Below, in pieces: positions 1 to 64,000 of a DNA stretch of 64,000 nucleotides (position 1 is its first letter; every line of letters starts with the position of its first letter). A program made the position numbers and the translations under genes. The notes under the pieces are model-generated. The model did no database searches and was not told where the DNA came from. It saw nothing but the letters and a program-made list of their open reading frames with translations. The DNA comes from Methyloversatilis sp. RAC08 (GTDB taxonomy: Bacteria > Pseudomonadota > Gammaproteobacteria > Burkholderiales > Rhodocyclaceae): NCBI RefSeq assembly GCF_001713355.1, contig NZ_CP016448.1:3038001-3102000 (forward strand), written 5' to 3'.

Positions 1-2102
1 AGCTGGTGGCGAGCGATCTGCGCAGCCCGTCCGCACCGGCACCCATCGAGGCGGTACGGCTGGACATAGATGGCACGCGGGCCGCACATCGCCTGTCGGC
101 CAGCGTGAAACTCGCCGATCAGCCGGCGGAACGTGGCGACGCGCCGCTGCGCCAGTCGCTCGACCTGGCAGCGCGGGGCGCACTGGATCCGTCAGGCAAG
201 GGCCCGTCCTGGTCAGGTCGCATCGATCAGCTGGTGCTGGTGCTGTCACCCGAACTGACTGCCACGCTGGTTCGCCCGGCGTCGCTGTCGGCGTCTGCAG
301 AGCGCGTGGTCCTCGACGATGCGACGCTTGCGCTGACCGGCGGCGGCGAACTGGTGCTCGCGCGCACGCTGTGGACGCCGGAGCGCCTCGACGCCAGCGG
401 CCGCATGCGCGGCTTTCCGCTGCGCCTCGTCTGGCGCGACCGCGAAGCCGGCATCGCCGTGCGTGCGCCGCTGAAGCTGGGTGCCGACTGGGCGGTCGGT
501 GCCGCGCTGACCGGTGACGAAGGGTTGAGCGGCCGCGTTGCCGTGTTCCGCGAAAGCGGCAACGCGGTCGTTTCGGGTGAAGGCCGGGTCGAACTTGCTT
601 TCAATGAGGCACGCGCGCAGATCGATTTTTCCGGCCAGTCGGCCGCGGTCACGGCCCGCATCGCGGGTCCGGACGTCGGCCAGCTGCAGGCTGCGGTGCG
701 CGTGCCGCTGCGCCGCGACGGCAGCCTGTGGCTGCCCGACATCGACGCACAGACCACCGGTGAGGCCACGCTCGAGGTACCGACGCTGAACTGGATCGGT
801 CGCGCGCTGCGGCTTGACATGACAACCGCCGGCAGCCTGAAGGCCGACGTGAAGATGGCAGGCCGGCTGCGTGCGCCGGAGTTGTCGGGGCGCATCGATG
901 GTGACGGGCTGACGTTCCGGCTGGCCGACGAAGGCCTGCGGCTGGAGCGTGGCAGCCTGCGTGCGCAGTTCGCCGGTGACCGGCTGAATCTCGACAGCTT
1001 GAGCTTCGAAAGCGCCAACGCGCGCGCGCCGGCCGATCCACGCTTGAATGCCGCGGCGTTGACCAAGGAGCCGGGCCGGCTGTCCGCACGCGGCACGGTT
1101 GACCTGGCCACGGCGGCAGCCGACATCGCGATCGAGGTGCGCCGCTTCGTGCCGCTGCAAGGGGGTGAGCAGTGGCTCATGCTGTCCGGTGACGGCAGCG
1201 TGCGCGGCTCGGCAAAGACTGGCATTGCGCTGCAGCTGGCGCTGACGGCCGACGCCGGGCTGTTTGCCGTGCCGGAAGAGTCGCCGCCCACGCTCGGCGA
1301 CGACGTGGTGATGAAAGGTCGCAACGGCGGCGGCGCAAGCGGCCCGCCGCTGGCGCTGCAGATCAACGTCGATCTGGGCGAGCGCCTCTATTTCAAGGGA
1401 CGCGGGCTCGATACGCGGCTGGCCGGCCAGCTGGCGCTGCGCGATCAGGGTCGCGGCATCAGCGCCACCGGCAATATCCGCACGGTCGGGGGACGCTACC
1501 GCGCCTATGGCCAGAATCTCGATATCGAGCGCGGCGTGGTGAGCTTCCAGGGGTCGCTGGCCAATCCGGGGCTGAACGTGCGCGCCATCCGGCCGAACCT
1601 GCCGGTGCAGGCCGGCGTGGAAGTGAGCGGCACCGTGCAGCGGCCGCGCGTGCGACTGGTATCCGACAGTGCGATGCCGGACTCCGAAAAGCTGTCGTGG
1701 ATCGTCCTCGGGCGCGGCCAGGAAACTGCCCGCGGCTCGGATCTGTCGCTGCTGGCGACCGCCGCCGGCGCGCTGCTGGGCGGCGAGGGCGAGGGCATCA
1801 CCGGATCGCTGGCCCAGGCGCTCGGTCTGGACCAGATCGCCCTGACCCAGAGTTCGATCGCCAGCGGTCCGCGCAGTCAGGTGGTCAGCAGTTCGCAGCG
1901 CAGCAGCACGACAGTCGGTGGCCAGGTGGTCAGCGTCGGCAAGCGGCTGACGAACAATGCGCTGCTGTCCTACGAACAGGGCGTGGCCGGCGCGACCAGT
2001 GTGGTCAAGCTGACCTGGACGCTGACCCGCCATCTCGCGCTGATCGGCAGCACCGGTACCGAACAGGCGGTCGATGTGCGTTACGTCTTTTCGTTCAAGT
2101 GA
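1..2102 (+). CDS. tamB: Translocation and assembly module protein TamB, C-terminal part (5' end outside window)
   Basis: This is the last ~700 residues of a TamB (DUF490) family protein. The frame is open from the first bases, so the true start lies upstream. TamB is an inner-membrane-anchored periplasmic protein that works with the outer-membrane protein TamA in envelope protein assembly and phospholipid transport. The visible part has the family's pattern of long alternating beta-strands rich in G, R, L and D. It ends in a conserved C-terminal block: a stretch around a DSEKLSWIVLGRG motif (about residues 562-574 of the visible part), an Ala/Gly-rich helix, and a final strand ending VRYVFSFK, typical of a beta-barrel-interacting tail. 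Family identity is confident. Only partner context (tamA upstream) is missing. Confidence 0.9.
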   Translation, partial: LVASDLRSPSAPAPIEAVRLDIDGTRAAHRLSASVKLADQPAERGDAPLRQSLDLAARGALDPSGKGPSWSGRIDQLVLVLSPELTATLVRPASLSASAERVVLDDATLALTGGGELVLARTLWTPERLDASGRMRGFPLRLVWRDREAGIAVRAPLKLGADWAVGAALTGDEGLSGRVAVFRESGNAVVSGEGRVELAFNEARAQIDFSGQSAAVTARIAGPDVGQLQAAVRVPLRRDGSLWLPDIDAQTTGEATLEVPTLNWIGRALRLDMTTAGSLKADVKMAGRLRAPELSGRIDGDGLTFRLADEGLRLERGSLRAQFAGDRLNLDSLSFESANARAPADPRLNAAALTKEPGRLSARGTVDLATAAADIAIEVRRFVPLQGGEQWLMLSGDGSVRGSAKTGIALQLALTADAGLFAVPEESPPTLGDDVVMKGRNGGGASGPPLALQINVDLGERLYFKGRGLDTRLAGQLALRDQGRGISATGNIRTVGGRYRAYGQNLDIERGVVSFQGSLANPGLNVRAIRPNLPVQAGVEVSGTVQRPRVRLVSDSAMPDSEKLSWIVLGRGQETARGSDLSLLATAAGALLGGEGEGITGSLAQALGLDQIALTQSSIASGPRSQVVSSSQRSSTTVGGQVVSVGKRLTNNALLSYEQGVAGATSVVKLTWTLTRHLALIGSTGTEQAVDVRYVFSFK

Positions 2103-2258
2103 CGGTTGCCCACCCTTGAGCAGCAACACTGCATCGAAGTGGGTAATGTACGATTTATTAACGTGTGATCTAAAGTCGGGTGATCGACGCACGTAAACCA
2201 AAGAGTTAACTTCCTGGTTTCGACCTGCGTCCGGGCCCGGCTTCGGATTGACCGTCAG

Positions 2259-4643
2259 ATGAATTCTTCTCCTTCCGCCGGGCGGCGCACGTCCGCCCTT
2301 CCGGCGCTGCTGCTGACCGCCGTCATTGGCGCGACGCTTTCCTGGATGGCGTGGCAAACCCTGCATGTGCAGGAACAGGCGCAGGCGCACACCCGTTTCG
2401 ATCGCAGCGTGGCCGAAGCCGAGCGTGCGCTGACCGAAGCCATGGCCGACTACGAACAGTTGCTGTGGTCGGGGGCCGCGCTGTTCTCTGCCTCGTCCAA
2501 TGTCACGCGCGAAGAGTGGCGGGCATTTGCCGACGGTGTGCAGCTGGACACCCGCTTTCCCGGACTCAAGGGCTTCGGTTTTGCACAGGTGCTGACTCCT
2601 GCGGAGCGCGCTGCGCACGAAGCTGCGTTGCGTGCATCGGGGCGACCCGGCTACGCCGTCCGGCCGCCCGGTGATCGCGACATGCTCACCGCCATCGTGT
2701 ACCTCGAACCCGAGGTCGGCACCAATCTCAATGCGATCGGTTACGACATGTATTCGGAGCCGATACGTCGCGCGGCGATGGAACGTGCGGCAGACAGTGG
2801 CAAGGCGGCATTGTCGGGAGCGGTCACGCTGGTGCAGGACAGTGCGGCACCCCGGCCCGGCGCACTGATGTATGTACCGGTCTATCGACCGTCGCACGGT
2901 TTGCATACGGTCGAGGCGCATCGGGCGGCGCTGCACGGGTTCGTCTATTCGCCGTTCCGCATGAACGATCTGGTTCAGGCGGCGATCGGTGACCGCGCAG
3001 CCGATATGGTGGTCGAACTGTTCGATGGCACCGCCACCGATGAACCGGCATTGCTGTTCGAGCGTCGTCGAGCCGTGCTCGAAAATCTCGTGGCTTACAC
3101 ACCCAGCTTCGTCGAGACGCGTCCGGTTGACGTCGGCATGCATCGCTGGACCTTGCGCTTCACCACATTGCCGGCCTTTGACGTGGCGGCACCGGCGAGC
3201 AAGGCCAATCTGGCGGCAGCCGCCGGTCTGGGTCTGACCGTACTGTTGTGCAGCACACTGGCTGCAGTACTGGGTTTGCGCAGGCGGGCCGAAAATCTGG
3301 CGCATCGCATGTCGGTCGCCCATCGCGAAAGCGAGGCGCGCATGCGCTCGGTCATCCAGGCCAGCGCGGAAGGCATCCTTATTTGCGACCTCACACCGGC
3401 GTCGCGCGTACTGAGCGCCAACCCCGCAATTGCCGACATGCTCGGCATCGAAGCCGACCTGCTGCAGGGCATGCCGCTGACGCAGCTTTTTTCGAGTCAC
3501 GGCGACGTGACGCTGGAAAGGCAGCTGAGCGACATCCGTCATGGCGACCGGCGGCTGCTGCGCTGCAATGTAAGCGCCGCGCATGCACACGGCGGCGCGC
3601 GCACGATAGAACTCGCCATCACGTCCACCGAAGAGGAATCCGAAGGGCCGCGCCTGATCATCATGGCGACCGACCTGACGGAACTGCTCGATGCGCAGCG
3701 TGCGGCACGTGAATCCGACCTGCTCAATCAGGCAATTCTGGAGCACGCGCCTTTCTGCGTGATCGCCACCGACACGGTCGGCGTCATCCAGTCGATCAAT
3801 CCGGCCGGCGAACGGCTGCTCGGCTATGCGCGTCACGAACTGGTCGGTGTCGCCACGCCGGAACTGCTGCATCTGGACACCGAAATTCATCAGCGCAGCG
3901 CGCAGCTGACGGCAGAGAAGGGATTGCCGGTACGCGGTTTCGAGGTGTTCGTGCTGCCGGTGCACGAAGGCGGTGTGGATGAGCGGGAATGGACCTACGT
4001 GCGCAAGGACGGCACACATGTGCCCGTCAATCTGGCCGTCAATGCGCTGCGCGACGCGCGCGGCGACATCAGCGGCTACATCGGATTCGCCTACGACATC
4101 ACCGAACGACGCCGCACCGAGGCATATGTTCGCCGGCTGGCGCACCATGACACCCTGACAGGCCTGCCGAACCGCCTGCTGCTGACCGAACGCTTCGAGC
4201 GCTCGGTCCAGCGTTCAAGGCGCAGCGGTTTGCGTACCGCGCTGATCATGCTCGACCTCGATCGCTTCAAGGACATCAACGACAATCTGGGGCATCACGC
4301 CGGTGACGCGGTGCTGCGCGCCGTCGCCGAACGTCTGCTGGCCAACGTGCGCGGCACCGATACCGCAGCGCGCCTCGGTGGCGACGAATTCGTTGTATTG
4401 CTCGAAGAGGTGGAAAGCGCGGAAGTCGCCTGCGAAACGGCGCGCAAGTTCCTGCGCGAACTGTCGCAGCCGATTGATTTGACTGACCTGGAACTGGCGA
4501 TCACACCCAGCATCGGCATTGCGCTGTTTCCCGATCACGGCCACGAGCTGGAAGACGTGCTGCAGCGCGCCGACACTGCGATGTACCGCACCAAGCAGTC
4601 CGGCCGCAACGGCTTCACCCTGTACCAGCACGGCCACGCCTGA
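2259..4643 (+). CDS. Membrane-bound CHASE-PAS-PAS-GGDEF diguanylate cyclase
   Basis: A 794-residue sensor that should make cyclic di-GMP from two GTP. There is an N-terminal membrane helix (~12-34), an extracytoplasmic CHASE-type ligand domain (~60-290), a second helix (~312-340), two PAS domains (~365-475 and ~490-610) and a C-terminal GGDEF domain. The active-site motif GGDEF is intact at residues 707-711. An RGTD inhibitory I-site lies five residues before it, so product feedback inhibition is likely. No EAL domain follows, so it is a cyclase only. It stands alone: 156 bp separate it from tamB, and the next gene is convergent. The CHASE ligand cannot be told from sequence. Confidence 0.92.
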   Translation: MNSSPSAGRRTSALPALLLTAVIGATLSWMAWQTLHVQEQAQAHTRFDRSVAEAERALTEAMADYEQLLWSGAALFSASSNVTREEWRAFADGVQLDTRFPGLKGFGFAQVLTPAERAAHEAALRASGRPGYAVRPPGDRDMLTAIVYLEPEVGTNLNAIGYDMYSEPIRRAAMERAADSGKAALSGAVTLVQDSAAPRPGALMYVPVYRPSHGLHTVEAHRAALHGFVYSPFRMNDLVQAAIGDRAADMVVELFDGTATDEPALLFERRRAVLENLVAYTPSFVETRPVDVGMHRWTLRFTTLPAFDVAAPASKANLAAAAGLGLTVLLCSTLAAVLGLRRRAENLAHRMSVAHRESEARMRSVIQASAEGILICDLTPASRVLSANPAIADMLGIEADLLQGMPLTQLFSSHGDVTLERQLSDIRHGDRRLLRCNVSAAHAHGGARTIELAITSTEEESEGPRLIIMATDLTELLDAQRAARESDLLNQAILEHAPFCVIATDTVGVIQSINPAGERLLGYARHELVGVATPELLHLDTEIHQRSAQLTAEKGLPVRGFEVFVLPVHEGGVDEREWTYVRKDGTHVPVNLAVNALRDARGDISGYIGFAYDITERRRTEAYVRRLAHHDTLTGLPNRLLLTERFERSVQRSRRSGLRTALIMLDLDRFKDINDNLGHHAGDAVLRAVAERLLANVRGTDTAARLGGDEFVVLLEEVESAEVACETARKFLRELSQPIDLTDLELAITPSIGIALFPDHGHELEDVLQRADTAMYRTKQSGRNGFTLYQHGHA

Positions 4644-4661
4644 GCAGGCTCGACCACCGCG

Positions 4662-5096
4662 TCAGGTGCGTCGCTCGCCGAGGCTGCGGTCCAGCTTGTC
4701 TTCGACTTCGCCGATGGCGGCAGCGAGTGAATTCACCGAGTCGATCGTGGTCTGTTGCATCGCTGCGCGCAGGTCGGCGAATTCCTTCTGCATCGCGGTG
4801 TTCAGTTCGGTGAAGCGCGACGCTTCGGCCTGATCCGCCAGCAGCCGCTGCTCGCGCAGTTCCTTGGCATGACGCCGCGCTTCGAGCAGGGTCGAGGTGT
4901 GCAGCGTCAGCGTGTAGGCACCGAGCAGCACCAGCAGCAGGGTCGTGGCACCGAGCAGGATGATGCCGGCCGGTGCGTTGATCGTCGCCACCAGCAGCGA
5001 CACCTCGACCGGCATGACCAGCACGCTCCAGTTCGCAATCACGAAGGCGGCGAGCAGGCCCATCACCAGTATTCCAAGTGCGCCGAGCAGTTTCAT
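4662..5096 (-). CDS. LapA-like (DUF1049) membrane protein with C-terminal coiled coil
   Basis: A 144-residue protein with two N-terminal membrane helices (about 4-25 and 41-64), the second Leu-rich, joined by a short loop. It matches the small LapA/DUF1049 inner-membrane family in layout. The second half is charged and helical (ARRHAKELREQ onward) and looks like a cytoplasmic coiled coil. LapA proteins have been linked to lipopolysaccharide assembly with LapB, but no lapB is adjacent. An AGGAGA ribosome binding site sits just upstream of the ATG. It is convergent with the diguanylate cyclase. The specific function is not assignable. Confidence 0.7.
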   Translation of the reverse strand: MKLLGALGILVMGLLAAFVIANWSVLVMPVEVSLLVATINAPAGIILLGATTLLLVLLGAYTLTLHTSTLLEARRHAKELREQRLLADQAEASRFTELNTAMQKEFADLRAAMQQTTIDSVNSLAAAIGEVEDKLDRSLGERRT

Positions 5097-5165
5097 CAGT
5101 GTTCTCCTCTTATTGTCATTACACCATTGTCGTGCATGCGGGGCCCTGCCGCCATCGGCATCCGC

Positions 5166-6410
5166 CTACGCCTGGGCGACGGCCGGCGACATGCGCGCCT
5201 CGCGGATCGGCAGGTTGACCAGCGCCGCGATGGTCGCCAGCAGTGCGTCGGCATACCACATCCACAGATAGTTGCCGGTGTGCTCCAGCGCCAGCCCGCC
5301 GAGCCAGGCGCCGAAGAAGCCGCCGATCTGGTGCGACAGCAGCGTGAGGCCGAACAAGGTCGCAAGATAGCGCGTGCCGAACAGCTTGCCGACCACGCCG
5401 GCGGTCGGCGGTACGGTAGCCAGCCAGGTCACGCCCAGACCGATGGCGAACAGGTAGAAGGTCCATTCGGTCTGCGGCGACGCCAGGTAGATCAACACCA
5501 GCACCGCACGCGACGCATACATCCAGAACAGGATCATCTTGCTGCGCCAGCGGCCGACCGCCCAGCCGGCCAGCAGGCTGCCGGCGATGTTGGCCAGCCC
5601 GATCAGCGCCAGCGCAGTGCTCGCCACTTCCGCCGGCAGGCCGCACAGCCCGACCTCGCCCGGCAGGTGGGTGATCAGGAAGGCGATGTGAAAACCGCAG
5701 GTGAAGAAACCGGCGTGCAGCAGCAGATAGCTGCGGTCACGCAGCGCGTCGCGCACCGCATGGCGCAGGCCGCCGCTGCCATCGGGCGCGGCGTGACTGA
5801 CCATCGGCTCGCGTGCGCGCAGGGCGCGCGCCAGCGGCAGTGCAGCCAGCGCCGCGATGGCCAGCGCATACATCGCACCCATCCAGCCGACGGTGGTGAT
5901 CAGCTTCTGCGCCAGTGGTGCGAACACGAACTGCCCGAGCGAGCCGCCGGCGTTGATGATGCCAGCCGCCTGACCCCGCTTCGCCGAATCGAGCTTGCGC
6001 GAGGCGGCACCGATCAGCACCGAAAAGCTGCCGGCGCCGGAGCCGGCAGCCGACAGCACGCCGAGCGCCATCGTCATGCCGAAGCTGCTGTCCATGAAAG
6101 GTGTCAGTGCGCAGCCGAGCGCCAGCACGATCAGCCCGGTCGCCAGCACGCGGCCCGGGCCGTAGCGATCCGCCACCGCACCAGCCACCGGCTGTATCGC
6201 GCCCCAGACGAACTGGCCGATGGCCAGCGCCAGGCTCAGGCTGACGATGCCAAGACCGGTGGAGGTATTGATCGGCGACATGAACAGGCCGGACGACTGG
6301 CGTACGCCCATCGTGACCATCAGCAGCAGGGCGGCGCACAGCACGGCGGACAGGGCGGAGGGCATGGCGCGTAACGAAACTTCGGGTTGCTCGAGGCTAG
6401 CACAGGCCAT
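5166..6410 (-). CDS. MFS transporter
   Basis: A 414-residue polytopic protein with about 12 hydrophobic helices and the MFS loop motif between helices 2 and 3 (GAVADRYGPGRV). The overall pattern resembles the OFA/CynX-type anion and small-solute porters, but the substrate cannot be read from the sequence. The chosen ATG has a GGTGGGAC purine tract before it. An internal ATG at 6365, which begins MPSALSAVL directly at the first membrane helix, is an alternative start. The upstream side (6411-6709) holds a palindromic repeat cluster rather than an obvious promoter. Confidence 0.85.
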   Translation of the reverse strand: MACASLEQPEVSLRAMPSALSAVLCAALLLMVTMGVRQSSGLFMSPINTSTGLGIVSLSLALAIGQFVWGAIQPVAGAVADRYGPGRVLATGLIVLALGCALTPFMDSSFGMTMALGVLSAAGSGAGSFSVLIGAASRKLDSAKRGQAAGIINAGGSLGQFVFAPLAQKLITTVGWMGAMYALAIAALAALPLARALRAREPMVSHAAPDGSGGLRHAVRDALRDRSYLLLHAGFFTCGFHIAFLITHLPGEVGLCGLPAEVASTALALIGLANIAGSLLAGWAVGRWRSKMILFWMYASRAVLVLIYLASPQTEWTFYLFAIGLGVTWLATVPPTAGVVGKLFGTRYLATLFGLTLLSHQIGGFFGAWLGGLALEHTGNYLWMWYADALLATIAALVNLPIREARMSPAVAQA

Positions 6411-6444
6411 TGTCCCACCGTCATCTGTCGCGGGCGGAAGTGGG

Positions 6445-6589
6445 TGTTGGGCATCGCTGCGCTCACCCCAACCTACGGAGCATCACGTAGGTTGGGGTGA
6501 GCCGAAGACGATGCCCAACACCGAACCGTCCCCGCCGCGTCCCCGCCCGACCGACCCGCAGGTTGGGGTGAGCGCAGCGATGCCCAACA
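6445..6589. repeat. Cluster of three REP-like palindromic elements
   Basis: Three copies of a ~31-bp unit lie in the gap before the ynfA-like gene. One is inverted at 6445-6475. Two are direct, at 6487-6520 and 6559-6589. The direct unit begins GTAGGTTGGGGTGAGCGCAG and ends CGATGCCCAACA; the last copy begins with CAGG instead of GTAGG. The first two form a head-to-head pair that could fold as a hairpin. The same unit occurs three more times at 29083-29228. This is a dispersed extragenic palindrome family, probably mobilised or spread by a REP-associated transposase elsewhere in the genome. Confidence 0.85.
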
Positions 6590-6709
6590 AGACGGCGCAT
6601 GCACTCGCGCCACACGCACCGCGCCGGATCGACGCCTGCTCCGGCCCCGGGGGAACCTCGAAGTTCAGCGACGCTCCGACCATCGGGTGTCCGGCCGGGT
6701 TATCTTCGG

Positions 6710-7042
6710 ATGATGAACCTGCTTTCGACCACGGCACTTTTCGTCGCCACTGCACTGGCCGAGATCGTCGGCTGCTATCTGCCCTGGCTGTGGCTGAAGG
6801 ACCGCGCGCCGGTCTGGGTGCTGCTGCCGGCGGCGCTGTCGCTGGCCGCATTCGTCTGGCTGCTGACGCTGCATCCGACCGCAGCCGGGCGTGTCTATGC
6901 GGCGTATGGCGGCGTGTACGTTTCCGTCGCCGTGCTGTGGCTATGGCTGGTCGACGGCGAGCGCCCGCATCTGTGGGACATCACCGGCGTGGCGGTCGCG
7001 CTGGCCGGCATGGCCATCATCATGTTCGCGCCGCGCGCCTGA
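6710..7042 (+). CDS. ynfA: YnfA/UPF0060 family small membrane protein
   Basis: A ~110-residue inner-membrane protein with four hydrophobic helices, matching the UPF0060 (YnfA) family in length and in motifs: an N-terminal [15 protein letters not shown] segment and a central AAYGGVYV segment. The family is related to small multidrug resistance transporters, and some members have been reported to export toxic cations. Two adjacent ATG codons (6710 and 6713) are possible starts. The long open frame upstream runs through the repeat cluster and is not counted. The gene ends 30 bp before the SDR gene on the same strand, so they may be co-transcribed. Confidence 0.88.
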
Positions 7043-7072
7043 AGCGCGCCCTTTCATCGAGGAGAATTCCGC

Positions 7073-7852
7073 ATGGACCTGCAACTGAAGAACCGTCTCG
7101 CACTGGTGTCCGGCAGCACCGCCGGCATCGGCTACGCCATCGCCGAAGCGCTGCTGCGCGAAGGCGCGCGCGTCATCGTCAATGGCCGCACGCAGGCGGC
7201 GGTCGACGCGGCCGTCGCGAAGCTTGGTGTGGGGGCGATCGGCTTTGCCGGCGATCTGGCCAGCGCAGCCGGCGCCGACGCGCTGGCGAAGGCGCACCCG
7301 GACATCGACATCCTGGTGAACAACCTCGGCATCTTCGAGCCGAAAGCTTTCGAGGACATCCCCGACGCCGACTGGACCCGCTTTTTCGACGTGAACGTGC
7401 TGAGCGGCGTGCGGCTGTCGCGCCAGGTGCTGCCCGGCATGAAGCGGCGCAACTGGGGCCGCATCCTGTTCATATCGAGCGAGAGCGGCATCCAGATTCC
7501 GGCCGAAATGATCCACTACGGCATGACCAAATCGGCGCAGATCGCGATTGCGCGCGGTCTGGCCGAGTCGGTGGCCGGCACCGGCATCACCGTCAACAGC
7601 GTGCTGCCGGGCCCGACCCGCTCGCGCGGCGTCGAGGATTTCGTGCAGACGCTGGCCGACGAGAACGGCCAGAGCTTCGAGGACTTCGAGAAGGAATTCT
7701 TCGAGAAGGTGCGCCCGACCTCGCTGATCAAGCGCTTCGCCACGCCGGAAGAAGTCGCGGCGATGGTCGTCTATCTGGCCAGTCCGCTCGCGTCGGCCAC
7801 CACCGGCGCGGCGGTTCGGGTCGATGGCGGAACGGTGAAGGGCGCCTTCTGA
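7073..7852 (+). CDS. Short-chain dehydrogenase/reductase
   Basis: A 259-residue classical SDR. The N-terminal Rossmann motif SGSTAGIG (about 14-21) binds NAD(P)H, NNLG follows strand 4, and the catalytic Ser (ISSESG) with the YGMTK Tyr-x-x-x-Lys pair is complete. The Asn of the catalytic tetrad is probably in the DVNVLSG segment. The C-terminal region is typical of 3-oxoacyl-ACP reductase-like SDRs of unknown substrate. A GAGGAGA ribosome binding site precedes the ATG. The neighbours give no metabolic pathway, so the substrate stays open. Confidence 0.9.
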   Translation: MDLQLKNRLALVSGSTAGIGYAIAEALLREGARVIVNGRTQAAVDAAVAKLGVGAIGFAGDLASAAGADALAKAHPDIDILVNNLGIFEPKAFEDIPDADWTRFFDVNVLSGVRLSRQVLPGMKRRNWGRILFISSESGIQIPAEMIHYGMTKSAQIAIARGLAESVAGTGITVNSVLPGPTRSRGVEDFVQTLADENGQSFEDFEKEFFEKVRPTSLIKRFATPEEVAAMVVYLASPLASATTGAAVRVDGGTVKGAF

Positions 7853-8011
7853 ACTGCGTCACGGCGCGCCTCGAACAGCAGGGGAAACACGGTCTTCAAG
7901 GCTGTGCGCGGACAGTTGTCCTTGATAGTGTTCGCCTGCAGCGCTTGCGCCGGCGCGGTCGAGCAGGCCCGACCCGGTAGATGGATTCCAGTCATTTTTC
8001 GGGAGAAACCG

Positions 8012-8704
8012 ATGAAACGCCGACTTGCCGCCTCATGGATTGCCGCCTCGACTTTGTGCCTGACGGGCGCGCCGGCACTTGCCGCCGATTACTACCTGCA
8101 GATTCCGGGTATCGATGGCGGTTCGGTCGCCGAAGATTTCAAGGACCAGATCGAGGTGTCGTCATTCAGCTGGAACGTATTCAATACCGTGCCGACCGAT
8201 TCCACCGGCGGTACGGCATCGAAGGCGGTATTCGGCGATCTGCACTGGACGCAGGCGGTGAATCAGAGCATCCCCACTCTGTTTGCCGGGGTGGTCGGCG
8301 GCAAGGCCTTCGACGAGGTGGTGCTCAGCTTCGTGAAAGCGGGCGAAGACAAGTCCTATCGCTACTTCACGATGACCTTCGATGACGTCACGCTGACCTC
8401 GCTGAGCCTGTCGGGGACATCGGGCGGCGACGAGCCGCAGGCATCCCTGAGCCTGAGTTACACGCGCATCGCGCTCGCCTACATTCCGCAGGACAAGGGC
8501 GGAAAGCTCGGCGACCCCATCACGGCAATCTGGGATCTGGCAGGGGTGAAGGGTGACGCACGCGTACTGATGCAGCTTGCGTCACCCGACACGCCCATCC
8601 TGCTCGACGTGTCGCAACCCATACCCGAACCGGAGCAGGCGGCCCTGCTGCTGGCCGGTCTCGGCCTGATCGGCTGGGTGACCCGCCGCCGGCGGCTCTG
8701 CTGA
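8012..8704 (+). CDS. Secreted Hcp-fold protein with PEP-CTERM sorting signal
   Basis: A 230-residue exported protein. It has a signal peptide (MKRRLAASWIAA... ending near ALAA, ~24), then an Hcp-like core (YYLQIPGIDGGS, IEVSSFSWN, FVKAGEDKSYRYFTMTFDDV). This is the beta-barrel fold of type VI secretion tube proteins. The end is a PEP-CTERM tripartite signal: PEPE, a ~16-residue hydrophobic stretch, and an RRRR cluster before the final LC. Exosortase-type processing would cut and release or anchor it at the surface. No T6SS gene is nearby, so this is probably not a T6SS tube subunit but a surface protein using the Hcp fold. A GGGAGA ribosome binding site supports this start over upstream ones. 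Confidence 0.85.
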   Translation: MKRRLAASWIAASTLCLTGAPALAADYYLQIPGIDGGSVAEDFKDQIEVSSFSWNVFNTVPTDSTGGTASKAVFGDLHWTQAVNQSIPTLFAGVVGGKAFDEVVLSFVKAGEDKSYRYFTMTFDDVTLTSLSLSGTSGGDEPQASLSLSYTRIALAYIPQDKGGKLGDPITAIWDLAGVKGDARVLMQLASPDTPILLDVSQPIPEPEQAALLLAGLGLIGWVTRRRRLC

Positions 8705-8714
8705 CCTTCGTCCG

Positions 8715-9905
8715 CTACAGGCTGCCCTGACGCGCAGGCACTTGCTGCGGCAGGTTTGCTTCCGCGTCGGCGGCCGGACGATCCATCACGTCCTGCGGCC
8801 GCCGCAGCATGTCGAGCCAGACCGCCAGCACAGCCATCAGCCCGGCGCCGGTCATGCCGACGAGCACCTGCATGCTGGGCGAGTCACCCGACAGTGCGCC
8901 GGCCGCATCGGCCAGCGGTGCCAGCAGCACGCTCAGGCAGAACACTTCGAGCGAATAGCGCCCCATCAGGCACAAGGTGGCGGCGACCCCGCGCTGCAGC
9001 CATGCACCCGGACGGATCCAGCGCGCCGCGACATAGGCAAGCGCCAGGAAGTGCAGCACACGCAGCAGGTCCAGATCGGTCTTGCTGATCGGGTAGATCC
9101 ACTGCGCCACGGTCAGCGGCATCACCGCATCATGCAGATCAGGCGCGCGCCATGACAGCGACAGCACGAAGGACCCCAGCAGAAAGGCGCACGAAAGCGG
9201 CATCAGCAGCCGGTCGAAGGCGCGGCGATCGATCGCGTGCAGGCGGATCAGCGGTCGCGGCCGTGCGCAGCAGGCACCGAGAAAGAACAGGAACTGCCAG
9301 GCCAGCGGGTTGAAGAACCACACGCCTTCCGGCGCCGCCGGCAGATTCAGCCCGACATGCTTTTCGAGCAGCCAGAGCAGGCATGACGGCACGAGCACCC
9401 ACCACGGGTGACGCACCAGCAGCGGCAGCAGCCCGGCCAGCAGCGCCATCAGGATGACGTAGAGCGGCAGCGGGTCCATCAGCACCGGCTTGAACTGCAG
9501 CAGCACGCCGCCGACCAGCGCCGCCTCGGGCTCGTTCAGGAAATAGCCCAGCCCCATTTCGCTGATGAAGTCACGCGTTTCGACCCGCGCATTGGCGACG
9601 AACACCACTGCCAGCAACTGCGCCAGCAGGAAGACGTGCGCCACGTAAAGTACCCACGCACGGCGCAGCGCCTTCAGTGCAGCCGGAAAATAGCCGTCCC
9701 GCACGTACACCCGGCCGTAGGCGAGCATCGCGCCGTAGCCGGCGAGGAAGACGAACAGCTCTGCCGCATCGCTCAGACCGAAGTTGCGCAGCGTCAGGTA
9801 GCCCAGCGGGTTGCCGGGAATGTGGTCCCAGAACATGCAGACCAGCGCGATGCCGCGGAAGAAGTCGATGCGCAGGTCGCGCGTGTTCGGAAAGTGGCCG
9901 GACAT
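8715..9905 (-). CDS. OpgC-domain integral membrane acyltransferase
   Basis: A 396-residue polytopic membrane protein. The N-terminus (RDLRIDFFRGIALVCMFWDH) is the hallmark of the OpgC domain, part of the acyltransferase-3 superfamily. The Arg/Asp/Phe-Arg and the later His are the family's likely acyl-transfer residues. OpgC proteins add succinyl groups to osmoregulated periplasmic glucans, but many members act on other glycans. About ten membrane helices are visible. A longer in-frame start at 10004 would add a proline/arginine-rich leader unlike the family, so the ATG at 9905 is preferred. It is divergent from the DMF operon. No opgGH lies nearby, so the substrate is open. Confidence 0.85.
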   Translation of the reverse strand: MSGHFPNTRDLRIDFFRGIALVCMFWDHIPGNPLGYLTLRNFGLSDAAELFVFLAGYGAMLAYGRVYVRDGYFPAALKALRRAWVLYVAHVFLLAQLLAVVFVANARVETRDFISEMGLGYFLNEPEAALVGGVLLQFKPVLMDPLPLYVILMALLAGLLPLLVRHPWWVLVPSCLLWLLEKHVGLNLPAAPEGVWFFNPLAWQFLFFLGACCARPRPLIRLHAIDRRAFDRLLMPLSCAFLLGSFVLSLSWRAPDLHDAVMPLTVAQWIYPISKTDLDLLRVLHFLALAYVAARWIRPGAWLQRGVAATLCLMGRYSLEVFCLSVLLAPLADAAGALSGDSPSMQVLVGMTGAGLMAVLAVWLDMLRRPQDVMDRPAADAEANLPQQVPARQGSL

Positions 9906-10024
9906 TGCGTGCAACTCCAGTCGTAAACAGTCGGGCGCACGCCTCGACGGCCGCGCGGACGGGAGGCCGAAGGATAGAGCAAGGCGCGGCAACCTGCCGC
10001 GCACCGTTCATCTGTACGGGTACC

Positions 10025-10043
10025 GGCGGACGGCGGGTCCGCC
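10025..10043. promoter_or_regulatory. Candidate operator upstream of the DMF operon
   Basis: A perfect inverted repeat, GGCGGAC-GGCGG-GTCCGCC (7-bp arms, 5-bp centre), lies 70 bp before the first gene of the DMF operon in an otherwise featureless divergent region. The length fits a dimeric LuxR-type activator site. A LuxR-family regulator sits at the other end of the operon. Function as its binding site is inference; GC-rich DNA can give such dyads by chance. Confidence 0.4.
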
Positions 10044-10112
10044 TAAGCTCAAGTCCATCGCGCAGTGCACCAAACCGCTTTCCTCCCATCCGACCCTGAA
10101 GGAGCGCTCCAG

Positions 10113-11396
10113 ATGACTTACCCCGTCGATCGTCGCAACGTCATCAAGAGCATGGGCGCGCTGGCCGCGTCGGCCGCGCTGCCGTTTTCCATGCCGGCGC
10201 AGGCGCAGAAGAAGCCGACCGGCAAACCCATCGTGATCGGGCTGACCATTTCTCAGACAGCCGCGGCCGGCGTGGCCGATCACGGCGATCACCTGAACGG
10301 CTCCATCCTCGCGATGGAAGAGATCAACGCCAATGGCGGCATCCTCGGCCGGCCGCTCGAACTCAAGCCGGTCGATGTGGATCTGCTGTCGCCGGAAAGC
10401 TGTCAGGCGGTGGTACGCAAGCTGGTGGACATGAAGGTGCATGCCATTTCGTCGCCCTTCCTGTTCGTGCCGATTCCGGCCATGGATGCGTCGGTCGGCT
10501 ACAAGTGTCCCTATCTGAACGGCAACACGCAGCGCGCCGCGACCGACCTCGTCGCCGCCAATCCGCAGAAGTACGGCCACATCTTCCAGATGGATCCGTC
10601 GGAGGTGTACTACGGCTACACCTTCCCGAAATTCCTCGAAGACATGCAGGACAAGGGAGGCTGGAAGCCGATCAACAACAAGGTGCACATCGTCCAGGAG
10701 CAGATCGCCTACAACCAGACGATTTCCCGCGCCTGTCAGGAAGCGCTGAAGACGAGCCGCTTCGAACTGGCCAAGGTGACCGACATCCAGTATCCGGTGC
10801 AGGACTGGGGCGCGGTCGTCCGCGACATCAAGAAGACCGGCGCCGGCGCGGTCATGATCGACCACTGGGTGGCTGCCGAATACGCCGCCTTCGTCAAGCA
10901 GTTCCGCGCCAACCCGCTCAAGGGTGCGCTGGTGTATCTGCAGTACGGGCCGTCGCAGCCGGAATTCCTGCAGCTCGCCGGCAAGAACGCGGAAGGCTTC
11001 GTGTGGAGCACGGTGCTCGGCGTATATGCCGACGAAAAGGGCCGTGCCTTCCGCGAAAAGTACAAGAAGCGCTTTCCGGCCAAGGTGATGGGGCTGTGCT
11101 ACACCGGCAGCGGCTACGACATCGTCAACTTCCTCGCCCAGGCCTGGACTGCGGTCGGCGACCCGGACAAGTTCGCAGCGGTGAACGACTACATCCGCAA
11201 GACGCCGTTCCGCGGCGTGTGCGGCTGGTCCTACCTGAACAATGCGCGGCAGGAAGGCGTGCATTACCCGGTCGGCACCGACGACCTCGAAAAAGGCATG
11301 GCCCAGCTGTACTTCCAGGTGCAGAACGGCGAACACAAGATCATCTATCCGAACAAGCTGATCGAAACGCCGTTCAAGCCCGCGTCCTGGATGTAA
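10113..11396 (+). CDS. Amide/branched-chain-type ABC transporter substrate-binding protein, Tat-like signal
   Basis: A 427-residue periplasmic binding protein of the type-I fold used by HAAT transporters (LivJ, UrtA, FmdD, AmiC relatives). It starts with an export signal carrying twin arginines (DRRNVIK) and an Ala-rich core ending near AQA (~30). The mature part opens with PIVIGLTISQTAAAG and has the family's EEINANGGILGRPLEL signature near residue 75. It is the first gene of a tightly packed operon ending in the DMFase genes, so the likely ligand is DMF or another small amide. The start has GGAGCG upstream. It is closest in type to short-chain amide/urea binding proteins, but the ligand is inferred from context. 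Confidence 0.9.
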   Translation: MTYPVDRRNVIKSMGALAASAALPFSMPAQAQKKPTGKPIVIGLTISQTAAAGVADHGDHLNGSILAMEEINANGGILGRPLELKPVDVDLLSPESCQAVVRKLVDMKVHAISSPFLFVPIPAMDASVGYKCPYLNGNTQRAATDLVAANPQKYGHIFQMDPSEVYYGYTFPKFLEDMQDKGGWKPINNKVHIVQEQIAYNQTISRACQEALKTSRFELAKVTDIQYPVQDWGAVVRDIKKTGAGAVMIDHWVAAEYAAFVKQFRANPLKGALVYLQYGPSQPEFLQLAGKNAEGFVWSTVLGVYADEKGRAFREKYKKRFPAKVMGLCYTGSGYDIVNFLAQAWTAVGDPDKFAAVNDYIRKTPFRGVCGWSYLNNARQEGVHYPVGTDDLEKGMAQLYFQVQNGEHKIIYPNKLIETPFKPASWM

Positions 11397-11407
11397 TCGA
11401 CGTGACC

Positions 11408-12148
11408 ATGGCTCAGGCAGGGGACATGCTGTTCGCCTGCGACGACATCCGCCTCGACCTGGGCGGGCGCGAAATCCTGCGCGGCGTGTCGCTGTCGATC
11501 CGTCGCGGCGAGGTGCTCGGCATGATCGGGCCCAACGGCGCCGGCAAGACCAGCCTGCTCGAAGTGCTGTCCGGGCGCATCCGGCCGAAGTCGGGCACGG
11601 TGACCTTCAAGGGTCGGGACGTGACCGCGCTGCGGCTGCACGAGCGCGCCCGGCTCGGTCTGGGTCGAACCTACCAGACGCCGGTGGTGCCGGAAGAACT
11701 GACCGTGGCCGAAGTGCTGAAATCGGCGCGCCAGGCCTACAAGCCCTATCTGACGCGGCACCACGCTGAGTGGGCATGCGAGCTGCTCGGCCTGACGGTC
11801 GATGAAGACCTGATCGCCGGCCGGCTGGAAACGCTGAACCGGCGCAAGCTGCTGCTGGCCTGTCTGCTGATGCGCCGACCGCCGCTGCTGCTGATGGACG
11901 AGCCGGCCGCCGGGCTGATCAATTCCGAAGTCGACGAGATCGACCATCTGGTGCGCTTGCTGGCCAAGGAACTGAACCTGGCCATCCTGATCGTCGAACA
12001 CCGCATCGAACTGCTCGATGCCATCGCCGACCGCGTCATGGTGATGGATGTCGGCGAGGTGATCGCCGAAGGCAGCCTGCAGCACATCCTCGGCGATGCG
12101 CGCGTGCGCGCCGCCTATTTCGACAGCATCGGCGAGGTGCACGCATGA
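11408..12148 (+). CDS. ABC transporter ATP-binding protein (LivG/UrtD type) with degenerate signature motif
   Basis: A ~246-residue ATPase. Walker A is intact (GPNGAGKTS), the Q-loop region is RTYQTP, Walker B is LLLMDEPAAGL and the switch His is in IVEHRI. The family's signature segment, normally LSGGQ or in LivG types an L-x-x-G-Q variant, reads LETLNRRKLLLACLLM here, so both glycines are missing. The partner ATPase just downstream keeps a normal LSGGE. Such pairs can work with one degenerate site. An in-frame GTG at 11402 is an alternative start. The gap to the binding-protein gene is 11 bp. Confidence 0.88.
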   Translation: MAQAGDMLFACDDIRLDLGGREILRGVSLSIRRGEVLGMIGPNGAGKTSLLEVLSGRIRPKSGTVTFKGRDVTALRLHERARLGLGRTYQTPVVPEELTVAEVLKSARQAYKPYLTRHHAEWACELLGLTVDEDLIAGRLETLNRRKLLLACLLMRRPPLLLMDEPAAGLINSEVDEIDHLVRLLAKELNLAILIVEHRIELLDAIADRVMVMDVGEVIAEGSLQHILGDARVRAAYFDSIGEVHA

Positions 12149-12888
12149 GCGCCACCGCCACGCCACCGACCGACGCCGGTCGCGAAATCCTGAAGGTGGA
12201 AGGCCTGTCCGCAGGCTACGGGCCGCTGCGCGTGCTGCACGACCTCGACCTGTCAGTGCATGCCGGCGAGCGGGTCGGCATCGTCGGCCTGAACGGCCAC
12301 GGCAAGTCCACGCTGTTCCTCGCCATCGCCGGCCTGACCGGCTGGCAGCGCGGTTCGATCAAGCTAAATGGCGTGGAGGTCGGCGGCACGCGCAGCCAGG
12401 GGCCGGGTCGCTACACGCATCGCGTGGTCAAGCTCGGTCTGGCGCTGATGCCGCAGGGCGATGAAATCTTCCAGGGCCTGACGGTCGAGGAACATCTGGA
12501 CAGCGGTGCCTTCACGCCGCGCGCCTGGCGCGAGCGCGCTGCGCGCAAGCGGCGCGTGCTCGAGATCTTTCCGCCGCTGGAAAAGCTGATGAAGACGCCG
12601 GTCGGCCGGCTGTCCGGCGGCGAGCGGCGCATGGTGTCGCTCGGCCGCGGGCTGATGGCCGACGCGTCGCTGTTCCTGGTCGACGAGCCCTCGCTGGGCC
12701 TCGCGCCGAAGATCAGCAAGAGCGTCATCAACGCACTGATGAGCGTCGAACTGAATGACGCGGCGATGGTGATCGCCGAACAGAACGTATCGCTGCTGGA
12801 AGGGCGCGTGTCGCGCCTGATCGGCATGCATGTCGGAAAACTCAAGGGCGAAGCATCCGCGGCGTCCCGATCCCGCCCGGAGGTCTGA
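12145..12888 (+). CDS. ABC transporter ATP-binding protein (LivF/UrtE type)
   Basis: A 247-residue ATPase with a full set of motifs: Walker A GLNGHGKST, signature LSGGERRMVSLGRGLM, Walker B LFLVDEPSLGLAP and switch His region replaced by IAEQN as in LivF proteins. Its ATG overlaps the stop of the preceding ATPase by four bases (ATGA), so translation is coupled. Together they would energise the two permeases that follow. By position it belongs to the DMF operon. Confidence 0.92.
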   Translation: MSATATPPTDAGREILKVEGLSAGYGPLRVLHDLDLSVHAGERVGIVGLNGHGKSTLFLAIAGLTGWQRGSIKLNGVEVGGTRSQGPGRYTHRVVKLGLALMPQGDEIFQGLTVEEHLDSGAFTPRAWRERAARKRRVLEIFPPLEKLMKTPVGRLSGGERRMVSLGRGLMADASLFLVDEPSLGLAPKISKSVINALMSVELNDAAMVIAEQNVSLLEGRVSRLIGMHVGKLKGEASAASRSRPEV

Positions 12889-12891
12889 TTC

Positions 12892-13776
12892 GTGGAGTGG
12901 CCATCCATCCTGTTGTCGGGCATCACGCTTGCAGCCATCTACGGCTTGCTGGCAATCGGCATTTCCATCACCTGGTCCAGCCTGGGCATGGTGAACATGG
13001 CGTACGGCCTGACCTTCGCCGCGTCCGGCTACGGCGGCTGGCTGATGGCCGAGCACTTCAGCGAAGCCGGTGTGCTGGTCATCCTGGCCGGCATCGTCAC
13101 CGGTGCGCTGATCGGCGTCATCGTGTGCCTGATCGCCTTCATCCCCATCCATGACAAGCCCAACTTCAATGTGCGCGGCCTGATCGCGACGCTGGCGCTG
13201 AGCCTGATAGGCACCCAGGTGCTGCTGATGACCTTCGGCCCGCAGGCCAAGACGCTGCCGCCGCTGTTCGGCGAGTGGCAGTGGGAGATGACCGAAGAAT
13301 TGATCCTGACCGCCGACCAGGTGGGGACGCTGCTGTCGTCATTGCTGCTGCTCGGACTGACGCTGGCATGGATGAAGGGCAGCCGGCGCGGGCTGGAAAT
13401 CCGCGCCATGATGATGAATCCGTATGGTGCGGCGATCTGCGGCATCGGCGTGCGCAGCACCGGCATCTACGTGATGGCGATCACCGGCGCGCTGGCCGGG
13501 CTCGGTGCGGTGCTGCTGTGCCAGACCTATTTCGTCAGTCCGTTCTCCGGCCTGACGCCGATGATCAAGGGTGTCAGCGTGGCGCTGTGCGGCGGGCTGG
13601 GTTCGGTGTCCGGCGCACTGATCGCCGCCTGCATCCTCGGTCTGGTCGAGGCACTGACCACGGCGTATCTGGGCGGGCAGTATGTGCTGATCACCCAGTT
13701 CATCGTCATCATCGTCATCCTGCTGATCCGGCCGCGCGGCATTGCCGGCATGCTGGACAAGGCGCGGGAGGCATGA
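12892..13776 (+). CDS. ABC transporter permease (LivH/UrtB type)
   Basis: A 294-residue inner-membrane permease with about eight helices. It begins at a GTG three bases after the ATPase stop, preceded by a GGAGG ribosome binding site. The early segment AIYGLLAIGISITWSSLGMVNMAYG corresponds to the conserved LivH N-terminus, and the loop SRRGLEIRAMMMNP is the cytoplasmic coupling region. The stop codon overlaps the start of the next permease (ATGA). It forms the membrane channel together with the LivM-type protein. Confidence 0.9.
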   Translation: MEWPSILLSGITLAAIYGLLAIGISITWSSLGMVNMAYGLTFAASGYGGWLMAEHFSEAGVLVILAGIVTGALIGVIVCLIAFIPIHDKPNFNVRGLIATLALSLIGTQVLLMTFGPQAKTLPPLFGEWQWEMTEELILTADQVGTLLSSLLLLGLTLAWMKGSRRGLEIRAMMMNPYGAAICGIGVRSTGIYVMAITGALAGLGAVLLCQTYFVSPFSGLTPMIKGVSVALCGGLGSVSGALIAACILGLVEALTTAYLGGQYVLITQFIVIIVILLIRPRGIAGMLDKAREA

Positions 13777-15356
13777 TGTTCAAGGTCACCCGTTCGGAGA
13801 ACTGGAAGAACCCGCAGGACAGCTGGGCGCCGGATGCGCCGCGCTGGAAGCCGCGCATGCTGCCGGTCGGCCGGCTGCGCTGGTACTGGAAGGGACCGGC
13901 GCAGGGCAGCGCGCTGTGGCGTCTGCGCTACCCCTTCACGCGGCGCACCGTGCTGCGCACGCGCGGCGTCTACAACCCGAAGACGCTGCGTGCCGAGCGC
14001 ACCATCGTCGATCGCCGGCCGATCTACTGGGCGCTCGGCCTGGCGCTGCTGGCGCTGCTGCCGCCGTTTGTCGATTCCGGCGCATTGCTGGCGGCCGGCG
14101 CAGTGTTCTGCATCTACGCCGCGATCAATCTGTGCTGGATGCTCACCATCGGCACCGCCGGCATCTTTTCGCTGGCCAGTCCGGCGGTGGTCGGTGCAGC
14201 GGCCTATGGATCCGCCTGGCTGTCCATCGAATACGGCCTGCCCTGGTGGACGCTGCCCTTCATCGGCAGCGGCATCGGGCTGATCTTCGGCGCCATCATC
14301 GCGATACCTGCAACTCGCCTCGACGGCTTCTACTACGCGCTGCTGACGCTGGGCATCAACGAGCTGTGTCGCGTCTATGTCGTGCAGTCGCGCGTGTTCG
14401 GCTCGGCGACCGGTGGGCTGTACGGGGCGCCGTCCTATCTGCCGGATGGCTGGGACGAAACGAGCCAGCTCAGGCTGGGCGTCTATGCCTGCCTGGTGCT
14501 GATGATCGCCGCGCTGTTCCTGTACCGCTTCGTCAATGGCACGCGTCTGGGCCGCATCCTGCGCGCCGCACCCGAGAAGAAGGAGGCGTTCGCCGAGGCG
14601 ACCGGCATCGACTTCCGCTCGGCGCGGGTGCGCGTGTTCCTGATTTCGTCGATCGCGCTCGGCGTCATCGGCGGCTTCTACGCCACGCACTTCCGCGGCG
14701 CGTCGCCGACGCTGTTCTCGTTCGACCTGGTGCTGATGATGCTGGCGATGATCGTCATCGGCGGACTGGGGCGCGCCGAAGGGGCGGTGGTCGGCACGCT
14801 CATCGTCATCGTCATCGAAAAGTACCTGATTGACTGGGGGCCGGCCCGGCTCATCCTGATCGGTCTGATCATGCTCGGCGTCGTGCTGTTCCTGCGCGGC
14901 GGCCTGTTCGGCATGAAGCAGCAGTTCCGCGCCTGGCGGAACAAGAAGAAGAGCGAACGCCGTTCAACCCGCGCCGAAAAAGGAGGCGAAATGCTGCCCG
15001 AAGAAGCCACCGAAACCCGCGACAAGGATCAGATATTCGCCCGCCGCTTCGACAAGCAGCAGCGCGACTTCCTGAAGACGCTGGTGACCGACGAAGTGAT
15101 CGAGGAACACCGCGCGAAGCCGCTCGGCCAGCACAGCGAACAGCTGGAGCGCCTGCTCGTGTACTTCCGCCGCGGCGTGCAGAACGACAAGTACGCCATC
15201 GTCGCCACCGTACCCTTCAGGGAGTACCGCGTGATCGCGTTGTCCGGCTTCCGCGGCGTGGCGCCGCGCGTGGTCGACGACAAGGTGTATGCGACCGAGG
15301 ACGAGGCCTATCACGGCGTGTTCCTGCGTCGCGTGCAGGACCTGCTCGAATCGTAA
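13773..15356 (+). CDS. LivM-type permease joined in frame to the DMFase small subunit
   Basis: One open frame of 527 codons. Residues ~1-85 form an unusual cytoplasmic, Arg/Trp-rich leader. Residues ~86-390 are a LivM-type permease with about eight helices (MLTIGTAGIFSLASPAVV; IPATRLDGFYYALLTLGINEL; VIGGLGRAEGAVVG). The permease should end near residue 400 (FRAWRNKKKSERR), but no stop codon occurs. From Met407 the frame continues as the complete small-subunit sequence of N,N-dimethylformamidase. ATG ATG at 13773/13776 are alternative starts, coupled to the upstream stop. Either a true fusion protein is made, or the permease is always made with the tail and free small subunit comes from an internal start (next entry). 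A lost stop codon is possible. Confidence 0.85.
   Translation: MMFKVTRSENWKNPQDSWAPDAPRWKPRMLPVGRLRWYWKGPAQGSALWRLRYPFTRRTVLRTRGVYNPKTLRAERTIVDRRPIYWALGLALLALLPPFVDSGALLAAGAVFCIYAAINLCWMLTIGTAGIFSLASPAVVGAAAYGSAWLSIEYGLPWWTLPFIGSGIGLIFGAIIAIPATRLDGFYYALLTLGINELCRVYVVQSRVFGSATGGLYGAPSYLPDGWDETSQLRLGVYACLVLMIAALFLYRFVNGTRLGRILRAAPEKKEAFAEATGIDFRSARVRVFLISSIALGVIGGFYATHFRGASPTLFSFDLVLMMLAMIVIGGLGRAEGAVVGTLIVIVIEKYLIDWGPARLILIGLIMLGVVLFLRGGLFGMKQQFRAWRNKKKSERRSTRAEKGGEMLPEEATETRDKDQIFARRFDKQQRDFLKTLVTDEVIEEHRAKPLGQHSEQLERLLVYFRRGVQNDKYAIVATVPFREYRVIALSGFRGVAPRVVDDKVYATEDEAYHGVFLRRVQDLLES
14981..14986 (+). promoter_or_regulatory. Strong internal Shine-Dalgarno for the DMFase small subunit
   Basis: AGGAGG lies four bases before the ATG at 14991, inside the open frame of the upstream permease. 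It is a full match to the anti-Shine-Dalgarno core. It falls exactly at the border between permease and DMFase small-subunit sequence, which is where an independent gene start is expected. Confidence 0.75.
14991..15356 (+). CDS. dmfA1: N,N-dimethylformamidase small (alpha) subunit, internal start
   Basis: A 121-residue protein if translated from the internal ATG; characterised small subunits are about 130 residues. The match by eye to known DMFase small subunits runs through VIEEHRAKPLGQHS, the LERLLVYFRR segment, the FREYRVIALSGFRG core and the final TEDEAYHGVFLRRVQDL block. The small subunit pairs with the large subunit in an alpha2beta2-type enzyme that hydrolyses DMF to formate and dimethylamine in the cytoplasm. 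The large-subunit gene starts 25 bp later. It shares frame with the preceding permease without a stop between, so expression as a separate chain depends on the internal ribosome binding site. Confidence 0.85.
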   Translation: MLPEEATETRDKDQIFARRFDKQQRDFLKTLVTDEVIEEHRAKPLGQHSEQLERLLVYFRRGVQNDKYAIVATVPFREYRVIALSGFRGVAPRVVDDKVYATEDEAYHGVFLRRVQDLLES

Positions 15357-15381
15357 TCTTCCTCTTCAGGCAATTCAGGAC

Positions 15382-17700
15382 ATGGCACAGATCAAGGTTT
15401 TCGGTTACTGCGACCAGCTCACGGTCAAGGCGGGCGACACGCTCAGCGTGAAAGCCAGTGTGGATGGCGCCGACAGCGTGAGCGCACAGCTGGTGCGGCT
15501 CATCCATGGCGACGCGCACCCGGACGGCCCGGGCTTTGTCGAGGAGGCGATCGACAGCCCGATCAACCGCGACTGGCCGGCGAAGAAGCAATACACGCAG
15601 GTCGGCTCCTTCCTGCGCGCGCACGACCCGGACCACAGGCTTGCCGTGACCGGCAGCTTCACGCTGCATGCCTTCATCACGTCGACGCTGCCGGACATCG
15701 GCGTACGCCAGGCGCTGCTCGGCCGCTGGTCGATCGACCGCAACGAAGGCTATTGCCTGGGCATCAACCAGAAGGGCTATCTGGAATTCTGGATCGGCGA
15801 TGGCCAGGCGGTCGATTACGTCGCGGCCGAAGTGCCGCTGGTGGCGCGCGTGTGGTACTTCGTCGCGGTCAGCTACGACGCCACGACCGGCCGCGCGACG
15901 ATCCACCAGCAGTCGGTGCTCAATCGCTACAACAGCCTGCTGTCGCCGGTCGCGCCGATGGATTACGGCTCGCATGTGCACGAAACGCTGCGCGTGAAGC
16001 CAGTCCGTGCCGACGCGCCCTTCCTGGTCGCCGGCGCGCAGGACTGGCATGAACTGCGCGGGCATTTCGTCGCGCAGTGCTTCTGCGGCAAGATCGACCG
16101 CCACGGCATGTTCGACCGCGCACTGACGCGCGACGAACTCGAGGCGCTGGCCGGAGGCGGTGTGCCGCACGCCAACGGCCTGCTCGCCTACTGGGACACC
16201 ACGCACGGCTACACCGACCGCGGCATCGGCGACACCGTGTTCGATACCGGCCCGTACCACCTGCACGCCGAAGGCTACAACCGGCCGATCCGCGCGCAGA
16301 CCGGCTGGAACTGGAACGGCCGCGACGACTGTTTCCGGCTTGCCCCGCAGCAGTACGGCGGCATCGAGTTCCACGTCGATGCGATGATCGATTCGAACTG
16401 GGACGAAACGCTGTCGTTCACGATTCCGGCCGCGCTGCGCAGTGGCGTCTATGCAGTGCGCCTGCGCGTCGGCGACGGTGCCGGTCTGGCCGAGGACCAC
16501 GTGGTGTTCTTCCTGCGCGCGGCCGTGCCGAAGGCGCCGGTGGCGCTGCTGATGCCCACTGCCAGCTATCTCGCCTACGCCAACGAAAAGCTCAGCTTCG
16601 ATGCCCAGATCATCCAGCCGATGGCCGGCCAGCCGCCCATCGTCAGCGAGGTCGACATCGAAATGTACAAGAACCACGAATTCGGCCTGTCCACCTACGA
16701 CCATTTCCTCGACGGGCTGGGCGTGTCCTACAGCTCCTACCGCCGGCCGGTGGTGAACATGCGACCGAAGTACCGCATGTCCAGCATGGGCCTGACCTGG
16801 CAATTCCCGGCCGACCTGTCCATCGTCGCCTGGCTGGAAAAGCTCGGCTATGACTACGAAATCCTGACCGACGAAGACCTGCACCGCGACGGGCTGGCTG
16901 CGCTCAAGCCCTACAAGGTGGTGCTGAGCGGCTCGCACCCGGAGTACTACTCGGAACGCATGCTCGACGCGACCGAAGACTATGTGACCGGCGGCGGTCG
17001 CCTGCTGTACATGGGCGGCAACGGCTACTACTGGTGCGTCGGCTTTCGCGACGACGAACCGTGGATCATGGAAGTGCGCAAGCTCGATTCCGGTTCGCGC
17101 GCCTGGGAGGCGCGCCCCGGCGAGCACTATCTGTGCACCACCGGCGAAAAGAGCGGGTTGTGGAAGAACCGCGGCCGCCCGCCGCAGAAGCTCACCGGTG
17201 TCGGCTTCACCGCGGAGGGCTTCGAAGAGTCGAAGTCCTACCGGCGCATGCCGGACAGTCATCACCGTACGGTGTCGTGGATCATGGAGGGCGTCGAGGG
17301 CGACATCATCGGCGACTTCGGTCTGGCGCGCGGCGGTGCCGCCGGCGTCGAGCTCGACCGCTATGACCTCGCGCTCGGCACGCCGCCGCACACGCGCATC
17401 CTCGCGTCGTCGGGCGGTCACAGCGACAACTACATGCTGGTCGTGGAAGAGATCGTCTACATGCACCCGGGCTTCGGCGGCACGCAGGAACCCAAGGTGC
17501 GCGCCGACATGACCTGGTTCACTGCGCCCAATCACGGCGCGGTGTTCTGCACCGGCTCGATCGCCTGGAGCAGCGCGCTACCCAGCAAGGACTTCGACAA
17601 CAACGTTTCGCGCATCACGAAGAACGTCGTCGACGCCTGCCTGAAGGACGGTCCGTTGCCGGGCTGGGCGTGGATCGCCGACGAGAAGCAGTGGCGCTGA
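15382..17700 (+). CDS. dmfA2: N,N-dimethylformamidase large (beta) subunit
   Basis: A 772-residue catalytic subunit; known homologues are about 760. The N-terminal half has a LamG/concanavalin-like beta domain (about 90-260: GRWSIDRNEGYCLGI; WYFVAVSYDATTGRATIH). The C-terminal half is the catalytic alpha/beta domain. DMFase uses a mononuclear iron held by two Tyr and one Glu. In this protein Tyr399 (SYLAYANE), Tyr439 (LSTYDHF) and Glu521 (SHPEYY) fall at or within one residue of the positions I recall for the Paracoccus enzyme, with His519 and Asn547 also in place, so it should be active. It is the last gene of the operon; a convergent LuxR regulator follows after 59 bp. Substrate could include other N-alkyl formamides. 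Confidence 0.93.
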   Translation: MAQIKVFGYCDQLTVKAGDTLSVKASVDGADSVSAQLVRLIHGDAHPDGPGFVEEAIDSPINRDWPAKKQYTQVGSFLRAHDPDHRLAVTGSFTLHAFITSTLPDIGVRQALLGRWSIDRNEGYCLGINQKGYLEFWIGDGQAVDYVAAEVPLVARVWYFVAVSYDATTGRATIHQQSVLNRYNSLLSPVAPMDYGSHVHETLRVKPVRADAPFLVAGAQDWHELRGHFVAQCFCGKIDRHGMFDRALTRDELEALAGGGVPHANGLLAYWDTTHGYTDRGIGDTVFDTGPYHLHAEGYNRPIRAQTGWNWNGRDDCFRLAPQQYGGIEFHVDAMIDSNWDETLSFTIPAALRSGVYAVRLRVGDGAGLAEDHVVFFLRAAVPKAPVALLMPTASYLAYANEKLSFDAQIIQPMAGQPPIVSEVDIEMYKNHEFGLSTYDHFLDGLGVSYSSYRRPVVNMRPKYRMSSMGLTWQFPADLSIVAWLEKLGYDYEILTDEDLHRDGLAALKPYKVVLSGSHPEYYSERMLDATEDYVTGGGRLLYMGGNGYYWCVGFRDDEPWIMEVRKLDSGSRAWEARPGEHYLCTTGEKSGLWKNRGRPPQKLTGVGFTAEGFEESKSYRRMPDSHHRTVSWIMEGVEGDIIGDFGLARGGAAGVELDRYDLALGTPPHTRILASSGGHSDNYMLVVEEIVYMHPGFGGTQEPKVRADMTWFTAPNHGAVFCTGSIAWSSALPSKDFDNNVSRITKNVVDACLKDGPLPGWAWIADEKQWR

Positions 17701-17737
17701 AGCGTCGCCGCCCTGCAGCGCAATTGCGGTGAGGCGC

Positions 17738-17754
17738 CGCCCGGAAGTCGGGCG
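17738..17754. terminator. Possible hairpin between convergent dmfA2 and luxR-type gene
   Basis: CGCCCG-GAAGT-CGGGCG forms a six-pair stem in the 59-bp gap between two convergent genes. No T-run follows on either strand, so it would be a weak or Rho-assisted end for both transcripts. Confidence 0.3.
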
Positions 17755-17759
17755 CGCCG

Positions 17760-18824
17760 TCAGATGAAGCGCGCCTGATGCAGCTGGCGGTAGCGCACCG
17801 CCAGCGTGGCGCCGTCGATGTGCAGCTCTTCCTGACGCAGCAGCGACGCCAGTTCGCCCTTGTCGCGCACGTTCAGCTTTTCGTAGATGGTGCGCAGGTA
17901 GAAGCGGATCGTGGCCGGTGACAGCTCGAGCTGGCGCGCGATTTCCTTGTAGCTGCTGCCGCGGCCGAATGCTTCCGCGACCGAGGTTTCGCGCGGCGTG
18001 AGCACGTCGAGGCGCGAGCGGCCGCGCACCACCAGCAGCGTGAAGTCGCCAAGCAGGTGACGTTGCAGCACGACTGTGCGCAGCTTGAGCCGGAAGTCGT
18101 CGGTCTTCAGCCACAGGCCTATCGTGTCCGGCAGGCAGCCGTCGCCGATGTCCGGCCACTCGCAGCGCAGCGCCTCGACGAACTGCGGTTCGGCGTTCAG
18201 CAGCTGGCCCTGGCGGTCGAGAATCGCCATGGCCACCTGATCGTTCGCCATGCTGGCCTTCAGATATTCCATCTGGAAGATGCGGTTCGATGTCCACGCC
18301 GAACACAGGTGCGGCATCAGGAATTGAGCCATCTGCTGGTCGCCGCGCGTGAAGCGGGCGTCACCGACCGTGCGGTACAGCGACAGGAACACGAAGGCGG
18401 TTTCGGACGGCAGATAGACCGATGTGCAGAAGGCCTGTCCGACACCGTGTTCGCCCATCAGCGTCGCCAGCCCCGGTGCCTCGTTGAACCTGCGCTGATC
18501 GAAATAGACGGTTTCTCGCGGCTTGGCCTTCACCGCCTTGGCCAGCGCATCGTCGTACTTGGTTTCTTCCCACAGCGGCACGAAGCCGTCGTCGAGGTTG
18601 AAGGGCTGCGAGCTGTGCAGCGCGAAGCTGCCCGATGCGGGCGACATGATGCCCCACCACGCCTTGTCGAATCCGACCAGCGGTTGCACCCGTTCCAGCG
18701 CCGCCTGCTGGAAATCGTCTATCGCCTTCGCCTGCGCCAGCGACTGCAGATCGAGTACTGCGTCGCTGAATTCGCCCACACTGAACATGGCGCCATCCCG
18801 ATGAAAGACCTGCACGCCGGCCAT
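17760..18824 (-). CDS. LuxR-family transcriptional regulator, probable DMF operon activator
   Basis: A 354-residue regulator with a long N-terminal sensory region (~1-270, GAF/PAS-like, no receiver aspartate) and a C-terminal LuxR-type HTH (~275-335: LTPRETSVAEAFGRGSSYKEIARQLELSPATIRFYLRTIYEKLNV). It is convergent with the DMFase large subunit. A LuxR-family activator of DMF genes (DmfR) is known from Paracoccus aminophilus plasmid pAMI2, so a DmfR-like role is likely. DMF, a breakdown product or formate may be sensed. Met at 18788 (MFSVGEF) is an alternative start. The 281 bp upstream to the pcaC-like gene hold nothing I recognise. Confidence 0.85.
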   Translation of the reverse strand: MAGVQVFHRDGAMFSVGEFSDAVLDLQSLAQAKAIDDFQQAALERVQPLVGFDKAWWGIMSPASGSFALHSSQPFNLDDGFVPLWEETKYDDALAKAVKAKPRETVYFDQRRFNEAPGLATLMGEHGVGQAFCTSVYLPSETAFVFLSLYRTVGDARFTRGDQQMAQFLMPHLCSAWTSNRIFQMEYLKASMANDQVAMAILDRQGQLLNAEPQFVEALRCEWPDIGDGCLPDTIGLWLKTDDFRLKLRTVVLQRHLLGDFTLLVVRGRSRLDVLTPRETSVAEAFGRGSSYKEIARQLELSPATIRFYLRTIYEKLNVRDKGELASLLRQEELHIDGATLAVRYRQLHQARFI

Positions 18825-19105
18825 CCCGACCGGCTACCCTTCCATGCATCACCCGTGCCAGTGGCCGGAATCGTTGGTGCGCCTCGCAAATGGCGTCGCA
18901 ACGCCATGCGTGACATGAATTCCCGATCCGGCCCGCCCTGCATTGATGCGCCGCGCGATCCGATGCGCCAATTGCGGGCAGGGCGATGCTACTCCGATCA
19001 GCCGTGGCGACGGCACACCCAGAGGTCCTGCATAGCCAGGCCGGCTGGTTCAGCGTGCTGCGGAATCCGTAGAATCCGCCGCTCGATACGAACGCAACCG
19101 GAGAA

Positions 19106-19501
19106 ATGATCATGAGCGATGGCGCGAAGCGCGGGGAGGCGGTACGCCGCGAAGTGATGAGCGATGCCTTTGTGGATCGCGCACTGGGCAACGCGACCGA
19201 CTTCACGCAGCCGCTGCAGGCCTTCATCAACGAGCATGCCTGGGGCGGCGTGTGGACGCGCGATGGGCTGGACCGGCGCACGCGCAGCCTGATCACGCTG
19301 TCGGCGCTGACCGCGCTGAAGTGCCCGAACGAGCTCAAGGGCCATGTGCGCGGTGCGCTCAACAATGGCTGCACGGTGGAGGAAATCCGCGAAACGCTGC
19401 TGCACTGCGCGGTGTATGCCGGCGTGCCGGCGTCGGTCGATGCTTTCAGGGCGGCGCAGGAAGTGGTCGATGCCTGGCGGGCGGAGCAGGCAGCCGGCTG
19501 A
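19106..19501 (+). CDS. Carboxymuconolactone decarboxylase family protein, PcaC type
   Basis: A ~131-residue protein with the full PcaC pattern: RREVMSDAFVDRAL, then FINEHAWGGVWTRDGLDRRTRSLITLSALTAL, then HVRGALNNGCTVEEIRETLLHCAVYAGVPA. PcaC decarboxylates gamma-carboxymuconolactone in protocatechuate breakdown, but no other pca gene is near. It sits just beyond the DMF regulator. It may therefore serve another substrate; CMD proteins also include peroxidase-like enzymes, though no CxxC motif is present here. A GGAG ribosome binding site precedes the first ATG; ATG at 19112 is an alternative. Confidence 0.85.
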   Translation: MIMSDGAKRGEAVRREVMSDAFVDRALGNATDFTQPLQAFINEHAWGGVWTRDGLDRRTRSLITLSALTALKCPNELKGHVRGALNNGCTVEEIRETLLHCAVYAGVPASVDAFRAAQEVVDAWRAEQAAG

Positions 19502-19522
19502 CGGCAGACATGCGGCCGATCG

Positions 19523-19744
19523 TCAGACCCAGCCCTGCCGCCAGCGGGTCGAATCCTTCAGCTCGCGCCATTCGATGCGCCGGACCGACTTCGAATGCAC
19601 GGCTTCGATGTCTATCCAGCGGATCACCGTGTCCGGCGGGTCGGGCTCGATCACCTTGCTCACCAGAAAGTGCAGGTTGCGGCCGACCGGTGCAACGGCG
19701 GTCCATTTGGTGAGCAGCAGTTTTTTCGGATGCAGCGGATTCAT
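19523..19744 (-). CDS. Trp-rich small protein, TIGR02450 family
   Basis: A 73-residue protein with the conserved family pattern: NPLHPKKLLLTKWTAVAP, then HFLVSKVIEP, and Trp residues spread through the chain (RWIDIEAVHS, EWRELKD, RWRQGW). The family is small, widespread in proteobacteria and cyanobacteria, and has no known function. The start at 19744 matches the family's usual beginning; an open extension upstream is not family-like. It is in the same direction as the mxa operon but downstream of it by 178 bp. Confidence 0.8.
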   Translation of the reverse strand: MNPLHPKKLLLTKWTAVAPVGRNLHFLVSKVIEPDPPDTVIRWIDIEAVHSKSVRRIEWRELKDSTRWRQGWV

Positions 19745-19921
19745 GATTTGACAGTCGATGGGTTCGACGCCTCTGACCGCGCCGCTGCGCAGCCATTCCC
19801 CGGCATGTCGACGGGATTCGCGAATGCGCATCAGCGCTCGACAAGCTGCATGCCGACGCCCGGTCAGACGAAGCGGCCGTCATCCGGCGTGCAGGGTTGT
19901 GCGACAGGAGGGCGAGTGCAG

Positions 19922-20848
19922 TCAGGCCGGGCCGCGGGCTTCCGGGCGGAAGCGCGCGATCAGCACGATCAGGGCGAGCGCAGCCGGCAGCCATGACAGG
20001 TCGGTCGGCACCGGGCGGGAGACTGCCGCGTCGGCGTGTTTCATGGCACGGGTCAGGGTGTCGGCGTCGGTCAGCGTGGCGTAGTCGAAGCCGACCTGTT
20101 GAGCGATGGCGCGCAGGTGCGTTTCGCGCAGGGCCGACAGGTGCTCGGTGCCCGGTACCCGTTTGCCGTCGGCGCTGCGCAACTCGCGCTGTATCACTTC
20201 GCTCGCCTTCCAGTAGCCGACCGGTCGGCCGTCGTCGTCGCTCTTCGGGATAGGCCGCGCCGCGTCGCCGCCCGCGCCGATGATCCAGCCGCGGATGTCG
20301 CCCGGCTTGATGTCGTCAAAGCCCGGTTTGTCGCCGTCGCGCAGCGGCGGCGCTTCCTGGCCGTCGCTGACGAACACGACGCCGGGTGTGTCGCCGATCT
20401 CCTTCGCCGCCCGTACCGACCAGAACACGCCCTTTGCCACCTCGCTCGAATTGCCCCAACGCATGCGGCCGTCGATCTGGTCGAGCGAAGCGATCAGGTC
20501 ACCGTAGTGGGCACACACTTCGATCGGCGCCAGCAGCAGCAGCGTGCGGTACTCGGCAAAGCCGGCCCAGCCGACGCGCGAGCCGCACGGCAACTCGCGC
20601 AGTGCGCGCTTCGCCGATTCGCGCGCATAGGCGAGCCGGCTGACCGGCATGCCATCCAGTTCGTAGTCCTCCACATTCATGCTCTGTGTCAGGTCGAACA
20701 CGACGATGGTGTCCCAGCTGTCGCGCGGCAGATTCACTGGCGGCAGCAGGGCGGCGAACACCAGCAGTGCGAGTGCCGCGATCAGCGTGCGCGCGTCGCG
20801 CTCGCGCAGGCTGGCCAGCAGATTGCGCAGGAAGGTGCGGGTTCTCAT
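19922..20848 (-). CDS. mxaL: MxaL-like membrane VWA protein
   Basis: A 308-residue inner-membrane protein. After a helix at ~23-41 comes a von Willebrand A domain with a metal-site motif DLTQS (DxTxS) and a matching VSDGQE later, then a C-terminal helix (WLPAALALIVLIA). MxaL is one of the accessory proteins needed to insert calcium into PQQ methanol dehydrogenase in methylotrophs. It is the last gene of a six-gene operon and starts 10 bp after mxaK. BatB-type proteins of other operons look similar, so the mxa assignment rests mainly on the gene order R-S-A-C-K-L. Confidence 0.78.
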   Translation of the reverse strand: MRTRTFLRNLLASLRERDARTLIAALALLVFAALLPPVNLPRDSWDTIVVFDLTQSMNVEDYELDGMPVSRLAYARESAKRALRELPCGSRVGWAGFAEYRTLLLLAPIEVCAHYGDLIASLDQIDGRMRWGNSSEVAKGVFWSVRAAKEIGDTPGVVFVSDGQEAPPLRDGDKPGFDDIKPGDIRGWIIGAGGDAARPIPKSDDDGRPVGYWKASEVIQRELRSADGKRVPGTEHLSALRETHLRAIAQQVGFDYATLTDADTLTRAMKHADAAVSRPVPTDLSWLPAALALIVLIARFRPEARGPA

Positions 20849-20858
20849 GCGAGCGCGC

Positions 20859-21395
20859 TCATGGCAGGTCCAGCCGCACGCCCTGCAGCGTGGTGACCAC
20901 GCGCTCCTTCGGCGGCGCCGGGCCGTCGTCGGCGGCTGCAGCGGCCTGCGCGATTTCGGGGGCGAGCCACAGCGCGCGCTCGAGGTTGTAGCGCGCGTCC
21001 CAGTCGTCAGGGCGTTCGCGCAGTGCATCGCGGTAGCGCTGCTTGGCCAGTTCGACCAGCGGCAGCGCATTGGCGACGTCGGCCTCGCCGTGCGCCAGAG
21101 CTTCACGCAGATGCAGATTGCCGAGGTTGTAGCGCGCGCCCTGGCGCAGGTCATCGCGCTCGCCGGCAATCAGCCCTTTCCATGCGCGGGTCGCGGCTTC
21201 GTTGTCAGCGCCGCGGCTGAGCGCCAGTGCCTGCGCGAACTGCGCCTCCGGCAGGTCGGCGTCGAGGCTGCCGGCGGCGGCGATGGCCGCATTCACGCGC
21301 TCGGCCTGCCACAGCCGAGTCGTCTGCCAGCCGGCGGCGACACCGGTGAGCAGTGCGGTGGCGCCGAAAATCAGATGGACGGTACGTCTTTTCAC
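20859..21395 (-). CDS. mxaK: MxaK-like membrane protein
   Basis: A 178-residue protein with one N-terminal membrane helix (~5-25) and a periplasmic TPR-like helical region (ARYNLGNLHLREAL; RYRDALRERPDDWDARYNLERAL). It starts at a GTG whose bases overlap the mxaC stop (GTGA), which fixes the start. Length and position between the two VWA genes match MxaK. Its molecular role in methanol dehydrogenase maturation is unknown. Confidence 0.75.
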   Translation of the reverse strand: MKRRTVHLIFGATALLTGVAAGWQTTRLWQAERVNAAIAAAGSLDADLPEAQFAQALALSRGADNEAATRAWKGLIAGERDDLRQGARYNLGNLHLREALAHGEADVANALPLVELAKQRYRDALRERPDDWDARYNLERALWLAPEIAQAAAAADDGPAPPKERVVTTLQGVRLDLP

Positions 21396-22474
21396 AGCCA
21401 GCTCCGCAGAAGAAGGGATCGATAGACCAGCAGCAGCGCGCAGCACAGCGCTGCCAGCGAAAGGAAGAGGCGGCTGTGGTCCTGCCGCGGCACGCGCTCG
21501 TCGAAGTCGAGCGGGAAGTTCTGCTGCCGGCCGACCTCGGCCACCGCCTTCGCGAGATCTTCCGGGCTGTCGGCCTGATACAGGCGGTAGGTCACCGGCA
21601 GCGACTGGAAAAAGCGGTGCAGCGACACCTCGGCGATCGATTCCTGCGCGTAGTAGGCATTGCGGATTTCGATCGCAGCCGGGTCGTCGCCATCGGCCTG
21701 GGGCGGCGGTGCGCTCGCTTCGGCGTCCAGCTCCGGCGCGTTCAGCGTGCGCAGATACAGCCAGTGCAGCGCGATGCGGTTGGCCTGCAGGCCTTCGCGA
21801 ACGCGTTTGCGCGTCGGTTCGTCGAGATGGGTGCCGCCGTCGGTCACCAGCAGGATGATGCGGCTGCCGGTGTAGGCGCGCGCATCGAAGCTGTCGATGG
21901 CGGCGGTCAGTGCGCGGCCGACGTCGGTGTCGGACAGGCCGCGCCCCAGTCCTCCCGCCTTGATGCCGGCCTGTACGACCGCATCGTGCTGGGTGAACGG
22001 CACGACGTTCATCGGCCCGGCGCTGAAGAACATCAGCGCGAAACGGTCGTCCGGTCGCTGTTCGACGAATTTCGACAGCAGGTCACGCGCCACCGCCGAT
22101 TTCGGCTCACCGCGCGATTCGACCTGGTAGAGCATCGAATGCGGATCGATGGTGCGCCAGTCCGCGGGTTTCATCTTGGCGTCCATGCTGCGGCTGCGGT
22201 CCATCAGGATCAGGATTTCCGCGCCGCGCCCGGTGCGCGTCACTGTGGTTTCGGGCGAGCCGGGGCCAGCCAGCGCGATGACGATGGCGGCCAGCGCGAA
22301 CACCGCCAGCGCGCGCCAGGCGAAGCCGGCGATGCGACCGGCGCGGTCGCGCGGCAGCCAGTCCAGCGTTGGAAAGAGCAGCGTGTCGCGGCGCCGGCGC
22401 AGCAGCGGCAACGCGGCCAGCGGTAGCGCCAGCAGGGCCCACGGCTGAGCGAAGTCGATGGCGCCGATATTCAT
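21392..22474 (-). CDS. mxaC: MxaC-like membrane VWA protein
   Basis: A 360-residue protein with two N-terminal membrane helices (~8-25 and ~52-70), a VWA domain with the MIDAS motif DRSRS (DxSxS) and VTDGGTH, and a C-terminal helix (FLSLAALCCALLLVY). It matches MxaC in length and domain order. VWA domains bind divalent metal, which fits a role in calcium delivery to methanol dehydrogenase. It overlaps both neighbours by four bases, so the operon is translationally coupled. Confidence 0.8.
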   Translation of the reverse strand: MNIGAIDFAQPWALLALPLAALPLLRRRRDTLLFPTLDWLPRDRAGRIAGFAWRALAVFALAAIVIALAGPGSPETTVTRTGRGAEILILMDRSRSMDAKMKPADWRTIDPHSMLYQVESRGEPKSAVARDLLSKFVEQRPDDRFALMFFSAGPMNVVPFTQHDAVVQAGIKAGGLGRGLSDTDVGRALTAAIDSFDARAYTGSRIILLVTDGGTHLDEPTRKRVREGLQANRIALHWLYLRTLNAPELDAEASAPPPQADGDDPAAIEIRNAYYAQESIAEVSLHRFFQSLPVTYRLYQADSPEDLAKAVAEVGRQQNFPLDFDERVPRQDHSRLFLSLAALCCALLLVYRSLLLRSWL

Positions 22475-23487
22475 GCCTCGTGCCGCCTTTCGATGTCACG
22501 CAGGCGCCGCGCCAGGGTGCGCAGCGGCAGCGCGTCGGCCGGCGGGCCGTCGCCGAAGAACAGCGCGGCCGACTGTGCGTAGAAGCGCTCGATGTCGGCG
22601 CGCAGCGGCGCGTACTGTGGTGCGCGTTCGAACAGGCGCGGCAGCGAGGCGGGCTGCAGGGTGCGACCGGCGGTACGGTCGAAGGCGCGGTGCAGCGCCT
22701 GCCAGGCTTCGGGCGCGTCGTCGGTAAGGCTGCGCAGCGCATTCACTTCGCGCAGCGCGCGGGCGAAGGGCTGGCTGCGTCCGGCGCGCCAGCTGCGCCA
22801 GCCCAGCCATCCGCCCCAGGCGAGCAGCGCGGCGAGGCACAGGCCGCCCCACAGTGCGATCTGCTGGCGAATGGCCGTCGTGTCGACGGCGGGCGCGCCA
22901 CGGTCCGGCTGCAGCGCTTCCAGTGCGCCCTCGCCGAAGACGTTGCGTGGCGTCAGCGGTGCCGCGCTGAACGGCCAGGCAGCCACGCCGAGCAGTCCGC
23001 CGGACGTCTGCAGGTCGAGCGCCGGCAGCGCCAGTGCCACGAGTGCCTGCGGCGCGTTGATCAGCTGGTGCTCGATCACCAGCCAGCGCTGCCCGTCGGT
23101 GTCGCGTTCGATGCGGGTCGGCCGGCGTTCGAGCCAGACGCCGACGCGGCCGGGGGCTGGCGGCTTGGTGAGTTCGACCGGCTTGCCGTCGATTTCGAGC
23201 CGCACGCGCTGCGTCAGCAGATCGCCCAGTGTATGGCCGTAAGCGCGCGGCTGAACGACCTGTGCCGGACGACCTTGCGGCGCGGCAGCAGGTGTCGGTG
23301 CGACACCCCGAGGCGAAGCCGGGGCGGCAGTCGGCGCGCCATCCGCGGCTGCTTCGGCCTGTATGGACAGGGTGTTGGATACGTCGCCGGACACGGCGTC
23401 CGCAGCGGGTGCAGGCGCTGTCTGTGCGAAAGCGCCCTGGGCGAGCAGCAGACTGGCGATCAGGGACGCTCGGATCAAGGGCGTCAT
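22471..23487 (-). CDS. mxaA: MxaA-like protein
   Basis: A 338-residue exported protein. It has a signal peptide (MTPLIRASLIASLLL... AQGAFAQ), an Ala/Pro-rich linker to ~75, a periplasmic domain (~75-210), a membrane helix (~226-243) and a cytoplasmic C-terminal domain rich in Arg/Leu (~255-338). MxaA is required for assembly of active calcium-containing methanol dehydrogenase in Methylobacterium and Paracoccus. The sequence is poorly conserved in the family, so the call relies on order and layout. Start and stop overlap the adjacent genes by four bases each. Confidence 0.72.
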   Translation of the reverse strand: MTPLIRASLIASLLLAQGAFAQTAPAPAADAVSGDVSNTLSIQAEAAADGAPTAAPASPRGVAPTPAAAPQGRPAQVVQPRAYGHTLGDLLTQRVRLEIDGKPVELTKPPAPGRVGVWLERRPTRIERDTDGQRWLVIEHQLINAPQALVALALPALDLQTSGGLLGVAAWPFSAAPLTPRNVFGEGALEALQPDRGAPAVDTTAIRQQIALWGGLCLAALLAWGGWLGWRSWRAGRSQPFARALREVNALRSLTDDAPEAWQALHRAFDRTAGRTLQPASLPRLFERAPQYAPLRADIERFYAQSAALFFGDGPPADALPLRTLARRLRDIERRHEA

Positions 23488-24347
23488 GCGGTGGCCTCGA
23501 AGAAGTAATCGGACATCGCCTCGGCGTCGAAGGCGCCGTGGATGAAGAAAGGGCGCAGGTCGCGCGCGGACAGGAAGGCATCCAGCTCGGCGCGCCGCGC
23601 GGCCACTGCGTCGCGCCACTGCGTGCGCAGTTTCGGGCGCATGAACAGGGTGCGGCGGACGCCGCTTTCGGCGTCGCGCAGCGGTGCGATGGCGTCGTGC
23701 GGCGGCGGCTCGGTTTCGGCCGGGTCCCATACGATGACCGGCACGACGAAGGCGTGCGACAGCAGGTCGAGTGCGCCACCGAGCCGCTCCAGCGGCCAGT
23801 GGAAGTCGCTGACCAGAAACACCAGCGCCTCGCGGCCGACCAGCTGCTGCAGCGCATCCTCAAGACCTTCGATGCCGCCGGGCGCCGATGTGCATTGACG
23901 CAGACTGTCGGCCATCACGCTGCCCAGCCCGCGGCTCAATGTCGCCGGCACGCACAGCTCGGCGCGTTCGCGCTGATCGAAGGCCAGCATGCCCAGCGCA
24001 TCGCCGATGCGAAACGCACTGTGCGCCAGGGATTCGACGAAGTCGGCAGCGACGTCGAGCTTGCGCCGGCGCGCGCCGAAGCCCATCGAGGCGGACACGT
24101 CGACCAGCACCTGTACGGTGACACCGACGCGCTGGCGATTGACGCGCACCAGCCAGTCTCCGGTGGTGCTGCGCAGGCTGGCACGCAGGTCGAGCCGACG
24201 CGGGTCCGGGCGGTCGTACAGACTCATGTGCGACACGAATTCCTGACCGGCGCCCAGGCTGCTGCCCGGGTGCGAACCCGGGCGCGGACCCGCCGCGCGA
24301 TGCGGCAGCCGGTAGTGGAACTCGCGCACCTCATCGGCGTCGCTCAT
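23484..24347 (-). CDS. mxaS: MxaS-like DUF58/VWA protein
   Basis: A 287-residue cytoplasmic protein of the DUF58 family with a VWA core: MIDAS motif DVSAS (VQVLVDVSASMGFGARRRKLD) and a second conserved block VFLVSDFHWP. In the family it always follows the MoxR ATPase, as it does here with a four-base overlap (ATGA). The pair MoxR-DUF58 is thought to act as a chaperone/metal-insertion system; in mxa operons it serves methanol dehydrogenase. Confidence 0.82.
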   Translation of the reverse strand: MSDADEVREFHYRLPHRAAGPRPGSHPGSSLGAGQEFVSHMSLYDRPDPRRLDLRASLRSTTGDWLVRVNRQRVGVTVQVLVDVSASMGFGARRRKLDVAADFVESLAHSAFRIGDALGMLAFDQRERAELCVPATLSRGLGSVMADSLRQCTSAPGGIEGLEDALQQLVGREALVFLVSDFHWPLERLGGALDLLSHAFVVPVIVWDPAETEPPPHDAIAPLRDAESGVRRTLFMRPKLRTQWRDAVAARRAELDAFLSARDLRPFFIHGAFDAEAMSDYFFEATA

Positions 24348-25366
24348 CGCGGCGTGGCGACCTTCTCGATGATCTGTGCGACCAGCGTGTCGGCGATCTG
24401 CGCGCGGCGCATTTCGTATACCGGGGTGAAGAACACGCGGTGGCCCAGCGTCGACGGCAGGATGGCCTGCACATCGTCCGGCACCAGATGGGTTCGACCG
24501 GCCATCCAGGCGACCACACGTGCGGCGCGCAGCAGGGCGCTCATGCCGCGCGGACTGGCGCCGGCCAGGATGAGCTTCTTCATGTCGACGCCGTCGATGC
24601 GCACGTCGAAGGCGGCCGGATTCTGGCTCGCGTCCCACAGGTCCATCACATAGCGTTCGAGTGCTTCGCTTGCGCTCACGCTGTGCTGGATCGCCGCCGC
24701 CATCGAGTTCAGCGACTGCCAGTCAAGGATGCCCGGTGTGACCTGGTTGATCAGTGCGTCGACGTCGTGGAAGGCGGTGTCGAACACCAGTGCGCGGCGC
24801 ACCGCCTTGTCGCGCGGCGTTTCCATGCGCAGTTCGAACATGAAGCGGTCGCGCGCGGCAGACGCCAGTTCGAAGGTTTCTTCCTTCTCGACCTTGTTGC
24901 GGTCGGCGAACACCGTCATGTGCGGAAAGCTGTATTCGCGGTTGAAGGCCGACACCGTGCGCTCGGCCATCGCACGCAGCAGCAGTGACTGCACCTGCGG
25001 GCGGGCGCGGTTGATTTCGTTGAAGAAGAAGGTGGTCAGCCGCTCGCCGTGGCGCAGCAGCGGGCCGGGTTCGATGCGCGGCTTGCCGTCGGCGTCGACA
25101 TAGGTGTGATAGACGAGGTCGTTGGGCATCAGGTCCACCGTGCCCTCGACGCGTTCGAAGTCGCCGCCGATGGCGCGGGCGAACGCACGCAGCACCGTGG
25201 TCTTGCCGACGCCGACATCGCCCTCGAGCAGTACGTGACCGCGCGCGAACAGTGCCACATTGATCAGCCGCACCACGTTGTCCTGGCCGATCACCGCCTT
25301 GCGGACTTCGGTTTCGACGCTCAGCGCGGCGTCGCGCCAGTCCTGCAGGTGTTCTTCTCTGATCAT
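24344..25366 (-). CDS. mxaR: MxaR-like MoxR AAA ATPase
   Basis: A 340-residue AAA+ ATPase of the MoxR family, the first gene of the mxaRSACKL-type operon. Walker A is GDVGVGKTT. Walker B is FFFNEIN, with Asn where most MoxR proteins have Asp (DEIN); I believe this is shared by the MxaR branch but cannot check. Sensor and lid regions follow (NREYSFPHMTVF; ILAGASPRGMSALLRAARVVAWM). GGGAGA upstream of the ATG supports this start over a longer frame at 25414. The family assists cofactor or metal insertion into partner enzymes. Confidence 0.85.
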   Translation of the reverse strand: MIREEHLQDWRDAALSVETEVRKAVIGQDNVVRLINVALFARGHVLLEGDVGVGKTTVLRAFARAIGGDFERVEGTVDLMPNDLVYHTYVDADGKPRIEPGPLLRHGERLTTFFFNEINRARPQVQSLLLRAMAERTVSAFNREYSFPHMTVFADRNKVEKEETFELASAARDRFMFELRMETPRDKAVRRALVFDTAFHDVDALINQVTPGILDWQSLNSMAAAIQHSVSASEALERYVMDLWDASQNPAAFDVRIDGVDMKKLILAGASPRGMSALLRAARVVAWMAGRTHLVPDDVQAILPSTLGHRVFFTPVYEMRRAQIADTLVAQIIEKVATPR

Positions 25367-25574
25367 GCTGTCTCCCGGATGCGTAATCGATAGTGGGGGC
25401 GGGGCGCTGCCCATGCACCTTCAGCGGCGCAGTCTAGGCAGGAGGTGGCGGGCAAGTTGCCCAGCGTGCGGTCGTGATGATCAGATGGCGTCGTCCCCAA
25501 CCGGACAGCCCGCCCATCGGCAAGGCTGCAAGCCAGCCGGCGCGGTGGCGTGAATGTGGCCGCGACGGCGGTGT

Positions 25575-25790
25575 TCAGGTGCGGCCCTGCAGCCCGTCGA
25601 TGCGCTTCGCCGTGGCGGATGGCGTTTCGCAGCCGGGGCTGCCGCCCGTGTGCGACACCGTCAGGTCGCTGCATTGTTCGATGGTGGTCAGGAAAAAGAA
25701 ATCGCGCGACTCGATGAAGCCCGGGTGCTCGGCCCGGATGTCGGACTGATCCTGCAGCGTGCGGTGCTGCGCGCCGAAGAGCGGGGCCAT
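25575..25790 (-). pseudogene. Truncated pyridoxamine-5'-phosphate-oxidase-like gene
   Basis: A 71-codon frame with an excellent AGGAGGAG ribosome binding site before its ATG. The start looks like the N-terminus of PNPOx-like FMN-binding proteins: MAPLFGAQHRTLQD, then GFIESRDFFFLTTI and HTGGSPG. Homologues I recall continue for ~190 residues. Here similarity fades after the GGSPG segment and the frame stops after about 30 more residues, with no continuation in the other frames. It reads as a 5' remnant of a deleted gene that still carries its promoter region, divergent from the IclR regulator. Confidence 0.6.
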
Positions 25791-25813
25791 GTCTCCTCCT
25801 GAGTCAGGAAAGC

Positions 25814-25830
25814 TGTCCGATGAACGGACA
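25814..25830. promoter_or_regulatory. Palindromic operator candidate, site 1
   Basis: TGTCCG-N5-CGGACA, a perfect 6-bp inverted repeat around ATGAA, 24 bp before the start of the truncated PNPOx-like gene. The same pattern is repeated 99 bp away (site 2). The pair in one divergent region next to an IclR gene suggests IclR binding sites. Confidence 0.65.
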
Positions 25831-25911
25831 AACCGGTTGTTCGAGGTCTTGTTGTGTGAGGCCGATGCTAGTGTTCGCATCTGCATGCGGCAATAAGGTG
25901 GCGCTACATAG

Positions 25912-25930
25912 GTGTCCGCATATCGGACAC
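25912..25930. promoter_or_regulatory. Palindromic operator candidate, site 2
   Basis: GTGTCCGCATATCGGACAC, a perfect 7-bp inverted repeat around CATAT, containing the same TGTCCG-N5-CGGACA core as site 1. It lies 38 bp before the IclR gene's ATG, in position to repress or activate its own promoter. Confidence 0.68.
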
Positions 25931-25967
25931 AGGTTTGCGTTTGAATGGACAGGGGGCGGATGGCCGG

Positions 25968-26786
25968 ATGAACGGACGAGCTTCAGCGCAGCGCGGCGCG
26001 GTGGACGAGGCGCCGGCAGGCAGCCTGCACCGCGCACGCCTGCTGGTGACCACGATTGCGCGCGGCTCGCGCCGCGGCAGCCTGCTGACTGAACTGGTCG
26101 CGCGCACCGGTCTGCCGCGGGCGACCATCCATCGCGTGCTCGACATGTTGATCGACATCGGCTGGGTCGAGCGCGATCCGCTGACGCTGCGCTTCAACCT
26201 CGGCCGCGATCTGGCCGCGCTCGGCTATTCGGCGGTCAGCCGCCAGCCGGTCGAACGCTCGGCGGCGACCGAACTGAGCGCGCTGGCCGAAGCGCTTGAT
26301 CAGGTGGTGTTCCTGAACATCCGCAGCGGACTCGACAGCGTGTGCATCGGCCGCTACGACACGCGGTCGCAGGTGCAGGTCGGGCGCGGTGACGTCGGCC
26401 TGCGCACCGCGTTCGGCGTCACGCAGAGCTGCATCGCCATGATGTCGCGCCTGCCGGAAGCGGAGGTATGGGAGGTGGTGCGCATCAATCTGTCGCGCTT
26501 TCACCGCGTCGAGCGCTATGACGAAACGCGCCATCGGGCGGCGATCGAATTCGCGCTGAAGCACGGCTACAGTGCGTTCGACGGCATGGTGCTGGACCGC
26601 AGCACCAGCGGCATGGGCGTGCCGATCTGCGATCCGGGCGGCTATCCGGTGGCTGGGATCGGCACCACCTTCATCAGCGCCTGGCTGGACGAAGCGGGGC
26701 GCGCCGCCTGTCGTGCGCAGATGCTGGCGGCGGCGGCGCGCATTGCGCAAAGGCTGTTCGGGCTGCCCGCAGGTGTTGCCGACTGA
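25968..26786 (+). CDS. IclR family transcriptional regulator
   Basis: A 272-residue regulator with an N-terminal winged HTH (~20-80: SLLTELVARTGLPRATIHRVLDMLIDIGWVERD) and the C-terminal IclR ligand-binding domain (~95-265: LDSVCIGRYDTRSQVQVGRGDVGLRTAFG; YSAFDGMVLDRSTSGMGVPICD). IclR proteins sense small carboxylates or aromatics and often control a divergent gene. Here the divergent gene is a truncated remnant, so the regulator may have lost its target. The ATG at 25968 is preferred to an upstream TTG at 25935. A 55-bp gap separates it from the downstream histidine kinase. Confidence 0.9.
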   Translation: MNGRASAQRGAVDEAPAGSLHRARLLVTTIARGSRRGSLLTELVARTGLPRATIHRVLDMLIDIGWVERDPLTLRFNLGRDLAALGYSAVSRQPVERSAATELSALAEALDQVVFLNIRSGLDSVCIGRYDTRSQVQVGRGDVGLRTAFGVTQSCIAMMSRLPEAEVWEVVRINLSRFHRVERYDETRHRAAIEFALKHGYSAFDGMVLDRSTSGMGVPICDPGGYPVAGIGTTFISAWLDEAGRAACRAQMLAAAARIAQRLFGLPAGVAD

Positions 26787-26841
26787 GCGTCGGTCGTCGC
26801 ACGGGCAAGATGCCCGCGCTGCGCGCGGCTAAACTCCGGTG

Positions 26842-28341
26842 ATGAAGCGCGGCGCGAACCTGAAACTGACACTGATGCTGCGGATCACGTTGCTCGCCGT
26901 GGCGATCGGCGCGCTCACCTCGGCCGGCCTGATCTGGCGCACCACGACGCGGCTGCAGGCCGAGGCGGTGCGCAATGCCGATCTGGTGTCGCGGCTGATC
27001 ACCGACCAGATGTCGCGTCAGTTGAGCGGGCTTGAACTGAACATCGGCAAGCCGGACCTCGCGCGCTTTGCCGAGTTTTCCGAAGTGACCCGGCTGTGCG
27101 TGCAGTACTTCGACCTCGAGGGTGCGCTGTCGGCCAACAGCTGTCAGCAGGAGTCGCCGCCGTCGCAGGACGCCGCCCAGGCGCCGGCCTGGTTCCGCGA
27201 ACTGATCCGCTACATGCTGAACCGGCGCATCGATCGCAGTGCCGACACGGCCGTCGTCGACGGTGAAGCGCCCGGCGTGAAGGTGGGGCGGCGCGTGCTG
27301 TGGTACCAGCCCTACGGCGTCGGTCTCGACGTCGGGCGTGCGCCCGGACTGAAGATGGGCGAAGTGCTCATCCGCGTCGACGCCGATCGCGAAAGCGCGG
27401 CCGTCTGGAACGAGATCACGCGCCTGCTGATGTGGGCGGTGCTGGCGCTGCTGGCGTTCAATGTGCTGATCTACGTCAGCATCAGTCGCGCGCTTCGCCC
27501 GGCGGCGGCGGTGCTGGACGGTCTGGGCAAGCTCGAACGCGGCGATCTTGACGCGCGGCTGCCGGCATTCGAACTGATCGAGTTCGACCGCATCGGCTCG
27601 GTGTTCAACGCGATGGCGGGCAATCTGAAACAGAAGACGCAGGAACAGCAGCGGCTGGCGCAGAGGCTGCTCACCGTGCAGGAAGGTGAGCGCCGGCGGC
27701 TGGCGCGCGAACTGCACGACGAGTTCGGACAGAGCCTGGCATCGATCAGCGCCGAGGCGGCCTGCGTGGTAGACGAAGCGGGGCGGCCGCAGCCGCAGCC
27801 GGATGCGTTGCGCGCCAGCGGACAGACGGTGCTGCGCACGGTCGGCGGCATGATGGAATCGCTGCACGGCATCCTGCGCGAACTGCGGCCGGTCGGACTG
27901 GACGAGTACGGGCTGATCGCCGGCCTCGACAGGCTGGTCCGCATGTGGGACGCCCAGGCACGCGGCCGCTGCAGTTACCGGCTCGACGTGAGCGGCGATT
28001 TCGCCGACGTGCCGGATGACATTGCGATCAATCTTTACCGCATCGTGCAGGAATGTCTGACCAACGCGGCCAAGCATTCGGACGCGACGGCCGTCGACGT
28101 GCAACTTGAACGGCGCGCGGCGAGCGACGACATCCGGCTGCGCGTCAGCGACGACGGCGTTGTGCGCGGGCCTGACCTGCCGGCGCCACAGGGCTCATCC
28201 GGTGGTTTTGGCCTGATCGGCGTCAAGGAAAGGGTGATCGCGCTCGGCGGTCGCGTGCAGTGGTCGGCGCGCGAACCGCAGGGGCTGGCGGTCGATATCG
28301 TCGTACCCTGGCAACTGACCGATGGGGGACTGGCGGCATGA
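26842..28341 (+). CDS. Sensor histidine kinase, NarX/UhpB type (MoxY-like)
   Basis: A 499-residue kinase: membrane helix (~10-32), extracytoplasmic sensor (~33-190), second helix (~198-215), HAMP (~215-270), a HisKA_3 dimerisation domain with the phosphate-accepting His in RRRLARELHDEFGQ (~291), and a HATPase domain (NLYRIVQECLTNAAKHS; GGFGLIGVKERV). The stop overlaps the response-regulator start by four bases (ATGA). The type, and its closeness to mxa genes, resemble MoxY of Paracoccus, which controls methanol dehydrogenase genes; that link is inference. A GTG at 26839 is an alternative start. Confidence 0.88.
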   Translation: MKRGANLKLTLMLRITLLAVAIGALTSAGLIWRTTTRLQAEAVRNADLVSRLITDQMSRQLSGLELNIGKPDLARFAEFSEVTRLCVQYFDLEGALSANSCQQESPPSQDAAQAPAWFRELIRYMLNRRIDRSADTAVVDGEAPGVKVGRRVLWYQPYGVGLDVGRAPGLKMGEVLIRVDADRESAAVWNEITRLLMWAVLALLAFNVLIYVSISRALRPAAAVLDGLGKLERGDLDARLPAFELIEFDRIGSVFNAMAGNLKQKTQEQQRLAQRLLTVQEGERRRLARELHDEFGQSLASISAEAACVVDEAGRPQPQPDALRASGQTVLRTVGGMMESLHGILRELRPVGLDEYGLIAGLDRLVRMWDAQARGRCSYRLDVSGDFADVPDDIAINLYRIVQECLTNAAKHSDATAVDVQLERRAASDDIRLRVSDDGVVRGPDLPAPQGSSGGFGLIGVKERVIALGGRVQWSAREPQGLAVDIVVPWQLTDGGLAA

Positions 28342-28985
28342 CGGACACACCGGTCAGTGTGCTGCTGGTCGATGACCACGCGGTGGTGCGCGAAGGTTAC
28401 CGACGACTGATCGAGCGGCATCCGCCGCTGACCATTGCAGCCGAAGCCAGCTCCGGCGAAGAGGCCTACCGGCGCTACGTCGAACTGGCGCCCGATGTGG
28501 TGGTGATGGACATCACGCTGCCGGGTGCCAGCGGTATCCAGACGCTGCAACGCATCGTGCAGCGCGACCGCGATGCGCGCGTGCTCATCTTCACCATGCA
28601 CCGCGACGCCACTTTCGTCGAAAAGGCGCTCGAATCAGGCGCGCTCGGCTACGTCACCAAAAGTTCGCCACCTGACCTGCTGGTCGAGGCGATCTGCGCG
28701 GTGTACCACCGCCGGCAGACGCTGAGCCCTGACGTTCAGGCGGAGCTGGCGGCGCTGCGCCGCGCCGGCACTACCGCGAAGAATCCGCTGGCCGCACTGA
28801 GCGCGCGCGAGTTCGAAATCCTGCGCATGCTGATCGCCGCGAAATCGCGCGAGGACATCGCCGACACGCTGCACATCAGCGTGAAGACGGTGTTCAACAT
28901 CCACTACCAGATCAAGTCCAAGCTCGGCGTGTCGACCGACATCGAGCTGATGCACGCGGCGCGCCAGCTCAAGCTGATCGACTGA
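28338..28985 (+). CDS. NarL/FixJ-type response regulator (MoxX-like)
   Basis: A 215-residue two-domain regulator. The receiver has acidic residues in LLVDDH, the phosphorylation Asp in VVVMDITLPG (~54) and the conserved Lys in YVTKSS. A LuxR-type HTH follows (~150-210: LSAREFEILRMLIAAKSREDIADTLHISVKTVFNIHYQIKSKLGV). It is translationally coupled to the kinase before it. With that kinase it would form a MoxYX-like pair, plausibly acting on methylotrophy genes; the target genes are not shown by sequence. Confidence 0.9.
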   Translation: MTDTPVSVLLVDDHAVVREGYRRLIERHPPLTIAAEASSGEEAYRRYVELAPDVVVMDITLPGASGIQTLQRIVQRDRDARVLIFTMHRDATFVEKALESGALGYVTKSSPPDLLVEAICAVYHRRQTLSPDVQAELAALRRAGTTAKNPLAALSAREFEILRMLIAAKSREDIADTLHISVKTVFNIHYQIKSKLGVSTDIELMHAARQLKLID

Positions 28986-29082
28986 GCGAGGCCCGGGCCC
29001 TACCGGACCGGCACTCAGCCCTCCGCCGAAAGGCGGGACCCGGCTGGTTGGCTCGCGTCGCGATCACGTTCGAACCTCGGTC

Positions 29083-29228
29083 GTTGGGCATCGCTGCGCT
29101 CACCCCAACCTACGCATCGCCCAGCCCGTAGGTTGGGGTGAGCGCAGAGATACCCGACAAATCGCGTCGAGCCCGCCCGACGCATCGTCCAGCCCCGTAG
29201 GTTGGGGTGAGCGCAGCGATGCCCAACA
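29083..29228. repeat. Second cluster of three REP-like palindromic elements
   Basis: Same ~31-bp unit as at 6445-6589: an inverted copy at 29083-29113, a direct copy at 29128-29158 that has drifted (GAGATACCCGACA) and a direct copy at 29197-29228. The order, one inverted then two direct copies with the first two head to head, repeats that of the first cluster, suggesting the triplet itself spreads or is maintained as a unit. It fills most of the 289-bp gap between the response regulator and uvrA; nothing else is visible there. Confidence 0.85.
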
Positions 29229-29274
29229 CGCCGCGCTCAACCGCGCAATTCATCGCCTGGCGCCACCCGGCCGC

Positions 29275-32124
<2,850 letters not shown>

Positions 32125-32335
32125 CAGCCCGCCCGGTTTCATGCAACCGGCTATGAGAACCCATTTTGCCGGGAAAGGCGAGAAGGGCAGGAATCAAGAT
32201 TCAGGATTCAAGTGCAAGGGGCATCGCGCGATCGGCTTGTCCGCGCGTCGGCGTCGCGCGCAGAAAAGAGTCCGGTCGGGCGCATCAGACCTTGCCGGCT
32301 TGCTAGAATCCCGGCTGATCGTTTTCCTGCCTCAC

Positions 32336-33709
32336 ATGACTCCCCCGACAAAAGACCGCATGACCCGCACGGAACTGCGCGCGGGGGCAGCGCTGGCATT
32401 CATCATTTCCCTGCGCATGCTGGGGCTGTTCCTCGTGCTGCCCGTGTTTGCGGTGTTCGCGCGCACGCTGCCGGGCGGCGACAACATCTTCTGGGTCGGC
32501 CTGGCGTTCGGCATGTTCGGTCTGGCGCAGGGCGTGATGCAGATTCCGCTCGGCGCGGCCTCGGACCGCTTCGGTCGCAAGCGCATCATCGTGATCGGCC
32601 TGCTGCTGTATGCCGCAGGCAGCGCGATGGCCGCGTGGGCGCCCGACATCAACTGGATGATCGCTGCCCGCATCCTGCAGGGCAGCGGCGCCATTTCGGC
32701 CGCGGCCACCGCACTGGTGGCCGATCTGGTGCGCGACGAACATCGCACCAAGATCATGGCGGTCATCGGTACGTCGATCGGGCTGGTGTTCGCCGGCTCA
32801 CTGGTGCTGGCACCGGCGCTTTACGGCTGGATCGGCATGGAAGGCATCTTCCTGCTGATCGGCGGCCTCGCGCTGGCCGGCATCCCGCTGCTGCTGTTCG
32901 TGGTGCCGGACCCGGAACATGCGCCGGTCGTGAAGCCCGCGCCGTTCGCGCGGGTGTTGGGTGACCGCCAGCTGATGCGGCTGAATTTCGGCATGTTCGT
33001 CGTGCACATGGTGCAGATGGCCATGTTCCTGATGGTGCCGCTCGCACTCGTGCAGGTGATGGACCTGCCGGTCGCCGAGCACTGGACACTGTACTTCCCG
33101 ATCGTGATCGCCAGCTTCATCTGCATGATTCCGGCCATCATCTGGGCCGAACGCAAGTCGCGCGTGAAGACCGTATTTCTCGCGTCCATTGTCACGCTGA
33201 TCGTGTCGCAGGTGATGTTCCTGCTGCATCTCGACCTCGCCTTGGTGCTGATCGGCGGCCTGTTCGTGTTTTTCGTGGCGTTCAACCTGCTCGAAGCCAC
33301 GCTGCCGTCGCTGGTGTCGCGCATCGCGCCGCCGGACGCGAAGGGTGCGGCGCTGGGCGTGTTCAACACCGCGCAGTCCTTCGGTGCGGCGACCGGCAGC
33401 GCGGTCGGCGGAGCCATTGCGCTGCGCTTCGGCGAAGATGGCGTCTATCTGTTCTGTACCGTGCTGGCGGTCGTGTGGCTGCTGTGGGCACGCAGCATGA
33501 AGCCGCCGCCGGTGGTCGCACTGCGCGAGTATGCGATTGGCGACCATGTCGATCTGGACCGTCTGCGTGACCAGATCAACGACCTGCCCGGCCTGCGCGA
33601 GGTGCGCATCGAGGCAGAGCGGCGCATGGCTTTCCTGAAGGTGAATCTGGAACTGTGGGACGAAGACGTCGTGCGCAGGCTGCTCGACCAGCCGGTCGCC
33701 GGTACCTGA
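32336..33709 (+). CDS. MFS transporter with C-terminal YAM-like domain (YajR type)
   Basis: A 457-residue transporter: twelve helices, MFS motif [12 protein letters not shown] after helix 2, and a ~70-residue soluble C-terminal domain (about 390-457: [47 protein letters not shown]). That tail resembles the ferredoxin-like YAM domain of E. coli YajR, a proton-driven efflux protein of unknown substrate. ATG at 32360 is an alternative start. It lies in the conserved uvrA / MFS / ssb neighbourhood. Confidence 0.9.
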
Positions 33710-33830
33710 AATTATGCAAAGGGCGTAATCTGTCCGACGCGTAGCAAGATGCGGCGCGCAGCGCCGTTTTGATCAAGCAGTCCGTGGGCCCCGTCGGGAC
33801 CCGCGCTCAAGACACTCCGGGGGACAAATC

Positions 33831-34358
33831 ATGGCTTCAGTGAACAAGGTCATTCTGGTCGGCAATCTCGGGAAAGACCCGGAAACCCGCTACGCGCCGA
33901 ATGGCGACGCAATCTGCAACATCACCGTCGCGACGACCGACAGCTGGAAGGACAAGGCGACCGGCGAAAAGAAGGAAATGACCGAGTGGCACCGCGTCGC
34001 CTTCTTCGGCCGGCTGGCCGAAATCGCCGGTCAGTACCTGCGCAAGGGCTCGGCAGTGTACGTCGAAGGCAGCCTGCGCACCCGCAAGTGGCAGGACAAG
34101 GACGGCAACGACCGCTACACGACCGAAATTCGCGCCGACCAGATGCAGATGCTGGGCAGTCGCCAGGGCATGGGCGGCGGCGGTGCCGGCAGCGAAGGCT
34201 ACAGCGGCGGTGCCGGCGGCAGCGGTGGTGGCGACGATTTCGATCAATCGCCGCGCCAGGCGCCCGCCGCACGTGCGCCGCAGAAGCCTGCTCCGCAGTC
34301 CGCTCCGGCCAGCAGTTCGGGCGGCTTCGGCGGCATGGACGACGACATCCCGTTCTGA
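33831..34358 (+). CDS. ssb: Single-stranded DNA-binding protein
   Basis: A 175-residue SSB. The OB fold spans ~1-110 ([58 protein letters not shown]). A flexible Gly-rich linker follows, and the acidic tail DDDIPF, which docks replication and repair partners, is intact. A GGGGGA ribosome binding site precedes the ATG. A strong intrinsic terminator follows directly. Confidence 0.98.
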
Positions 34359-34382
34359 TCCGGCCTGCACCGGATCAACGGG

Positions 34383-34416
34383 ATGGCGCGCCTCAGGGCG
34401 CGCCATTTGTCTTTTT
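34383..34416 (+). terminator. Intrinsic terminator of ssb, overlapping the end of the convergent EamA gene
   Basis: A perfect 10-pair stem ATGGCGCGCC / GGCGCGCCAT with loop TCAG, followed by TTTGTCTTTTT. The loop's TCA is the stop codon of the convergent EamA transporter read on the other strand, so the terminator stem intrudes into that gene. Confidence 0.88.
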
Positions 34417-35310
34417 GCGCCCCGGTCTGACCGCCACGAAGGCGCCGGCCGATACGAACAGCAGGCCGGCGATCAGCCAGCCGGACAGCGCCTCGCCCAG
34501 CAGTGGCGCGGCCAGCACGCCGGCGATTACCGGCACCAGCGCCACCAGCGCGCCGGTGCGTTGAGCCCCCAGCACTGCCACCGCCTTCAGGAACAGCACC
34601 ATGGCGACGATGGTGACCGCCACGCCCTGGTAAAGGCCCTGCAACGCGAGCATCGACGGCGGTACGGCGTCGAGCGCTTTCGGCAGCCACAGCAGATAGA
34701 CCGGCAGGAATACCAGGGCGGACGCCAGTGCGACGAAGCGGGTCAGCGTCCATGGGTCGTAGGCCCATTTCCTGGCCAGCACCGAGTAGATGGCCCAGGC
34801 GAGCGAGCTGCCGAGCAGCAGCGCATCGCCGAACAGCAGATCGGGTGTCCAGCTGCCATGACCGACCAGTTCGTGTCGCGCCACGCAGGCGATGCCCACG
34901 GCGATGAACACCAGTCCGGCGACGCTGGCGCTGCCGGGCCGTGCGCCGCTGATTGCCCAGGCGACGGCGGCGATCAGGAAGGGCTGCATGCCGGGCAGCA
35001 GGATGGCGCCGTGGGCGGCCGGGGCGAACTTGAAGGCGGCGAAGGCGAGCACGCCGTAGAGCAGGCCGCCCATCATGGCCAGCACCCAAAGCCTGACGTC
35101 GCGCCAGGCGCCGCGTGGCAGGCTACCGGCGAACGGCAGCAGGATCAAGGCGGCTGTGCCCAGACGCAACGCCAGCGTGTCATAGGGCGTCAGGGCGCTT
35201 TTTCCGCCCATGCGTGACACGAGGATGAAGCCGGTCCAGATGGCAACGGTGCCGGCGGCGGCGAGATAGCCGCCCAGACGGGATGACGGGGAGGCTTCGG
35301 TGGAACTCAT
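34393..35310 (-). CDS. DMT superfamily (EamA) transporter
   Basis: A 305-residue membrane protein with ten helices in two EamA repeats (about 10-145 and 155-290). The second half shows GLYQGVAVTIVAMVLFLKAVAVLGAQRTGALVALVPVIAGVLAAPLLGEALS, a typical EamA closing region. The family exports metabolites and amino acids; the substrate is not predictable. Its stop codon is inside the loop of the ssb terminator. Confidence 0.9.
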   Translation of the reverse strand: MSSTEASPSSRLGGYLAAAGTVAIWTGFILVSRMGGKSALTPYDTLALRLGTAALILLPFAGSLPRGAWRDVRLWVLAMMGGLLYGVLAFAAFKFAPAAHGAILLPGMQPFLIAAVAWAISGARPGSASVAGLVFIAVGIACVARHELVGHGSWTPDLLFGDALLLGSSLAWAIYSVLARKWAYDPWTLTRFVALASALVFLPVYLLWLPKALDAVPPSMLALQGLYQGVAVTIVAMVLFLKAVAVLGAQRTGALVALVPVIAGVLAAPLLGEALSGWLIAGLLFVSAGAFVAVRPGRKKTNGAP

Positions 35311-35455
35311 GGCATGAAGGAAGGGGCGGGCGGACGAGAGCTTAGCCGAGCCGGCACCCGGAAGGGCCGGAAGCTGATCAGGCTCAAGATATGAAACGTA
35401 GTCCGGACTATTGTTTGATCACGGGGCATGGGCTCCGATTCAAGCGGGAGCAGAC

Positions 35456-35878
35456 ATGAAGAAGCGTTGCATCGAACTTGTCATCAAGGATCAGGATCCG
35501 CTGCTGCTGAGCACCGGACAGACGGTAGGCGACGCCTGCCGCCGCATGTGGGAACGTCGCGTCGGTGCCGTGCTGGTCGTCAATGATCAGGGGGCGCTGG
35601 CCGGCATCTTCACCGGCCGCGATGCAGTGCGCATTCTGGCCGAGGCGCACGATGGCCCGGACACCCGTCTGGCGGTCGCGATGACGCCGAATCCGCGCAC
35701 CATCGGTCCGGCCGAAACGTCGCTCGACGCCTTGCGCGCGATGAGTGACGGCGGCTACCGCCACCTGCCGGTGGTCGAGGGCGGGCGCATTCTTGGCGTG
35801 GTGTCGCGCGGCGACTTCAATGGCGTGGAATTCGAGCGCCTGGGTGACGAAACCAGCCTGTGGGAACGCATCTGCTGA
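35456..35878 (+). CDS. Two-CBS-domain protein
   Basis: A 140-residue protein made of two CBS domains only (about 10-68 and 78-135: VGDACRRMWERRVGAVLVVNDQGALAGIFTGRDAV; SLDALRAMSDGGYRHLPVVEGGRILGVVSRGDF). CBS pairs bind adenosine nucleotides and act as energy sensors, here as a stand-alone module. The start is the ATG before KKRCIELV, after a GGGAGC ribosome binding site. A hairpin terminator follows. Confidence 0.88.
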   Translation: MKKRCIELVIKDQDPLLLSTGQTVGDACRRMWERRVGAVLVVNDQGALAGIFTGRDAVRILAEAHDGPDTRLAVAMTPNPRTIGPAETSLDALRAMSDGGYRHLPVVEGGRILGVVSRGDFNGVEFERLGDETSLWERIC

Positions 35879-35911
35879 CTGAAGGAGGTGGCTGGCAATC
35901 CGGAACCTCTG

Positions 35912-35938
35912 ATCCGCCTGCGCCAGGCGCAGGCGGAT
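35912..35938 (+). terminator. Hairpin downstream of the CBS gene
   Basis: A perfect 13-bp inverted repeat, ATCCGCCTGCGCC and its complement, separated by one base. It starts 34 bp after the CBS stop. The T-run after it is weak (ATTTT at distance), so it may be a Rho-helped terminator or mRNA-stabilising hairpin. Confidence 0.6.
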
Positions 35939-36008
35939 TGCGGACCGTGATTTTCTGCCTGCAAGCGTGATGCACGAATCAAATGCGAACAGGCCCTAGA
36001 ATCGCGCG

Positions 36009-36638
36009 ATGCCCAGATTCCAGCTCCTGATCGCCGCGATCGAATTCGCAGCCACCCTTGCATTTGCCCTGTCCGGTTTCATCGAAGCGGCGCGCCGTCG
36101 AATGGACGTGGTCGGGGTGTTCGCGGTCGCCTTCATCACCGCGTTCGGCGGTGGTACGGTGCGCGACGTGCTGCTCGACCGCCGGCCCTTCTTCTGGGTC
36201 GAACATCAGGCCCATGTGTGGCTGATCTTCCTGCTGTCGCTGGCCGCCGTGCCATGGCTGCGCGCGCGCCACCACCGCTTCACCGAGCGCGCCATCCTGA
36301 TTCCCGATGCGCTCGGGCTCGGCCTGTTTACCGTCACCGGCGTCGGCCTGGCTTACGAGGCGGGCATGCCGGTTTTCGTGTCGGCCATGATGGGCGTCAT
36401 CACCGGCGTATTCGGCGGCGTCATGCGCGACGTGATCTGCAACGAGGTGCCCTATGTGTTCCGCGACCACCGGCCGTATGCGCTGTGCGCATTCGTCGGC
36501 GCCTGGGCCTATCTGGGCATGAACGCGCTGGACGTCACGCCGCTGGTGTCGCTTGGCGTGGCGGTGATGCTGATCGCCGGTCTGCGCCTGCTGGCGGTGC
36601 TGACCGGCTGGTCTGTCCCGGGCTGGCGCGAGGACTGA
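36009..36638 (+). CDS. TRIC/UPF0126 family cation channel-like membrane protein (YicG type)
   Basis: A 209-residue membrane protein with seven helices in two repeats, each with the family's glycine-rich signature: FGGGTVRDVLLDRRPFFWV and FGGVMRDVICNEVPYVF. Bacterial members are homologues of TRIC channels; some have been linked to glycine uptake. The gene stands alone between a terminator hairpin and a convergent lipoprotein. Confidence 0.9.
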   Translation: MPRFQLLIAAIEFAATLAFALSGFIEAARRRMDVVGVFAVAFITAFGGGTVRDVLLDRRPFFWVEHQAHVWLIFLLSLAAVPWLRARHHRFTERAILIPDALGLGLFTVTGVGLAYEAGMPVFVSAMMGVITGVFGGVMRDVICNEVPYVFRDHRPYALCAFVGAWAYLGMNALDVTPLVSLGVAVMLIAGLRLLAVLTGWSVPGWRED

Positions 36639-36675
36639 TCCCGGACGCATCGGCTGACTTGCGCAGGTGCCGACG

Positions 36676-37215
36676 TCAGGTTCGCTGCAGGCTGCCGTCG
36701 ACCACGCGCACCCGGTCTCCGGCGCGCACAGCGGTATCAGCGCCCTCGGTGAAGCTGCGCTGCTCGCCGTTGTCCATGCGCACGCTGACGCGGTAGCCGG
36801 ATACATGTTCGTTGCGGTTCTTTTCGATCGTATGGCCGGCAACAGCACCACCGACCGCGCCGACTGCAGTGGCGACCTTGCGGCCGCTGCCGCTACCGAT
36901 CTGGTTGCCGAGCAGGCCGCCCACGACACCGCCCACGGCTGCACCGACACCGCTGGCTTCACCCTCTGCCACGATGGGCTCCACCGCAATCACTTCGCCC
37001 AGATCGGCGCGAACAGCGGGTGCCGGCTTTGCAGCAACCGTGCGCGGCTCGCCCGACTTCCGGGTTTCCGAGGCTGCGCGTTCCTGCCTTTCCGGCTCCG
37101 TGGAACCGGACTGCGGGCCGATCGGGAAGGTGGATTGCGGATCGCACGCGGCGAGCATGACGCAACAGGTGATCAGGCCGGCACAGCCGGCGATTTTTCT
37201 GGCGGTCTGTTTCAT
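36676..37215 (-). CDS. Glycine-zipper 2TM lipoprotein
   Basis: A 179-residue outer-membrane-type lipoprotein with a lipobox LAAC at ~21-24 and a Pro/Ala-rich linker. A glycine-zipper segment follows (about 90-125: GVGAAVGGVVGGLLGNQIGSG, then KVATAVGAVGGAVAGH), and the tail is of the 17-kDa antigen/SlyB kind (YRVSVRMDNGEQRSF). Such proteins contribute to envelope integrity. A short membrane peptide gene lies 23 bp upstream on the same strand. Confidence 0.88.
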   Translation of the reverse strand: MKQTARKIAGCAGLITCCVMLAACDPQSTFPIGPQSGSTEPERQERAASETRKSGEPRTVAAKPAPAVRADLGEVIAVEPIVAEGEASGVGAAVGGVVGGLLGNQIGSGSGRKVATAVGAVGGAVAGHTIEKNRNEHVSGYRVSVRMDNGEQRSFTEGADTAVRAGDRVRVVDGSLQRT

Positions 37216-37238
37216 GTATGTCGGTCTCGTGGTCAGGT

Positions 37239-37388
37239 TCAGTGATTCAGGATCCGGGTCAGTGACAGCAGGCTTTCGCTGGCCGCTGCGGCGGCCTGCT
37301 CGACCGGACCGTCGTCCGGGCCGGTTACGATCAGCGCGACGGTGGCAATGACCATCAATGCGCACATCAGAAGTTGGGCGGCGGACAT
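37239..37388 (-). CDS. Small single-helix membrane peptide, 49 residues
   Basis: A 49-codon frame with GGAGAG eight bases before its ATG. It starts MSAAQLLMCALMVIATVALI, which gives one membrane helix (~4-22), then a short acidic and Ala-rich tail ending LTRILNH. It ends 23 bp before the glycine-zipper lipoprotein gene and is probably co-transcribed with it. I recognise no family. The good ribosome binding site, helix and operon position are the evidence. Confidence 0.6.
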   Translation of the reverse strand: MSAAQLLMCALMVIATVALIVTGPDDGPVEQAAAAASESLLSLTRILNH

Positions 37389-37614
37389 CGATCTCTCCGG
37401 TCGGTATTCAATCGGGTGGTGAAGTGGATGGCATGAAGCCGTGACCAGAGCTTAAGAGTGGCGCTGCGGGCAGCCCGTCAGCATCGGGCGCACCTGCTGT
37501 CGGCGACGTCCTACAGGGATGCTCGGGCGCCGGTGCAGACGGTCTTCGGGTAGGATGCGGCGCGTCTCATGCCGGGCGGATCCGCGCGGCAAACCTCCAC
37601 AACGGGATATCGAT

Positions 37615-38544
37615 ATGGCTGGCGCCAGCCTTCTTGCACTGATCGACGACATCGCCAGCGTGCTGGACGACGTATCGGTACTGACCAAAGTTGCCGCAAA
37701 AAAGACCGCCGGTGTGCTGGGCGACGATCTGGCGCTGAATGCGCAGCAGGTGGCGGGCGTGAAGGCGGATCGCGAATTGCCTGTGGTGTGGGCGGTCGCG
37801 CTGGGTTCGGTGCGCAACAAGCTCATACTTGTGCCGGCAGCGCTGGCGATCAGCGCCTTCGTGCCGGCGGCGGTCACGCCGCTGCTGATGGTGGGCGGAT
37901 TGTTCCTCTGTTACGAAGGCTTCGAGAAACTGGCGCACAAGTTCCTGCACAGCCCGGACGAGGATGTGGCGCAGCGCAAGGAACATCTGGCGGCGCTTGC
38001 GGATGCCGAAATCGATCTGGTGGCGCTGGAAAAGGACAAGATCAAGGGCGCGATCCGGACCGACTTCATCCTGTCGGCGGAAATCATCGCGATCACGCTC
38101 GGCACCGTTGCCGATGCGCCTTTCGGCACCCAGGTCGCCGTGGTGGCGGGCATCGCCGCCATCATGACCATCGGCGTGTACGGTCTGGTGGCGGGTATCG
38201 TGAAGCTGGACGACGGCGGGCTTTACCTCAGTCGTTCAGGCTCGGCGCCGCTGCGCGCCTTCGGGCGCGGCATCCTGACGGCCGCGCCGTGGCTGATGAA
38301 ATTCCTGTCGGTCGCCGGCACGGCGGCGATGTTCCTGGTCGGCGGCGGCATCCTGACGCACGGCATTGCGCCGCTGCACGACGCGATCGGCCACCTGACC
38401 GAAACGGTAACGCAGTCTGCGGGCACGGTGGCCGGCGTGCTGCTGCCCTTTGTTGCCGACGCGCTGACCGGCATCGTCGCCGGCGCGCTCACGCTGGCCG
38501 TTGTGCTGGGCGTCAGGAAGCTGCGCGGCCCCCAGGCCGCATGA
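37615..38544 (+). CDS. DUF808 family membrane protein (YedI type)
   Basis: A 309-residue inner-membrane protein with the DUF808 N-terminus: [20 protein letters not shown], then [21 protein letters not shown]. Six or so helices follow. The family is of unknown function. The ATG at 37615 fits the family start. It is convergent with the rhodanese gene 18 bp away. No operon partner is visible. Confidence 0.9.
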
Positions 38545-38562
38545 GGTTCGGCGCAAGCGCGC

Positions 38563-39279
38563 TCAGCCAGCGGGAGTGAGGTCTGGCTTCAGTGCGCCGC
38601 GCTCGTCGAACACGACGCAGTGACCGTGCCAGTGGGCGCCGCCCACTTCTTCGAAGTAGCGCAGGATGCCGCCTTCGAGTTGATACACCTGCGTGAAGCC
38701 GGCCTTCTTCATCAGCGGCGCGGCTTTTTCGCAGCGGATGCCGCCGGTGCAGAATGTGACGATGGGCGTGTCCTTCAGGTCGGCGTACCGTTCGAGCGCC
38801 GCCGGGAACTGGCCGAAGCTGTCGACACCCGGGTCGAGTGCATGGTCGAAGCTGCCCTGTTCCACTTCCCAGCGGTTGCGCGTGTCGATGATGACGAAAC
38901 GGCGCCCCTCGTCATACCAGCGCTTCAGTTCCGCCGGCGGCAGATAGGGTGCAGGCGTCTCGGCCGGATCGAAATCCGGCGCGCCAACGGTGACGATCTC
39001 CTTCTTCAGGCGCACGCGCAGACGCTTGAAAGGCACCGTGTCGGAATAGCTCCATTTCGCATCGAGCCCGGCCAGACGCGGGTCTTGCGCCAGTTCAGCA
39101 AGGAAGGCACGAAGATCGTCGGCCGCGCCGGCGAGAAAGAGATTGATGCCCTCGGTCGCCAGCAGAACGGTGCCCAGCAGACTGCGTGCCTGCGCGGCCT
39201 CATGGATGCGCCTACGCAGCGTGTCGCGCTCGTCAAGTCGTACGAAGCGATAGGCGGCGATATTGGCGAAACGGGGCAT
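38563..39279 (-). CDS. trhO: TrhO-like rhodanese-domain tRNA uridine hydroxylase
   Basis: A 238-residue protein with an N-terminal acylphosphatase-like domain (~1-95: NIAAYRFVRLDERDTLRRRIHEAAQ; LLATEGINLFLAG) and a rhodanese domain (~110-215) with the active-site loop CTGGIRCEKA. TrhO (YceA) hydroxylates U34 of certain tRNAs in an oxygen-dependent, prephenate-independent route. E. coli TrhO is longer (about 350), and this short form lacks most of the C-terminal extension. The Met at 39279 begins the family-like region. Confidence 0.85.
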   Translation of the reverse strand: MPRFANIAAYRFVRLDERDTLRRRIHEAAQARSLLGTVLLATEGINLFLAGAADDLRAFLAELAQDPRLAGLDAKWSYSDTVPFKRLRVRLKKEIVTVGAPDFDPAETPAPYLPPAELKRWYDEGRRFVIIDTRNRWEVEQGSFDHALDPGVDSFGQFPAALERYADLKDTPIVTFCTGGIRCEKAAPLMKKAGFTQVYQLEGGILRYFEEVGGAHWHGHCVVFDERGALKPDLTPAG

Positions 39280-39346
39280 GAGTGACTCGGTCAGCACGGC
39301 GGGAAAGTATACCGTGTGGTCTTTAGACAATATCGATGGCTGAACC

Positions 39347-40048
39347 ATGATGATTCGTGCCCCGCGCAAGGAAATGCATCGCAGCCACCGCAGTGGCTGG
39401 CTACGCGCTGCCGTCCTCGGGGCCAACGATGGCGTGGTGTCGACCGCCAGCCTGATCGCGGGCGTGGCGGCGGCGCACGCGACGCCCCAGGTCGTGCTGC
39501 TGACCGGCGTGGCCGGGCTGGTGGCTGGCGCGATGTCGATGGCGGCTGGCGAATACGTGTCGGTCCATTCGCAGGCGGACACGGAACGGGCGGACATCGA
39601 GCAGGAACGGCGCGAACAGGAAAGTGATCCGGTGCACGAAATGAGCGAACTCGCAGCCATCTACGTCGGGCGAGGGCTCGATCCGGTGACCGCGGACGAA
39701 GTGGCCCGCCAGTTGATGAAGCGTGACGCGCTGCAGGCGCATGCGCGCGACGAACTGGGCATTCCGGTCGACGGCCAGGCGCGTCCGCTGCAGGCCGCGC
39801 TGACATCGGCGCTGGCCTTTGCGGCGGGCGCCGGCATCCCTCTGCTCGCCGTGGTGCTGGCCACGGAAGACACCATGACCACGGTGGTGACCGTCTCGTC
39901 ACTGGTTTCGCTGATGCTGCTCGGTGCGGTCGCGGCGCGCGTGGGCGGCGCGTCACCGCTGCGCGGTGCGCTCCGCGTCACGTTCTGGGGCGCTGCGGCC
40001 ATGGCACTGACTGCGCTGGTCGGATCCTGGTTCGGTGTTGCAGTCTGA
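39347..40048 (+). CDS. VIT1/CCC1 family iron/manganese transporter
   Basis: A 233-residue membrane protein with the family start HRSHRSGWLRAAVLGANDGVVSTASLIAGVAAAHA and MSMAAGEYVSVHSQADTERADIEQERRE, the conserved metal-binding region after helix 2. Five helices total. VIT/CCC1 proteins move Fe2+ or Mn2+ out of the cytoplasm. It is divergent from trhO with 67 bp between. Confidence 0.93.
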   Translation: MMIRAPRKEMHRSHRSGWLRAAVLGANDGVVSTASLIAGVAAAHATPQVVLLTGVAGLVAGAMSMAAGEYVSVHSQADTERADIEQERREQESDPVHEMSELAAIYVGRGLDPVTADEVARQLMKRDALQAHARDELGIPVDGQARPLQAALTSALAFAAGAGIPLLAVVLATEDTMTTVVTVSSLVSLMLLGAVAARVGGASPLRGALRVTFWGAAAMALTALVGSWFGVAV

Positions 40049-40186
40049 GCCGAATCCCGAGTGGCTCATGGGTCGGCTGGACGCACATCCCCCGGATCGC
40101 CATGGCTTCGGCGATCGCGGTTCCGGTCACATTTCAACGCGTCGATTCAACCGCTGCAACCTGAAGATGTCGTCTAGCCACTGCAC

Positions 40187-41161
40187 TCATCCGAGCGCCT
40201 TCACCAGGTTGTAGGCACTCAGTGCGCTGATCAGCGTGCCGACCAGCACGAGCAGCGCGCGCGCCGGCAGAGCGCGGCACAGGAAGGCGGCCAGCGGCGC
40301 GGCGAACATGCCGCCGGCAACCAGTCCGGCGACGGTGGCCCACGGTGCGGCATCGATGAACAGCACGAAGGCGCCAGCGCTGGCGATGGCGATGAAGAAC
40401 TCGGCGAAATTCACCGAACCGATGGTGCGTCGCGGGTCCTGGCCGGCACCGACCAGACTGGTTGTGACCACCGGGCCCCAGCCGCCGCCGCCGGCGGCAT
40501 CGACGAAACCGCCGAACAGCGCCAGCTTGGCGACATGCTTGGGCTCCTGCGCCGGCTTGCGCCGGTGGCGCCAGGCCTTGGTCAGCACGTAGACGCCCAT
40601 CAGCAGCAGGTAGCCGGAAATCCACGGCTTGAGGGCGGCGCCGTCGAGCTGGGTGACGAAGAGCGCACCCAGCACGCCGCCGATCACGCCCGGCACCAGC
40701 AGGCGCAGCATCAGCTTGCGATCGACATTGCCCAGCCGCAGATGCGACAGGCCGGACAGGCCGGTGGTGAATATTTCGGCGATGTGTACGCTGGCACTGG
40801 CCACCGCGGGCGACGCGCCGGTGCCGAGCAGGAAGGTGGTGGCGGAAATGCCGTAGGCCATGCCGAGCGCACCGTCGATGCTCTGCGCAACGAAGCCGAC
40901 GGCGGCGGCCGTGAGGAATTCCTCCGACGTGACGACCTCGATGACGATGGCCAGCGCGGCGGCCGGATCGCTCATCGGAAGACCGCGCACCAGCAGGAAC
41001 GCGGCGAGGCCGAACAGCGTGAAGCCGATCAGCCAGGTCGCGACGGTGACCAGCGGGTGCGCCTGCGCGCGGTCGATGACCTGTTCCACCGGCGGCAGGC
41101 CAAGGGCTTCGTGGGCTTGCCCGACCGCGGTCGGGCGGGTGTCGATGTGGCGGATTTTCAC
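40187..41161 (-). CDS. TauE/SafE (TSUP) family transporter
   Basis: A 324-residue protein with eight or so helices of the TSUP family (AVGFVAQSIDGALGMAYG; GFVDAAGGGGWGPVVTTSLV, the two half-repeat signatures with Asp/Gly). TSUP proteins carry sulfite, sulfonates or other sulfur anions. It begins at a GTG after a GGAG ribosome binding site and has a ~35-residue cytoplasmic leader before the first helix. An AT-rich promoter region with a TATC-N9-GATA repeat lies upstream, of the kind bound by LysR regulators such as CysB. Substrate is inference. Confidence 0.9.
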   Translation of the reverse strand: MKIRHIDTRPTAVGQAHEALGLPPVEQVIDRAQAHPLVTVATWLIGFTLFGLAAFLLVRGLPMSDPAAALAIVIEVVTSEEFLTAAAVGFVAQSIDGALGMAYGISATTFLLGTGASPAVASASVHIAEIFTTGLSGLSHLRLGNVDRKLMLRLLVPGVIGGVLGALFVTQLDGAALKPWISGYLLLMGVYVLTKAWRHRRKPAQEPKHVAKLALFGGFVDAAGGGGWGPVVTTSLVGAGQDPRRTIGSVNFAEFFIAIASAGAFVLFIDAAPWATVAGLVAGGMFAAPLAAFLCRALPARALLVLVGTLISALSAYNLVKALG

Positions 41162-41205
41162 TGCGCGGCACTCCTTGAGGAGGGCGCAGTCTAGCCAGCA
41201 ATAGT

Positions 41206-41232
41206 TATCTCAAAAAGTGATATTTGATTATA
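41206..41232 (-). promoter_or_regulatory. Promoter/operator candidate for the TSUP transporter
   Basis: An AT-rich patch, unusual for this DNA. It has TATAAT at 41232-41227 on the minus strand and an inverted repeat TATC-N9-GATA at 41206-41222. The latter fits the T-N11-A style of LysR-type sites. No clear -35 box at ideal spacing is visible. Confidence 0.4.
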
Positions 41233-41258
41233 ACGATAGCTCTGAAGTGCATTTCAAC

Positions 41259-41627
41259 TCAATAGAACGGCCGCCGCCAGTAACCCCACGGATAGCCGGG
41301 ATAGCCGGGGTAGCCGAACATCCACATGCGTTCGCGCTCGCGCATGGCCTCACGTGCCCGGGTGGCTTCGAGCAGCGTGAGCTGCATGTGGTCGATCACC
41401 TCGTCGGATACGCCCTGTTCGCGCAGATTTGCCAGCTCCGATGCCTTGAGCGCATAAAGTCCGCCGCTTTCGTCGATGCGCTGGATGATTTCGGCCGGCG
41501 TCAGTCCGTCCTTCGACATCTGCACGATTTCGTCGGTGGTCGGTGCCGGCGGGCGCGGTGGAGAGGTCGCGCAGCCCCCGAGCGTCACTGCAAGCAGGGC
41601 GACAAGTATCCAGCGGGTCATCGGCAT
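41259..41627 (-). CDS. Small lipoprotein with aromatic Gly/Tyr/Pro tail
   Basis: A 122-residue lipoprotein with lipobox LGGC (~17-20). A helical middle (about 30-75: TTDEIVQMSKDGLTPAEIIQRIDES; LANLREQGVSDEVIDHMQ) resembles two SHOCT-like or HTH-like helical pairs. The tail repeats GYPGYPGYPWGYW. The middle region is seen in many betaproteobacterial lipoproteins of unknown role. It lies downstream of glnE on the same strand, 36 bp apart. Confidence 0.78.
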   Translation of the reverse strand: MPMTRWILVALLAVTLGGCATSPPRPPAPTTDEIVQMSKDGLTPAEIIQRIDESGGLYALKASELANLREQGVSDEVIDHMQLTLLEATRAREAMRERERMWMFGYPGYPGYPWGYWRRPFY

Positions 41628-41663
41628 GTCAGGTGCTCCGGCATCGGTTTGTGACCATAAGAG

Positions 41664-44399
41664 TCACGACGCGGTGGTCAAGTTCGCGGCATCCGGAAAC
41701 AGCCGCGTCCAGATGGCGGTGATCGCTGCCCGCTCGACGATCACCTGGGCCGGGTCGACGCGGGCCTTCGGTGCGTCGTTCAGGCGCAGGCCATGTTGCA
41801 GGTGACGCAGGCGGCGGTAGGCGTTGCCGGCGGCGACCGCGTCCAGCGCCGGCAGCAGGCCGACCTGCGAGGCGATGCGCAGCAGCGCGATGTTGCCCAG
41901 GTTGCCGGTCAGTTCGGGGTAGCGCGATGCGTACGCCAGTACCAGATACTGCACCGCGAATTCGAGGTCGATCAGGCCACCCGGATCGTGCTTGATGTCG
42001 AACAGGTCGGACTTGTTCGCGTGGCCTTCGCGCATCTTGCGCCGCATGTCGAGCACCTCGCCGCGCAACGTCGCGAGGTCACGCACGCGCGTCAGCACCT
42101 CGTTGCGGATGGCTTCGAACTGTTCGCCGACCTGGGCGTCGCCGGCCGAAAAGCGGGCGCGGGTCAGCGCCTGGTGCTCCCACACCCAGGCCGATTTCTG
42201 CTGGTAGTCGCGGAAGGCTTCGACCGAACTGACCAGCAGGCCCGATTCGCCATTCGGCCGCAGGCGGGTGTCGGTTTCGAACAGCATGCCGGCGCTGGTG
42301 TGGCTGGACAGCCAGGTCAGCAGACGCTGCGCCAGCCTCGCGTAGATTTCGGGGGCCGATTCGTGATCGTCGTCGAACAGGAAGATCACGTCGAGATCGG
42401 ATGCGTAGCCCAGTTCCTTGCCGCCCAGCTTGCCGTAGCTGATGACCGCGAAGCGCGGTGTATCGCGGTGGCGCCGCGCCAGCTTGCGCCAGCACAGGTC
42501 AAGCGTGACGCGCAGCATCACATCGGCCAGCGCCGACAGGTGGTCGGACAGCCGTTCGACCGACAGTTCGCCCGCCAGATCGCGCGCCAGCAGCCGGAAT
42601 ACCTGCGCGTGGTGGGCGTCGCGCATGGTGTCCATCTGGCGTTCGGTATCGTCGCCCAGTTCGTCGAGCTGCACGCGCAACGCCGCTTCGAAGGCCGGCC
42701 ACTCCGGTTCGGCGGTCAGCAGCCTGGCGTCCAGCAGTTCGTCGAGCAGGATGGGGTGGCGTACCAGATAGCTGGCGGCCCAGCTCGATGCACCGATCAG
42801 CCGCGCCACCTGGCCGAGCGCCTGCGGGAACTCGGCCAGCAGCGCAAGGTAGGCGGCGCGCCGGCTGATGGCTTCGAGCAGATCGAGCCCGCGCAGCGCG
42901 GTCGCCGTCGGCTGCGGCGTTTCGCGGCACGCTTCGAGCAGTTTGGGCACCAGTGCGTCGACCCGGCTGCGCGACGTGTCGGGCAGTTGCCGGTAGCGGC
43001 TGCCAGACTTGAACGCCGCGAGCCGGTTCGACAGTTCGTCCGGCTCGCTGAAGCCCAGCGTGGCCAGCGCGCTGCGGCAGTCGTCGCCCTGGTCGGCGTC
43101 CTGCCACAGCGCGCGCGGCGCGGAGGTATCCGATTCCTGTGCGCCGAACACGGCGTCGAAATGACGGCTGACCCGTCCGCGGTGGGTGTCGAGTTCGGTC
43201 AGCAGGCCCGCGTAATCATCGAACCCCATGGCGCTGGCGATCAGCGCCTGGTCGGCTGCGTCGGCCGGCAGCTTGTGCGTCTGCGCGTCGTCGAGGTACT
43301 GCAGCCGGTGTTCCAGTCGGCGCAGGAACACATAGGCCGCGTGCAGTTCGTCCACCGCTTCTTCCGTCATCACGCCGCGCATCGCCAGCCGGTCGAGCAC
43401 TTTCTGCGTCGGCCGGATCTGCAGCGCGCTTTCGCGTCCGCCTCGGATCAACTGGAACACCTGGGCGATGAATTCGATTTCGCGGATGCCACCCGGGCCG
43501 AGTTTCACGTTGTCGGCCATGTCGCGCCGCGCCACTTCGCGGCGGATCTGTGCGTGCAGGTCGCGCATTGCGTTGATGGCGCCGAAATCGAGGTATTTGC
43601 GGAAAACGAAGGGCTTGCGCAGCGATTCCAGCTCGTCGTGCCGGCTGCCGGTCAGCGCGCGCGCCTTGATCCAGGCGTAGCGCTCCCACTCCCGGCCCTG
43701 GGTGAAGAAGTAGTTTTCGAGCATGTCGAAACTGACCGCCAGCGGGCCGCTGTCGCCATTCGGGCGCAGCCGCATGTCGACCCGGAACACGAAGCCGTCG
43801 GCAGTCACTTCGGACAGCAGTTCGATCACCTTGCGGCTCAGCCGGGTGAAGAAATCAAAATTGTCGATGCGCTTGCCCAGCCCGTTCGGTGTCTGGCCAT
43901 CGGTTTCGCCGCTTTCCGGATAGACGAAGATGAAATCGACGTCGGAACTCACATTCAGCTCGCGCCCGCCGAGCTTGCCCATGCCGATGCAGACGAAGGG
44001 CTGCACCGCGCCGTCGCTGCCATCCTCCGACTCGCCGCGTGGCTCGCCGAAACGAGCAACGAGCGGGATGCGCGCCTGATCGGCCGCCACGCGCACCGTC
44101 AATTCGGCCAGCAGCGTCATGCCCTCGGTCACTTCGTCCAGATCGGCCAGGCCCGCCAGATCGCGCACGATCAGCTGGGCCATCGCGCGGGCGCGCAGGA
44201 GGCGCAGCGCGCGCTTGATGCCGGCTTCGTCATCCGGCTCGAACGGTGTCTGAGTGAGCCAGTCTTCAAGCATGGCCGCGCTGGCATGCGCCTGCAGGGT
44301 GGCGGTCAGCGCGTCGATGAGGGCCGGTCGGGCATCGAGCAGGCGGTCGAGGTAGCGGCTGTGCCGGCGGGCGTGGGCAATGGCGGTTGGTGCGTCCAT
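41664..44399 (-). CDS. glnE: Bifunctional glutamine synthetase adenylyltransferase/deadenylase
   Basis: A 911-residue enzyme that attaches and removes AMP on glutamine synthetase in response to PII. It has two nucleotidyltransferase domains, each with the duplicated signature: GMGKLGGRELNVSSDVDFIFVY (~140) in the deadenylase half and YGKLGGKELGYASDLDVIFLF (~660) in the adenylylase half. Between and after them are the helical regulatory regions (GPGGIREIEFIAQVFQLI; DPGGLIDLEFAVQYLVL). The Met at 44399 is chosen because sequence upstream is not family-like. It is divergent from yhdP. Confidence 0.96.
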   Translation of the reverse strand: MDAPTAIAHARRHSRYLDRLLDARPALIDALTATLQAHASAAMLEDWLTQTPFEPDDEAGIKRALRLLRARAMAQLIVRDLAGLADLDEVTEGMTLLAELTVRVAADQARIPLVARFGEPRGESEDGSDGAVQPFVCIGMGKLGGRELNVSSDVDFIFVYPESGETDGQTPNGLGKRIDNFDFFTRLSRKVIELLSEVTADGFVFRVDMRLRPNGDSGPLAVSFDMLENYFFTQGREWERYAWIKARALTGSRHDELESLRKPFVFRKYLDFGAINAMRDLHAQIRREVARRDMADNVKLGPGGIREIEFIAQVFQLIRGGRESALQIRPTQKVLDRLAMRGVMTEEAVDELHAAYVFLRRLEHRLQYLDDAQTHKLPADAADQALIASAMGFDDYAGLLTELDTHRGRVSRHFDAVFGAQESDTSAPRALWQDADQGDDCRSALATLGFSEPDELSNRLAAFKSGSRYRQLPDTSRSRVDALVPKLLEACRETPQPTATALRGLDLLEAISRRAAYLALLAEFPQALGQVARLIGASSWAASYLVRHPILLDELLDARLLTAEPEWPAFEAALRVQLDELGDDTERQMDTMRDAHHAQVFRLLARDLAGELSVERLSDHLSALADVMLRVTLDLCWRKLARRHRDTPRFAVISYGKLGGKELGYASDLDVIFLFDDDHESAPEIYARLAQRLLTWLSSHTSAGMLFETDTRLRPNGESGLLVSSVEAFRDYQQKSAWVWEHQALTRARFSAGDAQVGEQFEAIRNEVLTRVRDLATLRGEVLDMRRKMREGHANKSDLFDIKHDPGGLIDLEFAVQYLVLAYASRYPELTGNLGNIALLRIASQVGLLPALDAVAAGNAYRRLRHLQHGLRLNDAPKARVDPAQVIVERAAITAIWTRLFPDAANLTTAS

Positions 44400-44582
44400 G
44401 TGTCGTCTCTGCGATGTGTCGTGATGAAAGCCGGACCGGCTCCGCGGTCTGGCCACCCGCCCTGATCCGTATCCGCCTGTTGCAAGGAATCCCTGTGAAA
44501 CGCGCCCGGTGCGACGTTGCGGGTAAACTCTCTCATCGTCCCACAAACGCAGTCATCTTCCTTTTGACTGCAGGTCCAGATC

Positions 44583-47500
44583 TTGTCTGATTCTTCCTCC
44601 GCTGACGTCACCCACCCGTCCGCAGACATACGCCCTGCGCGGCCCTTGTGGCGGCGATTGCCCGGCCGCGCGTTCGACGTGCTGTTGTTCGCCTGGATTG
44701 TCGTGGCGCTGGTCGTGCTCGGCGCGCGTCACCTGCTGCTGCCGCAGGTGGATACCTACCGCACGCAGATCGAAGCCGCGGTGGGCGAGGCGCTGGAGCG
44801 CGAGGTGCGCATCGACGGCATCCACGCCGACTGGAGCGGCCTGCATCCGCATCTTGCGCTGCGCGGCGTCACCCTGCTCGACGAAGCCGGCCAGCCGGCG
44901 TTGCGGCTGGAACTGGTCGATGCCGCGCTTGGCTTTTCGTCGCTGGTGCGCGGGCGCATGCATCTGCACCGGCTCGACATCAACGGCCCTGCGCTGCAGG
45001 TCCGCCGCGATACGGCCGGCGTACTCCACGTCGCCGGGCTCGCGCTGCGGCAGGACGGCACGCGGGGTGGCTTTCTGCCGTGGCTGCTCGCGCAGGGGCA
45101 GATCAATATCCGTGATGCCGAGCTCGAGTGGCACGACGAAACCCGGGCCGGTGCGCCGCCACTGAAGCTGACCCAGGTCAATCTGCGGCTGGACAATTCG
45201 GGCGACCGGCACCGCTTCGGCCTGCTCGCCACACCGCCGGCGGAACTGGCCCGGCAACTTGAGCTGCGTGGCGACGTGGAATTGCCCGACATCGACCAGC
45301 CGGCCGGTGCGTCGGGTGAACTTTACGTGTCGCTGGACAACGCTGACCTCGCGATCTGGCAGCGCTGGGTCGACTACCCGGTCGATCTGCCCCAGGGGCG
45401 CGGTGCCGTGCGCGCGTGGGCGAATTTCGACGGCGCCACGCTGAATGCCGTGACCGGTGAGGTGGCGCTGTCGGACGTGAAGCTGCGCCTGCTGCCCGAT
45501 CTGCCGCAACTCGATCTGGTCAGTCTGTCCGGTCGCATCAGTGCCGAGCACCTCAGCCGCACGCGAGTGAGCGCCACCGCGCGTCAGCTGCAATTGCTGA
45601 CCCGTGACGGCGTGCGCGTGCGGCCGACCAGCATCGATCTGAACTGGCAGGCCGCCGCCGACGGTCGTGCCGGGCAGGGCGAAATATCGGCCAGCGTGCT
45701 CGACCTCGCCGCGCTGACCCGGCTGTCCGACTTCATTCCGCTGCCGGACCCTCTGCGTGAGCGGCTGCGGGATCATGCGCCACATGGTCGGCTGACCGAC
45801 CTTGACGCCGGCTGGACCGGCGAGCTGTCGGCGCCGCTCGGTTTTCGCGTCAGCGCGGGGCTCGACCGCATCGGCTTCAATGCGCGCGGCGACGTGCCCG
45901 GTGTGGCCGGACTGAGCGGCAAGCTCGAGGGCAGCGATGCGCGCGGCAGCGTGGTGGTCGATGCGCCGGGACTGACCTTCGACCTGCCGGCGGTGTTCGC
46001 CGAGCCTCAGATCACCTTTGCCCGCTTCAAGCTGCGCGCCGGCTGGGTGCGCAGCGACGGCGAAACCACCGTCGCACTCGAATCCGTGGTGTTCCAGAAC
46101 GCCGATACCGAAGGCGAATTCACCGGGCGCTACCGTACGCTGGCCAGTACCGCCGGCGAACTCGATCTGGACGGCCGCCTGCAGCGCAGCGACGCACGGG
46201 CGATCTGGCGCTACCTGCCGCTGACCATTGGCGCCGATACGCGCGACTGGCTGCGCGATGCCCTGGTGGCAGGCGGCTCTCCCGACGCGACGCTGAAGCT
46301 GCGCGGCAAGCTCGACGATTTTCCGTTCGATCGCGGACAACCGGGCGTCTTCCTGGTCAAGGTGAAGGCCGAAGATGTGACCGTCGCCTTCGGCGGCACC
46401 TGGCCGGCCATCACCGGCCTCGACGCCGATGTGCTGTTCGAAGGCAAACGCATGCTGATCACGTCGCGCGACGGTCGCATCCTGAACACGAAGCTGGGCA
46501 CCACGACAGCGGAAATCCCTGACCTCGAGGCGGCCGAGGAACTGTTGCTGGTGCGCGGTTCCGCCAGCGGCGTCACGTCGGAATTCCTGCGCTACATCGA
46601 CATCAGTCCGGTGGCCGGACGCATTGACGGCTTCACGCGCGGCATGCGCGCCGAAGGCAATGGCCGCCTCAATGTGTCGTTGGCCATACCGCTTCGTCAC
46701 TCGCAGGACGCAAAGATCGAAGGCGATTTCACCTTCGCCGGCAACCGTCTGGTCATCGACGATGCGCTGCCGCCGCTGACCGATGCGGCGGGCAGGATTT
46801 CGTTCACCGAAAGTGCGCTGACCGTGCGCGGCGCGCAGGCAACGGCACTCGGCTTTCCGATGACGCTCGATGTCGCGTCGGCGGGCGGTGGCGTGGTGAA
46901 TGTGACCGCCAGCGGACGCGCATCGATGGAGGCGCTGCGCGCCCAGATGGGTCAGCCGTGGCTGGCGGCACTTGCCGGCACGGCGGCCTGGCAGGCCCGC
47001 CTCGGTGTGCGCCGCAACGGCATGGACATGACGCTGGAAGCCGATCTGGCCCAGCTTGCTTCTACTTTGCCGGCACCGCTTGGCAAGGCGGCCGGCGAGC
47101 CCATGGCGCTCCGGATCGAACGTACCGGTGCGCTCGATGCGCGTGAATCGGCCCGACGCGGCCTGCCCGTCATCGGTCCGGACCGCGAATTGCTGCACAT
47201 CACGCTCGGCGAACTGGCCAGCGCCGACATCGTGCGGCGCGCGACGCCGACCGGCTGGGTCATCGAGCGGGGCGCAATCGGGCTGCCGCAACAGCCGGCG
47301 ATGCCCGAACGCGGGCTGGCGCTGTCTCTGCGTGCCGACACGCTGGACCTCGATGCCTTGCGCCGCGCTTTCGCACCGCGTCCGGCGCCCGAAGTGGCAG
47401 CAGATGCGGCGGGCAGCGACGACGAGCTTCCGCTTTCCCGCGTGCGGCTCGATGCAAAGCATGTGCGTCTGATGGGCCACTGGCTCGACGCGGTCAAGGC

Positions 47501-48533
47501 CGATGCGCAGCGTCAGGCTGACGCCTGGGAGATCGATCTGGCGAGCACGCAGGCGCGCGGCCGCATCAACTGGTCCGGTCAGGGCAAGGGCCGTCTGCAG
47601 GCGCGCTTCGACCACTTGCTGATCAATACGGCTGACGAGCCGGGCGTGCAGGCGTTGCCCGATGCAGAAGCGGAAGCGGCCGACGTACTCGAGGATCTGC
47701 CCGCGCTGGACATCGAAGCCGCGCGCTTCGTGCTCGACGGCAAGACGCTGGGCAAGCTGGCGCTGCAAGCCAGCAACGAGCGGCGCGCCTGGCTGATAGA
47801 CCGTCTGGCGCTCGAACTGCCGGAAGGCAGTTTCGATGCCAGCGGTGCCTGGGGCAAGCCGCTCGGTGCGCCAGGTGGCGTGCGCGAGACGCGGCTCGAT
47901 TTTTCGATCAGGGCGGACGATGCCGGCAAGCTGCTGGACCGGCTCGGCCACGCCGACGCCTTGCGCCGGGGTACCGCCGACATGCAGGGCAGTCTGCGCT
48001 GGAACGGCAACCCGCTGTCGATCGACTATCCGTCGCTGTCCGGTGCATTCAAGCTGTCGGTCAGCAAGGGGCAATTCAGCAAGATCAACCCCGGTGCCGG
48101 ACGTCTGCTCGGCATCCTCAGTCTGCAGGCGCTGCCGCGCCGCATCACGCTGGATTTCCGGGACGTGTTCAGCGAAGGTTTCGCGTTCGACCTGATCGAA
48201 GGCAATGTGGCGGTCGAGCGTGGCATCATGAAAACCGACGACTTCGAACTGGCCGGGCCGGCCGCGCGCGTGCGGATCAGCGGCAGTGCGGACATCGCGG
48301 CCGAAACGCAGAATCTGGTCGTGCGCGTGCAGCCCGCGCTCAGCGACAGCGTGTCGGTCGGCGTGCTGATCGCCAATCCGGCGGTCGGTGTGGCGACCTA
48401 CCTTGCGCAGAAGGTGCTGCGCGACCCGCTCGGCCAGATCTTCGCCTTCCAGTACGGCGTGACCGGTTCCTGGGACGACCCGGTCGTGGCCAAGCTTGCG
48501 GTGCCACCCGCTGGCAAGCAGGCGGAAAAATGA
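44583..48533 (+). CDS. yhdP: YhdP family AsmA-like protein
   Basis: A 1316-residue envelope protein: N-terminal membrane helix (~32-51), then a very long periplasmic region of alternating strands, with AsmA-type blocks near the end (GAFKLSVSKGQFSKINPGAGRLLGILSLQALPRRITLDFRDVFSEGFAFD; GVATYLAQKVLRDPLGQ). YhdP, with TamB and YdbH, carries phospholipids between inner and outer membranes. The start is a TTG; no better ATG lies before the membrane helix. TamB at the left end is a second member of the same superfamily. The nitrilase gene follows after 84 bp. Confidence 0.93.
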   Translation: MSDSSSADVTHPSADIRPARPLWRRLPGRAFDVLLFAWIVVALVVLGARHLLLPQVDTYRTQIEAAVGEALEREVRIDGIHADWSGLHPHLALRGVTLLDEAGQPALRLELVDAALGFSSLVRGRMHLHRLDINGPALQVRRDTAGVLHVAGLALRQDGTRGGFLPWLLAQGQINIRDAELEWHDETRAGAPPLKLTQVNLRLDNSGDRHRFGLLATPPAELARQLELRGDVELPDIDQPAGASGELYVSLDNADLAIWQRWVDYPVDLPQGRGAVRAWANFDGATLNAVTGEVALSDVKLRLLPDLPQLDLVSLSGRISAEHLSRTRVSATARQLQLLTRDGVRVRPTSIDLNWQAAADGRAGQGEISASVLDLAALTRLSDFIPLPDPLRERLRDHAPHGRLTDLDAGWTGELSAPLGFRVSAGLDRIGFNARGDVPGVAGLSGKLEGSDARGSVVVDAPGLTFDLPAVFAEPQITFARFKLRAGWVRSDGETTVALESVVFQNADTEGEFTGRYRTLASTAGELDLDGRLQRSDARAIWRYLPLTIGADTRDWLRDALVAGGSPDATLKLRGKLDDFPFDRGQPGVFLVKVKAEDVTVAFGGTWPAITGLDADVLFEGKRMLITSRDGRILNTKLGTTTAEIPDLEAAEELLLVRGSASGVTSEFLRYIDISPVAGRIDGFTRGMRAEGNGRLNVSLAIPLRHSQDAKIEGDFTFAGNRLVIDDALPPLTDAAGRISFTESALTVRGAQATALGFPMTLDVASAGGGVVNVTASGRASMEALRAQMGQPWLAALAGTAAWQARLGVRRNGMDMTLEADLAQLASTLPAPLGKAAGEPMALRIERTGALDARESARRGLPVIGPDRELLHITLGELASADIVRRATPTGWVIERGAIGLPQQPAMPERGLALSLRADTLDLDALRRAFAPRPAPEVAADAAGSDDELPLSRVRLDAKHVRLMGHWLDAVKADAQRQADAWEIDLASTQARGRINWSGQGKGRLQARFDHLLINTADEPGVQALPDAEAEAADVLEDLPALDIEAARFVLDGKTLGKLALQASNERRAWLIDRLALELPEGSFDASGAWGKPLGAPGGVRETRLDFSIRADDAGKLLDRLGHADALRRGTADMQGSLRWNGNPLSIDYPSLSGAFKLSVSKGQFSKINPGAGRLLGILSLQALPRRITLDFRDVFSEGFAFDLIEGNVAVERGIMKTDDFELAGPAARVRISGSADIAAETQNLVVRVQPALSDSVSVGVLIANPAVGVATYLAQKVLRDPLGQIFAFQYGVTGSWDDPVVAKLAVPPAGKQAEK

Positions 48534-48617
48534 TGTCCGGCGGCGCGATCGGGTTTTCGGATGCGCTGCTTGCCGCGGCGTGCTGGGGCGGCGCATCATC
48601 AAACTGAAAGGCTTGCC

Positions 48618-49436
48618 ATGAATACTTCCGCCATGACCCGCGTTGCTGCCGTGCAGATGGTGTCCGGGCCGAATGTTGCCGACAACCTCGATGAGGCGGG
48701 TCACTGGATCGCCGAAGCCGCCCGTCAGGGTGCGAAGCTGGTGGCGCTGCCCGAGTATTTCGCGCTGATTTCGGGTGACGAATCGGACAAGATTGCGATT
48801 CGCGAAACCGAGGGTGATGGCCCGATCCAGCGCTTCATGTCGGAGGCTGCGCAGCGGCACGGCGTCTGGCTGGTCGGCGGTTCGGTGCCCCTGGTTGCCG
48901 ACCGGCCGGACAAGGTACGCAACACCTGTCTTGCCTACGGACCGGATGGCCGTCAGGTGGCGCGTTACGACAAGATCCACCTGTTCGCCTTCACGCGCGG
49001 TGCTGAAAACTACGACGAGGCGCGCACGATCGAGGCAGGCAGCACGCCGGTCGCCTTCGAGGCGCCATTCGGGCGGGTCGGTCTGTCGATCTGCTACGAC
49101 CTGCGCTTTCCGGAGTTCTTCCGCGCGCTGGGCGACATGAAGCTGCTGGTGCTGGGCGCTGCCTTCACCGAAACGACCGGTCGTGCGCACTGGGAACTGC
49201 TGCTGCGCGCGCGCGCAGTCGAAAACCAGTGTTATGTGCTGGCGTCTGCGCAAGGTGGCGTGCATCCGTCGGGACGACGTACGTTCGGCGATTCGATGCT
49301 GATCGATCCGTGGGGTCAGGTGCTGAATCGTCTGACGCGTGGCCCGGGCGTTGTCCTAGGCGATCTGAACGAAGACTATCTCGTTGAAATCCGTCAAAAT
49401 CTTCCTGCTCTGGGGCATCGACGCCTTTCATGCTGA
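48618..49436 (+). CDS. Carbon-nitrogen hydrolase (nitrilase superfamily, Nit1/Nit2 type)
   Basis: A 272-residue amidase-type enzyme with the catalytic triad in view: Glu in ALPEYFAL (~48), Lys in RYDKIHLF (~118) and Cys in SICYDLRFPEF (~160). The Nit2-like branch removes omega-amido acids or repairs deaminated glutathione. In betaproteobacteria this gene commonly sits between yhdP and tldD, as here. The ATG at 48618 has a weak ribosome binding site (GAAAGG). Confidence 0.92.
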   Translation: MNTSAMTRVAAVQMVSGPNVADNLDEAGHWIAEAARQGAKLVALPEYFALISGDESDKIAIRETEGDGPIQRFMSEAAQRHGVWLVGGSVPLVADRPDKVRNTCLAYGPDGRQVARYDKIHLFAFTRGAENYDEARTIEAGSTPVAFEAPFGRVGLSICYDLRFPEFFRALGDMKLLVLGAAFTETTGRAHWELLLRARAVENQCYVLASAQGGVHPSGRRTFGDSMLIDPWGQVLNRLTRGPGVVLGDLNEDYLVEIRQNLPALGHRRLSC

Positions 49437-49457
49437 ACATTTGTTGCTGAGGTCATC

Positions 49458-50228
49458 ATGGCTGATCAACCTACCCGCCCCCATTCCCAGTTTCCGCACA
49501 CGCTGGCTGAAGTCACGGTCATGGACGTCGACCGGCTGCGCTCAATGTGCATCGAGCAGGAAGACATCGCCGGCACGCGCGAAATGGCGCAGCAGAAGGA
49601 CAAGTTCCGGGTGCGCTTGCTGAGCAGCGACAATGAGAAGCGTGAAGGCACCAGCCTGCTGATCGAGAAGATGTACTCGTGGCGTGGCTACCACACCAAG
49701 AAGCAGATCGACGAGGTGCCGAACCGCATCACCCTTGTGGCCGAGTTCGATGGCCACATCTATGGAACGATAACGGTCAATCTCGATTCCGACACAGGTC
49801 TGTCGGCCGACGAAACCTACCCCGACGTGATGGCGGCGCTGCGCGGGGACGGACGTCGCGTGTGCGAATTCGGCAAGTTTGCGGTGGAACAGTCGGTCAA
49901 GTCGAAGCGGCTTATGGGCACATTGTTCCACCTGATGTGCATCTACGCCTTCCGGCTGCAGCACTGCGACGACGTGCTGATCGAGGTGAACCCGCGCCAC
50001 CGTGTGTTCTACGAGAAATATCTGTCCTTCGTGCCGGCCGCCGAGGAACGCATGTGCAGCCGCGTTGGCGCACCCGCCGTGCTGCTCAGGCTGACGCGCG
50101 AGATGTATCGCAGCCGGGTCGATGAACTGGGCGGGCGCTGGCGCGATCTGAAGGAAGAGAAGTCGATGTACAAATATTTTTTCCCGCGACAGGAAGAAGA
50201 TGCCATCGCGGACAGGCTCGGACGCTAG
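49458..50228 (+). CDS. FeeM-type N-acyl amino acid synthase domain protein
   Basis: A 256-residue protein of the GNAT-like fold. It has the features of the N-acyl amino acid synthase FeeM core: KFRVRLLSSDNEKR near the start, RITLVAEFDGHIYGTITVNLDSDTGL in the central sheet, VCEFGKFAVEQSVKSKRLMGTLFHLMCIYAF as the acyl-ACP binding helix, and EVNPRHRVFYEKYLSF. FeeM joins long-chain acyl groups from acyl carrier protein to amino acids such as tyrosine. Twenty-one bases separate it from the nitrilase, and tldD follows after 48 bp. The physiological acceptor is unknown. Confidence 0.8.
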   Translation: MADQPTRPHSQFPHTLAEVTVMDVDRLRSMCIEQEDIAGTREMAQQKDKFRVRLLSSDNEKREGTSLLIEKMYSWRGYHTKKQIDEVPNRITLVAEFDGHIYGTITVNLDSDTGLSADETYPDVMAALRGDGRRVCEFGKFAVEQSVKSKRLMGTLFHLMCIYAFRLQHCDDVLIEVNPRHRVFYEKYLSFVPAAEERMCSRVGAPAVLLRLTREMYRSRVDELGGRWRDLKEEKSMYKYFFPRQEEDAIADRLGR

Positions 50229-50276
50229 GCTGGCCAGAGACGCTGGCCGCAAATTTCAAAGAGGAAGCACTGACCC

Positions 50277-51764
50277 ATGACAGGTTCCACCCGCACGACC
50301 GGCATCCAGGCCGCAGCACCCCGCCTCGATCTGATGGACACCGCGCGGTCAACGCTGCTCGCACCCTTCGATCTGGCGCGCAATGACCTTGACCGGGTGT
50401 TCGGTCTGCTCGCCTCCCACCGCATCGATTACGCCGATCTGTATTTCCAGCACCAGTGCAGCGAGGCCTGGAGCCTGGAAGAGGGCATCGTCAAGTCCGG
50501 CAGCTTCAATATCGAGCAGGGCGTAGGCGTGCGCGCGATCCAGGGCGAAAAGACCGCATTCGCCTACTCGGACGAAATCAGCGCGCCGGCGCTGGAAGCG
50601 GCAGCACGCGCGACGCGCGCAATCGCATCGCAGGGCCAGAGCCTGACTGCGCGCACGCTGACCAACAAGGCGAAGCTGCCGCGACCGCTGTATTCGGCCG
50701 CCAACCCGCATGCCTCGCTCAGCGACACCGCGAAAGTGCAACTGCTGGAACGGCTCGAAAGCTATGCCCGCGCGGAAGACAGCCGCGTCACGCAGGTGAT
50801 GGCGCACATCGCCGGCACCCATGAAACCGTGCTGGTGATGCGCAACGACGGTCACATGGCGGCTGACGTGCGGCCGCTGGTGCGCGTGTCGGTCACCGTC
50901 ATCATGCAGGACGGCACGCGCCGCGAGCAGGGCTCAAGCGGCGGCGGCGGCCGCTTCGACTACGGCTACTTCACCGACGCGGTGCTGCGCGACTACGCGG
51001 CGAGGGCGGTCCATCAGGCGCGGGTGAACCTCGATGCGCGTCCGGCGCCGGCCGGCACGATGAGTGTGGTGCTCGGTCCGGGCTGGCCGGGCATCCTGCT
51101 GCACGAGGCGATCGGTCATGGCCTGGAGGGCGATTTCAATCGCAAGGGCAGTTCGGCCTTCGCCGGGCGCATCGGCCAGCAGGTGGCATCGCGCGGCGTG
51201 ACCGTGGTTGACGACGGCACGCTGCCGGATCGCCGCGGTTCGCTGACGATCGACGATGAAGGCAATCCGACCCGCTGCACGACGCTGATCGAGGACGGCA
51301 TTCTGGTCGGCTACATGCAGGACAGCCTTAACGCGCGCCTGATGGGTGTCGCGCCCACCGGCAACGGCCGGCGCGAAAGCTTCGCCCACCTGCCGATGCC
51401 ACGCATGACCAACACCTACATGCTCAATGGTGACCGCGAGCCGGAAGAAATCATCCGCTCGGTAAAAAAAGGCCTCTACGCCGTCAATTTCGGCGGTGGT
51501 CAGGTCGATATCACCAGCGGCAAGTTCGTGTTTTCAGGGGCGGAGGTTTATATGATCGAGAACGGAAAGGTGACCTATCCGATCAAGGGGGCAACGCTGA
51601 TCGGCAATGGTCCGGACGCGCTGACCCGCGTGTCGATGATCGGCAACGACATGGCACTGGACAGCGGTGTCGGCACCTGCGGCAAGGAAGGCCAGAGCGT
51701 TCCGGTCGGCGTCGGTCAGCCCACGTTGCGCATCGACGGACTGACCGTGGGCGGCACGGCCTGA
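50277..51764 (+). CDS. tldD: Metalloprotease TldD
   Basis: A 495-residue member of the TldD/PmbA family, the catalytic half of the TldD-TldE protease that matures peptides such as microcin B17 and clears unfolded peptides. The zinc site [11 protein letters not shown] (HExxxH) is complete at ~280-285, and the later conserved Cys/His region is in [11 protein letters not shown]. The start ATG has GAGGAA upstream. tldE (pmbA) is not in the window. Confidence 0.96.
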
Positions 51765-51823
51765 GCGACATTCCGATCACTGACTGACTGCCGCCGCATC
51801 CCCTGGATTGCGGCGCCTACCCC

Positions 51824-52369
51824 ATGCCCCCCTTTCTCGCCCGCTGGATGCCCACCCGCGAACAACTGCTCGCGATACGCTGGCTGGCGCCGTTTGCCCG
51901 CTATCTGTCCGACGACAGGCTTTGGCATGCCGACCGGCAAAGTGTCGCCAAGGCAGTGTCGATCGGCCTGTTCTTCGGCTTGCTGATTCCGTTCGCACAG
52001 TTCCTGTTCGCGATCGCGACGGCGTTTGCAATGCGGGCAAACGTGGCCATCAGCGCGGGTTGTACGCTGATCACCAATCCATTCACTTTCCCGCCGATCT
52101 ACTGGGCCGCCTACGAACTGGGCAGTTTCGTGCTCGACCGGCCCGGCTCCGACCGCGAGGTGCAGAACATCGAACAGTCGGCCGAAAAGATCGGCGAACT
52201 GGCGACCGGCTGGCTGGAAGGGTTCTGGATCTGGCTCGGTGCGGCCGGCATGCCGCTGGTCACCGGGCTGTTCATCATGGCGTGCACCGGAGCGATCCTC
52301 GGTTATCTGGCGGTCCATCTGCTGTGGCGAGATTCGAAGCACGACTGTAAGCACGACAGCCCGCACTGA
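51824..52369 (+). CDS. DUF2062 membrane protein
   Basis: A 181-residue protein with the DUF2062 pattern: KAVSIGLFFGLLIPFAQFLFAIATAFAMRANVAISAGCTLITNPFTFPPIYWAAY, with three to four membrane helices. Function unknown; the family is common in betaproteobacteria and often near tldD. The start ATG lacks a strong ribosome binding site. Confidence 0.88.
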   Translation: MPPFLARWMPTREQLLAIRWLAPFARYLSDDRLWHADRQSVAKAVSIGLFFGLLIPFAQFLFAIATAFAMRANVAISAGCTLITNPFTFPPIYWAAYELGSFVLDRPGSDREVQNIEQSAEKIGELATGWLEGFWIWLGAAGMPLVTGLFIMACTGAILGYLAVHLLWRDSKHDCKHDSPH

Positions 52370-52470
52370 CGACTGCGGCAGCGCCGTCATCGAACGAAAA
52401 CGCTCGCCGGGGTAGAATCCCGAACTTTTTACCGGCTCCCGTGCCCGCGCGGTCCCCCGAACTGAAGGCC

Positions 52471-53553
52471 ATGAACGCTCACATGCAAATGATCACCGAC
52501 GACGTCCGCATCAAGGACATCCGCGAACTCATCCCGCCGATGAAGCTGCTCGACGACCTGCCGGCCAGCGATGTCGCTGCGCAGAGCACGTTCGGCGCGC
52601 GTCAGGCGATTCACCGCATCCTGCGCGGCGCCGATGACCGGCTGCTGGTCGTCATCGGGCCATGTTCGATCCATGACTACAAGGCGGGCATGGAGTACGC
52701 GAAGCTGCTGAGGGCACAGCGCGAACGTCTGTCGGCCGACCTCGAAATCGTCATGCGCGTCTATTTCGAAAAGCCACGTACTACCGTGGGCTGGAAGGGT
52801 CTGATCAACGATCCGTACCTCGACAACAGCTTCCAGATCAACGATGGCCTGCGCCTGGCGCGGCGCATCCTGCTCGAAGTGAACGAGATGGGCCTGCCGG
52901 CCGGTACCGAATTCCTCGACACCATCACGCCGCAGTACACGGGTGACCTGGTCGCCTGGGGCGCGATCGGCGCGCGCACCACCGAAAGCCAGGTGCACCG
53001 CGAACTGGCATCAGGCCTGTCATGCCCGGTCGGTTTCAAGAACGGCACCGACGGCAATGTGCGCATCGCTTCCGACGCAATCAAGTCGGCGCAGGCGCCG
53101 CACGTTTTCCTGTCGGTCACCAAGGCGGGTCACTCCGCCATCGTAACGACGGCGGGCAATGAAGACTGTCACGTCATCCTGCGCGGTGGCAAGGAACCGA
53201 ACTACGACGCCGAGGCGGTCGACAAGGTGTGCCGCGAACTGGCGGCAGCCGGTGTGCCGGCCAAGGTGATGATCGACTTCTCGCACGCCAACAGCCGCAA
53301 GCAGTGCGCGCTGCAGATGGACGTGGCGCGCGATGTTGCAGCCCAGCTTGCCTGCGGCGAAGAGCGCATTTTCGGCGTCATGGTCGAATCGCACCTGAAG
53401 GAAGGCCGTCAGGACCTGATAGCCGGCAAGGAGCCGGAGTACGGCATGAGCATCACCGACGCCTGCCTCGGCTGGGAGAAAAGCATAGAGCTGCTCGACA
53501 CGCTGGCCGAAGCCGTGCGTGCGCGTCGTCGTGCGATTGCCGACCGCGACTGA
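52471..53553 (+). CDS. aroG: 3-deoxy-7-phosphoheptulonate synthase, class I
   Basis: A 360-residue DAHP synthase, joining phosphoenolpyruvate and erythrose 4-phosphate in the first step of aromatic amino acid synthesis. It shows the class I signature: VVIGPCSIHDYKAGMEYA, the PRTTVGWKGLINDP loop, GFKNGTDGN, KAGHSAIVTTAGN and the metal-binding HANSRKQ. The ATG at 52471 is preferred to a GTG ten codons upstream. Which amino acid inhibits it (Phe, Tyr or Trp) cannot be said from sequence alone, so the aroG name is a type name. Confidence 0.93.
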   Translation: MNAHMQMITDDVRIKDIRELIPPMKLLDDLPASDVAAQSTFGARQAIHRILRGADDRLLVVIGPCSIHDYKAGMEYAKLLRAQRERLSADLEIVMRVYFEKPRTTVGWKGLINDPYLDNSFQINDGLRLARRILLEVNEMGLPAGTEFLDTITPQYTGDLVAWGAIGARTTESQVHRELASGLSCPVGFKNGTDGNVRIASDAIKSAQAPHVFLSVTKAGHSAIVTTAGNEDCHVILRGGKEPNYDAEAVDKVCRELAAAGVPAKVMIDFSHANSRKQCALQMDVARDVAAQLACGEERIFGVMVESHLKEGRQDLIAGKEPEYGMSITDACLGWEKSIELLDTLAEAVRARRRAIADRD

Positions 53554-53556
53554 TCG

Positions 53557-55062
53557 GTGAGCCTGTTTGCCGCAGCGGCGCCAGCCCACAACTGGCGCCG
53601 CTTCTACTTTGCAGCGCTGCTGCTCACGCTGCTGTTCCGTGGCTGGCTGGGCGCAGCGCTGCCCTTCACCGGCGACGAAGCGTATTTCTACTGGTGGGGC
53701 AGGATTCCCGCCGGCGGCTTCTACGACCACCCGCCCATGGTCGGCTGGTGGCTGGCCGGCCTGATCGCCGTGTCCGAGGCCGAGTGGTGGTTGCGCCTGC
53801 CGGCCATCCTGCAGCCGGCGCTGCTGTCCTTCATGCTGCTCGCCTTTCTGCGCGACGACCCGCACGCGACACGCTGGGGGGTGGCCACACTGGTACTGCT
53901 TGCGCCGGCCAGCGTGCTCGACGTGCTCATCACGACCGACATTCCGCTCGTGTATTTCAGCGTGGCGTCGGCGCTGGTGTTCCTGAGTGCCGTGCGCGGC
54001 CGCGCCGGCTGGCTGTTCGCGGTGAGCGGTCTTCTGCTGGGTGGCGCCTTCCTGTCGAAGTATTTCGCCGTGCTGCTCGGCTTTGCCTACATCGCATGGG
54101 CGCTGTGGCGACCGGCAGTCTGGAAGTGGAAGGCGCTGGCGCTGGTCGTGCTGTGCGCATTGCCGGCCGGGCTGTACAACGCCTGGTGGAACAGTCAGCA
54201 CTGCTGGGCGAACGTGATGTTCAACGTGTTCAACCGTCACGGCAACGCCCACCTGTCGTGGGAAACGCCGCTGCTTTACGCTGCGATGATGGTGTGGCTG
54301 CTGACCCCGATGGTTGTCTGGGGCCTGCTGCGCACGCCGGGCGCCTGGTTGCGTCAGGCGGCGCTGCCCTGGCTGGTCGCCGTGCCGCTGTCGATTTTCG
54401 GGCTGCTGTCGCTGGTCAAGACGATCGGCCTGCACTGGGTGTTTTCCTTCGTGCCGCTGGTGTTCCTGCTGTACGGCCGCAGCGTGTCAGACCTGACGTT
54501 GCAGCGGACAATCAGGTTCGCTGCCGTGATCGCCGCCGTGCATGTGGCGGCCGTGCTGGCCGTGGCCAGCCAGCCGGTCGAGCGTTGGTCCTCCTTGCTG
54601 GGCGAACGCAAATACGCAGGCGTGGTGCAGACGGTGAAGGCCGATGAGGTGATCGCCGCACTGGGCGACGACGTGAATCGCTACGAACTGATGACCGACG
54701 GCTACTCGCCTTCGGTCACCGTCGGCTACAACCACCGCCGCTACTGGCCGGTGTTCGGCCCGGCGTCGAGCCATGCGCGGCACGATGACATGCTGACCGA
54801 CTTCCGCCGCCTCGACGGCCGCGATGTGCTGGTGCTCAGCAAGGAAGCGCCGGTGCTGACCGACTACACGCCGTATTTCCGCGACGTGCAGGTCGACGTG
54901 CTGACGGTACGCGGCGCGAAGTTCTGGCGCATCCGCGGCCACGGCTTCGATTTCGCGGCCTATCATGCCGGCGTGCTCGAACCGGCGCGCCGTTACTGGT
55001 ACGCGATTCCAGGCTGGCTGCCGCAACAGGGCTGCTTTTTCGAAGAACGTTACTTCCGCTGA
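53557..55062 (+). CDS. GT39/PMT-type membrane glycosyltransferase
   Basis: A 501-residue polytopic protein with about ten helices. The first periplasmic loop carries the family's catalytic acidic pair in FTGDEAYFYWWGRIPAGGFYDHPPMVGWW. It belongs with ArnT-like and dolichyl-phosphate mannosyltransferase-like enzymes that use polyprenyl-phosphate sugars. It begins at a GTG three bases after the DAHP synthase stop. A polyprenyl-phosphate ribose synthase-like gene follows, suggesting they act on one lipid-linked sugar. Confidence 0.85.
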   Translation: MSLFAAAAPAHNWRRFYFAALLLTLLFRGWLGAALPFTGDEAYFYWWGRIPAGGFYDHPPMVGWWLAGLIAVSEAEWWLRLPAILQPALLSFMLLAFLRDDPHATRWGVATLVLLAPASVLDVLITTDIPLVYFSVASALVFLSAVRGRAGWLFAVSGLLLGGAFLSKYFAVLLGFAYIAWALWRPAVWKWKALALVVLCALPAGLYNAWWNSQHCWANVMFNVFNRHGNAHLSWETPLLYAAMMVWLLTPMVVWGLLRTPGAWLRQAALPWLVAVPLSIFGLLSLVKTIGLHWVFSFVPLVFLLYGRSVSDLTLQRTIRFAAVIAAVHVAAVLAVASQPVERWSSLLGERKYAGVVQTVKADEVIAALGDDVNRYELMTDGYSPSVTVGYNHRRYWPVFGPASSHARHDDMLTDFRRLDGRDVLVLSKEAPVLTDYTPYFRDVQVDVLTVRGAKFWRIRGHGFDFAAYHAGVLEPARRYWYAIPGWLPQQGCFFEERYFR

Positions 55063-55094
55063 ATGCCCGAAGGTTTGCCATCCGGCCGCCGATC

Positions 55095-55961
55095 ATGATT
55101 GCCGCTGCGTTCAAGTTGCTGCGACCGCACCAGTGGGTGAAGAACGGCTTCGTGTTCTTCGGCCTGCTGTTCGGTCACGCCTGGCACAACAGCGCCACGG
55201 TGCAGGCCGCCATCGTTGCCTTCCTCGCCTTCTGCCTGATGTCGAGTGCGGTGTATGCGCTGAACGATCTGCGCGACATCGAGCAGGACAGGCTGCATCC
55301 GGCGAAACGGCAGCGGCCGCTGGCATCCGGCGCGCTGTCGCCGTCGGTTGCCATCCTGCTGATGACGGCCTGCTCGATCAGCTCACTGCTGCTGGCCTGG
55401 CAGGTCGGCGACACGCTGGTCTATCTGCTGTGCGTCTATGGCCTGATCAACTTCGGCTACAGCTACGGCCTCAAGCGCGTCGTCGTGCTCGACGTGTTCC
55501 TGATCAGTGCCGGCTTCATGCTGCGTCTGCTTGCCGGCACCACCGGGCTGGACATTCCTCCGTCGAACTGGCTGCTGATGTGCGGCCTGCTGCTGACGCT
55601 CTTCCTGGGCTTTTCGAAACGGCGTGCCGAACTGATGCTGATGGACGAGGCGGGTGGAGCGCACCGCAAGGTGCTTGATCTGTATTCGCCTGCGCTGCTC
55701 GACCAGTTCATCACCATCACCGGCGCCTGCGCCGTGGTGGCGTACTCCCTGTACACCGTCGATGAGGACACGGTGCGCATCCATGGCACGGCGGATCTCA
55801 TCTACACGCTGCCTTTCGTGCTGTACGGGTTGTTCCGCTACCTGTACATGCTGCACCGGCGCGGTGGCGGCGGTGATCCGTCGTATGACCTGTTCCGCGA
55901 CCCGCACCTGATCGTCGCAATGGCCGGCTGGCTGGCAGTTACGGTTTTCCTGCTGCGCTGA
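55095..55961 (+). CDS. UbiA-family prenyltransferase, decaprenyl-phosphate phosphoribosyltransferase-like
   Basis: A 288-residue membrane enzyme with nine helices. It has the UbiA aspartate motifs NDLRDIEQDRLHPAKRQRPLASG (first) and a second in FLGFSKRRAELMLMDEAGG. The N-terminus LRPHQWVKNGFVF is typical of the DPPR synthase branch, which couples phosphoribosyl pyrophosphate to polyprenyl phosphate. In actinobacteria this starts arabinan synthesis; in proteobacteria the product is unclear. The adjacent GT39 enzyme may use the lipid-linked pentose. Confidence 0.85.
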   Translation: MIAAAFKLLRPHQWVKNGFVFFGLLFGHAWHNSATVQAAIVAFLAFCLMSSAVYALNDLRDIEQDRLHPAKRQRPLASGALSPSVAILLMTACSISSLLLAWQVGDTLVYLLCVYGLINFGYSYGLKRVVVLDVFLISAGFMLRLLAGTTGLDIPPSNWLLMCGLLLTLFLGFSKRRAELMLMDEAGGAHRKVLDLYSPALLDQFITITGACAVVAYSLYTVDEDTVRIHGTADLIYTLPFVLYGLFRYLYMLHRRGGGGDPSYDLFRDPHLIVAMAGWLAVTVFLLR

Positions 55962-56147
55962 CTGCACGGCTTCTCATGGCTGTTGCGGGAATGTGGAACA
56001 AGCGCCGGCATCCCATCGGTCGAACTGCACAACCTCTGGATGGCATATCCCTGACGCAAGTTCAAATTGCGCGTAAAGCGGGTTCTGGTCGGCTCGCTCC
56101 CACCTCTGGTGCGCGCGCTTGCTCCGCCTGTCCGGAAATCGAAGTCG

Positions 56148-57068
56148 TCAGATCCCCATGCCCTTGGTGCCCAGATAGGCGGGTATCCAGGCCTGCAGCA
56201 ATTCGAGGAAGGCTTCTGCTGCCCGCGACAGGCGGCGCTGCTGCAGCCTGACCACCTGCCAGCGTGACATCAGCGGAAACCCCTCTACCTGGAGGATGAC
56301 CACCTCATCCTCGAGCAGCGGGTCGCGGTGCAGCGTGTGGCGCGAAAGTATGGACAAGCCCAGTCCGCCCGCCACGGCCTGCTTGATGGCTTCATTGCTG
56401 CCCAGTTCCATCCGCACATTCAGCGTGGCGCCCTGCTGCGACAGATAGTTCTCGATCGCGATGCGCGTGCCCGAGCCCTGCTCGCGCATGATGAAGCGCT
56501 CTTCCGCGAGATCCTGCAACTTCAGAATGCCCGCATTGGCCAGCGGGTGCGACGCCGGCGCAATCGCGACCAGCGGATTGTCGAGGAATGAATCACAGGT
56601 GAGATCCATGTCCTCGGGTGGCTTCGTCATGACGTACATATCGTCGAGATTGGCCTGCATGCGTTCGATCAGACGGTCCCGGTTTGCCACTTCCAGCTTC
56701 ACATCGATACCCGGGTGCTGCGCGCAGTAAGGACCGAGCACACGCGGCACGAAGTACTTCGCGGTACTGACCGCGGCCAGCCTGAGCGTGCCGCGGTGCA
56801 GGCTGCGTGTGGCCTGAAGGTTTTCCTCGAATTGCTGCCACTGCAGCTGTATGCCCTTCCATGCCGACAGCAGCTCTTCCCCGGCGGGTGTCAGGAAGGT
56901 GCGTCGCCCTATGGTGTCGAACAAGGGTTCGCCCACCGTTTCGGTCAGTTGCCGCACCTGCTGCGACACCGCCGGCTGGGTCAGGAAAAGCTGCTCCGAC
57001 GCGCGCGTGAAGCTGCCGGTTTCAGCCACTTTGGCAAACACCTGCAACTGCCGCAGCGTTATGTTCAT
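56148..57068 (-). CDS. LysR-family regulator, CbbR-like
   Basis: A 306-residue LysR regulator: HTH ~4-62 (TLRQLQVFAKVAETGSFTRASEQLFLTQPAVSQQVRQL) and a substrate-binding domain ~90-295. The N-terminus and the AAVSTAKYFVPRVLGPYCAQHPGIDVKLEVANRDRL block resemble CbbR/RbcR-type regulators of carbon fixation. No cbb gene is in the window. The 5' region is AT-rich with a likely divergent promoter. Autoregulation is common for the family but not shown here. Confidence 0.88.
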   Translation of the reverse strand: MNITLRQLQVFAKVAETGSFTRASEQLFLTQPAVSQQVRQLTETVGEPLFDTIGRRTFLTPAGEELLSAWKGIQLQWQQFEENLQATRSLHRGTLRLAAVSTAKYFVPRVLGPYCAQHPGIDVKLEVANRDRLIERMQANLDDMYVMTKPPEDMDLTCDSFLDNPLVAIAPASHPLANAGILKLQDLAEERFIMREQGSGTRIAIENYLSQQGATLNVRMELGSNEAIKQAVAGGLGLSILSRHTLHRDPLLEDEVVILQVEGFPLMSRWQVVRLQQRRLSRAAEAFLELLQAWIPAYLGTKGMGI

Positions 57069-57506
57069 AACCTTTTCATTATCAAATCAAGAAAAAAATA
57101 ATATTTGTACTAATGGATCAAAGTTTTTAGCATCTCGCGTCAATCACTGCAACCCGAATCGTCCGTGTCAATCGCCCTCGTGCCCAGCCAGTTTGTCCGC
57201 CAACCACAATCCGGGTGGCGCACCTCTCGTCTGACCGCCCTGGGGCATGCACGGATGATTGCAATTCTGTGCATGGACGATGCTGTGCGGCGCCGGCTCG
57301 TTCTGGCCGGTTTCCTGCCGGGCGCTGAAGCGAGCGAGGGCGCCCACCGGATGTGGAGTCGGCCTTGTTCGTCACTCCCGCCTCATATATCACCCCTGCG
57401 ACCCGACAACCCGCTGCGGCTTACCGGCTGACGCCGCCCGCGGGACTGAACCGGGGCGGCTACAGCGCCCCGGCCACCGCTTCCCTTGGCCAACCCTTCG
57501 GTCTTA
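57069..57506. other. Gene-free stretch with candidate promoter of a small RNA
   Basis: No coding frame with a family match or ribosome binding site is seen. The first ~50 bp are AT-rich and probably hold the LysR promoter. A possible plus-strand promoter, TTGTTC (57365-57370) with TATCAC (57388-57393) at 17-bp spacing, lies upstream of a GC-rich stretch containing a stem CCGGGGCG/CGCCCCGG near 57450. Together with the strong terminator that follows, this suggests a non-coding transcript of about 160 bases. Confidence 0.4.
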
Positions 57507-57560
57507 CCCGCACACGTGTCTGATTCCTCAACGAATCCGTCAGGTGTGCGGGATTTTTTT
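57399..57560 (+). ncRNA. Candidate structured small RNA
   Basis: A plus-strand transcript is implied: a strong intrinsic terminator at its end has no gene upstream to serve, since the LysR gene points the other way and murI is convergent. The segment contains a GC-rich hairpin near 57450 and an end hairpin with a nested stem GATTC/GAATC. I compared it in mind with 6S, SRP RNA, tmRNA and common riboswitches and saw no match. The 5' end is a guess from the promoter-like boxes. Confidence 0.35.
57507..57560 (+). terminator. Strong intrinsic terminator facing murI
   Basis: Stem CCCGCACAC (57507-57515) and GTGTGCGGG (57544-57552), then ATTTTTTT. It is oriented for plus-strand transcription; on the minus strand there is no T-run. 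It ends six bases before the murI stop codon. Confidence 0.8.
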
Positions 57561-57565
57561 GTCGC

Positions 57566-58369
57566 TTATCCCTGCAAGGGCGCGAGTCGCGCATCCGCAT
57601 GCCATAACCGTTGCAGTACCCGCTCAGCGGTGTCCGAGGCAGCCGTGGACCAGAAGCTTTCGGTTCCTGCCGCCTTGCCGCCGCGCAGCAGTCCGGCATC
57701 GTTCAGACGCTGCGCCAGCTGGCGGGCCACCGAATCGCCGGTGTCGATCACCTGCACCGTCGCTCCGGCCTGCTGCTGGATCAACCCACGCAGGAAAGGG
57801 TAGTGCGTGCAGCCCAGCACAATCACGTCGGCACCGCCGGCCAGCAGCGGTTCGACATGCGACGCGATCAGCGCCCGCGTGGCAGGAGTGTCCAGTTCGC
57901 CACGTTCGACCGCCTCGACCAGGCCGGTACCGGGCCGGGTGATCACGCGGACGTCGCGGCCGAAGGTGTCGAGCAGCGCCGCGAAGCGCGCGCTGGCGAG
58001 CGTGCCCGTTGTGGCGAGTACGCCAACCACACCGGAGCGCGTGGCGGCGGCGGCGGGTTTGACTGCCGGCTCCATGCCGAGGACCGGCAGGCCTGGCCAG
58101 CGTTCTCGCAACGCGGGTGCAGCGGCTGCCGTGGCCGTGTTGCAGGCGATCAGCAGCGCCTTCGCGCCGTGGCCGATCAGGAATTCGCCGAGCGTCAGGC
58201 TGCGGTCGCGTATCCAGTTGGCACTGCGCTCGCCGTAGGGCGCATGGCCCGAATCGGCGACGTAAAGAAAGTCTTCGGCGGGCAGGCGCGCCCGTGCGTG
58301 GCGCAGCACCGACAGGCCGCCGAGGCCGGAGTCGAATACGCCTATCGGTGCGTCGTGGGTCGGAATCAC
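57566..58369 (-). CDS. murI: Glutamate racemase
   Basis: A 267-residue enzyme making D-glutamate for peptidoglycan. Both catalytic Cys regions are present: ACNTATAAA (~74) and GCTHYPFLRG (~186), with the N-terminal DSGLGGLSVLRHARARLP and YVADSGHAPYGERS blocks. Length is normal for the family. It is convergent with the candidate small RNA and, with 77 bp between, downstream of the adenosyltransferase on the same strand. Confidence 0.95.
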   Translation of the reverse strand: MIPTHDAPIGVFDSGLGGLSVLRHARARLPAEDFLYVADSGHAPYGERSANWIRDRSLTLGEFLIGHGAKALLIACNTATAAAAPALRERWPGLPVLGMEPAVKPAAAATRSGVVGVLATTGTLASARFAALLDTFGRDVRVITRPGTGLVEAVERGELDTPATRALIASHVEPLLAGGADVIVLGCTHYPFLRGLIQQQAGATVQVIDTGDSVARQLAQRLNDAGLLRGGKAAGTESFWSTAASDTAERVLQRLWHADARLAPLQG

Positions 58370-58446
58370 GTTGGGCTGGTCAGCCGAGGCGGGCCGCTCA
58401 CAGAGCGGTTGAAAGCAGATTCACCGTCCATCCATGGCAGCGGCGT

Positions 58447-59013
58447 TCAGCCGGCCTTGTCATCATGCGCACGGCCGCGTTGCCACAGCACGTCGCCTCG
58501 CCCATCGAGCCGGTTGAAGGTGCGGCCGATGACGAACAGCAGGTCGGACAGGCGGTTGAGGTACTGGCGGCTGGCGTCCGGCACCTGACCTTCGGCGGCG
58601 GCGGCGATCACCGCGCGCTCGGCGCGCCGGCAGATCGTGCGTGCAAGGTGCGACAGTGCGGCCGCGCGCGTGCCGCCCGGCAGGATGAATTCCTTCAGCG
58701 GCCTGAGTTCGTCGTTCAGTCGCTCCAGTTCGGTTTCCAGGCGCGCCACCTGTTCGGGCTTGACCAGGTTGTAACCCGGTACGGCCAGTTCGCCACCGAG
58801 GTCGAACAGATCATGCTGGATGTCGGTCAGCAGCGCGGCAAGATCGGGCGGCAGCGGTTCGCACAGCAGCACGCCGAGCGCACTGTTCAGTTCATCTACA
58901 TCGCCAAGCGCGTGCACGCGGGCGCTGTATTTCGACACCCGCGTACCATCGCCCAGGCCGGTTTCGCCACCGTCGCCGGTACGTGTCGTGATCTTTGAAA
59001 GTCGGTTTGCCAT
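58447..59013 (-). CDS. Cob(I)yrinic acid a,c-diamide adenosyltransferase, PduO type
   Basis: A 188-residue ATP:corrinoid adenosyltransferase that makes adenosylcobalamin. It shows the PduO-type start KITTRTGDGGETGLGDGTRVSKYSARVHALGDVDELNSALG, and the later block RTICRRAERAV and LNRLSDLLFVIGRTFN, which bind ATP and the corrinoid. Coenzyme B12 would serve enzymes such as methylmalonyl-CoA mutase or ethylmalonyl-CoA mutase of methylotrophs, not present here. Confidence 0.93.
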   Translation of the reverse strand: MANRLSKITTRTGDGGETGLGDGTRVSKYSARVHALGDVDELNSALGVLLCEPLPPDLAALLTDIQHDLFDLGGELAVPGYNLVKPEQVARLETELERLNDELRPLKEFILPGGTRAAALSHLARTICRRAERAVIAAAAEGQVPDASRQYLNRLSDLLFVIGRTFNRLDGRGDVLWQRGRAHDDKAG

Positions 59014-59156
59014 GGCTGCTCGTGATGAGATGGATAAGAGCTATTGATTATAAGTCGGCTTATATATAAGGCCGCACCAGTTAGAATTCTTCATATATTC
59101 CGAAGGCCACGCGCGCTGCGTGCCGAACGGAAGCAACGCATGGAGCGACTGCAAGT

Positions 59157-60449
59157 ATGACCCCGAAAACCGACCCGAAAGACTTCCTCCGCAAGCTGTT
59201 CCAGGCGGCGTTCGACGCCGCCAACCCGGACCTGTGCGTGCCGGCCAACCTGCCGCCGCCGCCCAATGGGCGCACGCTGGTGGTCGGCGCCGGCAAGGCG
59301 GCCGCGTCGATGGCGCTGGCGGTCGAGAAGAACTGGCCGGGTGAGCTGTCCGGACTGGTCGTGACGCGCTACGGTCACGGCGCGCCGTGCCGGCGCATCG
59401 AAGTGGTCGAGGCCTCGCATCCGGTGCCGGATGCGGCTGGTCAGCAGGCGGCGAAGCGCATCCTGCAGTCGGTGCAGGGACTGACCGAAGACGATCTGGT
59501 GATCGCGCTGATATCCGGCGGTGGCTCGGCGCTGCTGTCGGCACCGGCCGAGGGGCTGACGCTGGAGGACAAGCAGGCGGTCAACCGCGCGTTGCTGGCC
59601 AGCGGTGCGGCGATCCAGGAAATGAATTGCGTGCGCAAGCACCTGTCGTCGATGAAGGGTGGCCGGCTGGCGCAGGCCTGCTATCCGGCGCGCGTGTTTA
59701 CGCTGGTCATTTCCGACGTGCCGGGCGATGACCCGGCGGTGGTCGCGTCTGGTCCGACGGTGCCGGACACCACGACGCGCGAGGATGCGCTGGCCATCAT
59801 CCGCCGCTACAACATCGAAGTGCCGACCGCGGTGATGAACTGGCTGTCGCGCCCTGAATCCGAAACCCCGAAGGCGGATGACCCGCGTCTGGCACGCTGC
59901 GAAACGCGCACCATTTCGACTGCCCAGGCATCGCTGCTGGCGGCCGCCGAGGTGGCGCGCGCCCATGGCGTGACGCCGCTGGTGCTGGGCGACATGATAG
60001 AGGGCGAGTCAGCCGATGCCGGCAAGGTGCTGGCCGGCATCGCCAAGGCGTGCGCGATCAACGGCACGCCGCTGGCGCCGCCCTGCGTGCTGCTGTCCGG
60101 CGGCGAGACCACGGTGACGCTGGGCCAGATCAAGCCGGGGCAGAAGCCGCGCGGCGGCCGCAATTCCGAATTCCTGCTGTCGCTGGCGATTGCGCTCGAC
60201 GGCATGTCCGGCATCCATGCGGTGTCCGGCGATACCGACGGGATCGACGGCAGCGAGGACAACGCAGGTGCCCTGGTGACAGACGATACGCTCGCCCGCG
60301 CGCGCGCTGCCGGCATCGACGCCCGCCACATGCTCGACGTGCACGATGCGTACGGTTTCTTCCATGGCATCGAAGACCTGATCGTGACCGGACCGACGCT
60401 GACCAACGTGAACGACTTCCGCGCCATCTACGTCGAAAAGAAGGCCTGA
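59157..60449 (+). CDS. Glycerate kinase (glycerate 2-kinase, MOFRL family)
   Basis: A 430-residue kinase of the GckA/TtuD type. The N-terminal part has VVGAGKAAASMALAVE and ISGGGSALLSAPAEGLTLEDKQAVNRALLASGA; the C-terminal MOFRL domain has LSGGETTVTLG, GGRNSEFLLSLAIAL and DTDGIDGSEDNAGA, ending TNVNDFRAIYV. The product would be 2-phosphoglycerate from glycerate. This enzyme closes the serine cycle and the glyoxylate-tartronate route. It lies upstream of glcDEF on the same strand, separated by the repeat region, which suits glyoxylate handling. Confidence 0.93.
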   Translation: MTPKTDPKDFLRKLFQAAFDAANPDLCVPANLPPPPNGRTLVVGAGKAAASMALAVEKNWPGELSGLVVTRYGHGAPCRRIEVVEASHPVPDAAGQQAAKRILQSVQGLTEDDLVIALISGGGSALLSAPAEGLTLEDKQAVNRALLASGAAIQEMNCVRKHLSSMKGGRLAQACYPARVFTLVISDVPGDDPAVVASGPTVPDTTTREDALAIIRRYNIEVPTAVMNWLSRPESETPKADDPRLARCETRTISTAQASLLAAAEVARAHGVTPLVLGDMIEGESADAGKVLAGIAKACAINGTPLAPPCVLLSGGETTVTLGQIKPGQKPRGGRNSEFLLSLAIALDGMSGIHAVSGDTDGIDGSEDNAGALVTDDTLARARAAGIDARHMLDVHDAYGFFHGIEDLIVTGPTLTNVNDFRAIYVEKKA

Positions 60450-60491
60450 AGCGTATTCACTTTTTGGCAGAAGGCATCAGGAGGCGCCCTC

Positions 60492-60578
60492 CCTGTGGGA
60501 GCGGCGGCCCCGCCGCGATCGTGCAGCGACCATCGTTGTACAGAGTGCGTATCGCGGCGAGGCCGCCGCTCCCACAGG
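60492..60578. repeat. 28-bp inverted repeat (REP-like)
   Basis: Arms at 60492-60519 and 60551-60578 match at 27 of 28 positions (CCTGTGGGAGCGGCGGCC... and its complement), with a 31-bp loop. The arm resembles the CTGTGGGAGCGGC-type extragenic palindromes of many gammaproteobacteria and betaproteobacteria. It differs from the GTAGGTTGGGG family in this window. The second arm ends in the first unit of the tandem array. Confidence 0.85.
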
Positions 60579-60758
60579 AACAGCTCCCACAGGAACAGCT
60601 CCCACAGGAACAGCTCCCACAGGAACAGCTCCCACAGGAACAGCTCCCACAGGAACAGCTCCCACAGGAACAGCTCCCACAGGAACAGCTCCCACAGGAA
60701 CAGCTCCCACAGGAACAGCTCCCACAGGAACAGCTCCCACAGGAACAGCTCCCACAGG
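60571..60758. repeat. 15-bp minisatellite, 12 perfect copies plus a partial
   Basis: The unit CCCACAGGAACAGCT is repeated twelve times without a mismatch from 60571 to 60750, then a partial CCCACAGG to 60758. The first eight bases of the unit are the end of the adjacent inverted repeat arm, so the array probably grew from that edge by slippage. Perfect identity suggests recent expansion and likely strain-to-strain length variation. Confidence 0.95.
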
Positions 60759-60872
60759 GCACCGCTCGAAACGCACGGTGTCCGGTGTGGCCGGGTCGCT
60801 TCGCTGCAACCGTCCGCGGTCGTGCATGTCTGCGGGTATCATCGATCGCCTGATCGCACCGTAAGCCGAGTC

Positions 60873-62387
60873 ATGAGCGCATTGCCGCAGGCCCACGCCA
60901 ACACCCACTCCGCTGCCGCCGCTCCCGCAGTGATTTCCAGGGCGGCCCTGATCGCCGAACTGTCGCGCGTGCTGCCGGCCGACTGTCTGATCACCGACAT
61001 CGGCCGCCTGCGTGCCTACGAGTGCGACGGACTTATGCTGATGCGCGAAATGCCGCTTGCCGTCGCGCTGCCGACGACCGAGGCGCAGGTGATCGCGGTA
61101 CTGCGCACTTGTCACCGGCTCGGTGTGCCGGTGGTGCCGCGCGGCGCCGGCACCGGCCTGTCCGGTGGTGCCACACCGCACAAGCACGGCCTGGTGCTGT
61201 CGACGGCGCGCATGAACCGCATCGTGTCGGTCGACCGGCTGGCGCAGCAGGCGGTGGTGCAGCCGGGTGTGCGCAATCTTGCGGTGTCGGAAGCGGCTGC
61301 GCCGCACGGCCTTTATTACGCACCGGATCCATCGTCGCAGATCGCCTGCAGCATCGGCGGCAATGTGGCGGAGAACTCCGGCGGTGTGCATTGCCTGAAA
61401 TACGGGCTGACCGTGCACAACGTGCTGCGTGTGCGCATGGTCAGCATGGCCGGCGACGTGCTGGAGGTGGGCAGCGCCGCGCCGGACTGTCCGGGTTATG
61501 ACCTGCTGGCCGTCACCATCGGCTCGGAAGGCCTGCTCGGCGTCGTCACCGAAGTGACCGTGAAGCTGGTACCCCGGCCACGTGTGGCGCGCTGCGTGCT
61601 GGCCGCCTTCGACGATGTGCGCCGCGCCGGTCAGGCGGTGGCCGACATCATCGCGGCCGGCATCATCCCGGCTGGCCTGGAAATGATGGACCAGGCGACC
61701 ACGGTGGCCGTCGAAGCGTTCGTGCACGCCGGTTACCCGCTGGATGCCGCAGCCATTCTGCTGTGCGAGTCCGATGGCACGGCGGAAGAAGTGGAAGACG
61801 AGATTGCCCGCGTGCGCATGCTGCTCGACGCAGCCGGTGCCACCGAAATACGCGTGTCCGACAGCGAAGCCGAAAGGCTGCGTTTCTGGGCCGGCCGCAA
61901 GGCGGCTTTTCCGGCAGCCGGCCGCATCTCGCCCGATTACTACTGCATGGATGGCACCATTCCGCGCCGCAAGCTGGCCGACATGCTGGAGGCGATGAAT
62001 GCGATGTCCGACAAGTACGGCCTGCGCTGCCTGAACGTATTCCATGCCGGCGACGGCAATCTGCACCCGTTGATCCTGTTCGATTCGAACGATGCGGATT
62101 CACTGCACCGCGCAGAAGCCTTCGGCGTCGAAATCCTCGAACTGTCGGTTGCGCTGGGCGGCACCATCACCGGCGAGCACGGCGTCGGGCTGGAGAAGAT
62201 CAACCAGATGTGCGTGCAGTTCGCACCCGGCGAACTCGACATGTTCCATCGCGTCAAGGCGGCCTTCGATCCGGCCGGTCTGATGAATCCGGGCAAGGCG
62301 GTGCCGACGCTGCACCGCTGCGCCGAAATGGGCGGCATGCACGTGCACCACGGCGAGCTGCCGCACCCCGAGCTGCCGCGCTTCTGA
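60873..62387 (+). CDS. glcD: Glycolate oxidase FAD-binding subunit GlcD
   Basis: A 504-residue FAD-linked oxidase. The FAD_binding_4 domain (~55-230) has VVPRGAGTGLSGGATPHKHGLVLSTARMNRI and the GGNVAENSGGVHCLKYGLT segment. The C-terminal oxidase domain contains HAGDGNLHPLILFD and GEHGVGLEKI. GlcD, with GlcE and GlcF, oxidises glycolate to glyoxylate at the membrane. The ATG at 60873 is used because sequence before it is repeat-derived. glcE follows after two bases. Confidence 0.95.
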   Translation: MSALPQAHANTHSAAAAPAVISRAALIAELSRVLPADCLITDIGRLRAYECDGLMLMREMPLAVALPTTEAQVIAVLRTCHRLGVPVVPRGAGTGLSGGATPHKHGLVLSTARMNRIVSVDRLAQQAVVQPGVRNLAVSEAAAPHGLYYAPDPSSQIACSIGGNVAENSGGVHCLKYGLTVHNVLRVRMVSMAGDVLEVGSAAPDCPGYDLLAVTIGSEGLLGVVTEVTVKLVPRPRVARCVLAAFDDVRRAGQAVADIIAAGIIPAGLEMMDQATTVAVEAFVHAGYPLDAAAILLCESDGTAEEVEDEIARVRMLLDAAGATEIRVSDSEAERLRFWAGRKAAFPAAGRISPDYYCMDGTIPRRKLADMLEAMNAMSDKYGLRCLNVFHAGDGNLHPLILFDSNDADSLHRAEAFGVEILELSVALGGTITGEHGVGLEKINQMCVQFAPGELDMFHRVKAAFDPAGLMNPGKAVPTLHRCAEMGGMHVHHGELPHPELPRF

Positions 62388-62389
62388 CG

Positions 62390-63466
62390 ATGACCCATCC
62401 TTTCCATTCGACGCTGCGCGAGATGGTGCTGGATGCAGCCGCGCAAGGCCGCACGCTGCGCCCGCACGGCAGCCGCTCGAAGGACTTTCTCGCGCAGCAG
62501 CTCGCCGGCGCGCCGCTCGACATGCGCGGTGCGCAGGGTGTCATCGCCTACGAGCCGTCCGAGCTCTACATCACGGCGCACGCCGGCACCCGCGTGGCCG
62601 ACATCGAAGCGCTGCTGGCCGGCCGGCAGCAGATGCTGGCGTTCGAGCCTCCCCACTTCGGACCGGGCGTCACATTGGGCGGCATGGTGGCAAGCGGCCT
62701 GTCCGGCCCGCGCCGCATGGCCGCCGGCAGCCTGCGCGACTTCGTGCTCGGCGTCACCGTCATGGATGGCCAGGGCCGCGTGCTGCACTTCGGCGGTCAG
62801 GTGATGAAGAATGTTGCAGGCTTTGACGTATCGCGCCTGATCGCTGGCAGTTTCGGCACCCTGGGCCTCATTCTCGACGTGACCCTGAAGGTGCTGCCGC
62901 TGCCCCAGGCGGAACAGACCCGCTTGCTCGAACTCGACGATGCGATGGCGCTGCTGCGCCTGCGCGAGTGGGGCGCCGAACCGTTGCCGATTTCCGCCAC
63001 CTGCTGGCATGGCGGCCGGCTGCACGTCAGGCTGTCTGGCGCGCAAGTCGCGCTCGATGCTGCGGCTCAGCTGATCGGCGGCGACGCGGTTGACGCCGTC
63101 GACGCGGCAGCGCTGTGGCGGAGCGTGCGCAATCACACGCACGCCTTCTTCGATGGCGATGCACCGCTGTGGCGCGTCGCGCTGCCGCCGACTGCGCCGC
63201 ATCTCGCGTTCGATGGCGACAGCCTGACCGAATGGAATGGCCTGCAGCGCTGGCTGCGCAGCGATACCGACGCGGACGCGCTGCGTCACGTGGTCGGCGC
63301 GCTGGGTGGCCATGCCACCCTGTTCCGCGGTGGCCGGACCGTGGACCGGGCGCTTGGCGTGTTCGAACCGCTCAAGCCCGAAGTGATGGCAGTCAGCCAG
63401 CGCCTGAAGCAGGCTTTCGACCCGTCCGGCGTGTTCAGTCCGGGACGGCTGTACCCCGAACTTTAA
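62390..63466 (+). CDS. glcE: Glycolate oxidase FAD-binding subunit GlcE
   Basis: A 358-residue second flavin-domain subunit, shorter than GlcD as usual. It shows HGSRSKDF near the start, GGMVASGLSGPRRMAAGSLRDFVLGVTVMDGQGRVLHFGGQVMKNVAGFDVSRLIAGSFGTLGLILDVTLKVLP in the FAD region, and ends DPSGVFSPGRLYPEL, the conserved tail of the family. Genes glcD, glcE and glcF are packed with 2- and 11-bp gaps. Confidence 0.94.
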   Translation: MTHPFHSTLREMVLDAAAQGRTLRPHGSRSKDFLAQQLAGAPLDMRGAQGVIAYEPSELYITAHAGTRVADIEALLAGRQQMLAFEPPHFGPGVTLGGMVASGLSGPRRMAAGSLRDFVLGVTVMDGQGRVLHFGGQVMKNVAGFDVSRLIAGSFGTLGLILDVTLKVLPLPQAEQTRLLELDDAMALLRLREWGAEPLPISATCWHGGRLHVRLSGAQVALDAAAQLIGGDAVDAVDAAALWRSVRNHTHAFFDGDAPLWRVALPPTAPHLAFDGDSLTEWNGLQRWLRSDTDADALRHVVGALGGHATLFRGGRTVDRALGVFEPLKPEVMAVSQRLKQAFDPSGVFSPGRLYPEL

Positions 63467-63477
63467 GAGCGATCCCG

Positions 63478-64000
63478 ATGCAGACCGGACTGGCCGATTT
63501 CATCCGCAACACGCCGGAGGGCGACGCTGCCGAGGCAGTGCTGCGCAAGTGCGTGCACTGCGGTTTCTGCAACGCAACCTGCCCGACCTATCAGCTGCTG
63601 GGCGACGAACTCGACGGTCCGCGCGGCCGCATCTACCTGATGAAGCAGATGTTCGAGGGCGCCGTACCGGCTGAAACCGTGCTGCCCCACCTCGACCGTT
63701 GCCTGACCTGTCGCAATTGCGAATCCACCTGCCCGTCCGGCGTGCGTTACAGCGAATTGGTGGACATCGGCCGTGCCGTGGCGGAGCGACGCACGCAAAG
63801 ACCGCTGGCCGCACGCGCAGCGCGCTGGGTGCTGCGCGAAGGCCTGTCTCGACCGGGTGTGTTCAACACGGCACTGGCGCTCGGCCGGCTCGCCCGACCG
63901 TTGCTGCCCGCCTCGCTGGCCGCCAAGGTGGCGCCTCGGCGCGATGCCGGCAACTGGCCGCCGGTGCGTCACGCACGCCGCATGCTGGTGCTGGCCGGCT
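63478..64000 (+). CDS. glcF: Glycolate oxidase iron-sulfur subunit GlcF, N-terminal part
   Basis: The first 174 codons of GlcF, cut by the window end. Two ferredoxin-like 4Fe-4S motifs are visible: CVHCGFCNATCP (~25) and CLTCRNCESTCPSG (~75). The two CCG domains expected later lie outside. GlcF passes electrons from the flavin subunits to the membrane quinone pool. It starts 11 bp after glcE. Confidence 0.95.
   Translation, partial: MQTGLADFIRNTPEGDAAEAVLRKCVHCGFCNATCPTYQLLGDELDGPRGRIYLMKQMFEGAVPAETVLPHLDRCLTCRNCESTCPSGVRYSELVDIGRAVAERRTQRPLAARAARWVLREGLSRPGVFNTALALGRLARPLLPASLAAKVAPRRDAGNWPPVRHARRMLVLAG

Follow-up and report, generated by a model that had tools for sequence, protein, structure and literature searches.

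In-frame fusion of a LivM-type ABC importer permease with a DMFase small subunit, and a putative internal start at the joint

A single gene in the window (the whole analysed stretch of 64,000 nucleotides from Methyloversatilis sp. RAC08) encodes a LivM-type permease and a DMFase small subunit in one reading frame. It is likely that two proteins are made from this gene (13773-15356), a membrane-anchored and a free enzyme subunit, both of which would bind the large subunit. The proposal is based on the fusion, its conservation, the cassette, the catalytic residues and the codon-level conservation of a start at the joint. The strong start signal is absent where a separate small-subunit gene adjoins the fusion. 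The cassette and the adjoining regulator gene are as follows.

10110-11396, + strand: periplasmic substrate-binding protein of the importer (Peripla_BP_6; TAT signal match under the Pfam cut-off; homologues stand first in related cassettes)
11396-12148, + strand: LivG-type ATPase, start approximate (open frame; homologues in order at related loci)
12145-12888, + strand: LivF-type ATPase (open frame; homologues in order at related loci)
12892-13776, + strand: LivH-type permease (BPD_transp_2, E 1.1e-26; homologues at related loci)
13773-15356, + strand: fusion gene, LivM-type permease (residues 1 to ~390), basic linker and DMFase small subunit (residues 407-527)
15382-17700, + strand: DMFase-type large subunit (residues equivalent to Y399, Y440, H519, E521 and N547 kept)
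17760-18824, - strand: LuxR-type regulator adjoining the cassette (distant likeness to the LuxR-type gene of pAMI2)

The translated frame was stop-free from the ATG to the TAA at 15354, as an earlier note on this DNA had claimed, and gave a protein of 527 aa and 59.1 kDa. Residues 111-370 matched BPD_transp_2 in Pfam (E 7.9e-27) and residues 411-524 matched the solved DMFase small subunit 6lvb_B (E 5.5e-10). The AlphaFold model of residues 407-527 had a mean pLDDT of 80.6, and its sole PDB fold matches at E <= 0.001 were DMFase small subunits (three chains; best E 3.5e-7, TM 0.81). The domain was thus identified as a DMFase small subunit by both the sequence and the fold of 6lvb chain B. It is not encoded by a gene of its own beside the large subunit but lies in frame with the permease, and the large subunit follows next downstream. 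The fusion missed the NCBIfam cut-offs for LivM (65 bits vs 366) and UrtC (56 vs 296). The N-terminus of the fusion is basic and extends ~80 aa ahead of the first hydrophobic segment. A structure model of the whole fusion was discarded, the pLDDT of 59.5 being too poor to give the tether geometry.

The importer set of LivHMGF type, i.e. a binding protein, two ATPases and two BPD_transp_2 permeases in an operon, was present; the binding protein and permeases were called by Pfam, and the ATPases by position and by homology to annotated 'ATP-binding cassette' genes of the same cassette. In the large subunit, the Fe ligands Y399, Y440 and E521 as well as H519 and N547 were identical in an alignment with the Paracoccus enzyme judged by eye (numbering of PMC7686228), and the pocket residue F693 was replaced with Tyr in the same alignment. 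The large subunit was 98% identical to its counterpart in Methyloversatilis sp. XJ19-49. A PcaC-like carboxymuconolactone decarboxylase is encoded near the cassette at 19106-19501 of the window; it was found also in L012 and was absent from the L013 stretch. Elsewhere in the window genome (G000:C1:776613-776822; L004, L036, L133) there is a further small-subunit-like gene, divergent and with a frame of 147 aa, which is accompanied by a large subunit of its own.

The closest characterised system is DmfA1/DmfA2 of Paracoccus (PDB 6lvb; plasmid pAMI2), the N,N-dimethylformamidase whose iron ligands and catalytic residues are also found in the large subunit of the window. A DMFase splits DMF into formate and dimethylamine. 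The small and large subunits are homologous and stand in the same order in both systems, and the large subunits share 42% identity (pAMI2 sequence H29). In contrast to the window, where the small subunit is fused to the importer permease, Paracoccus DmfA1 has a gene of its own next to a LuxR-type gene, and no LivM-type importer was found in the 8.7 kb examined around it. The earlier note described the small subunit of DMFase clusters as a gene of its own, which is true of the characterised Paracoccus enzyme and of the standalone loci that lie outside the fused clade. The LuxR gene of the window was rejected as a DmfR orthologue, its similarity to the pAMI2 LuxR-type gene being weak (25% over 138 aa, E 0.004). 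According to the available part of PMC7686228, the DMFase large subunit is inactive alone, the entrance of the active site is formed by the large and small subunits together, and the assembly is an alpha2beta2 or its dimer. In comparison with importers of the LivHMGF or UrtBCDE type, the cassette has the same binding protein, two ATPases and two permeases; unlike in these importers, the permease of the window carries a basic N-terminal stretch and an enzyme subunit at its C-terminus.

The earlier note had offered two alternatives, a subunit tethered to the membrane or the loss of a stop combined with internal initiation, and suggested that homologous loci be compared for a stop codon at the junction. 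No such stop was found: a large-subunit pattern scan of genome contigs revealed the permease and small subunit in one stop-free frame in 10 of 10 relatives, namely Methyloversatilis sp. XJ19-49, a betaproteobacterial MAG, Methylobacterium jeotgali, Chelatococcus reniformis, five Bradyrhizobium and a Rhodospirillales MAG. Altogether 57 fused loci were examined (L019 and L107 being one locus), including loci of Methyloversatilis, Methylobacterium, Chelatococcus, Bradyrhizobium, Aminobacter, Agrobacterium and Ensifer. A recently lost stop codon or a sequencing error in one genome has a negligible probability, as the same open fusion occurs in many genera from Methyloversatilis to Ensifer. The fusion is old and conserved in its relatives; therefore, the reading of a private loss of the stop in this genome is wrong. 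The tethered subunit and the internal start seem, judged from the sequences, both to be true together instead of being alternatives.

The order binding protein-LivG-LivF-LivH-[LivM-small]-large was common to the compared fused loci uncut by stretch ends. The small subunit matched 40 plasmid records, 24 of which carried the match under a gene annotated as a branched-chain amino acid permease, and the fused arrangement was directly confirmed at three plasmid loci, one of them in an unannotated record. The profile searches yielded matches in 6/398 (phylum-wide), 25/296, 5/250, 34/249, 6/240, 7/12 and 5/18 genomes, in overlapping samples, with varying cut-offs and with standalone small-subunit matches counted in. 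With the small subunit of the window as the single query, 7 of the 199 genomes of its family gave a match; the only strong one besides the window's own gene was a standalone subunit of another genus with 44% identity. Five other genomes of the genus had weak small-subunit paralogues alone, and the one fetched (L150) also had a large subunit. Because the fusion is rare within the genus, its distribution suggests a gain by transfer there. A match in archaeal Halalkalicoccus (L024:8800-9342, 'inner-membrane translocator') was rejected as a fusion, since in its ~180 aa the small-subunit domain alone was found; its annotation may stem from the bacterial fusions.

The joint of the two domains contains the following elements.

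14943-14990, + strand: linker KKKSERRSTRAEKGGE, rich in Lys and Arg, its EKGGE part nearly invariant in fused loci
14981-14986, + strand: AGGAGG, Shine-Dalgarno-like, spelled by the linker codons AAA GGA GGC
14991-14993, + strand: ATG (codon 407), at which the free small subunit (121 aa, 14.2 kDa) is proposed to be initiated internally
Codon stretch of the joint bearing the Shine-Dalgarno (SD), proposed internal-start signal: AAAGGAGG; also AAAGGAGGC

The joint reads GAA AAA GGA GGC GAA ATG, i.e. AAGGAGG, then CGAA, then the in-frame ATG at 14991, in agreement with the AGGAGG and ATG first noticed there. The product sizes that had been estimated, ~57 and ~14 kDa, were close to the computed 59.1 kDa of the fusion and 14.2 kDa of the internal product. 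Across the fused loci, the linker EKGGE|xxPEEA was nearly invariant (GKGGI in L021). The ATG itself is not invariant, being present at this position in 27 of 43 distinct junctions; the other codons were GTC (4), CTG (3), GCG, GCA and CCA (2 each), GCT, GTG and GTT (1 each), and several of the non-ATG junctions had ATG, GTG or TTG one codon on.

The fused loci were compared according to the presence of a second small-subunit gene within the fetched stretch; paralogues elsewhere in the genome, or far off with a large subunit of their own (L175), were excluded from this definition. An SD was taken as strong at a pairing of -10 kcal/mol or stronger. At the 33 loci without a second gene, a start codon was present in 32 and a strong SD in 26; the sole exception without a start, L117, lies at a contig end, and in 3 of the 33 the stretch stops at a contig edge. 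At the 16 loci with a second gene, which represent at least 3 changes on the tree, a strong SD was found in none and a start codon in 10, the ATG persisting in 8. For the codon tests, a set of 36 loci without a second gene was obtained from the 57 by leaving out the 16, four loci cut off by a contig edge close to the fusion (L117, L130, L132, L168) and L012, the junction of which is identical to that of the window. A start codon was found at the first or second codon of the junction in all 36. In the Val-Val/Ile-Val group, a GTG as the second junction codon was dropped as evidence of a start, since GTG is a common Val codon there.

The most serious alternative to the two-product model, itself unlikely, is that the fusion protein is the only product and that the SD-like stretch is a by-product of EKGGE, a relic of a once separate gene, or the cause of a ribosome pause aiding membrane insertion. 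The EKGG peptide by itself indeed forces an SD-like stretch, and EKGGE and PEEA are kept even where the start codon or the strong SD is missing. The synonymous codon choice, however, exceeded the need of the peptide at the loci without a second gene and not at those with one, which together with the start codons kept at 36 of 36 junctions argues against a fusion-only product. The linker Lys was AAA in 31 of the 36 loci (6.1 expected from the gene's own codon usage) and the first Gly was GGA or GGG in 30 (9.2 expected on the same basis). With one locus per lineage, the corresponding values were 15 of 18 for AAA (expected 3.5, P 2e-9) and 13 of 18 for GGA/GGG (expected 4.9, P 6e-5); these P values presume independent lineages, which is true only roughly, and the lists were hand-drawn from the large-subunit tree, from which L168-L175 are absent. 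At the second-gene loci, AAA was found in 2 of 15 (expected 2.2) and GGA/GGG in 0 of 15 (expected 4.5); L107, the same locus as L019, was left out of the 15-row tests and is counted among the 16.

The position of the signal was determined in 28 loci without a second gene. The linker Lys ranked first of 8 conserved Lys columns for AAA, the first Gly ranked first of 35 for GGA, and the junction was the strongest SD-like place of 496 columns, found in 79% of the sequences compared with 25% for the next place. The predicted mRNA structure at the junction was weak, with a median percentile of 0.90 and 13 of the 28 at 0.9 or more, whereas the second-gene loci had a median of 0.27 and 0 of 13 at 0.9 or more. 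The GC3 values were similar (0.88 without vs 0.84 with a second gene). Eight loci fetched later, none with an adjoining second small gene, all had a start codon and an SD of -10.7 kcal/mol or stronger; the test is modest because most of them are near relatives of earlier loci and L168 ends inside the large subunit.

Other results were less favourable to the internal start. The per-gene synonymous-shuffle test of the SD energy was mostly not significant (5/27, 0/12 and 2/7 at p<=0.05), as would be expected of a fusion-only product. Six of the 36 loci (5 of 18 lineages) without a second gene had a weak SD (-7.1 to -7.7) with GGT or GGC at the first Gly while AAA and the ATG were kept, and their SD energy was no better than that of the second-gene loci. 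At 54% of 13 second-gene loci an SD-like place was found 6-8 codons downstream of the junction, which indicates that such places also arise by coding alone. The contrast between loci with and without a second gene consists of 3 independent pairs, with which a sign test is unable to reach 0.05. Altogether, an in-frame start codon and an SD were found to be kept beyond the need of coding, with mixed outcomes in the shuffle test and at the 6 of 36 loci.

Free small subunit could also be produced by cutting the full-length protein in the basic linker, resulting in a free permease and a free small subunit. The conserved Lys/Arg-rich linker would suit such a cleavage, but the synonymous-codon signal and the start codons would be left unexplained, and this explanation is very improbable.

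The linker contains 10 Lys+Arg vs 3 Asp+Glu and the first 83 residues of the fusion contain 20 vs 5. The positive-inside rule serves as a guide to the cytoplasmic side of membrane proteins; by this rule, the Lys- and Arg-rich linker is probably cytoplasmic, and so are probably the first 83 residues. The dN/dS of the linker and tethered small domain was 0 to 0.14 in six groups of close relatives, and 0.02 to 0.06 in the three of these groups which have a separate small-subunit gene. The low values, including those of the latter groups, indicate purifying selection and suggest that the anchored form is kept for its own sake. This conservation of the domain where a separate gene shares the cassette would also be expected if the tethered domain were mainly regulatory, sensing or binding the large subunit and gating the importer, instead of forming an active tethered enzyme. 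Such a role is improbable: the domain is the sole small subunit of the fetched stretch in 33 of 49 loci (the stretch being cut by a contig edge in 3 of the 33), and the large subunit of the characterised enzyme lacks activity without its partner (PMC7686228, available part).

The two-product model was formulated from these observations as follows. We infer that both products are translated: full-length translation would give LivM bearing the DMFase small subunit at its C-terminus, on the cytoplasmic side, and initiation at the internal ATG at 14991, aided by the SD in AAA GGA GGC, would give the free 121-aa small subunit. The anchored and free small subunits would both assemble with the separately encoded large subunit, and part of the amidohydrolase would be fixed at the inner opening of its own ABC importer. 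Anchoring of the small subunit to LivM would place the entrance of the enzyme near the exit of the importer, so that uptake might be coupled to hydrolysis. Transporters of the LivHMGF class contain one LivM per importer. Each importer would accordingly carry a single anchored subunit, and the remaining alpha2beta2 positions would be filled with subunit from internal initiation.

In its fullest form, which we favour somewhat over its negation, the model describes a transporter-enzyme metabolon: the frame encodes a permease with an obligatory enzyme subunit and also the free form of this subunit via a ribosome-binding site in the linker. EKGGE would descend from the ribosome-binding site that served the small-subunit gene when it was still separate; it would now serve both as peptide and as start signal, and would be released from its start duty where a separate gene takes over. 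The substrate of the importer is probably a small N-alkyl formamide or amide, as suggested by the kept active site, and the imported cargo is probably broken down by the fused enzyme. In 90 of the 161 listed flanking frames, which were scanned, no conserved neighbour of the cassette stood out. Among the matches listed (for 80 of the 90 frames, 25 of 78 families), one occurrence each was recorded for formamidase, methylamine dehydrogenase and copper amine oxidase and two for carbon-nitrogen hydrolase, AraC- and LuxR-type regulators being the commonest; some of the scanned frames are spurious because frames opposite the cassette genes were also picked.

Internal in-frame starts are known in bacterial genes, e.g. 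in the long and short forms of CheA. The fusion resembles CheA-type genes in that one frame gives two products with a common C-terminus; it differs in the nature of these products, which would be a membrane permease (long) and a complete enzyme subunit (short). Transporters other than ABC importers, such as LplT, also occur joined to enzymes. In LplT-Aas, a transporter and an enzyme for its cargo are apparently in one frame in some bacteria, and such transporter-enzyme fusions are thus already known; there a whole enzyme is joined instead of one subunit, and no internal start is described for LplT-Aas in the available part of the source (PMC11416262). Full-text literature searches, whose reach leaves out most subscription journals, gave no report of a LivM-DMFase small-subunit fusion, in line with the opinion of the earlier note that a fusion of this kind is undescribed. 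As far as these searches go, the combination of an ABC importer permease, an obligatory enzyme subunit and a nested start is undescribed.

If the model is true, the cassette is a natural and widespread case in which an ABC importer is physically joined to the enzyme consuming its cargo, and internal initiation determines the proportion of anchored to free enzyme. The hand-over of the substrate from the importer to the enzyme becomes directly testable, and the loci with and without a separate subunit gene provide a natural experiment. The plain branched-chain amino acid permease annotations, as in the 24 of 40 matched plasmid records, conceal an amidohydrolase subunit.

The origin of the fusion was studied with a quick, midpoint-rooted tree of 82 large subunits. 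Those encoded downstream of a fusion (47; 42 immediately and 5 behind an additional small-subunit gene) fell in one set of 62 rows with an SH-aLRT of 98; this set also includes 12 second large subunits of fused loci and three standalone loci on long branches (L139, L140, L027). The standalone locus L136 of the window's family adjoined the set, and the Paracoccus DMFase was placed outside. The label 'directly fused' required 6 changes on the tree, indicating that separations or duplications came afterwards. A single origin of the fusion is likely on this topology, though not proven. L139 and L140, inside the fused set, have standalone small subunits with Liv-type transporter genes upstream, and possibly represent the separation of an earlier fusion.

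Several fused loci deviated in gene content. In L102 (G557) there is 1.3 kb ahead of the large subunit, and an open frame of 383 aa without a Pfam match lies at 7912-9060, in the interval separating the fusion from the large subunit. The plasmid of Aminobacter sp. MDW-2 (L022:9440-14183) has two tandem large subunits behind one fused small subunit, and no second small-subunit gene was found in the L022 stretch. In the clade of L113, L114, L126, L128 and L025, the junction codon encodes Ala and a separate, more divergent small-subunit gene lies between the fusion and the large subunit, resulting in two kinds of small subunit per one large subunit.
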